A DNA stretch of 36,862 nt from Parcubacteria group bacterium (lineage in GTDB: Bacteria > Patescibacteriota > Patescibacteriia > Magasanikbacterales > GCA-002688135), in NCBI GenBank assembly GCA_002688135.1, contig NZCD01000036.1, positions 1 through 36,862 on the forward strand, written 5' to 3'. Both the position numbers and the translations under genes were made by a program. Under the pieces are notes generated by a model. That model saw only the letters and a program-made list of their open reading frames with translations. It searched no databases and was not told the origin of the DNA. Shown here piece after piece: positions 1 through 36,862 of the stretch. Within the stretch, counting starts at the first letter, position 1, and every line of letters starts with the position of its first letter.

Positions 1-2
1 TC

Positions 3-290
3 GAAAAGCATGCGCCGACGGTTTACGACGAGTATGTCACAACAGAAGACAGTGTGGGTGGATGGGATACAGCAAAGAATCTACTTGCAGCAATGGGACG
101 CACAACCAAGGATGCGTTTAATGCTACAGCTGATTTTCTGGATGGCGACGATGGTCGGGAAAGAAAGCAGGACGAGGCTCAAATTCGAAGACTAGCAGCA
201 AAAGAAAACAAAAGCACAGGTGGTGAGACATCATCAAGATCACTGACGCAAGAAGAAAAGCTTCGTAATATCTTGAAAAAGATCGAATGA
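3..290 (+). CDS. C-terminal part of an unidentified protein, open at the 5' window edge
   Basis: Frame open from base 3 (EKHAPTVYDEYVTTEDSVGGWDTAKNLL...KLRNILKKIE) to TGA at 290, followed by a terminator. Confidence 0.6.
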   Translation, partial: EKHAPTVYDEYVTTEDSVGGWDTAKNLLAAMGRTTKDAFNATADFLDGDDGRERKQDEAQIRRLAAKENKSTGGETSSRSLTQEEKLRNILKKIE

Positions 291-294
291 TTTA

Positions 295-328
295 CGCCCT
301 TCATCTACGGATGAAGGGCTTTTTTTTG
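295..328 (+). terminator. Rho-independent terminator
   Basis: GCCCTTCATCTACGGATGAAGGGC followed by TTTTTTTT. Confidence 0.85.
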
Positions 329-330
329 TA

Positions 331-597
331 AACCGCCAAAATCTCCGATTTTGTGACGGTTTACAATGCATGAAAGACCTACCACTTACAACAAGAAACA
401 TTGTAACTTGAACTTAAGTTCAATATTTAAATACCTGAAATGAACCTGGTCTTTTAGGCGAAGAACCGCCAAAATCTCCGATTTTGTGACGGTTTACAAT
501 GCATCAAGGCCCAGCACAAATGAATAGAAAAATATGACATTGCTAGTCTACAGATGTGAAAACACTACAAATGTACCTGGCCGCAGAGGCGAGGAAT
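331..597. repeat. Two hairpin-bearing repeat units, inverted relative to the array at the right end of the window
   Basis: AACCGCCAAAATCTCCGATTTTGTGACGGTTTACAATGCAT at 331 and 474, then (A)TGTACCTGGCCGCAGAGGCGAGGAAT; reverse complement matches 36504-36862. Confidence 0.8.
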
Positions 598-634
598 GTG
601 AATTTATTCTGTCCACAATTAGCAATATCCGTAC

Positions 635-663
635 TTGACATGAAAATCAGCCCCAGTTATAAT
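635..663 (+). promoter_or_regulatory. Sigma70-like promoter of rpsL/str operon
   Basis: TTGACA (635-640), 17 nt, TATAAT (658-663). Confidence 0.8.
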
Positions 664-730
664 AGCGGCACTTACATTATGAATCTCGAGGTGCTTATTT
701 TTTTTGAAATGACGCATCACGAGCACATAC

Positions 731-1144
731 ATGCCTACAGCAAATCAATTGGTTCGAAAACCAAGAAAAATCAAGAAAAGTAAAACAAAATCTCCGGCAA
801 TGGGTCGGGGACTTGATACGTTGCACAGAAAAGTTACAAAAAACAACTCACCGTTCAAACGTGGTGTGTGTGTAAAAGTAACAACCAAAACACCAAAGAA
901 ACCAAACTCAGCGCTGCGAAAAGTTGCGCGTGTTCGTCTTTCAAATGGTGCAGAGGTGTGGGCATATATCGGAGGAGAAGGACACAACCTACAAGAGCAC
1001 TCAATCGTATTAGTTCGTGGCGGACGTGTTCGTGATTTACCTGGTGTGCGATATCATGTTGTTCGTGGTGTATATGATGCCGGTGCAGTAGAAGGAAGAA
1101 ATCAATCAAGATCACTCTACGGAAGTAAGAAACCAAAGAAATAG
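731..1144 (+). CDS. rpsL: 30S ribosomal protein S12
   Basis: [13 protein letters not shown]...[20 protein letters not shown]...GVRYHVVRG typical uS12. Confidence 0.98.
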
Positions 1145-1156
1145 AATTAGAATCCT

Positions 1157-1636
1157 ATGCGAGGCAAACCAGCACCAAAACGAGTAATTGATCCAGACCC
1201 AAAGTACAATTCCACTGTTGTGGCTAAGTTTATTAATACCATCATGAAAAGCGGTAAAAAAACTACTGCACAAAATGTGGTATATGGTGCAATGGAAATT
1301 ATTGGAACAAAAGAATTCGAAGATAAAAAACTCGTGCCGCTGGAAGTTTTCAATAAAGCAATGAAAACCATCGGACCTTCTGTAGAAACGCGATCACGAC
1401 GCGTTGGTGGTGCAAACTATCAAATTCCACGAACAGTTCGACCAGAACGCCGACAAGCGCTTGCATTCCGCTGGATGATTGAAGCAGCACGCAAGAAAAA
1501 AGGAAAAACAATGGCAGAAAAATTAGCGTCAGAATTGATCGCAGCCTCACAAGGAGAAGGTGATGCGGTCAAGAAAAAGCAAGATGTGCAAAAAATGGCG
1601 GAATCTAACCGTGCATTTGCACATTTCGCTCGCTAG
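1157..1636 (+). CDS. rpsG: 30S ribosomal protein S7
   Basis: MRGKPAPKRVIDPDPKYNSTVVAKFIN...; uS7 motifs and gene order. Confidence 0.98.
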   Translation: MRGKPAPKRVIDPDPKYNSTVVAKFINTIMKSGKKTTAQNVVYGAMEIIGTKEFEDKKLVPLEVFNKAMKTIGPSVETRSRRVGGANYQIPRTVRPERRQALAFRWMIEAARKKKGKTMAEKLASELIAASQGEGDAVKKKQDVQKMAESNRAFAHFAR

Positions 1637-1644
1637 CCGAGCGA

Positions 1645-1772
1645 CTGAAGAACGAAAGAACGAAAGAACGAAAGAACCAAAGAACTCACGGACTCATATG
1701 ATTGCGATAAAATCGCATGCGCATGAGTCCGTGAGTTCATCAGTTCTTAAGTTCATACGTTCATAAGTTTGT
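1645..1772. repeat. Inverted word-repeat element (octad words GAACGAAA / ATAAGTTC) between rpsG and fusA
   Basis: GAACGAAA x3, GAACCAAA, GAACTCAC, GGACTCAT ... ATGAGTCC, GTGAGTTC, ATCAGTTC, TTAAGTTC, ATACGTTC. Confidence 0.85.
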
Positions 1773-1777
1773 AAAAT

Positions 1778-3859
1778 ATGCCCCGACAATTCCCCCTAGA
1801 AAAAGTCCGAAACATCGGAATCATCGCTCACATTGACGCCGGAAAAACTACGGTGACCGAGCGTATTTTGTTTTACACAGGAAAAAAGCACAAAATCGGT
1901 GAGGTGCATGAAGGGGAAGCAACTATGGATTGGATGGAACAGGAACAGGAACGTGGAATCACTATTACATCTGCTGCAACAACTGCGATGTGGAAAGATC
2001 ATCGTTTAAACATTATTGATACGCCAGGACATATCGACTTTACAGTTGAAGTGAAGCGCTCATTACGCGTGCTCGATGGAGCAGTCGTGGTATTTGATGG
2101 TGTGGCTGGGGTTGAGCCGCAATCAGAAACAAACTGGCATTATGCCGATGAATTCAATGTGCCACGCGTTTGTTTTATCAATAAATTAGATAGAACTGGA
2201 GCGGATTTTTACGCAGACGTGCAATCAATTCACGATCGTCTCACAAAAAATGCCATTCCAATTCAATTACCAATTGGAGCAGAAGATGGTTTCTTGGGTG
2301 TAATAGATTTGATCGAACAAAAAGCACATGTCTTTAAAGATGATCTAGGAAAGGATATAGAAGTAGGAGATATTCCAGAAGACATGAAAGAAAAAGCAGC
2401 AAAATATCGTGCAGAATTAGTTGAAAAGATTGTTGAAAATGATGAAGATTTAATGAATAAGTATCTTGAGGGAGAAGAAATTCCTGTAGCAGATTTGAAG
2501 CGCGTATTGCGAAAAGCAACAGTTGCCTTTGAGATTGTTCCTGTTTTGTGTGGTTCTGCTTTGAAAAACAAAGGTGTGCAGATTTTGTTGGATGCAGTTG
2601 TTGATTATTTGCCATCACCATTGGATGTTCCCGCAACAAAAGGAAAAGATGCTGACGATGAAGAAAAAGAAATTGAATGCCCGGCGGATGACGATGCGCC
2701 ATTTGCAGCGCTCGCATTTAAAGTTGCGGTCGATCCATTTGTAGGACGACTCACATTTTTCCGCATGTATTCCGGAACACTCAAACAAGGAACAACAATT
2801 TTAAACAATACAACTGGGAAAAAAGAACGCGTTGGGCGTATCGTGCGTATGCATGCAAACTCTCGTGAAGATGTAGATGAGGCATATGCAGGTGATATCG
2901 CCGCAGCAATCGGATTGAAAAATACATTTACCGGTCACACATTAACGGATACTGATCATCCATTAGTATTAGAAAAATTCACTTTCCCAGAACCTGTGAT
3001 CTCAATGGCAGTAGAACCAAAAACAAAATCAGATCAAGAAAAAATGGGTATTGCGTTGCAAAAACTAGCTGAAGAAGATCCAACATTCCGCGTCTATACA
3101 AACGAAGACACAATGCAAACAATTATTTGTGGAATGGGAGAGTTGCATCTTGAGGTGATCGTAGATCGCATGCGCCGCGAATTTAAAGTTGAAGTTGGTG
3201 TTGGACAACCTGAAGTTGCATACAAAGAAACAATTACCAAAACAGCAGAAAACGTGGCAATCAAATACATCAAACAAACTGGTGGACGCGGACAGTATGG
3301 TCATGTGGTTATTAATGTTGAACCTAAAGAGCGCGGTGAAGGATTTGAATTTATTGATAAAATTAAGGGCGGTGTTATTCCAAAAGAATACATTCCAGCT
3401 GTTGAAAAGGGTATCAGCGGTGCGCTTGATCGAGGGATTTTGGCAGGCTATCCTGTGATTGATGTTCAGGCTACGCTCGTTGATGGAAGTTATCATGATG
3501 TTGATTCATCTGAAGTTGCCTTTAAGATTGCGGCATCACAAGCTATGCAAGCTGCTGCAAAACAGGCGGGGTTGGTATTGTTGGAGCCTGTCATGAAAGT
3601 AGAAGTGCTTACTCCAGAACAGTTCATGGGTGATGTGATTGGAAATCTAAATTCAAAACGCGGAACGGTTGATGAAATGCTAGAGCGAAAAGGTGTGCGA
3701 GTAGTTCGTGCAAACGTGCCATTATCAGAAATGTTCGGCTATGCAACAGAATTGAGAAGTATGACACAGGGGCGAGCATCGTACTCAATGGAATTTGGTT
3801 CATATGAACAAGCGCCACAAAACGTCGCAGCAGCAGTGATGGAGGGGAAAGCTAAGTAA
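1778..3859 (+). CDS. fusA: Elongation factor G
   Basis: 693 aa, [22 protein letters not shown], full-length EF-G. Confidence 0.98.
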
Positions 3860-3868
3860 CATAGAAAT

Positions 3869-4189
3869 ATGGAATGGAAACGAATAGTAGACCTAGTAAA
3901 AAAAACAGGGGAGAGATGTGTTGTTATCGACCCAGATCATGATGAGCCTGTGGTTATAATGCCATTATCAGAATATGAATGCATGGCAGATCAGATGGAT
4001 GAGGAATTTGATTTTGGATTAGATGGAATGCGATCGGATATTCCATTTGAGCCAGAAGCGGATTGGATTCCAGATTTTGCCCAAGAAGAAGAGCCAATTT
4101 TAGAGGTAATTGAAGAACATATTGATGAAGAGGACGAACCGGTTGTATCTGAAGAATCATGGTACATTGAGCCAATTGAGGGCGAATAG
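3869..4189 (+). CDS. Small acidic protein with Phd/YefM-like N-terminal segment
   Basis: 106 aa between fusA and tuf; DEPVVIMPLSEYECM resembles antitoxin N-domain; acidic C-terminus. Confidence 0.65.
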   Translation: MEWKRIVDLVKKTGERCVVIDPDHDEPVVIMPLSEYECMADQMDEEFDFGLDGMRSDIPFEPEADWIPDFAQEEEPILEVIEEHIDEEDEPVVSEESWYIEPIEGE

Positions 4190-4239
4190 AGGATGTGGAC
4201 AAAAACGGGATAAATCTCCCATTTTAAGCCCAAAAAGAC

Positions 4240-4268
4240 TTGCCAACATAATATACCTATGTTACAAT
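4240..4268 (+). promoter_or_regulatory. Probable promoter upstream of tuf
   Basis: TTGCCA (4240-4245), 17 nt, TACAAT (4263-4268). Confidence 0.55.
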
Positions 4269-4343
4269 TGCGACGTCATTTATCCACTAGAAACAAATTA
4301 TGTGGAGTGACGCTAAATTTAAACTAAAATAAGATAAATAAAT

Positions 4344-5534
4344 ATGGCAGAGCAATTCGACCGATCAAAGACACACGTCAACGTCGGTACTATCGGTCAC
4401 GTTGACCACGGTAAAACCACAACAACAGCTGCACTTTTGGCAGTATTGCGTTCTGGAGGAAAAACAGCACAAGATAAATCAATGGCTGAAATTGATGCAG
4501 CTCCAGAAGAGCGCGAACGTGGAATTACAATCAACACAGCTCATGTTGAGTATGAGACAGAAGCACGTCACTATGCTCACATCGATTGTCCTGGTCACGC
4601 TGACTACATTAAAAACATGATTACTGGAGCCGCTCAAATGGACGGCGCAATTTTGGTAGTTTCAGCAACAGATGGACCGATGCCACAAACACGTGAGCAC
4701 ATTTTGCTTGCTCGACAAGTTGGTGTGCCACATATCGTTGTATTTTTGAACAAAGTAGACCAAGTTGACGATGCAGAATTGCTAGATCTAGTTGAAGAAG
4801 AAATTCGTGACTTGCTTAAGAAATACGAATTCCCTGGAGACGAAACTCCTATCATTCGTGGGTCAGCATTGAAAGCTCTTGAAAATCCATCAGATGAAGC
4901 GGCTTCAAAACCAATTCATGATTTGCTTGCAGCATTAGATTCATACATCCCAGACCCAGTTCGCGACACTGACAAACCATTCCTAATGCCTGTTGAAGAC
5001 ATCTTCTCAATTGAAGGTCGTGGAACAGTTGCAACAGGAAGAATTGAGCGTGGAACAGTTAACATTAACGATGAAGTTGAAATTGTTGGATTCGGAGATG
5101 TGCAAAAAACAGTGATCACAGGAATTGAAATGTTTAACAAACAACTCGATAAAGGAATGGCAGGTGACAACGCTGGATTACTCATGCGTGGAACAAAGAA
5201 AGACGAAATTGAGCGTGGAATGGTTTTGGCAAAGGCTGGAACAGTAACACCTCACACAGAATTTGATTGTGAAATCTATGCTCTTACAAAAGAAGAGGGT
5301 GGACGACACAAACCATTCATGACTGGATACAAACCACAGTTTTATATCCGAACAACCGACGTAACAGGAGAAATCAAATTGAAAGAAGGAACAGAAATGG
5401 TTATGCCTGGAGATACTTTCGAAGGGTCAGTAACATTGATTTCACCTATTGCTTTGGAAGACAAGCAAAAGTTCAGCATCCGTGAAGGTGGAAAAACTGT
5501 TGGAGCTGGTATCGTATTGAAAATCAATAAATAA
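4344..5534 (+). CDS. tuf: Elongation factor Tu
   Basis: 396 aa, [21 protein letters not shown]; full-length EF-Tu. Confidence 0.99.
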
Positions 5535-5539
5535 TTTTT

Positions 5540-5563
5540 GAAAACCTGGGAAACCAGGTTTTC
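5540..5563 (+). other. Perfect GNRA-capped hairpin between tuf and rpsJ
   Basis: GAAAACCTGG-GAAA-CCAGGTTTTC, no U-tract. Confidence 0.8.
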
Positions 5564-5574
5564 TTGGTAGTAAC

Positions 5575-5919
5575 ATGTCTAAAAAAGAGGACGAAAAAAA
5601 ACCAGAAGGCGAGGTATCAAATCGCATTCGTATCAAGATTCGAGCATTCGATCACAAAATCGTTGATGAATCGGTTAAGAATATTGTGGAAACTGCTGAG
5701 CGATCAGGAGCAAAGGTTGTAGGACCAGTTCCATTGCCCACAGAAAAAAGCAAGATGACTGTGAACCGTTCAACATTTGTGCACAAGGATGCGCGAGAAC
5801 AGTACGAAGTGCGCACGCACAAGCGATTGATGGATATCCTTAACCCTACACCGAAAACCGTTGATAACTTGATGAACTTGAATCTACCAGCAGGAGTAAA
5901 TATCGAAATTAAAATGTGA
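5575..5919 (+). CDS. rpsJ: 30S ribosomal protein S10
   Basis: [43 protein letters not shown]. Confidence 0.98.
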
Positions 5920-6055
5920 CATTTCGCTTCGCGAAATGTCATCCCGGCGAAGGCCGGGATCCAGTACTTAAATAATTTAGATGAGTCCGGATCTCAGCAG
6001 ACCTGCCTGCCGGCAGGCAGGTACAGTCTATTGAGATCCGGAACTCATCCGGAAT
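5920..6055. repeat. Cluster of palindromic repeats between rpsJ and rplC
   Basis: GACATTTCGCTTCGCGAAATGTC; ATCCCGGCGAAGGCCGGGAT; GATGAGTCCGGATCTCA...ACCTGCCTGCCGGCAGGCAGGT...TGAGATCCGGAACTCATC nested inverted repeat. Confidence 0.85.
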
Positions 6056-6066
6056 AAACGACCCAA

Positions 6067-6246
6067 TATAATGGTATAAGATCTTCTTCGTAAGAAAACA
6101 TACCGGCATAACGGAATCGTCTCAGGAGCAAAAAAGAACCACATGGATATGCGAATCATATCCATGAAAAAATTCATCAGTTTAAAGCATGCTTTGGCAT
6201 GTTCTGTTGAGTGGTATCTTTTCTGTTCGTGGATACCTCTTTTTTT
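6067..6246 (+). promoter_or_regulatory. Putative S10-type leader of rplC with attenuator-like hairpin
   Basis: TATAAT at 6067; hairpin CATGGATATG-CGAAT-CATATCCATG; GAGTGGTATC...GATACCTC followed by TTTTTTT directly before ATG 6247. Confidence 0.6.
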
Positions 6247-7026
6247 ATGAAATGTATCATTGGAAGAAAATTAGAAATGACTCGAATTTTTGACGAGCAG
6301 GGGACAGCAACTCCCGTGACTGTTATTGCTGCACCAAAACAAACGGTGACACAAGTTCGCGAGCGCGCAATTCAAGTTGGATGCGAGCCTGTAAAAAAGA
6401 ACGTCAAAAAAGCACAAAAAGGACATTTAAAAAATCTTCCGATGGTTTCAGTTATGCGTGATTTCAAGCTCACTGACGAACAAACATTTGAACGTGGTGA
6501 TTCTTGGGATGCGGGTGTATTTGAAAAGGGAGAAAAAGTAACCGTAACGGGTCATGCAAAAGGACGAGGTTTCCAAGGTGTTGTGAAACGATGGGGATTC
6601 CATGGTTCACCAGCATCTCACGGACACAAAGATCAATTGCGTATGCCTGGTTCAATTGCATCACGAACACAAGGTCCAGTGGCAAAAGGAAAGAAAATGG
6701 GAGGTCACATGGGAACAAATCGTGTAAGTGTTCATAATATTGCTGTTGTAGATATCAATCCTGAAGCAGGACTTTTGTACTTGAAGGGAGCAATTCCTGG
6801 GGCACGTGGTTCTGTTGTAATGGTAAAAGGATTGGGTGAAATGAAGATAGAAAAGAAAGAGGAACCAAAGGCAGAAGTTGTTGAAGAAGTGAAAAATGAA
6901 GAACCTAAAGCAGAAGCTGTTGAGGAGCCAAAGGTTGAAGAAAAGAAAGAGGAAGAAACAAAAGTCGTAGAAGAAGCAAAATCAGAGGTTGTTGTGGAAG
7001 AAACTAAAGAAGAGTCTAAAAGCTAA
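6247..7026 (+). CDS. rplC: 50S ribosomal protein L3 with long K/E-rich C-terminal extension
   Basis: MKCIIGRKLEMTRIFDEQG start; GRGFQGVVKRWGFHG...SHGHKDQLRMPGSIA. Confidence 0.97.
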   Translation: MKCIIGRKLEMTRIFDEQGTATPVTVIAAPKQTVTQVRERAIQVGCEPVKKNVKKAQKGHLKNLPMVSVMRDFKLTDEQTFERGDSWDAGVFEKGEKVTVTGHAKGRGFQGVVKRWGFHGSPASHGHKDQLRMPGSIASRTQGPVAKGKKMGGHMGTNRVSVHNIAVVDINPEAGLLYLKGAIPGARGSVVMVKGLGEMKIEKKEEPKAEVVEEVKNEEPKAEAVEEPKVEEKKEEETKVVEEAKSEVVVEETKEESKS

Positions 7027-7047
7027 CAGCTGAAAGCTAAAAGCTAA
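7019..7047. repeat. Heptad word-repeat half-element (AGCTAAC/AGCTGAA/AGCTAAA/AGCTAAG)
   Basis: AGCTAACAGCTGAAAGCTAAAAGCTAAG; contains the rplC stop codon. Confidence 0.75.
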
Positions 7048-7049
7048 GT

Positions 7050-7685
7050 ATGCCAAAGGCAAACGTATACAACATGAAAGGTGAGAAGCAACGGGAAGTA
7101 GATCTTCCGGAAGCTGTCTTTAATGTAGAAACAGAACCTTCAATTATTCAGGAAGTTGTAGTAGCTTTTCAAGCAAACCAACGTCAGCAATTTGCACACA
7201 CAAAAGATCGTGGAGATGTTTCAGGTGGTGGTAAAAAACCATGGAAACAAAAGGGAACAGGACGCGCGCGTCACGGATCAATCCGTTCACCTTTATGGGT
7301 TGGTGGTGGTGTGACATTTGGTCCACGAAACAACAGAAATTTTAAAAAGAAAGTAAACAAAAAAGTTGCACGGAAAGCATTAAAGATGGTGCTTTCAGAT
7401 CGTGCATCACATGGAGTTGTATCTTTGATCGACACCTTCGATTTAAAAGAAGGTAAAACAAAAACATGCGCACAGCTCATCAAATCTGTGGGTGCTGAAA
7501 AAGCAAAACGCGTGTTGTTTGTAACAAATGGTGTCAATAAAGATGTGGTTCGATGCGCTCGGAATATTCCCAACACATCAGTTACCACGGCAGCTGATCT
7601 TAATGCATACACAGCGATTAAGAATAAAGCACTTGTCTTGGAAGAAGGCTGTCTAGACTTACTCAGTAAAAGACTAATCGAGTGA
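7050..7685 (+). CDS. rplD: 50S ribosomal protein L4
   Basis: KKPWKQKGTGRARHGSIRSPLWVGGGVTFGP. Confidence 0.98.
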   Translation: MPKANVYNMKGEKQREVDLPEAVFNVETEPSIIQEVVVAFQANQRQQFAHTKDRGDVSGGGKKPWKQKGTGRARHGSIRSPLWVGGGVTFGPRNNRNFKKKVNKKVARKALKMVLSDRASHGVVSLIDTFDLKEGKTKTCAQLIKSVGAEKAKRVLFVTNGVNKDVVRCARNIPNTSVTTAADLNAYTAIKNKALVLEEGCLDLLSKRLIE

Positions 7686-7749
7686 GTAGTTGATAGTGAG
7701 TAGTGAGTAGAAAAGTTTCTACCAACTACTCACTACCAACTACAAACTA
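7682..7749. repeat. GTGAGTA heptad inverted-repeat element, copy 1 (rplD-rplW)
   Basis: GTGAGTAGTTGATAGTGAGTAGTGAGTAGAAAAGTTTCTACCAACTACTCACTACCAACTACAAACTA. Confidence 0.95.
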
Positions 7750-7754
7750 AATAT

Positions 7755-8318
7755 ATGTCATTCTTAGGAAAATGGTTTAAAAAGGATAAGAAAGAACGTC
7801 TGGATAAACAGGCTGATGTTGATGTAGATGCAACTCCAAAAGATGACACACAAGCAGCACAGCCAGTAGCACAACCAGCAGCAAAAGCTCCTGCAAAAAA
7901 ACCTGCTGCTAAAAAAGAAGAGAAAAAAGAAGATAAAAAGAAAGCGACGACCAAAGGAAGTCGTCCTCGCGAAGGCGGGGAACCAGTAGAGAAAGAAAAG
8001 GTTGATGCACCGATGGTGACACTCAAGACACCAGATTACATGTCACATATCATCAAGCGATTGCATGTAACAGAAAAAGCAGCCGATGCAGAAGCGCGAT
8101 CAGTCTACACATTTGTAGTTGATAATAAAGCAACAAAGAATGAAATTGCTAAAGAGATTAAGCAAACATATAACGTGACACCAGAAAGTGTACGTGTCAT
8201 GAATATGCGAGGAAAACGAGTACGATGGGGTCGAAATACTGGACAACGTTCAGGATGGAAAAAAGCTATGGTATGCCTGAAGAAGGGCGACAAGATTAAC
8301 CTTCATGAAGGAACCTAA
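7755..8318 (+). CDS. rplW: 50S ribosomal protein L23 with N-terminal extension
   Basis: C-terminal uL23 core HIIKRLHVTEKAADAEARSVYTFVVDNKATKNEIAKEI. Confidence 0.92.
   Translation: MSFLGKWFKKDKKERLDKQADVDVDATPKDDTQAAQPVAQPAAKAPAKKPAAKKEEKKEDKKKATTKGSRPREGGEPVEKEKVDAPMVTLKTPDYMSHIIKRLHVTEKAADAEARSVYTFVVDNKATKNEIAKEIKQTYNVTPESVRVMNMRGKRVRWGRNTGQRSGWKKAMVCLKKGDKINLHEGT
7944..7989 (+). repeat. Palindromic repeat embedded in rplW reading frame
   Basis: GCGACGACCAAAGGAAGTCGTCCTCGCGAAGGCGGGGAACCAGTAG, similar to parB 35598-35643. Confidence 0.75.
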
Positions 8319-8330
8319 TCAGTGAGTAGG

Positions 8331-8391
8331 TTGTAGTGAGTAGTGAGTAGAAAAATTTTTCTACCAACTACTCACTACAAACTACAAACTA
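8331..8391. repeat. GTGAGTA heptad inverted-repeat element, copy 2 (rplW-rplB)
   Basis: AGTGAGTAGGTTGTAGTGAGTAGTGAGTAG ... CTACCAACTACTCACTACAAACTACAAACTA. Confidence 0.95.
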
Positions 8392-8398
8392 GTCAAGT

Positions 8399-9238
8399 AT
8401 GGCGATTAAACGATATAAACCAACAACTCCCGGACGCCGCAAATCTAGTGTGAACACCACAAAAGATTTAACGCAAAAAAGACCGGAAAAGAGTTTGCGT
8501 GTTATCAAAAAGCGAAAAGCTGGACGATCACGTGGGCGAATTGCGGTACGTCACCGAGGTGGTGGTGCAAAACGGTTTATTCGAATTATCGATTTCAAAC
8601 GAACAAAGTTTGATGTACCAGCAACGGTAACAGCTGTTGAATATGATCCAAATCGTGGGGCACACATCATGTTGCTGCAATACGAAGATGGTGAAAAACG
8701 ATATTCATTAGCACCACAGACAATCAAAGAAGGTGATAAGGTTATCTCATCAGAAAAAGAAGTTGATTTAACACCAGGAAATCGAACAAAGTTGAAAAAC
8801 ATTCCAGTTGGTTTGGATTTGCATGATATCGAATTGCAGCCAGGCGCGGGATCACGAATGGTTCGTGGTGCTGGAGGTTCAGCTCGATTGCGTGCGTTGG
8901 AAGGAAAATACGCATTGATCAAATTACCTTCAGGAGAAATCCGAAAGGTATTAGCAGAATGTAGTGCAACACTCGGACAAGTTTCTAACCCAGATCACAA
9001 CTTAGTTAGATACGGAAAAGCTGGTCGTACACGTCACAGAGGATTCCGTCCAACAGTTCGTGGTAAAGTGATGAATCCATGTGATCATCCTCACGGTGGT
9101 GGTGAAGGTTCTACCTCAATTGGTATGACTCATCCAAAAACACCATGGGGAAAACATGCATTGGGTGTTAGAACACGTAAGTCGAAAAAATTCAGCAACA
9201 AATTTATTGTTAAACGTCGTTATCATAAAGGACGATAA
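8399..9238 (+). CDS. rplB: 50S ribosomal protein L2
   Basis: [18 protein letters not shown]...[13 protein letters not shown]. Confidence 0.99.
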
Positions 9239-9243
9239 ATCTC

Positions 9244-9313
9244 TAGTGAGTAGTTGATGGTGAGTAGTGAGTAGAAAAATTTCTACCAACTACTCACTAC
9301 CAACTACAAACTA
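9244..9313. repeat. GTGAGTA heptad inverted-repeat element, copy 3 (rplB-rpsS)
   Basis: Same inverted heptad architecture. Confidence 0.95.
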
Positions 9314-9319
9314 ACCAAT

Positions 9320-9604
9320 ATGTCTAGAAGTCTTAAAAAAGGACCATACGTCGACGAGAAACTGATGAAAAAAATCAGTAAGTTAAAGCAAGGTGACTCT
9401 ACGGTTGTAAAAACCTGGGCTCGTCATTCTTCAATTGCGCCACAAATGGTGGGATTTACGATTGGGGTACATAATGGAAAAGATCATATTCCTGTGTATG
9501 TTGTTGAGAATATGGTTGGACATAAATTGGGAGAATTTGCACCAACACGTAAATTTGTTCGACATGGTGGTAAATTGCAAAAGACACAAGAAAAGAAAAA
9601 GTAA
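9320..9604 (+). CDS. rpsS: 30S ribosomal protein S19
   Basis: [15 protein letters not shown]...[13 protein letters not shown]. Confidence 0.98.
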
Positions 9605-9607
9605 ATT

Positions 9608-9678
9608 AGTGAGTAGGTTGTAGTGAGTAGTGAGTAGAAAAATTTTTCTACCAACTACTCACTACAAACTACAAACTA
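9608..9678. repeat. GTGAGTA heptad inverted-repeat element, copy 4 (rpsS-rplV)
   Basis: Same inverted heptad architecture. Confidence 0.95.
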
Positions 9679-9685
9679 AGCAAAT

Positions 9686-10183
9686 ATGGATATTAAAGCA
9701 CACGCAAAATTTGTACGAATCTCACCGCGAAAAGTTCGTTTGGTGACTTCACTCGTAAAAGGCATGAAAGTGCCCCATGCGTTGGTGCAACTAAAAATGA
9801 CAACAAAACGATCAGCGCCAGTAGTTAAAAAGTTGATTGAATCAGCAATGGCAAATGCTCGTCATAATTTCAAGGTAGATCCTGAAAACCTCATTATTTC
9901 TGAGGCTTTCGTAAATGCAGGACCAACCATGAAAAGATGGCGACCGCGTGCCATGGGGCGAGCGGCGAAAATTCGCAAGCGAACATCGCACATCAGCATC
10001 ACCCTTTCGGATGATGCACTGAAGAACGGAAGAACGGAAGAACCGAAGAACGCAGCAACCACAGACGCGGTAAAGGAGAAGAAGGTCGAAACAAAACCAA
10101 AAGCTGAAACCAAAAAACAGGAAAAGAAAGACACGAAGAAAGCATCAAAGAAAAAGGATGAGGTGAAATGCGAAAAGAAATAA
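9686..10183 (+). CDS. rplV: 50S ribosomal protein L22 with lysine-rich C-terminal extension
   Basis: AKFVRISPRKVRLV...GPTMKRWRPRAMGRAAKIRKRTSHI. Confidence 0.97.
   Translation: MDIKAHAKFVRISPRKVRLVTSLVKGMKVPHALVQLKMTTKRSAPVVKKLIESAMANARHNFKVDPENLIISEAFVNAGPTMKRWRPRAMGRAAKIRKRTSHISITLSDDALKNGRTEEPKNAATTDAVKEKKVETKPKAETKKQEKKDTKKASKKKDEVKCEKK
10017..10060 (+). repeat. Octad word repeat inside rplV coding sequence
   Basis: ACTGAAGAACGGAAGAACGGAAGAACCGAAGAACGCAGCAACC, close to 1645-1690. Confidence 0.75.
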
Positions 10184-10188
10184 TACTT

Positions 10189-10222
10189 TATTCTTAATTC
10201 TTTATACTTGATACTTAATCCA
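10189..10222. repeat. Heptad word repeat half-element between rplV and rpsC
   Basis: TTTATTC TTAATTC TTTATAC TTGATAC TTAATCC. Confidence 0.65.
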
Positions 10223-10223
10223 T

Positions 10224-10871
10224 ATGGGTCACAAAGTACATCCAAAAATCTTCCGAATGCAGGTCATCTACAAATGGCCATCACGTTGGTTTGCGAAATT
10301 GAATAAAGAAGAATATCGAAAAAATCTTCGACAAGATATTGAGATTCGTGATTTTATTCGTAAGCAATGCAAAGACGCGGGTGTAGATGAAATTAAAGTA
10401 GAACGTGACTTATCTGGAGAAGTGACTATCATCTTGACAGTTGCAAAGCCAGGGCTTATTATTGGTCGCGGTGGTTCTGGAGTAGAGGAATTAACAACAA
10501 AGATTGAAAAGCAAATTCTGAAAGGAAAGAATAAGATGCGTATGAATGTGGTTGAGATCAAAAAGCCAAATCTTTCAGCACGAGTTGTTGGAATGAATAT
10601 GGCAGCTGATCTTGAAAAACGTATGCCATATCGTCGCGTATTGAAACAAGCTTTGGATCGAGTTGATAAAGCTGGTGCAAAAGGTGTGCGAGTGATGGTT
10701 GCTGGCCGATTAAATGGTGCAGATATTGCACGTCGTGAAACTTTATCTCGCGGAAAAATTCCTTTACAGAATCTTCGCGCAGATATTGATTATGCACGAA
10801 TTAACGCACACACCATTTACGGAGTGATCGGAATCAAGGTTTGGATTTATAAAGGTGAGGTATTCGACTAG
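10224..10871 (+). CDS. rpsC: 30S ribosomal protein S3
   Basis: MGHKVHPKIFRMQVIYKWPSRWFA...GLIIGRGGSGVEEL (KH domain). Confidence 0.98.
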   Translation: MGHKVHPKIFRMQVIYKWPSRWFAKLNKEEYRKNLRQDIEIRDFIRKQCKDAGVDEIKVERDLSGEVTIILTVAKPGLIIGRGGSGVEELTTKIEKQILKGKNKMRMNVVEIKKPNLSARVVGMNMAADLEKRMPYRRVLKQALDRVDKAGAKGVRVMVAGRLNGADIARRETLSRGKIPLQNLRADIDYARINAHTIYGVIGIKVWIYKGEVFD

Positions 10872-10935
10872 TGAGTAGTGGGTAGTGAGTAGTGAGTAGA
10901 AAAATCTACTAACTACTCACTACCAACTACAAACT
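10869..10935. repeat. GTGAGTA heptad inverted-repeat element, copy 5 (rpsC-rplP)
   Basis: TAGTGAGTAGTGGGTAGTGAGTAGTGAGTAG...CTACTAACTACTCACTACCAACTACAAACT. Confidence 0.95.
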
Positions 10936-10943
10936 GAAAAAAT

Positions 10944-11369
10944 ATGTTAATCCCTAAGAAAGTAAAACATAGAAAGTGGCATAAAGGACGTCGTCGCAAC
11001 AAAGGTGTTGCACAAACAAAGACGACCGTTGATTTTGGTGCATTCGGATTGAAATCTCAATCACACGCGTGGGTAACATCTCGCCAAATTGAAGCTGCAC
11101 GTCGCGCAATTACAAGACACATCAAACGTGGTGGAAAGCTCTGGATTCGTATTTTCCCGGACAAACCAATTACCAAAAAGGGTAATGAAATGCCGATGGG
11201 AAAAGGAAAGGGAGCTGTTGATCACTATGTCGCAATTGTAAAACCCGGATGTATCATCTTTGAATTGGATGGTGTGGAGAAAGATTTAGCTAGACGAGCA
11301 TTTGAGTTGGCAGCACATAAATTGCCAGTCAAAACACTGTTCGTCGAAAAAAATGAAATCCGCATATGA
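10944..11369 (+). CDS. rplP: 50S ribosomal protein L16
   Basis: [21 protein letters not shown]. Confidence 0.98.
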
Positions 11370-11560
11370 GCAAGAAAGAAAAATTTTCATTACACGATGA
11401 ATCAGTGCTCGTAAAGATGTTGCATGACAAACAAGTAGAGCTTGCAGGATTACGATTTCAAGCATCCAATAAAGCATTACGGCAGGTTAATAAGATTGGT
11501 ACCGTTCGCAAAGATATTGCGCGAATTAAATGCGCATTACATTCAAAAGCAAGTGAGTAG
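11366..11560 (+). CDS. rpmC: 50S ribosomal protein L29
   Basis: 64 aa, position between rplP and rps[28 protein letters not shown]. Confidence 0.93.
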
Positions 11561-11621
11561 TTTGTAGTGAGTAGTTGGTAGAAAAACTATCTACCAACTA
11601 CTCACTACCAACTACAAACTA
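11553..11621. repeat. GTGAGTA heptad inverted-repeat element, copy 6 (rpmC-rpsQ)
   Basis: Same architecture; overlaps the rpmC stop. Confidence 0.95.
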
Positions 11622-11628
11622 ATAAAAT

Positions 11629-11889
11629 ATGGATAAAGGCACAACAACACAAAAAAATGTCATCAAGCGAGTATTTTCTGGCGTGGTGGTAAAAAAGACA
11701 GCCGATAAAACGGTGCGTGTTAAAGTTGCTCGAACAGTTATCCATTCAAAGTATAAAAAACGATACACCAAACATGATAACTATCTCGTACATGATCCAA
11801 AAAATCAGTTTGAGGTAGGACAAAAAGTATCGTTTGAGCAATGTCGTCCAATTTCAAAAATGAAACGATGGCGAGTGCTTTATCAGTGA
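11629..11889 (+). CDS. rpsQ: 30S ribosomal protein S17
   Basis: FSGVVVKKTADKTVRVKVARTVIHSKYKKRYTKHDNYLVHDP. Confidence 0.97.
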   Translation: MDKGTTTQKNVIKRVFSGVVVKKTADKTVRVKVARTVIHSKYKKRYTKHDNYLVHDPKNQFEVGQKVSFEQCRPISKMKRWRVLYQ

Positions 11890-11953
11890 GTAGGTTGTAG
11901 TGAGTAGTGAGTAGAAGAATTTCTACCAACTACTCACTACAAACTACAAACTA
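11886..11953. repeat. GTGAGTA heptad inverted-repeat element, copy 7 (rpsQ-rplN)
   Basis: Same architecture; overlaps rpsQ TGA. Confidence 0.95.
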
Positions 11954-11958
11954 ATCCT

Positions 11959-12330
11959 ATGTTACAACAAGAGTCAAAATTGTTATCAGCAGATAATAGT
12001 GGCGCAAAGCGACTCAAGGTTATTCGTGTACTCGGAGGGTATAAAAAGCGGTATGCGAGAATCGGTGACATTATTACATGTTCAGTAAAAGAGGCTGCGC
12101 CTCGCGGACAAGTAAAAAAAGGTGAGGTTGTTCATGTGGTTTTGGTAAGAAGTAAAAAAGAAACAGTACGTCCTGACGGAACTGCAGTTCGTTTTTCAGA
12201 AAATGCTGGAGTAATTATCGATAAGAAAAATAAAGAACCACGCGCAACACGTATTTTCGGTCCAGTGGCGAGAGAGTTGCGAGCAATGGGATATAATAAA
12301 ATCATCTCGCTTGCACCAGAAGTATTGTAG
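11959..12330 (+). CDS. rplN: 50S ribosomal protein L14
   Basis: [20 protein letters not shown]...[10 protein letters not shown]. Confidence 0.98.
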
Positions 12331-12331
12331 C

Positions 12332-12401
12332 TAGTGAGTAGTGGATAGTGAGTAGTGAGTAGAAATATTTCTACCAACTACTCACTACCAACTACAAACT
12401 A
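12332..12401. repeat. GTGAGTA heptad inverted-repeat element, copy 8 (rplN-rplX)
   Basis: Same architecture. Confidence 0.95.
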
Positions 12402-12408
12402 AACAAAT

Positions 12409-12657
12409 ATGGCTAAACAACACGTACAATCTGGAGATAATGTAAAAGTGCTTGCCGGCAAAGACAAAGGTAAAACCGGTAAGATTCTTCAGGTATTTCC
12501 AAAAAAGAATCGCGTTGTTGTTGAGGGTATAAATGTAATGAAAAAACATTTGAAATCACGAGGAAATGAAAAAGGGCAGGTGATAGAGTTGTCCGCACCT
12601 GTTCACATTTCCAACGTGAAGAAGATAACTGAAAGCGAGAAGGAGACTAAGAAATAA
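12409..12657 (+). CDS. rplX: 50S ribosomal protein L24
   Basis: [35 protein letters not shown]. Confidence 0.98.
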
Positions 12658-12725
12658 GTGAGTAGTGGATAGTGAGTAGTGAGTAGAAAAATTTCTACCA
12701 ACTACTCACTACCAACTACAAACTA
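12657..12725. repeat. GTGAGTA heptad inverted-repeat element, copy 9 (rplX-rplE)
   Basis: Same architecture. Confidence 0.95.
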
Positions 12726-12732
12726 ACCAAAT

Positions 12733-13278
12733 ATGTCAGCACTCAAAGAATTATACAACACAGCAGTACTGCCAAAACTCAAGCAAGAACTTGGGTGTGA
12801 CAATGTGCATGCATGTCCTAAGCTTGAAAAGGTTGTGGTACATGTTGGTTTCGGAAAACACGCAAAAGATGGTGAGTATGTGAAGAACGTCAAAAAGACA
12901 TTACGAAACATCACCGGACAAGAACCAGTAGATGCACCTGCAAAGAAATCAATTTCAAACTTTAAAGTCCGTGAAGGAAACATCATTGGAGCAAAAGTAA
13001 CATTGCGCGGAAAATTGATGTATGATTTTGTGGAGCGCATGATTAATGTAACATTGCCACGAGTTCCTGATTTCCGAGGATTGAAAGTTAAAAATGTTGA
13101 TGCTGATGGAAATTTGAATTTCGGATTTAAAGACCAAATCGCATTTCCAGAAAGTTCACCAGAAGATATTCATAATCCGCATGGTGTACAAGTAACAGTA
13201 AAAACAACAGCAGAAAATCACAAAGATGGATTCATGTTGTTGGATACACTAGGATTCCCATTTAGTAAGAATGAGTAG
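12733..13278 (+). CDS. rplE: 50S ribosomal protein L5
   Basis: VTLRGKLMYDFVERMINVTLPRVPDFRGL. Confidence 0.98.
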   Translation: MSALKELYNTAVLPKLKQELGCDNVHACPKLEKVVVHVGFGKHAKDGEYVKNVKKTLRNITGQEPVDAPAKKSISNFKVREGNIIGAKVTLRGKLMYDFVERMINVTLPRVPDFRGLKVKNVDADGNLNFGFKDQIAFPESSPEDIHNPHGVQVTVKTTAENHKDGFMLLDTLGFPFSKNE

Positions 13279-13334
13279 TTTGTAGTGAGTAGTGAGTACG
13301 ATTCTACTCACTACTCACTACCAACTACAAACTA
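13272..13334. repeat. GTGAGTA heptad inverted-repeat element, copy 10 (rplE-rpsN)
   Basis: GAGTAGTTTGTAGTGAGTAGTGAGTACGATTCTACTCACTACTCACTACCAACTACAAACTA. Confidence 0.95.
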
Positions 13335-13341
13335 AAAAAAT

Positions 13342-13527
13342 ATGGCTACAAAAGCGCAAGTGATCAAATCACAAAAAACGCCAAAATTTTCCTCACGAAA
13401 GGTAAATAGATGCTGGCGTTGTGGACGAAAACGAGGATACATGAGAAAATTTGATCTCTGCCGCATTTGTTTCCGTGAATTAGCTAATGCCGGAGACATT
13501 CCGGGAGTACGTAAATCATCTTGGTAA
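13342..13527 (+). CDS. rpsN: 30S ribosomal protein S14, type Z (zinc-binding)
   Basis: [25 protein letters not shown], 61 aa. Confidence 0.97.
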
Positions 13528-13533
13528 TTTATC

Positions 13534-13609
13534 AGTGAGTAGTGGGTAGTGAGTAGTGAGTAGAAAAATTTCTACCAACTACTCACTACCAACTACCAAC
13601 TACAAACTA
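13534..13609. repeat. GTGAGTA heptad inverted-repeat element, copy 11 (rpsN-rpsH)
   Basis: Same architecture with an extra CAACTAC word. Confidence 0.95.
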
Positions 13610-13614
13610 GTTTT

Positions 13615-14007
13615 ATGATGACAGATCCAATCGCAGACATGTTGACCAGAATTAGAAACGCATGTATGGTACGCAAGCCATCAGTGTCTTTGCCGTACTC
13701 AAAATTGAAATTTGCGATTGCACAGAAAATGGCTGAAGCAGGTTACATCAAAGAGGTGGTCAAGGAAGAAGGTGTGGGAAAACCAACCATGACAATGTCA
13801 CTGAAATACAAAGGTAAGTTGCCACACATCACAGAAATCCATCGCGTCAGCAAACCAGGATTACGTATTTACGTAAAATCGGATTCAATTCCAAAAGTAA
13901 AGGGTGGATACGGAACAGCATTTTTATCAACATCACAAGGATTAATGACAGACGAGCAGGCGCGCGAAAAGGGCGTCGGGGGAGAGCTTGTATGCACGTT
14001 ATATTAA
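13615..14007 (+). CDS. rpsH: 30S ribosomal protein S8
   Basis: MTDPIADMLTRIRNA...STSQGLMTDEQAREKGVGGELVC. Confidence 0.98.
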   Translation: MMTDPIADMLTRIRNACMVRKPSVSLPYSKLKFAIAQKMAEAGYIKEVVKEEGVGKPTMTMSLKYKGKLPHITEIHRVSKPGLRIYVKSDSIPKVKGGYGTAFLSTSQGLMTDEQAREKGVGGELVCTLY

Positions 14008-14016
14008 ATCACCCAT

Positions 14017-14562
14017 ATGTCACGTATCGGACGAAAACCCATCACGATTCCGGAGGGAGTCAAAGTCGCAATAAGCGATGGGCATATTGTGGTATCTGGA
14101 TCAAAAGGTGAATTGAAGCAAGTAACTAATCCTGCGGTGAACATTGAAATTAAGGATAATGTTATTGGTGTAACGGTAAACACTCCAGAAGATAAAAGAG
14201 AGCGCGCATTGTGGGGATTGTACGGATCATTAATCGCCAACATGATCACAGGAGTTACAGAAGGATATGAAAAGCAATTGGAAGTTCGTGGTGTTGGATT
14301 TAAAAGTAAAGTAGACGGAAAGAAATTGGTTTTGGATGTAGGATATTCTCACCAAGTAAATTATGAGATTCCAGAAGGTATTGAAATAAAGGCAGAAAAA
14401 AATATTTTAACAATTACAGGAATTGATAAACAACTAGTCGGATTTGTAGCAAGTCGAATTAGATCAGTCCGAAAACCTGAACCATACAAAGGAAAGGGGA
14501 TTCGATATGTCGACGAACAAGTACAAATGAAAGCTGGTAAAGCTGCAAAGGCCGCTGGTTAA
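14017..14562 (+). CDS. rplF: 50S ribosomal protein L6
   Basis: MSRIGRKPITIPEGV...PEPYKGKGIRY. Confidence 0.98.
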   Translation: MSRIGRKPITIPEGVKVAISDGHIVVSGSKGELKQVTNPAVNIEIKDNVIGVTVNTPEDKRERALWGLYGSLIANMITGVTEGYEKQLEVRGVGFKSKVDGKKLVLDVGYSHQVNYEIPEGIEIKAEKNILTITGIDKQLVGFVASRIRSVRKPEPYKGKGIRYVDEQVQMKAGKAAKAAG

Positions 14563-14730
14563 CAAGAACCTATCTAAGAATTAATCATTATGCATCTTTA
14601 GCCCCCATTTCCCGCTAAGAAAGCTCAAAGCTCGTCGGCGATGGATCCACATCTCCTTCTCGCTTGTTCACTTCCTTATCGGAAAATGGATGCTAAATCT
14701 ACACAACGCTAATTCTAAGATAGATTCTCC
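14563..14730 (+). ncRNA. Structured leader candidate, copy 1 (upstream of rplR)
   Basis: Long-range pairing TATCTAAGAATTA (14571-14583)/TAATTCTAAGATA (14710-14722); core GCTCAAAGCTCGTCGGCGATGGATCCACATCTCCTTCTCGC shared with 20724-20888. Confidence 0.6.
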
Positions 14731-14732
14731 AT

Positions 14733-15110
14733 ATGAAAACAGCACATAAAACATCAGACAAAACTGTCGCACGAAAAAGACGTCAAAAGCGCGTACGCGC
14801 ACAGATTTCTGGTACAGCGACACGACCGCGTTTGACTGTTTTCAGATCAAACACTGCAATCCGCGCACAGCTGATCGATGATGCAAAAGGAGTGACGCTC
14901 GTTTCAGTTGATTCAAAAAAGATTGATGGAAAAGATGCAGGGGAGCGATCAGGAAATGTTGCAAAGGCGTTTAACGTAGGACGCGAGATCGCAAAACTAG
15001 CAAAAACAAAGAAAGTTGAAACAATAGTTTTTGATCGTGCAGGATATGCTTATCATGGCCAAGTCAAAGCAGTCGCCGATGGCGCTCGCGAAGGTGGTCT
15101 AACTTTTTAA
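14733..15110 (+). CDS. rplR: 50S ribosomal protein L18
   Basis: RPRLTVFRSNTAIRAQLIDDAKGVTLVSVDS...VFDRAGYAYHGQVKAVADGAREGGL. Confidence 0.97.
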   Translation: MKTAHKTSDKTVARKRRQKRVRAQISGTATRPRLTVFRSNTAIRAQLIDDAKGVTLVSVDSKKIDGKDAGERSGNVAKAFNVGREIAKLAKTKKVETIVFDRAGYAYHGQVKAVADGAREGGLTF

Positions 15111-15111
15111 T

Positions 15112-15645
15112 ATGCCGGAAGCAACAGCACAAAAAAAGCAGCAGGGGAATCGCGGAAGAAATAATCGCCCTCGTCAAAACAGACGACCTCGTCGTGAGGA
15201 GCGTGAGTTTGAGCAGCGCGTGGTAGATCTCGCTCGTGTAACACGTGTGACATCTGGTGGAAAACGAATGAGCTTTCGTGCAACTGTTGTGGTTGGTGAT
15301 AAAAAGGGCAGAGTAGGATACGGAATCGCAAAAGGAAAAGACGTACAAGCTGCAATTCAAAAAGCGGTAGCGAAAGGTGAAAAATCAGTCATTCGCGTAC
15401 CAATGAAAAAGAATACTATTCCCCATGAAATTAACAAAAAATTTAAAGCAGCAAAAGTTTTATTGAAACCTGCCCCAGATGGTACTGGAGTTATTGCTGG
15501 TGGTGCGGTTCGTATTGTATTAGAATTATCAGGAATCAAAGATATTGTTGGAAAGATGTTAGGATCAACCAGCAAACACAATAACGTACACGCAACTATT
15601 GAGGCACTGAAAGATCTACAGTTAGCTGCAGCAAAAAAAGCATAA
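15112..15645 (+). CDS. rpsE: 30S ribosomal protein S5
   Basis: RVTSGGKRMSFRATVVVGDKKGRVGYGIAKGKDV. Confidence 0.98.
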   Translation: MPEATAQKKQQGNRGRNNRPRQNRRPRREEREFEQRVVDLARVTRVTSGGKRMSFRATVVVGDKKGRVGYGIAKGKDVQAAIQKAVAKGEKSVIRVPMKKNTIPHEINKKFKAAKVLLKPAPDGTGVIAGGAVRIVLELSGIKDIVGKMLGSTSKHNNVHATIEALKDLQLAAAKKA

Positions 15646-15649
15646 ACAT

Positions 15650-16075
15650 ATGTCATTATCTCTAAACACCCTCACTAAAAAAGGTAAGAAATCAAAGCCT
15701 CGTCGCGGACGTGGTAATGCTTCTGGTGCGGGAACATATTCAGGAAGAGGAATCAAAGGGCAGAAGGCACGCTCAGGTTCTTCTGGTTTGAAAGAGATGG
15801 CATTGCGACGTGTAGTACAACGAATTCCAAAAAAACGTGGATTTAAACCAGTGCGCACAAAACCAGAGGGTGTCACATTGGCGACAATACAGAAAAATTT
15901 TGAAGAAAATGCTATAATTACTCCGAAAGTTTTACGAAAAGCAGGATTCATTAAGACCTCACAGGTGCGCATCGTAAACACTGGAATACTCAAAAAGAAA
16001 TTTTCATTTAAATCATGTAATGTAACGGCAGGAGCACGCGCAGCTATCGAGGCTGCTGGTGGAAGCATTGCATAA
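15650..16075 (+). CDS. rplO: 50S ribosomal protein L15
   Basis: MSLSLNTLTKKGKKSKPRRGRGNASGAGTYSGRGIKGQKAR. Confidence 0.96.
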   Translation: MSLSLNTLTKKGKKSKPRRGRGNASGAGTYSGRGIKGQKARSGSSGLKEMALRRVVQRIPKKRGFKPVRTKPEGVTLATIQKNFEENAIITPKVLRKAGFIKTSQVRIVNTGILKKKFSFKSCNVTAGARAAIEAAGGSIA

Positions 16076-16097
16076 ATTCTTTACTTTCTTTCTCGGC

Positions 16098-17372
16098 ATG
16101 ATCGAGCAACTCAAGAAAATCTGGAATATTAAAGATTTGCGTAACAGCATTCTTTTTGTTGTTGCGACACTCGTAATTTTCCGAATCGTCGCACATATTC
16201 CATTACCAGGTGTTGATGTAGCAAGTTTGAGACAATTTTTCAGCAACAACCAACTACTCGGATTGTTGAATATTTTCTCTGGTGGAACACTCCAGAATTT
16301 CTCCGTTATTGTAATGGGTGTAGGTCCATTTATTACCGCATCCATTATTTTGCAGCTTCTGACGATGGTAATTCCAAAACTTGAAGAACTATCAAAAGAA
16401 GGAGAATACGGACAAAAGAAAATCAACCAATACACCAGATTACTCACAGTTCCACTATCAGTTCTGCAAGGATACGGAACAATCCAACTCATCAATCAAT
16501 CAGCACACAACATCTTCCCAGACCTCACAGGCTTCATGATGCTAAAAACATTACTTACAGTTACAGCTGGAACAATATTCTTGATGTGGCTGGGTGAATT
16601 AATTTCAGAAAAAAATATCGGAAACGGAATCTCATTCCTTATTTTCGCCGGTATTATTGCTGGATTGCCTCAATTCGTACAACAAGCCGCGGTTACATTT
16701 ACTGAAGCAGATTTCATCACATACTTGCTATACGCAATTTTGACTGTCGGAACTGTTGCTGGAGTTGTCTATATCACCGAAGCACAAAGAAACATTCCTG
16801 TGGTATATGCGCGCCATGTGCGAGGTTCCAGAATGGGTGGGGGATCTCGGTCATTTCTTCCATTACGATTGAACATGGGTGGAATGATCCCTATTATCTT
16901 CGCAATTTCTGTTGTATTATTCCCATCTCTAATCGCACAATTTTTCATCAATGCACAAACACCATGGGTCGCAAATCTTGCTGCAAGTACGATCGCATTC
17001 TTTGAAAACCAATTCTACTACGGATTATTCTACTTTGCTCTTGTGATGATTTTCACATTCTTCTACGCATCTGTAATTTTCCATCCAGAAAAAATCGCAG
17101 AGAACTTACAGAAACAAGGTGGATTTATTCCAGGTATCCGTCCAGGAAAACACACACAAGAATACATCAACACAATCAAAAATCGTATTCTACTTTTCGG
17201 GGCACTCTTCCTTTCGGTAATTGCTGTATTTCCACTCGTACTACAAGCATTCACAAACACATCAGTCCTCACAATTGGTGGTGTAAGTATTTTGATCGTT
17301 GTGGCTGTTGTTATCGACATCATCAAAAAAATAGAAGCCCAGATACAAATGAGGGCGTATGATCAAGTATAA
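16098..17372 (+). CDS. secY: Preprotein translocase subunit SecY
   Basis: MIEQLKKIWNIKDLRNSILFV...; multi-TM SecY motifs; start chosen at 16098. Confidence 0.97.
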   Translation: MIEQLKKIWNIKDLRNSILFVVATLVIFRIVAHIPLPGVDVASLRQFFSNNQLLGLLNIFSGGTLQNFSVIVMGVGPFITASIILQLLTMVIPKLEELSKEGEYGQKKINQYTRLLTVPLSVLQGYGTIQLINQSAHNIFPDLTGFMMLKTLLTVTAGTIFLMWLGELISEKNIGNGISFLIFAGIIAGLPQFVQQAAVTFTEADFITYLLYAILTVGTVAGVVYITEAQRNIPVVYARHVRGSRMGGGSRSFLPLRLNMGGMIPIIFAISVVLFPSLIAQFFINAQTPWVANLAASTIAFFENQFYYGLFYFALVMIFTFFYASVIFHPEKIAENLQKQGGFIPGIRPGKHTQEYINTIKNRILLFGALFLSVIAVFPLVLQAFTNTSVLTIGGVSILIVVAVVIDIIKKIEAQIQMRAYDQV

Positions 17373-17395
17373 GTTAGAATCAAGAATAAAGTACA

Positions 17396-17418
17396 AATCT
17401 CGCTTTGCGGGATTTTTG
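17396..17418 (+). terminator. Rho-independent terminator after secY
   Basis: AATCTCGC-TTT-GCGGGATT + TTT. Confidence 0.75.
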
Positions 17419-17425
17419 TTTACTA

Positions 17426-17454
17426 TTGACAAACACTCAAAAAATAGATATAGT
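17426..17454 (+). promoter_or_regulatory. Sigma70-like promoter of the 17490 ORF
   Basis: TTGACA (17426-17431), 17 nt, TATAGT (17449-17454). Confidence 0.8.
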
Positions 17455-17489
17455 AATCCTTGATCATTCAACAAAAAAAGAGGTAAAAA

Positions 17490-18101
17490 ATGGGAGAATA
17501 CGCCGTGCAAAGCGATAAAAAAGAAGACGGGCTGGATCTCCTGGGTATGACTGCTGCACACTTGATTGTGGAATCAGCATATCGAAACGGTCTAACAATC
17601 ACAGAGCTTCGTAGGCTCGCAGAAGATGATGTCATGCAGCGCGTCATCCCGATTATTCGAGATGAGCCTCCGGTGGAATCAGCTCCGGATCCAAACAGAA
17701 TTATTATTGATTGCGATGCGGATCCATTCATCCCCGACAGCTGGTCTGTTGAGGAACATCGAAAGGGTGGTCAGCTGGAATGGAATTGCGAGAATGTCGA
17801 ACTCTGGCTCTCGCAGGAACAACAAAGCAGTTCAATTCAGGGACATCAGCTGCGCAAACAAATGGCAGAAAAGAGGGTGTTCAACGCCAACGTGTTGGAC
17901 CACCTACTGACCAACCCACACATCATTCCCGAGGAGTGGAAAAGTCAGTACATCTTCTTCTGGGGAACCATTTACCGCAACCGGAACGGCCGCCTGTATG
18001 TCCGCTCTCTCTACTGGGACGGTGGTGCCTGGTGCTGGAACGACGGCTGGCTGGGTCGCCGCTGGCGCGGCGGCCCGGCGTTGGTACCCGCACGTAATTA
18101 G
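17490..18101 (+). CDS. Candidate diversity-generating-retroelement target-like protein (aromatic/Gly-rich C-terminus)
   Basis: 203 aa; C-term YRNRNGRLYVRSLYWDGGAWCWNDGWLGRRWRGGPALV; own promoter and terminator. Confidence 0.7.
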   Translation: MGEYAVQSDKKEDGLDLLGMTAAHLIVESAYRNGLTITELRRLAEDDVMQRVIPIIRDEPPVESAPDPNRIIIDCDADPFIPDSWSVEEHRKGGQLEWNCENVELWLSQEQQSSSIQGHQLRKQMAEKRVFNANVLDHLLTNPHIIPEEWKSQYIFFWGTIYRNRNGRLYVRSLYWDGGAWCWNDGWLGRRWRGGPALVPARN

Positions 18102-18170
18102 TACTTAGAACTCTGTTTCTGTGTACTGGTCCTTTGTTCTTAGATCTTTGTCCTTAATTTTCAGTTTTCC

Positions 18171-18212
18171 GACCCACAACCGTGCAATGCACTGGTGTGG
18201 GTCTTTTTCTTT
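18171..18212 (+). terminator. Rho-independent terminator
   Basis: GACCCACA...TGTGGGTC + TTTTTCTTTT. Confidence 0.9.
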
Positions 18213-18275
18213 TATTTGTAATTAATGTGAAATTTCCCTATAATACAGCTGTATTCACTAATCACACTACCTCAT

Positions 18276-18953
18276 ATGGCACCCAGCCAAGAACTTGAGG
18301 GTGGTCCGCCGATTATCATCGTGCTAGGTCCGCCAGGTTCCGGAAAAGGAACACAAGCGCAGCGCTTGAAAGATCGTTGTAAGATGTCACATTTATCACC
18401 AGGTTCACTACTGCGTGAACTAAAAAAGAAAGACCCAAAGAAGCTTCCGCCAAAAACAAGGCGTGAATTAAAGAAGATGGAAAGAGGTGATATGGTGGGG
18501 CATTGGTTGGTATATGATTTAATGTTTCCTAAAATCAAGAAGGCATTAAAAAAGGGAAATGGTGTGATTATTGATGGAGCTATTCGAACAGTGGAACAAG
18601 TAGAAGGATACACAGAATTTTTTGAAAAACATGATCTGATGAATCGAGTTGTCGTTGTGTATGTTCATGTTACAAAAGCAGAAGCTGTAAAACGATTGAA
18701 AGCACGAAAAGTAAAAGTAAATGGAAAATGGACAAAGCGAGAGGATGACGTAAATAGAAAGGCAATGGAACATCGATTCGCTGTCCAAGGAAATACAGCG
18801 CAAAGACCGGTTCTAAAAGCATTAAAAAAATTTGTGTTAGTTGAGAAAGTTGATGGCCACGGTACTATCAATCAAATCGAAAAACGCATTGCTAATAGAT
18901 TAGTTAAAAAAGGAGCTCTCAAGAAAAAAGGTGGGAAGTATGTCTGTATATGA
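18276..18953 (+). CDS. adk: Adenylate kinase
   Basis: IIIVLGPPGSGKGTQAQRL...GVIIDGAIRTVEQ. Confidence 0.95.
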   Translation: MAPSQELEGGPPIIIVLGPPGSGKGTQAQRLKDRCKMSHLSPGSLLRELKKKDPKKLPPKTRRELKKMERGDMVGHWLVYDLMFPKIKKALKKGNGVIIDGAIRTVEQVEGYTEFFEKHDLMNRVVVVYVHVTKAEAVKRLKARKVKVNGKWTKREDDVNRKAMEHRFAVQGNTAQRPVLKALKKFVLVEKVDGHGTINQIEKRIANRLVKKGALKKKGGKYVCI

Positions 18954-19717
18954 GTCTAATTAAATCGAAAGAAGATATAGATCTGATAAGAGAAGGGGGG
19001 CACAAACTTGCACAAATTGTGGAAGATCTTGTGACGCGTGTAGGCCCTGGTGTGCGAACTGATGAGTTGGATAAACAGGCAGAAGCAGCAATGCGAGAAT
19101 TTGGCGCACGCCCAGCATTTTTGGATTATTCTCCTGGCGGGCACAGACCATTTAATTCCACAATCTGCGCATGCATTAATGAGGAAGTTGTTCATGCTCC
19201 AGCACATCCAGGGCGTGAGCTGAAAGAGGGTGATATTTTTTCGATTGATATTGGAATGGAATATAAAGGGCGTTATACAGACATGGCAGTGACTGTTCCT
19301 GTGGGGAAAATTTCAGATGAAGCACAGAAGATAATTGATGTTACCAAGCGATCATTTTTTACAGGCTTAGAGGGGATCAAGGCGGGCGAATCCATCAATG
19401 TAATCGGAAAAGCTGTGCAAGAAGTTGTTGAGGGAGAAGGTTATCATATTGTTCGCGCATTGGTAGGACATGGAGTAGGACATGCGGTTCATGAAGATCC
19501 ACAAGTTCCAAACTTCAATGATCCGCGCGCAGAAAAAATCAAACTAGAAGAAGGAATGGTTTTAGCTATAGAACCCATGGTGACAACACATTCACACGAA
19601 GTAACAACAGCAGATGACGGATGGACGGTTATACCAAAAGATGGAGGGCTCTCGGCTCATTGGGAGCATACACTCGTAGTAACAAAAGATGGTTACGAAA
19701 TCCTAACCAAGATATGA
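18950..19717 (+). CDS. map: Type I methionine aminopeptidase
   Basis: INEEVVHAPAHPGRELKEGDIFSIDIG...GHGVGHAVHEDPQVPNF. Confidence 0.97.
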   Translation: MSLIKSKEDIDLIREGGHKLAQIVEDLVTRVGPGVRTDELDKQAEAAMREFGARPAFLDYSPGGHRPFNSTICACINEEVVHAPAHPGRELKEGDIFSIDIGMEYKGRYTDMAVTVPVGKISDEAQKIIDVTKRSFFTGLEGIKAGESINVIGKAVQEVVEGEGYHIVRALVGHGVGHAVHEDPQVPNFNDPRAEKIKLEEGMVLAIEPMVTTHSHEVTTADDGWTVIPKDGGLSAHWEHTLVVTKDGYEILTKI

Positions 19718-20103
19718 GCAAGATTAAAGGAATGCGCTTATTAGGAATTGATTATGGTGAAACCCATATAGGTTTTGCATTCAAACCTGAAGATTCTAAA
19801 TTAGCAGTTCCTCATCAAATATTCGACAGGAAGCCTGGTGACCGAGAAGCTCTCATAGATGAAGTAAAAGATATTGTGGATGAGCTAGAGGTAGAGATGG
19901 TAATTGTAGGTTTGCCTCTGACACTTCAAGGAAAGCCAGACAAGATGTGTGATCGAGTAGCATTATTCATTCATGATCTGCGTAAAAATATTTCGGTACG
20001 AGTAGATCAAGAAGACGAACGCATGACAACGCGTATGGCTGGTAAACATGCACACGATCTTTCTGCTGCGATCATATTACAAACATATATAGATACTAAT
20101 TAG
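19714..20103 (+). CDS. ruvX: Putative Holliday junction resolvase RuvX/YqgF
   Basis: MRLLGIDYGETHIGFAF...VIVGLPLTLQGKP...DERMTTRMA; start at 19714. Confidence 0.9.
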   Translation: MSKIKGMRLLGIDYGETHIGFAFKPEDSKLAVPHQIFDRKPGDREALIDEVKDIVDELEVEMVIVGLPLTLQGKPDKMCDRVALFIHDLRKNISVRVDQEDERMTTRMAGKHAHDLSAAIILQTYIDTN

Positions 20104-20168
20104 TGAGTAGTTGTTAGTGAGTAGTGAGTAGAAAAAGCTACTCACTGCTCACTACAAACTACAAACTA
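20101..20168. repeat. GTGAGTA heptad inverted-repeat element, copy 12 (ruvX-recO)
   Basis: TAGTGAGTAGTTGTTAGTGAGTAGTGAGTAGAAAAAGCTACTCACTGCTCACTACAAACTACAAACTA. Confidence 0.95.
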
Positions 20169-20169
20169 A

Positions 20170-20724
20170 ATGTCCTACAACACAAAAGCCGTAATACTTT
20201 CGCGTCGTCCTTATCTTGAGGACGATTGTTTAGTTACGATGTTTACGCAGCGATATGGAAAGATACAGGCAAAAGCGATTTCAGCATTGAAGCCAACAAG
20301 TAAACTACGAGGACACTTAGAGCAGGGGAGGTTGGTTGATGTGATGCTGACACAGATTGATAGACAGGGAAAACTTGCACAAATTATCACACTGAAAAAT
20401 TATGCATCATCTGATCCAGTAAGATTTACAGCGCTAACTGCAATATTAGAATTAACAGAATTGATGTCTCAACCTACTCCAGATATTTTATTATGGGAAA
20501 GTGTGGATTGGGCGCTGACGAGGGTGCGAGAAATATCATCAGTAGATCAACTTATAAGTGTATTATCTGCGAGCATGATGAAAATGCTTGATAGTGGTGG
20601 AATTGGAATGGAATCCGCCTCAAGTCTTGGTCAAATTCACGCACACATTCAATGGAACTTAGGTAAAAAAATCAATAGTTTAAGCAAGATTGGGGCACTT
20701 GAACTCAAACAAACAATCAACTAA
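20170..20724 (+). CDS. recO: DNA repair protein RecO (short)
   Basis: MSYNTKAVILSRRPYLEDDCLVTMFTQRYGKIQAKAISALKPTSKLRGHLEQ. Confidence 0.85.
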   Translation: MSYNTKAVILSRRPYLEDDCLVTMFTQRYGKIQAKAISALKPTSKLRGHLEQGRLVDVMLTQIDRQGKLAQIITLKNYASSDPVRFTALTAILELTELMSQPTPDILLWESVDWALTRVREISSVDQLISVLSASMMKMLDSGGIGMESASSLGQIHAHIQWNLGKKINSLSKIGALELKQTIN

Positions 20725-20888
20725 TATGTAAACAATTCATCCTCAAATAGAATCATCCATCTTCAGCAGCAATTTTCTGCTAGAATAGCTCAAAGCTCAT
20801 CGGCGATGCGCACACATCTCCTTTTCGCTTATTCGCTACTCTATCAAAAAATGTCTACTAAATATGAATAACTCTATTTAAGGATAAA
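20724..20888 (+). ncRNA. Structured leader candidate, copy 2 (upstream of asnS)
   Basis: CCTCAAATAG (20741-20750)/CTATTTAAGG (20874-20883); core GCTCAAAGCTCATCGGCGATGCGCACACATCTCCTTTTCGC. Confidence 0.6.
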
Positions 20889-22184
20889 TTGTCGTCTATG
20901 ATACATATATCAGAAATAGCGCAGCATGATGGAAAAGAGGTGGAAATAGCAGGCTGGGCATACAATATGCGATCAAGCGGAAAGCTTGGGTTTATTCAAT
21001 TACGAGACGGTTCAGGTGTGATTCAGGCTGTGGTATCAAAGGCAGATGTTACAGAAAGTGCTTGGGAAGCAGTGCAAGAAATTACAATAGAATCATCTGT
21101 AAAGGTGAAAGGGTTGGTAAAGAAAGATGACCGGTCAGCATCAGGATTTGAGCTGCAAGCAATTGACTTTTCATTACTTCAAAAAGCTGAAGAATATCCA
21201 ATCGGGAAAAAAGAACACGGCCCAGATTTTTTATTGAACAACAGGCATCTATGGCTGCGCTCACAGCGCCAGCGGGCAATTCAAAGAATTAGATGGGGGA
21301 TTACAAAAGCAATCTATGACTTTCTAGAACAAGATGGATGTGTGAAATTCGATTCTCCGATTCTTACACCAAATGCATGTGAAGGGACAACGACATTATT
21401 TGAAATTGATTATTTCGATGAAACCGCATATCTTTCACAATCAGGACAACTATATCTCGAAGCCGGTGCGTACTCTATGGGAAGAGTGTTTGATTTCGGC
21501 CCAGTCTTCCGTGCAGAGAAATCTAAAACACGAAGACATCTTATGGAGTTCTGGATGCTTGATGTAGAACTCGCTTTTGTGAATTGGGAGGGTAATATGG
21601 ACCACCAGGAGGCATTGATCAAATTTGTTGTTCAATCCATACTAGAAAAATACAGTGACGAGCTGAAGATTTTGGAGCGAGATACTGCGCTGTTAGAGGG
21701 TATGAACAAACCATTTCCGCGCTTAACTCATGCACAAGCAGTTGCAAAACTGAAGGAGTTGGGATCTGACATAGGAGAGCGAGATGACTTGGGAGGTGAT
21801 GATGAAACAATCCTAACACAGCAATACGATACACCTATTTTCATTGAAAAATACCCTTCTGAAGTGAAAGCATTTTACATGAAAAGAGATCCAGAAGATG
21901 AATCATTGGCACTCTGCAGTGACATGCTAGCACCAGAAGGATACGGAGAAGTGATTGGTGGCGCACAACGTGAAGACAATCACGACACATTACTCAAAAG
22001 AATCAATGAACACAATTTGAGTCCAGAAACATTCCAATGGTATTTAGACTTAAGAAAGTACGGAGCAGTTGAAATGTCAGGGTATGGATTGGGATTAGAG
22101 CGACTTGTCTCATGGATGTGTGGATTAAAACACGTCAGAGAAACAATTCCATTTCCACGCATGCTAAATAGGTTGTATCCATAA
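20889..22184 (+). CDS. asnS: Asparaginyl-tRNA synthetase (start TTG 20889 or ATG 20898)
   Basis: EVEIAGWAYNMRSSGKLGFIQLRDGSGVIQAVV; class II motifs; GYGLGLERLVSWMCGLKHVRETIPFPR. Confidence 0.95.
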   Translation: MSSMIHISEIAQHDGKEVEIAGWAYNMRSSGKLGFIQLRDGSGVIQAVVSKADVTESAWEAVQEITIESSVKVKGLVKKDDRSASGFELQAIDFSLLQKAEEYPIGKKEHGPDFLLNNRHLWLRSQRQRAIQRIRWGITKAIYDFLEQDGCVKFDSPILTPNACEGTTTLFEIDYFDETAYLSQSGQLYLEAGAYSMGRVFDFGPVFRAEKSKTRRHLMEFWMLDVELAFVNWEGNMDHQEALIKFVVQSILEKYSDELKILERDTALLEGMNKPFPRLTHAQAVAKLKELGSDIGERDDLGGDDETILTQQYDTPIFIEKYPSEVKAFYMKRDPEDESLALCSDMLAPEGYGEVIGGAQREDNHDTLLKRINEHNLSPETFQWYLDLRKYGAVEMSGYGLGLERLVSWMCGLKHVRETIPFPRMLNRLYP

Positions 22185-22185
22185 A

Positions 22186-22216
22186 CTCCTGGATTCCCGC
22201 ATTCGCGGGAATGACA
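22186..22216. repeat. Dispersed palindromic repeat
   Basis: CTCCTGGATTCCCGCATTCGCGGGAATGACA. Confidence 0.8.
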
Positions 22217-22222
22217 ATTACT

Positions 22223-23341
22223 ATGTACATCGAGCCAAACGTGAAAATGCTAAAGAAAACATTCATGGGATCAACCATATTCCTAATTATTGTTTTTATT
22301 AGTTTTTTTGTATTTATGTGGGGAAAAGAAGTGAAAGTCGAAGAGTCAAAGGTAGTTGGCCTATCTGGTGAATTAGTAAAAGAGGATGGTGTTTTTTTGG
22401 TCGATAGTCAGATTATTTTTTCTCATGAACCATTAGACGGTTTGGTTGGAGAATCGGTTGCGATCGTGGGTACGCTGGATGAGGAAGGGTTGTTAGTAAT
22501 TGATCAACTGCTCACTTCGCCAAAAAATAATCCAGAAATACCTATCGAATCAGATACAACAAGGGTAACAGCTAAGTCAGATTTCTCATTTTCATTAGAA
22601 GTACCAAATGAGTGGAAGATCGAAAATAAATCCAAGAACTACAATGCTCGTATAGATCTAGTAAAAGATGATAATAGAATTATTATTGACCGATACGATG
22701 ATGGAGAGATTATAGAAGATGAGATTCAGGCAGTGCCGGCGTCAGTAAGTTTCGTACCCGTCTCAATCAACGGTTATCCGTACGAACATCATCGCGCTAT
22801 CAGTCAATTAACCAAGAGATTATTTGATCACATCGTTCCATCTGAAGAATGTTACAAAGACGAAAAATGCCCTCGTATGTTGATTGGTTCAAATGGAACT
22901 AATCCAGAAAATGCAGCTATATTAAATCACATAACTAAACAGATTGTAGTGCTTCCTGAACCGCAAGGATGGAAAATATTGAGGCATTCCATGAAGAATT
23001 CAGATTGGAATTTCTATATGTATTATCCACCAGAATATGAGCTGAATACATGGGAGCGGGGGTATTCACTCTCAAAGAATAATAAAGAATATATAAATAT
23101 TCATGTTGCTGATGAAATCCCGGGGCACCATATAACTGATGTGGGCAAGGAAAATACTGAAATTATTATATTGCCAACGCGAGAGGAAAAGCTCTATCAC
23201 ACAGAAAGCCCCAAAGATGGAACTCCATATGATGCGATGTTAATGCGCAATCCAGACGATACGCAGCATATCTTGGTAACAGGCAGGGGAGCTGGATTTG
23301 ATGCAGCAATACGCACATTCGTATTTGAGGAAAAACAATAG
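22223..23341 (+). CDS. Hypothetical membrane-anchored protein
   Basis: N-terminal TM TIFLIIVFISFFVFMW; ~370 aa soluble part. Confidence 0.75.
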   Translation: MYIEPNVKMLKKTFMGSTIFLIIVFISFFVFMWGKEVKVEESKVVGLSGELVKEDGVFLVDSQIIFSHEPLDGLVGESVAIVGTLDEEGLLVIDQLLTSPKNNPEIPIESDTTRVTAKSDFSFSLEVPNEWKIENKSKNYNARIDLVKDDNRIIIDRYDDGEIIEDEIQAVPASVSFVPVSINGYPYEHHRAISQLTKRLFDHIVPSEECYKDEKCPRMLIGSNGTNPENAAILNHITKQIVVLPEPQGWKILRHSMKNSDWNFYMYYPPEYELNTWERGYSLSKNNKEYINIHVADEIPGHHITDVGKENTEIIILPTREEKLYHTESPKDGTPYDAMLMRNPDDTQHILVTGRGAGFDAAIRTFVFEEKQ

Positions 23342-23361
23342 ACCTTTTTTGGAAAGTCTAG

Positions 23362-23553
23362 TATAATACGTTAGAGTTTATATCAATACTATTGCTACGC
23401 ATCTTCATTTTCTCTTTTCCACTCACTATGCTTAAGACTCGTCGATGATGCAACACATCACATCCTCGTCTGTGCACATAATGAGTGAAAAATATTAAAT
23501 AAATCTACATAACAATAATATTGAAATAAACTCTGGTAATTTAAGGAATTTTT
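23362..23553 (+). ncRNA. Structured leader candidate, copy 3 (upstream of aspS), with TATAAT box at 23362-23367
   Basis: AGAGTTTAT-a-TCAATA...ATTG (23373-23394) pairs with CAAT...TATTGA-a-ATAAACTCT (23513-23534); core AAGACTCGTCGATGATGCAACACATC. Confidence 0.55.
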
Positions 23554-23554
23554 T

Positions 23555-24994
23555 ATGAAACGAACTCTGATAAAGGAGACACATAGCAATATAGATAAAG
23601 AAGTAACATTGATTGGATGGGTGGATACACGGCGCGACATGGGGAAGATGGTATTCATCGAACTCAAGGATCGCACAGGTGTAATTCAATGCACGCTGCT
23701 TCCAGATGTGTCAGATGAGGCAAAAGCAACTGCTGCGGAAATTCGCCCACAATTTGTTATTTCAGTGACCGGAAAAGTAGTGAAGCGACCAGAAAAAATG
23801 GTAAACGCAGATAAACCATTTGGAGATGTAGAATTAGTTGTTAGTGCGTTGGAAATCATCAACTCATCAGAAACACCTCCATTCCCATTAGAAACAGACG
23901 GAACAGAAATCAAAGAAGAATTGCGATTAGAATATCGATATTTAGACATGCGAAGAGATCGCGTACGTCGCAACATGGTGGTGCGATCACAAGTATTTTC
24001 AATGATTCGGGATATCATGCGAGATTTAGAATTCCTCGAAATCGATACTCCAGTTCTAACAAAAGGTACGCCAGAGGGAGCTCGAGAATATCTCGTCCCA
24101 GCTCGAAACAAACCGGGAGAATTTTATGTACTTCCACAATCTCCACAACAATTCAAGCAATTATTGATGGTAGGAGGATTAGAAAAATATTTCCAAATCG
24201 CACGATGTTTTCGTGATGAAGATGTGCGCGCGGATCGTCATCAAGAATTTATCCAGCTCGATATCGAGATGAGTTTTGTGACTCAAGAAGAGGTGATGGA
24301 TCTGGATGAAAGAATCATGGTCACACTTATAGAACAGATTCAAAACTATAAAGTCACAGATAAAGATTGGCCAGAGTGGGCAGAATTTGTAAAAAACCCA
24401 CCTCGGTTGCAATCAAAGGAATTTCCAGTCATGACATATGCGGAGGCGATGGAAAAATTTGGGACTGACAAACCAGACATCAGAAATAATAAAGATGATC
24501 CTACTGAATTTGCATTCTTGTGGGTTGTCGATTTTCCATTGTTTGAAGACGCAGGGGATGGCAAGCTGGCATCATCTCATCATCCATTCACAATGCCACA
24601 TCCAGATGATATGGATAAATTAGATTCAGATCCATTATCAGTGCGCTCATACGCATACGATTTGGTATTGAATGGATATGAGGTTGGTGGAGGAAGTGTT
24701 CGTATTCACGATCCAGAATTGCAAAAAAAGATTTTTACATTGTTAGGGGTTGAAGACGAACAGCAGGAAATAAAATTCGGACATCTATTGCGTGCTTTTG
24801 AGTATGGTGTTCCACCACATGGTGGAATTGCGCATGGACTCGGAAGGTTGTTAATGATATTGCTCAACGAACCAAGTATCCGAGAAGTAATCCCATTTCC
24901 AAAAACAGGCGACGGAAATGATTTGCTGATGGGCGCACCAAGTCCTGTGCCAGATCATCGTCTTGATGAAGCGCACATCAAAATCAAAAAATAA
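23555..24994 (+). CDS. aspS: Aspartyl-tRNA synthetase lacking the bacterial GAD insertion
   Basis: MKRTLIKETHSNIDKEVTLIGWVDTRRDMGKMVFIELKDRTG; FLWVVDFPLFEDAGDGKLASSHHPFTMP; HGLGRLLMIL. Confidence 0.95.
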   Translation: MKRTLIKETHSNIDKEVTLIGWVDTRRDMGKMVFIELKDRTGVIQCTLLPDVSDEAKATAAEIRPQFVISVTGKVVKRPEKMVNADKPFGDVELVVSALEIINSSETPPFPLETDGTEIKEELRLEYRYLDMRRDRVRRNMVVRSQVFSMIRDIMRDLEFLEIDTPVLTKGTPEGAREYLVPARNKPGEFYVLPQSPQQFKQLLMVGGLEKYFQIARCFRDEDVRADRHQEFIQLDIEMSFVTQEEVMDLDERIMVTLIEQIQNYKVTDKDWPEWAEFVKNPPRLQSKEFPVMTYAEAMEKFGTDKPDIRNNKDDPTEFAFLWVVDFPLFEDAGDGKLASSHHPFTMPHPDDMDKLDSDPLSVRSYAYDLVLNGYEVGGGSVRIHDPELQKKIFTLLGVEDEQQEIKFGHLLRAFEYGVPPHGGIAHGLGRLLMILLNEPSIREVIPFPKTGDGNDLLMGAPSPVPDHRLDEAHIKIKK

Positions 24995-25002
24995 CATAAC
25001 GC

Positions 25003-25077
25003 GTCATCCTGTGCTTGTCGAAGGATCCCGTCTGGTTCAGATAAGGGCGTGGATCCCGGTCTGCGCCGGGATGACAA
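25003..25077. repeat. Dispersed palindromic repeat pair
   Basis: GTCATCCTGTGCTTGTCGAAGGATCCCGTCTGG...GTGGATCCCGGTCTGCGCCGGGATGAC. Confidence 0.8.
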
Positions 25078-25245
25078 ACTGAGGCTCTTTCTCACATTAT
25101 CTGTTTTGCCAAAATTTACATATTCGGGCTAAATTCTTAAAAAAATTCCTTGCCTTAGCTATGGCTAAAGCACAAAATTTATTTTAATAATTTATCTCCA
25201 AATCTGAAAATTTGTGAACAAAACGCTAATGTGAGTAAGAACCTG
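25078..25245 (+). other. Long-range inverted repeat / structured leader before phosphatidyltransferase
   Basis: CTGAGG..TCTTTCTCACATTATCTGTTTTG pairs with CAAAACGCTAATGTGAGTAAGAACCTGAG. Confidence 0.6.
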
Positions 25246-25249
25246 AGAT

Positions 25250-25828
25250 ATGAGGGAGGAGTTATTTCCGCATGACAAAATCATGGCGGTAACATTTTTA
25301 CCGCTCATACCGCGATGGGTCACGCCAAACGCAATCACGATTGCACGTTTTGCTCTCACGCCGCTGGTAGTATTTTTGATTTTGATAGAAAATTACAACA
25401 TCGGAATTCCATTATTTGTCGCAACAGCATTTACAGATGTGCTGGATGGATCACTAGCTCGAGTACGAAAAAAAGTAACTGAATGGGGGACTCTGTACGA
25501 TCCTGTCGCAGATAAGTTATTGATTGGTGCATCCTTAGCTGTTTTAGTCGTTCGATATATTCACCCGATCATTGCAGTTATTATTATCATGATGGAATTG
25601 ATTTTCTTAGCAGGGGGATATCGAAAAAAATGCCAGGGAAAAATATCTTGCCCTTCATGGTACGGAAAATTCAAAATGATGTTTCAGACACTTGGTGTAA
25701 CGCTTATTCTCGTGGCAGTCGCATACGATATATCTATCTTAGTGCTTGCATCAACAGTTTCATTTTTAATTTCAATCACACTGGGAATCATCAATGTCAT
25801 AAAATATGGCGTCAACATCACAAACTGA
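25250..25828 (+). CDS. CDP-alcohol phosphatidyltransferase family protein
   Basis: DVLDGSLARVRKKVTEWGTLYDPVADK CDP-alcohol PT signature; multi-TM. Confidence 0.92.
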   Translation: MREELFPHDKIMAVTFLPLIPRWVTPNAITIARFALTPLVVFLILIENYNIGIPLFVATAFTDVLDGSLARVRKKVTEWGTLYDPVADKLLIGASLAVLVVRYIHPIIAVIIIMMELIFLAGGYRKKCQGKISCPSWYGKFKMMFQTLGVTLILVAVAYDISILVLASTVSFLISITLGIINVIKYGVNITN

Positions 25829-26519
25829 ATACAAAATTAAGACAGAGCAGTTTGAGGGACCGTTTGGTGTGCTATTGGAATTGATTGAGGCGCAAAAACT
25901 AGATATCACAGAAATTTCATTGAGTACGGTCGCTGAACAATTTTTAGAATATATTGATACACATGATGAATTGCCAGCTCAAGAACTTGCGGATTTCTTG
26001 CTCGTTGCATCGCGATTGTTGTACATAAAATCAAAAGCATTGTTGCCTCGATTAGGACCAGATGAGGAAGATGATGGATTATCATTAGAGTCGCAGTTGA
26101 GAATGTACAAAGCATATATTGATGCTGCAAAAGTAATCGAGAAGCGTGTACAAGATTCACAAACATCATTTTTTGGAAAAATAAAAGGACCAGAATTAGC
26201 AACAGGATTTTATCCACCAAGGTCACTCAAGGCAGAGGATTTAGCAGATGCAATGGAAAACATGTTGAAAAGATTAGAGCCGCTATTATCATTACCAAAA
26301 GTACAGGTTGAGCGTGTTGTATCTATTAATGAGAAAATTTCACACATAAAAAATCGACTAACCAAGCAAGCAACCATGACATTTCGCGAAGCGCTGGATC
26401 AGGGTACGCGAGTGGATGCAATTGTAAGTTTTTTAGCACTGTTGGAGTTGGTGAAGAATCGATCAATAGATGTGAAACAAAGATCACTTTTTGAGGATAT
26501 GATAATCGAAAAAGTATGA
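25806..26519 (+). CDS. scpA: Segregation and condensation protein A
   Basis: KTEQFEGPFGVLLELIEAQKLDITEISLSTVAEQFLEYI. Confidence 0.95.
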   Translation: MASTSQTEYKIKTEQFEGPFGVLLELIEAQKLDITEISLSTVAEQFLEYIDTHDELPAQELADFLLVASRLLYIKSKALLPRLGPDEEDDGLSLESQLRMYKAYIDAAKVIEKRVQDSQTSFFGKIKGPELATGFYPPRSLKAEDLADAMENMLKRLEPLLSLPKVQVERVVSINEKISHIKNRLTKQATMTFREALDQGTRVDAIVSFLALLELVKNRSIDVKQRSLFEDMIIEKV

Positions 26520-27070
26520 ACACAAACGAGACCACTATAGAAGCCTTACTGTTTGTTGCTGGAAACGACATGAGCATCAAAAAAATAGCCGAAACAACGA
26601 ACATGAAAGTTGAGGAGGTCGAGCAGCATCTCAAAGCACTTGAAGAAAAATATCATGACAAAAGTGGTGTTGTATTGATGCGTTCAGGATCGAAAGTGCG
26701 ATTAGCAACAAATCCACATATCGCGCCTACAATTGCAGAATATTTAAATAGTGAAGTCACGGGCGAACTTACACGGCCACAATTGGAAACCCTCACGATT
26801 ATTGCGTATCGCAGCCCAATCATAAAACCAGAAATCGAAATGATTCGCGGTGTGAACTGTACCATCATCTTAAGAAATTTATTGATGCGAGGATTTGTAG
26901 AAGAATCAGCAGGGGCGATCGAACCAACATATTCTGTGACACTAGATTTTCTAAGATACCTTGGTGTACAAGATACAAGCCAATTGCCAAATCATGATAA
27001 GCTTGCGGCAGATGATCTGATTGAGCGTTTACAAGAAGCAACTGATCATCAAATTAAAGAAAGCGCATGA
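26516..27070 (+). CDS. scpB: Segregation and condensation protein B
   Basis: IEALLFVAGNDMSIKKIAE...TRPQLETLTIIAYRSPIIKPEIEMIRGVNC. Confidence 0.95.
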   Translation: MNTNETTIEALLFVAGNDMSIKKIAETTNMKVEEVEQHLKALEEKYHDKSGVVLMRSGSKVRLATNPHIAPTIAEYLNSEVTGELTRPQLETLTIIAYRSPIIKPEIEMIRGVNCTIILRNLLMRGFVEESAGAIEPTYSVTLDFLRYLGVQDTSQLPNHDKLAADDLIERLQEATDHQIKESA

Positions 27071-28008
27071 TAGAAATTGTACTTTCACTCATCAGTGCAT
27101 TGGGTGTATCAATAGGAATTGTAGATGAACCACGCACTGCTCCATCATTCAGTGTCACGCCAGTGGCATTAGCTGCTGATACACAAACAATTTCACGAGC
27201 GCGAGGTCTGCCAAGATCAGGCGATAGAGAAATCGTTCAAAAAAGAAATGATAGAACTCCACCAGAAAAACTAAATGGGCAAGCTGCACTTATGGTAGAT
27301 GACACATCTGAAGCAATCTTATACGAGTATCAGGCAGATAAGGTTGTGTCACTAGCAAGTATTACAAAACTCGCAAATGCTCTCACGTTTGCAGGAATGG
27401 AAACTGATCTTGATACAAAAATAGAAATTACTGACGAAGATGTGATCGAAGAATTTTCAGCTTTAGCAATAGGAGACGTGCTGACACATCGAGATTTATT
27501 AGGATTAGCATTAGTAGGATCTTCAAATTCCGCAGCGCACACACTTATCCGAGCGTCTGGTTTTACGAGAGAATATTATATTGGACGAATGAATCAAGTC
27601 GGACAAGAGTTGGGACTAACAAATTCTCGTTTTGTGGGCCCATCAGGATTGGATCCAAAAAATGTAGGAACAGCTCGTGATGCATACAGATTATTGAAAG
27701 CAGCATTAGCCCATCCAGACTTAGCTGCAGTTATGGGAGATTCAGAATATGTATTTAATAACGGCGTAAAAAACAAAAAGGTATTTTCAACGAACGCATT
27801 TAAAATCGGTGTTCTACCATTTGGGGGCGATACGATAATAGGCGCAAAAACAGGACACATTCCAGAAGCTGGATTCCATTTCGCAATGGAGGCGCGAGAT
27901 GTGAACGGGGCAGTGCGACAGGTGATTGTAATGGGAGCGCCAGGGCATTTGGATAGATTCACTGAAGCAGAGCGATTATTGTTATGGGCTCAAGAACAAC
28001 CAGATTAA
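27067..28008 (+). CDS. D-alanyl-D-alanine carboxypeptidase (peptidase S11)
   Basis: SITK, SSN and KTG active-site motifs. Confidence 0.9.
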   Translation: MIEIVLSLISALGVSIGIVDEPRTAPSFSVTPVALAADTQTISRARGLPRSGDREIVQKRNDRTPPEKLNGQAALMVDDTSEAILYEYQADKVVSLASITKLANALTFAGMETDLDTKIEITDEDVIEEFSALAIGDVLTHRDLLGLALVGSSNSAAHTLIRASGFTREYYIGRMNQVGQELGLTNSRFVGPSGLDPKNVGTARDAYRLLKAALAHPDLAAVMGDSEYVFNNGVKNKKVFSTNAFKIGVLPFGGDTIIGAKTGHIPEAGFHFAMEARDVNGAVRQVIVMGAPGHLDRFTEAERLLLWAQEQPD

Positions 28009-28009
28009 T

Positions 28010-28495
28010 ATGGCATTTTGGACAGCACTCGTACCACAACTAAAAATATTTATACTTGCAATGCTTCCTATTGCAGAAGTTCGTGCTGCAATTCCTCTTG
28101 GGCTGACAGTATACGATCAATCAATTCTCACAACATTCGTATTTGGCGCAGCAGGAAACTTCACTGCCGCTGCAATCGTATTTCTAGGGTTGCACATGTT
28201 TGGTGATAAGGTGATAGAAAAAATTCCAAAGATAGGACCAATGCTTGAAAAATATCTTGCACGAGCTAGGCGAATTTTCAAAGGCAAATATGAACATTGG
28301 GGAGTTCTCGGCTTAGTATTGTTCGTAGGTATTCCACTGCCAATGACAGGGGGATGGACAGGTGCTGCAGCAGCATATGTATTTGGATTCCCTAAAAAGA
28401 AATCTCTTGCGGCACTTGCAGCCGGTGTCTTGCTTGCATCTACTGTGATGGTTGTTCTCACAACAGGAATTGAGTGGATCATCAGACTGTTTTAG
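28010..28495 (+). CDS. Small multi-drug export-like membrane protein (COG2426 type)
   Basis: LPIAEVRAAIPLGL...HWGVLGLVLFVGIPLPMTGGWTGAAAAYVFG. Confidence 0.8.
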   Translation: MAFWTALVPQLKIFILAMLPIAEVRAAIPLGLTVYDQSILTTFVFGAAGNFTAAAIVFLGLHMFGDKVIEKIPKIGPMLEKYLARARRIFKGKYEHWGVLGLVLFVGIPLPMTGGWTGAAAAYVFGFPKKKSLAALAAGVLLASTVMVVLTTGIEWIIRLF

Positions 28496-28513
28496 GCAGC
28501 AGGGGGCAGTAAA

Positions 28514-28539
28514 AAAACGGCGTAAGCCGTTTTTTTTAA
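28514..28539 (+). terminator. Rho-independent terminator
   Basis: AAAAAACGGCGTAAGCCGTTTTTTTT. Confidence 0.85.
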
Positions 28540-28565
28540 TTCTAAATTTTAATTCTGTATTCTCA

Positions 28566-29030
28566 TCAGACAATCACCTTCACCAAAATCGCCAACAAGA
28601 AAGCCTGCATCACAAAGCCATGTTTCAAAGACATGTCTTTTTTTCTATCAACAAAATAATTATGAAACCAGAAATGAACTCGATGAAAAGCTTCAAGCCA
28701 CGGATGCTTATACAACTCACACAACCCAACTAAAAGATCGGGGAGTACAGACCCAACTAATCCCCACGCAATAATTGTTGCGTTTACATTCGGAACATAA
28801 GCAAAAATCCAAGCCACAAGCATTACAGCAGCAAGTGCATCAAAACTCACCTTCGCAAGCGCTTGTTTCATCTTTTTCCCGCTTTTGTATTCCTTATACA
28901 AATGAGCATCGCCATGAGGAATCATGTCGATCAATAAGTGTGAAATAAAACCCAAAACAAAGGCCCAGAAGGCTGTGGGGCTATTTTGAGCTACAACTGC
29001 TCCAACTGCGACATGAGTGGCGATTAACAT
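28566..29030 (-). CDS. Hypothetical membrane protein with HLLIDMIPHGD motif
   Basis: MLIATHVAVGAVVAQNSPTAFWAFVLGFISHLLIDMIPHGDAHLY. Confidence 0.85.
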   Translation of the reverse strand: MLIATHVAVGAVVAQNSPTAFWAFVLGFISHLLIDMIPHGDAHLYKEYKSGKKMKQALAKVSFDALAAVMLVAWIFAYVPNVNATIIAWGLVGSVLPDLLVGLCELYKHPWLEAFHRVHFWFHNYFVDRKKDMSLKHGFVMQAFLLAILVKVIV

Positions 29031-29204
29031 AAAAGACTGATTTTATTGGCCTATAGTATAGCAGATTTCTAAGAAAAAGTCATTTGTGAGTGATGAGTGA
29101 CAAAATATGTCATTTTGTTGCGTAGATTATTACAAAATATATCAAATTAAATAGCTAAATTTAGTATACTATTATAAATATAATATCTATTAGTAAGCCA
29201 ACTA

Positions 29205-29233
29205 TTGACAAAATAACAAAAACATGATAGTAT
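29205..29233 (+). promoter_or_regulatory. Sigma70-like promoter of GC-rich island
   Basis: TTGACA (29205-29210), 17 nt, TAGTAT (29228-29233). Confidence 0.7.
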
Positions 29234-29267
29234 ACGCGCGTAGATTGGTGACAGTGAGAGATCATTT

Positions 29268-29303
29268 TAAGCCGTGTCCCAGGCCAAAAGAAAGGGGGGT
29301 GGA
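29268..29303 (+). ncRNA. Type-2 short leader motif, copy 1
   Basis: AAGCCGTGTCCCAGGCCAAAAGAAAGGGGGGTGGAG. Confidence 0.4.
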
Positions 29304-29308
29304 GAGAG

Positions 29309-29629
29309 ATGAGCGAGAATTCCGTGATCGTAGGCGATGGTATTGCAGTGACCCGTGCGCAGTTGAAGCGCGCCGTGGCGACCTACAAGAACCGACCCGG
29401 TGGTCTGCCAGATTTCTGGCAGAAGGCGCTGGACCTCATGGGTCCGGAGCCCGAGCGAGTCAAGAAGGCTCGTTCCGCGCCCAAGCGCCGACGTAGTCGG
29501 AACCCTCAGGAGAAGGACTTCTGTCCGGACTACCTGGAGGCCCACAAGGCCGAGATCGGCCTGTCGAGTAAGGACCGGCGCCGCGAGCGTCGGGCTGCGA
29601 AGAAGCAGCGCCATCGTAGTGACGGCTAA
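29309..29629 (+). CDS. Hypothetical basic protein of GC-rich island
   Basis: 106 aa with RBS GGAG; Arg/Lys-rich C-terminus. Confidence 0.75.
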   Translation: MSENSVIVGDGIAVTRAQLKRAVATYKNRPGGLPDFWQKALDLMGPEPERVKKARSAPKRRRSRNPQEKDFCPDYLEAHKAEIGLSSKDRRRERRAAKKQRHRSDG

Positions 29630-29692
29630 TACTCGGCCTCGGCCAAACCGGAATCTACAAACGTTGGACTGTTGTGAAACAGCCCACATAAC

Positions 29693-29770
29693 CCGCGAGC
29701 AAACCTAATCGGTCAATGCTCGCGGATCCAAAGGGATTCCCCATCGGTTATATGGGGAATCATGAGGATC
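29693..29770 (+). ncRNA. Type-1 two-hairpin leader, copy 1
   Basis: CCGCGAGCA/TGCTCGCGG; GATCC...GGATC; GATTCCCCAT/ATGGGGAATC. Confidence 0.75.
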
Positions 29771-29786
29771 AAGAAGAGGAGGAAAG

Positions 29787-29846
29787 ATGCTGCTGAAGGC
29801 AATCATCATTCTACTGATCATCGGGCTGTTGTCCGGCTCTCGCTAA
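29787..29846 (+). CDS. Small hydrophobic peptide MLLKAIIILLIIGLLSGSR
   Basis: RBS AAGAGGAGGAAAG then ATG; 19 aa. Confidence 0.6.
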   Translation: MLLKAIIILLIIGLLSGSR

Positions 29847-29869
29847 ACAACAGCTCAAAAAAACACAAA

Positions 29870-29905
29870 ACCCCATCCCTGGGGCAAAAGAATAAGGGCA
29901 AGGAG
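29870..29905 (+). ncRNA. Type-2 short leader motif, copy 2
   Basis: ACCCCATCCCTGGGGCAAAAGAATAAGGGCAAGGAG. Confidence 0.45.
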
Positions 29906-29911
29906 ATGCAC

Positions 29912-29968
29912 ATGCTGACGTATGGCATTATCCAGCTGGCCGTTCTGGTCGGTGCCGTCATCCTGTAG
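29912..29968 (+). CDS. Small hydrophobic peptide MLTYGIIQLAVLVGAVIL
   Basis: AAGGAG 6 nt upstream of ATG; 18 aa. Confidence 0.55.
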   Translation: MLTYGIIQLAVLVGAVIL

Positions 29969-29982
29969 TGGTGGCGGTCGGG

Positions 29983-30056
29983 GGTGTCCGGGTTTACGAA
30001 CCGGACACCTCTCCAACTTGGAAGCCTAGTCAATTGACTCGGCTTCCGTGAGGAGA
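29983..30056 (+). ncRNA. Type-1 two-hairpin leader, copy 2
   Basis: GGTGTCCGG/CCGGACACC; TCTCC...GGAGA; GGAAGCC-AGTC/GACT-GGCTTCC. Confidence 0.75.
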
Positions 30057-30092
30057 CAAAAGAAGATCTTTGTATAAATACAGCCAGGAGAG

Positions 30093-30347
30093 ATGATGGA
30101 GCAGGAATTGATGAATTTGGTGGTGGTGTTGGTTCTGTGCTGGTTCTGTCTTGGGGCGATCGCTCACATGATCGGAGGACAGAAATGGGCAAATAAAATC
30201 TGGCGATGGCCGTTCAAGATGATCGGCAAGATCATCCGCTGGACGTTCGTTCAGATCAGAGCTCTCATTCGTGAGGCTTTGAGCGGGCTCTGGAATGCTT
30301 TGCGAGGACGCAGAGGTAACCAGAACAGCCAGCGTGATAACCCGTGA
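30093..30347 (+). CDS. Small membrane protein with amphipathic basic C-terminus
   Basis: 84 aa; RBS CAGGAGAG; MMEQELMNLVVVLVLCWFCLGAIAHMI. Confidence 0.65.
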   Translation: MMEQELMNLVVVLVLCWFCLGAIAHMIGGQKWANKIWRWPFKMIGKIIRWTFVQIRALIREALSGLWNALRGRRGNQNSQRDNP

Positions 30348-30376
30348 GTCTCACAGAAAGAGATCTCTCACAAAAC

Positions 30377-30446
30377 CCGCGAGCAGCAGGTGCAGCTCGC
30401 GGATCCAAAGAGATTTCGCAGCATGAGGTTGCGAAGTCATGAGGAG
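30377..30446 (+). ncRNA. Type-1 two-hairpin leader, copy 3
   Basis: CCGCGAGC/GCTCGCGG; ATCC..GGAG (weak); GATTTCGCA/TTGCGAAGTC. Confidence 0.7.
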
Positions 30447-30482
30447 ACACAGAATTCACAATACGATGCAGGGGGAGAGATA

Positions 30483-30662
30483 ATGGGCAGTGTGACAGGA
30501 TTTTTAGTGGCATGGTTCGGAATTTCAGTGCTACTGGCAGGGGCTTGTCATCTGCTCACACTGAACTGCTATTGGGGAGAGATCTTCATAGTACCATTCA
30601 AACTGATGATCTGGGCAGTAAAAGCTATCGGAGCTCTGCTCTCGATCGTAGTTCTCAAATAA
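30483..30662 (+). CDS. Small membrane protein
   Basis: MGSVTGFLVAWFGISVLLAGACHLL...; 59 aa; RBS GGGGGAGAG. Confidence 0.65.
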   Translation: MGSVTGFLVAWFGISVLLAGACHLLTLNCYWGEIFIVPFKLMIWAVKAIGALLSIVVLK

Positions 30663-30718
30663 ACCAAACTGGCAGCGGCACAAGCTTCTGCTAGAAACTT
30701 CACAAAAAAGGAGAATCC

Positions 30719-30793
30719 ATGGGAGTCATTGAGATCGCTGTGGTGGGTCACGCATTCGCGTGTATCATCGGCGCCGTCTTCTTCTACTGCTAG
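30719..30793 (+). CDS. Small hydrophobic peptide MGVIEIAVVGHAFACIIGAVFFYC
   Basis: AAAAAAGGAGAATCC then ATG; 24 aa. Confidence 0.55.
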   Translation: MGVIEIAVVGHAFACIIGAVFFYC

Positions 30794-30807
30794 AAGTAAG
30801 GCAATTC

Positions 30808-30901
30808 GAGGGTCTACGGATCCTCACAACGCAGTCCCGAATCATGATGATTCGGGGCTCCAACTCGGAAGCGCAATATGTGTTGCGCATCTGTGAGGAG
30901 C
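30808..30901 (+). ncRNA. Type-1 two-hairpin leader, copy 4, with additional UACG-loop hairpin upstream
   Basis: GAGGGTC-TACG-GATCCTC; CCCGAATCA/TGATTCGGG; GCTCC...GGAGC; GCGCAA/TTGCGC. Confidence 0.75.
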
Positions 30902-30926
30902 TATTTAACAAAGAGGAGAAGATAGA

Positions 30927-31832
30927 ATGAAGAGGGCTTTTCTGATCATCGTAATTACCTGCGCGACTGGCGCAGGTTTCGGATGCGAGGCTGATACCTC
31001 GGGCGAGAGCTCGTCCGCAATCCAGCAGCGCCAAAAGAAGGCGCCACGCGCCAATCAGGAGACGGCCAAGCCTGTCGCAGCGACGAAAGTCGTCGCCAAG
31101 GTCTCGGAGAATCCGGTTCACCCGCCGCCGCCAGTGGTGGTTAGGGCACAAGAGCAGGTAAAGGCGAAGGAAGATCCGAAGCCGTCGGCTACGGATCGAA
31201 AGTTTGCACAGTGCATGCAGCCGATCAAGAGATCGTCCCTGACGGATGAATTCAGAAGTCACGGACGCTCCGAGCACCAGAAGTTGATGTACAAGTACTC
31301 GGACGTCTCAACGCGTTTTCATGCGTGCGGTGCGATCTTGAAGGCCTATCTGAAACTTCGAGGCGGGGGTCACGACGACAGATTCGTTATGACAGAACGG
31401 TCTGCTCCGTTGTGGGCCGACGCCAAAGGACAGCGGAAACGCATCGTTGGAGACTACGTCCAGACCACCTATGCTGTGTTGACAGCAGAAGGCATTCTGG
31501 AGCCACTACTGGAGGAGATCGACTCCGGTCTTGGGAAGCACAGTCTCGTGACGAATCTGGTCGAGGTGATCGAAGATGAGAACCTAAAGTTGGACGACGT
31601 CCAGCAAGGCCTGACAGCCAGCACGCTTGCCAAGCTATACATTTCCTCTGTGAGGGAGTTGTACAACTACTGGGAGTCCAAGGGTGCACCCAGGGAAGGA
31701 GACTTGGATGTGCTGATATACACGTTGTGTGATGCGGTCGACGAGTTCGACAGTCACGCAGCGCCGACGCACGGGCTGACAGAAGGTCAGCTTAAGAAGC
31801 TCAATTGTGGTCTGGTCGAACAAGGAAGCTGA
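30927..31832 (+). CDS. Putative lipoprotein
   Basis: Signal peptide MKRAFLIIVITCATGAGFGCEADTS with lipobox-like GFGC; 301 aa. Confidence 0.75.
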   Translation: MKRAFLIIVITCATGAGFGCEADTSGESSSAIQQRQKKAPRANQETAKPVAATKVVAKVSENPVHPPPPVVVRAQEQVKAKEDPKPSATDRKFAQCMQPIKRSSLTDEFRSHGRSEHQKLMYKYSDVSTRFHACGAILKAYLKLRGGGHDDRFVMTERSAPLWADAKGQRKRIVGDYVQTTYAVLTAEGILEPLLEEIDSGLGKHSLVTNLVEVIEDENLKLDDVQQGLTASTLAKLYISSVRELYNYWESKGAPREGDLDVLIYTLCDAVDEFDSHAAPTHGLTEGQLKKLNCGLVEQGS

Positions 31833-31844
31833 CCCAAATGTTTC

Positions 31845-31940
31845 GTAGGTCTACGGACTTACACAACGCAGTCGCGAGCCATCATGGTTCGCGACTCCAA
31901 TTCAGATGCTCAACGTAATATTGAGCATACGATAGGAGTC
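31845..31940 (+). ncRNA. Type-1 two-hairpin leader, copy 5, with upstream UACG-loop hairpin
   Basis: GTAGGTC-TACG-GACTTAC; TCGCGAGCC/GGTTCGCGA; GACTCC...GGAGTC; ATGCTCAA/TTGAGCAT. Confidence 0.75.
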
Positions 31941-31949
31941 ACAATCAAA

Positions 31950-31986
31950 AACCCTGACCCAGGGTAAAAGAAATGGGTACAAGGAG
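31950..31986 (+). ncRNA. Type-2 short leader motif, copy 3
   Basis: ACCCTGACCCAGGGTAAAAGAAATGGGTACAAGGAG; loop ACCCA pairs TGGGT. Confidence 0.45.
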
Positions 31987-31989
31987 ACT

Positions 31990-32371
31990 ATGGTCTTTTG
32001 GATCAGTCGTCACGAACTTTCCCCGGCACAGACACAGGCCATCCTCGATTTGCACGGCGACGTGCAGGTTGAGCGACAAGCTCTAGTCTTTGACCAGGTG
32101 GACGGCTTGAAATCGTTCATCGAAACTGTCGGCAAGGACGATTTCGTCTACGCCGTGGCCGGTGCACCGCATTACTTGTCAGCTGCATTGAGTGGCTGTG
32201 AGTTCGGTTTTTTCCTCAATCCACCCGGGTCGGCGCGCTAACGGTACGTTCGGTCTTCACTGCGTGTTTCACGTGGTGACCAACGAGCTGGTAAAGGTCT
32301 GGGAAAATCCAGATCCTAACAGCGACGAGGGAGAGCGTCTCGATGTCAAAATCGAGCGCCCTATCCTGTAA
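31990..32371 (+). pseudogene. Hypothetical protein, apparently frameshifted (+1) near 32230-32241
   Basis: ORF 31990-32241 ends ...FGFFLNPPGSAR*; adjacent frame 32234-32371 continues RANGTFGLHCVFHVVTNELVKVWENPDPNSDEGERLDVKIERPIL*. Confidence 0.5.
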
Positions 32372-32396
32372 ATATTGGCGTCGTGCGCATCTTAAC

Positions 32397-32457
32397 CTCC
32401 GAGAACAGCTCGGGGCTCCAACTCGAGTCGTGAGAATTCGCTCACGACCGTGAGGAG
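32397..32457 (+). ncRNA. Type-1 two-hairpin leader, copy 6
   Basis: CTCCGAG/CTCGGGG; CTCC...GGAG; GTCGTGAG/CTCACGAC. Confidence 0.7.
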
Positions 32458-32483
32458 ATATAATTACATAAAATGGGAAGAAC

Positions 32484-32513
32484 AAAAAACCGACCGAAAG
32501 GCCGGTTTTTTGT
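32484..32513 (+). terminator. Rho-independent terminator ending the island
   Basis: AAAAAACCGACC-GAAA-GGCCGGTTTTTT. Confidence 0.85.
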
Positions 32514-32540
32514 TTAATGGAAACAAGGTGACTTCATAAG

Positions 32541-32572
32541 ACCCTTCGACTAAGATGCTCAGGATGACGAGT
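32541..32572. repeat. Dispersed palindromic-type repeat
   Basis: ACCCTTCGACTAAGATGCTCAGGATGACGAG. Confidence 0.6.
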
Positions 32573-32609
32573 TGGTGAAGCTTGTGAGAATAAAAAGAGA
32601 GGCGATGAT

Positions 32610-32683
32610 TACCAGGGGGGAGGGTTGAACTCCCGACCTCAGGCTTATGAGTCCTGCGCTCTAACCAACTGAGCTACCCTGGT
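32610..32683 (-). tRNA. tRNA with CAU anticodon (elongator Met or Ile2)
   Basis: ACCAGGGTAGCTCAGTTGGTTAGAGCGCAGGACTCATAAGCCTGAGGTCGGGAGTTCAACCCTCCCCCCTGGTA. Confidence 0.93.
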
Positions 32684-32740
32684 AGTCATTGTCTCTCTCT
32701 GATCTTTCGGCGATAAGTATAATAAAAAAGCACAAGATCG

Positions 32741-33691
32741 TCAACGTAGTGTCATGAGGACGATTTCTGGGGGATTGAATAGTCGGGCCCGCGGGCCAGA
32801 TTCACCTAGTCCTGAAGTTACCTGTAGTGTGGTTTCTCCCCACTTCGAGTTACCTTTGAATGTATTTCGTGGAAGTTGCGTTGGTCCTGGTTTTGCAAGT
32901 GGTCCAATAAAGGGCAAGCGAATCTGTCCACCGTGTGTATGGCCCGAAACAACCAAATCAACTTTATCTTGTGCGCGCAAAATTAAATCTGGATTATGAC
33001 TAATAACAATAGTTCGTTTAGATCGATCAGGTAAATCGATAGATTCAAAATCATCTGCTTCGCTCCAAATATCCTGTGCGCCTACAATATAAATTGGATC
33101 CTCATCAAAAAATTTCGCTACTGCATCTTCCAGTCCCAAGATATTCAAATCATTCAAAGCAGATCGTACATCATCAGCCTCCTCATAATTAGGCATGTGT
33201 TTTCCGGGAATGCCAACACGAAATGCATGATTACCTAAAACAGCTATGGTCGGTGCTATTAGGGGTAACTCGCCATAAGGTTCGATGTGATAGCGAGCCT
33301 CATTTGCATAATCTCCCAAGAAATAATCTCCAGCCATCAAAATTAAATCAGGCTCAAGTTCAGCAATTCGATTCACAACACGAGTAGAAAAATCTCTTTT
33401 TTTATATGGACCAACATGAGTGTCAGAAATTAACACAACTTTCTTTGGCACTTTCAAGGCTTTCTCTTCTGGAAAAGAATAATCATATTCACGCACTACA
33501 ATCATGCGCGGCTCGATAAAACTTCCATAAATCAAAATCAATCCTGGAATTAAAACTATGACAGCCATCAGCCAGCACGGATACGGCTTTTTAGATTTGC
33601 ATGAATTATGATGCAAAAAATATCCTGTCAACCAAAAGGACAATGCAATGCCTCCTAAAATAAAAAAGTCGAAAAAGAGTACTTGAAACAT
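32741..33691 (-). CDS. Membrane-anchored metallophosphoesterase
   Basis: VLISDTHVGPYKK, MAGDYFLGD, VLGNHAF, VVSGHTHGGQIRLP. Confidence 0.93.
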   Translation of the reverse strand: MFQVLFFDFFILGGIALSFWLTGYFLHHNSCKSKKPYPCWLMAVIVLIPGLILIYGSFIEPRMIVVREYDYSFPEEKALKVPKKVVLISDTHVGPYKKRDFSTRVVNRIAELEPDLILMAGDYFLGDYANEARYHIEPYGELPLIAPTIAVLGNHAFRVGIPGKHMPNYEEADDVRSALNDLNILGLEDAVAKFFDEDPIYIVGAQDIWSEADDFESIDLPDRSKRTIVISHNPDLILRAQDKVDLVVSGHTHGGQIRLPFIGPLAKPGPTQLPRNTFKGNSKWGETTLQVTSGLGESGPRARLFNPPEIVLMTLR

Positions 33692-33759
33692 GAGGCTATG
33701 ATAAAGGATTTGAGGATTAGATTCAAATAAAAAATCGAGCCCAAAGACTCAATTTCTTA

Positions 33760-33832
33760 TTGCGGGGGTCGGACTCGAACCGACGACCTGGAGGTTATGG
33801 GCCTCCCGAGCTGCCAACTGCTCTACCCCGCG
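33760..33832 (-). tRNA. Initiator tRNA-fMet(CAU)
   Basis: CGCGGGGTAGAGCAGTTGGCAGCTCGGGAGGCCCATAACCTCCAGGTCGTCGGTTCGAGTCCGACCCCCGCAA; C1-A72 mismatch. Confidence 0.92.
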
Positions 33833-33902
33833 GGTAGGATCCTCGCATATGAGGATGCTATCCGCGATGTAGACCGATAATTATTCGCTGCTACTTTCAA
33901 CA

Positions 33903-34322
33903 AGCTGTCAGCTGTCAGATTTCAGCTGTCAGACTGCATTTTACGAATCATGGTTGCGAGCATTTTTCTGATTTCAGTTAAAAGTTCAAAAACCCGATTG
34001 TAGAACTCTTCATTTCCGTACTTCAATTTTTTTGAAATTATAAGTTGGGTTTCAAGCTCTGCTACTGATCCAGAACTAATTCTTAGAAAATTTGTGTAGT
34101 CTTTTTTAGTTCCTCGCTGTCTTCCTTCTGCTATGTTACTCGGAATCGATACTGCACATCGCCGCATTTGGCTGACGAGTCCATACAATTCCGATTTCGG
34201 AAATTTTGTTGTTAATGTATAGATCATGCCAACAAGGTCTATTGCTCGCTGCCAAACAATTAATTCTCTGTGCGTCTTGATAGGCATATGTCTGAAAGCT
34301 GACAGCTGAAACCTGAAAGCTA
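33903..34322 (-). mobile_element. Putative element: four-helix-bundle ORF bounded by heptad-word inverted repeats
   Basis: AGCTGTCAGCTGTCAGATTTCAGCTGTCAG (33903-33932) vs reverse complement of CTGAAAGCTGACAGCTGAAACCTGAAAGCTA (34292-34322). Confidence 0.7.
33922..34287 (-). CDS. Four helix bundle protein, 23S rRNA-intervening-sequence (S23) type
   Basis: HRELIVWQRAIDLVGMIYTLTTKFPKSELYGLVSQMRRCAVSIPSNIAEGRQRGTKKDYTNFLRISSGSVAELETQLIISKKL. Confidence 0.95.
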   Translation of the reverse strand: MPIKTHRELIVWQRAIDLVGMIYTLTTKFPKSELYGLVSQMRRCAVSIPSNIAEGRQRGTKKDYTNFLRISSGSVAELETQLIISKKLKYGNEEFYNRVFELLTEIRKMLATMIRKMQSDS

Positions 34323-34327
34323 AAAAG

Positions 34328-34414
34328 TGGTACCGGGAGAGAGACTTGAACTCTCACGAGCTTGCGCTCATTGGATTTTGAGTCCAACGCGTCTACCAGT
34401 TCCGCCATCCCGGC
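34328..34414 (-). tRNA. tRNA-Leu(CAA), CCA encoded
   Basis: GCCGGGATGGCGGAACTGGTAGACGCGTTGGACTCAAAATCCAATGAGCGCAAGCTCGTGAGAGTTCAAGTCTCTCTCCCGGTACCA. Confidence 0.92.
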
Positions 34415-34424
34415 CTAGAAAAAC

Positions 34425-34542
34425 TAGCTGTTAGCTTTTAGCTTGTAGCTGTTAGGAAAAGTGTCGCTAGAGGCGACGTATCAATATGTCGAGCTTCGCT
34501 CGACTCAATCCCTAAAAGCTAACAGCTCAAAGCTAAAAGCTA
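34425..34542. repeat. Heptad-word inverted-repeat element without ORF
   Basis: TAGCTGTTAGCTTTTAGCTTGTAGCTGTTAG ... CTAAAAGCTAACAGCTCAAAGCTAAAAGCTA. Confidence 0.85.
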
Positions 34543-34578
34543 CCTCCACGCGCATAAGTATAGCTACAGAGTGAATCA

Positions 34579-34608
34579 TTGTCAATAAAGTGACTAATTG
34601 TGTATAAT
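34579..34608 (+). promoter_or_regulatory. Sigma70-like promoter of parA
   Basis: TTGTCA (34579-34584), 18 nt, TATAAT (34603-34608). Confidence 0.75.
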
Positions 34609-34619
34609 GTACTCAAGAT

Positions 34620-35390
34620 ATGTCACGAATAATCTCTGTTGTTAATCAGAAGGGGGGCGTTGGTAAAACAACGACATCCATCAACTTGGGTGCTTTTTTG
34701 GCACACATGGGAAAATCGGTTTTGTTGGTTGATTTAGATCCGCAGGCAAATGCAAGCGCAGGGCTTGGTATCAATCATAAAGAATTAGAATTTGGCATTT
34801 ATCATTGTTTGATTGGGGAGGTGCGGATGCCAGAAATTATTAGAAATACATCCATTCAAGGTTATCGAGTAGCTCCATCCACACCAGATTTAGCTGGAGC
34901 TTCGGTAGAGTTGGTAAATGCTGATCGAAGAGAATTTCGTTTGGCAGATGCGCTTGATGAAGTAAAACATGGCTATGATTATATTTTAATTGATTGTCCG
35001 CCATCGCTCGGGATGCTCACGATAAACGGTTTGATTGCATCAGATGAAGTTCTCATTCCTGTACAAGCTGAATACTATGCATTGGAAGGATTGGGGCAGC
35101 TCATGAATACGATTAAGCTTGTGAAAGAACATATCAAACCAGAACTTAAGATTTTAGGAACAGCACTCACGATGTACGACAAAAGAAATAAATTATCCAC
35201 AGAAGTCATGCACGAACTGTACAAGTTTTTCCCAGATAAGATTTTCAGATCTGTTATTCCACGAGCAGTGCGATTAGCAGAAGCTCCAAGTTTTGGACAA
35301 TCAATTTTAGAATATGACCCGCGATCAAAAGCGTCGAGTGCATATCACAGGCTCGCAAAGGAGATCGCAGAAACCCAAAGGTGGGAATAA
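34620..35390 (+). CDS. parA: ParA/Soj family ATPase
   Basis: ISVVNQKGGVGKTTTSINLGAFLA...VLLVDLDPQANASAGLG. Confidence 0.97.
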   Translation: MSRIISVVNQKGGVGKTTTSINLGAFLAHMGKSVLLVDLDPQANASAGLGINHKELEFGIYHCLIGEVRMPEIIRNTSIQGYRVAPSTPDLAGASVELVNADRREFRLADALDEVKHGYDYILIDCPPSLGMLTINGLIASDEVLIPVQAEYYALEGLGQLMNTIKLVKEHIKPELKILGTALTMYDKRNKLSTEVMHELYKFFPDKIFRSVIPRAVRLAEAPSFGQSILEYDPRSKASSAYHRLAKEIAETQRWE

Positions 35391-35411
35391 CCGCGAAGCG
35401 GAATGACCAAG

Positions 35412-35512
35412 TATTAAAATCCAAATGTCAAAGGAATGTCAAAGCTCAAAATCCAAATGACATTTCTAGAAGCAATATTTGACATTTGAGCTTTGAAATT
35501 TGAAATTATTGA
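35412..35512. repeat. Heptad-word inverted-repeat element between parA and parB
   Basis: ATCCAAATGTCAAAGGAATGTCAAAGCTCAAAATCCAAATGACATTT...ATTTGACATTTGAGCTTTGAAATTTGAAATT. Confidence 0.75.
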
Positions 35513-35525
35513 CGACGTCAATTAT

Positions 35526-36425
35526 ATGGCATTAGGAAAAGGACTTAACGCGCTTATTGGATCAACAAAATCCACAGGCAAAAAATTAACAAAAAAAGCG
35601 ACGACTAAAGAGAGTCGTCCTGGCGCAGGCCGGGATCCATCTCAAGTAGATCAGCCCGCACAAGAGGGGAGTCACATGATTCCTGTTTCTCAAATTAATG
35701 CAAATCCAGATCAGCCTCGTAAGCAGTTCGGGATTGATGAGTTGCAAGATTTAGTACAATCCATTGAAAAGCATGGGATTTTGCAGCCTCTTGTTGTAAA
35801 AGAGGAAGAAGATGGAACATATCAAATAATCGCTGGTGAGCGGCGTTTTCGTGCATCACAGATGATTGGGATGACACGTGTGCCATGTACCGTCAAGCCA
35901 GTTGATAAAAAACAAGAACTGGAGATTTCTCTTGTTGAAAATATTCAAAGAAAAAATCTTAATCCGCTGGAAGAGGCATATGCATATCAGCGTCTTACAG
36001 ATGAATTTGGAATGACACAAGCTGAAGTAGGATCACAAGTTGGTAAAAGTAGGTCATATATCGCAAATACTATTCGTCTATTGGATTTACCACAAGATGT
36101 ACAAAAAGGATTAAACGAAGGAAAAATTTCTCATACCAAAGCACGTGCGTTGTTGGGATTGCCAACAATCCGTCAACAACTCAAAGCATTTTATGATATT
36201 GCGGGAGATAAGCAGATTTCAACACGTGCTACAGAACAGATGGTACGAAAGCATAGGACAAAACTAGGACGTCGAGACCCATTATTAAATGCATTGGAAG
36301 AAAGGCTTAGAGAGAAATTGGGTACAAAGGTTTATATGACTAATACAAAGGGGAGAGGAAGTGTGAAAATTGATTTCTTTTCTGATGAGGAGATGAATGG
36401 GGTTGTACAGAAGATTTTGGGGTGA
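35526..36425 (+). CDS. parB: ParB/Spo0J family chromosome partitioning protein
   Basis: MALGKGLNALIGS...PVSQINANPDQPRKQFGIDELQDLVQSIEKHGILQPLVV...GERRFRA; ORF track start 35493 moved to 35526. Confidence 0.97.
   Translation: MALGKGLNALIGSTKSTGKKLTKKATTKESRPGAGRDPSQVDQPAQEGSHMIPVSQINANPDQPRKQFGIDELQDLVQSIEKHGILQPLVVKEEEDGTYQIIAGERRFRASQMIGMTRVPCTVKPVDKKQELEISLVENIQRKNLNPLEEAYAYQRLTDEFGMTQAEVGSQVGKSRSYIANTIRLLDLPQDVQKGLNEGKISHTKARALLGLPTIRQQLKAFYDIAGDKQISTRATEQMVRKHRTKLGRRDPLLNALEERLREKLGTKVYMTNTKGRGSVKIDFFSDEEMNGVVQKILG
35598..35643 (+). repeat. Palindromic repeat embedded in parB reading frame
   Basis: GCGACGACTAAAGAGAGTCGTCCTGGCGCAGGCCGGGATCCATCTC. Confidence 0.75.
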
Positions 36426-36468
36426 ATCGAGAATCGAGAAAGCGAGAAATCAAAAAAACGAGAAAACT

Positions 36469-36493
36469 AAAAAGCGGTGATGCCGCTTTTTTT
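36469..36493 (+). terminator. Rho-independent terminator after parB
   Basis: AAAAAGCGGTGATGCCGCTTTTTTT. Confidence 0.85.
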
Positions 36494-36503
36494 GATATTC
36501 ACA

Positions 36504-36862
36504 TTCCTCGCCTCTGCAGCCAGGTACATTTGTAATTTCTAAAGATTAAGTACCGCACGTCATATGAGATTTCTACAGATACCTGCTGGGCTTCGATGCA
36601 TTATTTGTATTGGATCCCCGTTTTCACGAGGACAGGCTCCATCGAAGATTTTGGCGGTTCTTCGCCTCTGTGGCCAGGTACATTTGTGCATTCTTTCATT
36701 TCTATTATTTATGACACGCTCAATTTCTACACATTGGTGGTAGGCCTCGATGCATTGTAAACCGTCACAAAATCGAAGATTTTGGCGGTTCTTCGCCTCT
36801 GTGGCCAGGTACATTTGTGCATTCTTTCATTTCTATTATTTATGACACGCTCAATTTCTACA
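36504..36862. repeat. Hairpin-unit array with variable spacers, running off the window
   Basis: TCGAAGATTTTGGCGGTTCTTCGCCTCTGTGGCCAGGTACATTTGT... at 36642 and 36773 (period 131, 90 bp identical); diverged unit at 36504. Confidence 0.9.

Follow-up and report, generated by a model that had tools for sequence, protein, structure and literature searches.

To our knowledge, the PF05635 family of four-helix-bundle (4HB) proteins, which came to notice decades ago in split 23S rRNA genes and is represented by two solved structures, has no assigned function, and we know of no catalytic site in this fold. The heptamer repeats of cyanobacteria, Xanthomonas, Beggiatoaceae and Geobacter, including the heptanucleotide STRRs of cyanobacteria reportedly described by Mazel in 1990, have been described separately, with no mechanism for their spread that is evident to us. 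In a third kind of system, the REP/BIME hairpins with their RAYT proteins (REPINs), many intergenic hairpins per genome coexist with a resident owner gene that co-varies with the repeat; RAYTs are Y1 HUH nucleases.

Among the closest described counterparts of the elements analyzed here is the intervening sequence (IVS) in the 23S rRNA gene of Coxiella burnetii, which, in the portion of the published account drawn upon here (PMC4990558), is about 430 nt long, contains an S23p (PF05635) ORF between complementary ends of about 28 nt and carries tandem GACAGAT heptamers ahead of the ORF in a strain-variable copy number. Heptamers without an assigned role have also been described as GGGNATC in Xanthomonas and Nostoc (PMC4692102), as TAACTGA in Beggiatoaceae, cyanobacteria and Bacteroidetes (PMC4679880), and as heptanucleotide elements in Geobacter metallireducens (PMC2700814). 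The first two of these texts do not mention S23 or helix-bundle proteins, the third has nothing relevant on four-helix proteins or intervening sequences, and the open-licence literature searched yielded no paper that links heptamer repeats to PF05635 or gives a rule connecting protein and word. The Coxiella IVS heptamers and the Xanthomonas/Nostoc, Beggiatoaceae and Geobacter repeats are thus known already, whereas the link to PF05635 and the protein-word rule described below appear, from this literature, to be new.

The locus that led us to this link lies in a window of 36,862 nt, that is, the whole stretch of DNA that was analyzed, and consists of the following features.

33922..34287, minus strand: gene of a 4HB protein of 121 aa, PF05635/TIGR02436 (profile matches, fold model)
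34292..34321, minus strand (read 34321 to 34292): upstream array AGCTTTC AGGTTTC AGCTGTC AGCTTTC AG (period 7, z 7.2)
33903..33932, plus strand: downstream inverted array AGCTGTC AGCTGTC AGATTTC AGCTGTC AG (read from the sequence)

The initial annotation had described a 4HB ORF bracketed by inverted arrays of heptad words, with the start just inside one arm and the stop codon and last residues within the other, and inspection base by base bears out this description: each arm consists of four AGCTTTC-like 7-nt words, the two arms are mutually inverted, the ATG is 4 nt inward from the upstream arm's inner edge, and the downstream arm codes for the final residues and the TGA stop. The outer limit of the element is at 34321, not 34322. 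The protein scores above the curated cut-offs of both PF05635 (134 bits, E 2e-39; cut-off 33.8) and TIGR02436 (130 bits; cut-off 24). The window contains 16 matches to AGCTNTCAGCTNTC with at most two mismatches, where 2.7 would be expected and 100 shuffles gave no more than 6, and the word pair occurs 47 times across the genome, compared with 8 for the pattern read backwards. The element is flanked by tRNA-Leu (34328-34414) and tRNA-Met (33760-33832) genes, both on the strand of the 4HB gene, so this copy is not inside a 23S rRNA gene; an Rfam search of the window returned three tRNAs only, with no known RNA family at the element.

The likeness to the 23S IVSs consists in the same protein family, a similar size and an ORF enclosed between complementary ends (PMC4990558). 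By contrast, the present elements lie between protein or tRNA genes, with only one copy, from an order-mate (L068), apparently located in a 23S rRNA gene, and this copy has 7-nt words too. The general period of 7-9 nt and the clade-specific arrays with gene-less copies are features of the present elements that are absent from the Coxiella account in the portion considered (PMC4990558). The published heptamer repeats resemble the present arrays in being tandem 7-nt units, often about four of them, that are intergenic, oriented, close to start codons, sometimes arranged as inverted pairs and found in distant taxa. Tandem intergenic 7-nt units of the STRR or heptamer-repeat kind are indeed present here, the comparison being made at the level of general description; the difference is that the present arrays accompany one particular gene family, which they flank and track.

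An AlphaFold model of the window protein (pLDDT 91) is predicted to adopt the four-helix-bundle fold of 2GSC and 2RLD. The solved homologues, XCC0516 (PDB 2GSC) and BT_0352 (2RLD), with five chains each, were deposited without a function and with no ligand or word assigned; the window protein is 43% identical to 2GSC over 107 columns, and its model superimposes on it with a TM of 0.87 and an rmsd of 0.7. 2GSC has been reported to be a homopentamer (Lin et al. 2006, as cited in the part of PMC4990558 used here). The Avd proteins (PDB 4DWL, 8UB7) are also ring-forming four-helix bundles that work with nucleic acid, but they are more distant in fold (TM 0.80), only weakly related in sequence and tied to a reverse transcriptase (RT) cassette; the window protein scores below the cut-offs of the NCBIfam Avd equivalog (30 bits against 80) and of bAvd (27.9 against 40). 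Domain and fold searches detected no catalytic transposase in the element, the 4HB ORF being the only ORF between the arms.

The association of PF05635 genes with word arms is close to universal. Among 57 genomes of the same order, the family is present in 28, with up to 12 copies per genome. For 110 complete loci, the 130 nt upstream of the gene were compared with the reverse complement of the 130 nt downstream, at a threshold score of 16, which was reached by 97 of the 110 true pairs (the other 13 loci have no clear arms) as opposed to 21 of 440 mismatched pairs (Fisher p 1.6e-71) and 15 of 204 control ORFs (at least 150 aa, from the fetched loci); the median score was 21 for true and 10 for mismatched pairs. 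Autocorrelation of the arms peaks only at 7, 8 and 9 nt, with a significant period of this kind in 79 of the 97 elements and lag identities of 0.48, 0.39 and 0.34 at the three periods, compared with 0.32 in shuffled arms. An array holds about four words, namely, about 4.4, 4.3 and 3.8 for periods 7, 8 and 9. Thus, the number of words and the length of the array are both not strictly constant, and a constant word number set by the pentamer was rejected.

In the source genome, all five 4HB genes above the cut-off are flanked by arms, each with its own word: AGCTTTC in the window, AAGTATT on contig C39, TAAAGCG on C59, AGTAGTG at C68/C29, where the gene is split across contig ends, and ATGTCAA on C68. 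Word arms were found in more than 20 phyla, cyanobacteria included, and the armed relatives of the window protein in GTDB come from many candidate phyla, Bacteroidota, Clostridia, Omnitrophota, Planctomycetota, Chlorobiota, Gammaproteobacteria and Nostoc, with TAGCTTN or TAGNNNN as the commonest type of arm. The flanking arms that the initial annotation had proposed to look for in other members of the family are therefore found both in order-mates and in other phyla. Copies on cyanobacterial plasmids have AGTAGGG, AGGTGAC, AAGAGGG, AGGGTGT and AGGAGTC arms. In the Pseudanabaena galeata plasmid (L175), the arrays around the 4HB gene are direct, not inverted, and long (AAAAGCT, about 14 units; AAAAGCC, about 9 units). 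The 4HB elements of three cyanobacterial plasmid loci (L175, L176 and L183) are situated within CRISPR operons, at cas6|cas4 of type I-D and at cas10|cmr3.

The same words occur in the window as hairpins and solo arrays that enclose no ORF.

34426..34541, minus strand: ORF-less element with AGCTTTT/AGCTGTT words and two small hairpins in the interior (word search)
7016..7045, minus strand: solo AGCTTTT-type array in the rplC/rplD gap, providing the rplC stop codon (word search)
7681..7749, plus strand: ORF-less AGTAGTG hairpin downstream of rplD, with the word of the C68/C29 4HB gene
8321..8395, plus strand: ORF-less AGTAGTG hairpin
9245..9313, plus strand: ORF-less AGTAGTG hairpin
9608..9677, plus strand: ORF-less AGTAGTG hairpin
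10186..10216, minus strand: solo AAGTATT array in the rplV/rpsC gap, owner C39:19185 (score 27 over 31 nt)
10870..10935, plus strand: ORF-less AGTAGTG hairpin overlapping the rpsC stop codon
11552..11621, plus strand: ORF-less AGTAGTG hairpin
11885..11952, plus strand: ORF-less AGTAGTG hairpin
12333..12401, plus strand: ORF-less AGTAGTG hairpin
12657..12725, plus strand: ORF-less AGTAGTG hairpin
13272..13333, plus strand: ORF-less AGTAGTG hairpin
13534..13608, plus strand: ORF-less AGTAGTG hairpin
20102..20167, plus strand: ORF-less AGTAGTG hairpin
35408..35506, plus strand: ORF-less ATGTCAA array pair in the parA/parB-like gap, owner C68:15241 (word search)

The element at 34426-34541 has two counterparts in the source genome (C15:29344-29459 and C25:5890-5998), with AGCTTTT words and a similar two-hairpin interior. 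The 12 AGTAGTG hairpins of the window, which are concentrated in the ribosomal operon region (7681-20167) and belong to a family with 36 sites genome-wide, are near copies of one another, loop included, although they lie between unrelated genes (82% mean column identity); the stems of the ORF-less hairpins comprise about 30 nt per arm. In another genome (G016), gaps of the ribosomal operon contain TAGCCAATAGTTCA hairpins, and a full copy with TAGCCAATAGTTCA is also present (L049). Two word families tend to be present where the genome has an ORF of the matching clade, the counts being 4/6 versus 5/51 for one family and 4/5 versus 7/52 for the other (p 0.004 each). ORF-less elements with the identical word architecture, as claimed at the outset, thus exist at 34426-34541 and elsewhere. 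The further suggestion that the window ORF is a candidate for their autonomous parent holds in part: ORF-less copies with resident words are abundant, but this gene cannot be the single parent of all of them given that the genome has five 4HB genes with five words and that most of the ORF-less hairpins in the window (the 12 of AGTAGTG type) carry the word of the C68/C29 gene. Similarly, the view of ORF-less arrays as derivatives agrees with the abundance of resident-word copies, but some genomes have many such arrays and no matching-clade ORF (G032, G056, G020 and G023 for GGCTTACAA; G035 for TAGCCAATAGTTCA). A 5'-truncation signature was also considered; all seven solo arrays of the source genome are downstream-arm-like, but two other word families gave a polarity of 7 to 5, so this candidate was dropped.

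As in the REP/RAYT systems, dispersed intergenic hairpins match the ends of a resident gene, and a genome contains many hairpins together with a gene that owns, and co-varies with, the repeat. However, the repeat-associated protein here is PF05635, not a Y1 (HUH) transposase, so that a 4HB fold takes the place of the RAYT nuclease, and the repeat is an array of 7-9-nt words as opposed to a single REP.

Every 4HB copy is associated with a word of its own, which tracks the lineage of the protein, not the host genome or the site. On the protein tree, the period changes 11 times, compared with 31.4 changes when shuffled, and none of 200 shuffles was as low. Clade-specific words recur across genera and sites, with period 9 (GGCTTACAA, AAGTCTGTA), period 8 (GATTAGTT, AAATTGTT) and period 7 (CACATAT, TAGCCAATAGTTCA, TTAGGTT). 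For 160 elements from the order and GTDB, protein identity correlates with word similarity (Mantel r 0.374, and 0.398 in the strand-specific version; 0 of 1000 permutations in each case). For protein pairs from different genomes that are at least 60% identical, the word score is 11.9 when the same strand is compared and 5.7 with the reverse complement, and the contrast persists, at 11.6 versus 5.7, in pairs with unrelated outer flanks. Moreover, for 118 of the 160 elements, the word match with the nearest protein from another genome falls in the top decile (31 in the reverse-complement control), and the period is equal in 61 of 72 comparisons versus 0.41 expected. For the window protein and its nearest relatives, the numerical word match is modest (5-9), with a common AGCTT core apparent by eye. 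The co-variation of word and protein that the initial annotation had put forward as a check is thus borne out by the period changes on the tree, the Mantel correlations and the nearest-protein comparison. Such a correspondence over many phyla is what would be expected if the 4HB protein reads the word, which, judging from these sequence comparisons, is the most likely explanation.

The elements come and go between species. The ybaB|recR site is filled in four genomes (G049, G054, G052 and G020), holds an ORF-less arm pair in G016 and is empty, with gaps of 3-14 nt, in five others (G043, G051, G037, G034 and G015); within one genus, the gap measures 3 nt in G043 versus 457 nt in G052. Similarly, infB|trxA is occupied in G008 but is an empty site in G022, a member of the same genus. 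The empty sites sought are thus present at both loci at the species level, and occupied versus empty sites between species represent gain or loss. As these empty sites are between species and not strains, they did not capture any insertion with precise ends or a duplicated target; in the species-level pairs inspected for target-site duplication, the element ends are blurred by word variation. Placement is in sense, with both neighbours on the strand of the 4HB gene in 81 cases and both opposed in none, and the protein evolves under purifying selection (dN/dS 0.07-0.13).

The nusG|rplK site shows a different pattern. In three ORF-bearing genomes, a conserved host leader is situated between the ORF and the downstream arm, and in four genomes without the ORF, the arms are positioned around the same leader; in at least two of the ORF-less genomes (G047 and G049), the words belong to another resident 4HB protein. 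These observations suggest that the origin or replacement of arms can be uncoupled from the ORF, and the arms at this site look added or renewed in place; leader-enclosing arms are unexplained by a simple transposon with fixed ends. At the seven loci concerned (L300, L306, L309, L310, L314, L318 and L321), the arms bracket the rplK leader, which has a GCTTCTC hairpin, and the words differ between sister genomes.

From this body of sequence evidence, we infer, as the rather probable interpretation, that the 4HB protein reads a lineage-specific word and that the hairpins are its dispersed targets, spread in trans through the action of the protein. The window gene with its two arms would be one member of a widespread family of one-gene elements, in which a pentameric 4HB ring would recognize a 7-, 8- or 9-nt word that varies from one protein lineage to another; the gene would have some four copies of this word at either end, in inverted orientation, and the same word would recur in gene-less hairpins, up to tens per genome, located in operon gaps. 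Because the arms of the gene and the hairpins of the same genome carry one word, the protein would have an address, namely, this word. Conceivably, one protomer binds one word, in the hairpin or in a duplex. The hairpins would be non-autonomous targets analogous to the REP hairpins of RAYT proteins, and, by the same analogy, protein-bound hairpins might be copied by host replication or repair enzymes, the involvement of the host being invoked since the fold has no known nuclease, polymerase or recombinase.

Several other explanations have to be weighed against this one. If the 4HB protein were a regulator that controls its own gene and many operons via arrays near stop and start codons, the arrays would arise in place by slippage and be selected rather than mobile. 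We consider this unlikely, even though the arms do lie at the stop codon of the preceding gene and the start codon of the following gene (median -3 and -2 nt), both the source genome and G016 have punctuated ribosomal operons, the arms bracket the nusG|rplK leader with words that differ between sister genomes, and purifying selection is strong. Slippage in place does not sit well with 12 hairpins that are nearly identical, loop included, between unrelated genes, with the common two-hairpin interior of other ORF-less copies, or with sites occupied or empty between species of one genus. In addition, the words of five paralogues in a single genome differ, and a distribution over many phyla with as many as 12 paralogues in one genome is a typical feature of mobile genes. 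Quite unlikely, too, is the possibility that the arms are kept for an RNA stem, such that the arrays pair, an RNase III-like enzyme cuts them and polycistronic RNA is punctuated harmlessly as in the 23S IVSs, with the protein a passenger or a weak RNA binder. The window element is predicted to fold with its arms paired in a stem that encloses the ORF (z -2.84), and the stems of the ORF-less hairpins, the strict sense placement within transcripts, the copy in a 23S rRNA gene and the RNase III cleavage of the Coxiella IVS stem that is reported in the portion of PMC4990558 considered are all compatible with this scenario. It leaves unexplained, however, why word and period track the protein clade. 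Furthermore, the two arms hardly mirror each other in word order (2 of 59 beyond word-order shuffles, overall p 0.045), and compensatory changes are confined to 1 of 24 pairs, so it is doubtful that pairing by itself is the conserved feature; strict RNA-stem covariation was rejected on these grounds, and recognition of each array by the protein would be favoured over pairing alone.

Mobilization in trans by an RT or by an IS200/IS605-type (Y1) transposase, with the 4HB protein as an accessory factor comparable to Avd in diversity-generating retroelements, appears highly improbable. Avd has the same fold and is the partner of a reverse transcriptase, and sense-only placement would fit an RNA intermediate, but an RT is present in 16 of the 28 genomes with a 4HB gene and in 15 of the 29 without one (p 0.79), and four genomes with 4-9 elements (G020, G046, G051 and G052; incomplete assemblies) have neither enzyme. 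The only RT match of the source genome is on C32, a contig other than the window, and the Avd-like gene next to it has no word arms (score 10). Retro-mobility through the host RT and a Y1 transposase as the mobilizer were both rejected, the former for the absence of association and the latter for its absence from element-rich genomes; the elements need neither enzyme. The C32 locus itself (G000:C32:7438-8602; L012, L157), with an RT and an Avd-like four-helix-bundle gene on the opposite strand, is possibly a diversity-generating retroelement. A phage origin was rejected as well, with zero tblastn matches in 50,697 phage records. Finally, some arms are AT-rich, for example AAATTGTT, as would be the case if the arms reflected chance or low complexity near AT-rich genes, but mismatched pairs, reverse-complement controls, backwards patterns and control ORFs all fail to reproduce the arms, and the probability of this explanation is negligible.

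The reading of a word by the 4HB protein remains, in our assessment, the preferred explanation, and the evidence suggests that this protein recognizes a word in DNA or RNA and is behind several bacterial repeat families that have lacked an explanation. The elements can be placed with the selfish intervening-sequence elements and the owner-repeat systems, with a real chance that they form a new class. The specific proposal that, across bacteria, a catalysis-free ring protein with a code of lineage-specific tandem 7-9-nt words drives the spread and concerted renewal of hairpins in operons, and that the 23S IVSs and the orphan heptamers (STRRs, TAACTGA, GGGNATC) share this origin, is more tentative, being possible rather than probable. 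The link offers PF05635 a candidate function, that is, reading a word predictable from the protein sequence, and the orphan heptamer repeats a candidate owner; it would also partly explain the unusual punctuation seen in the ribosomal operons of bacteria of the candidate phyla. A natural code that leads from a protein sequence to a tandem word of 7-9 nt could be technically useful.

Some further repeats and gene features were observed along the way. In the window, a hairpin of GAACGAA/GAACTTA-type words fills the rpsG-like/fusA gap (1651-1769), and among the 4HB genes of the source genome no owner of this word was recognized. The gaps at 14563-14732 and 20725-20888 contain related sequences, AGCTCAAAGCTCNTCGGCGATG followed by CACATCTCCTTNTCGCTT, which constitute a separate dispersed repeat with no word array. 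The ribosomal operon of G016 includes hairpins (L338 and L345) with a common interior, TTGACATAAAT...TTTAATATAATAGCC, that is promoter-element-like, with unusual spacing. At seven loci (L044, L051, L060, L116, L132, L133 and L140), the 4HB genes begin with ATGGAGGG, a Shine-Dalgarno-like sequence directly after the start codon, and the true start of these genes may lie further downstream.
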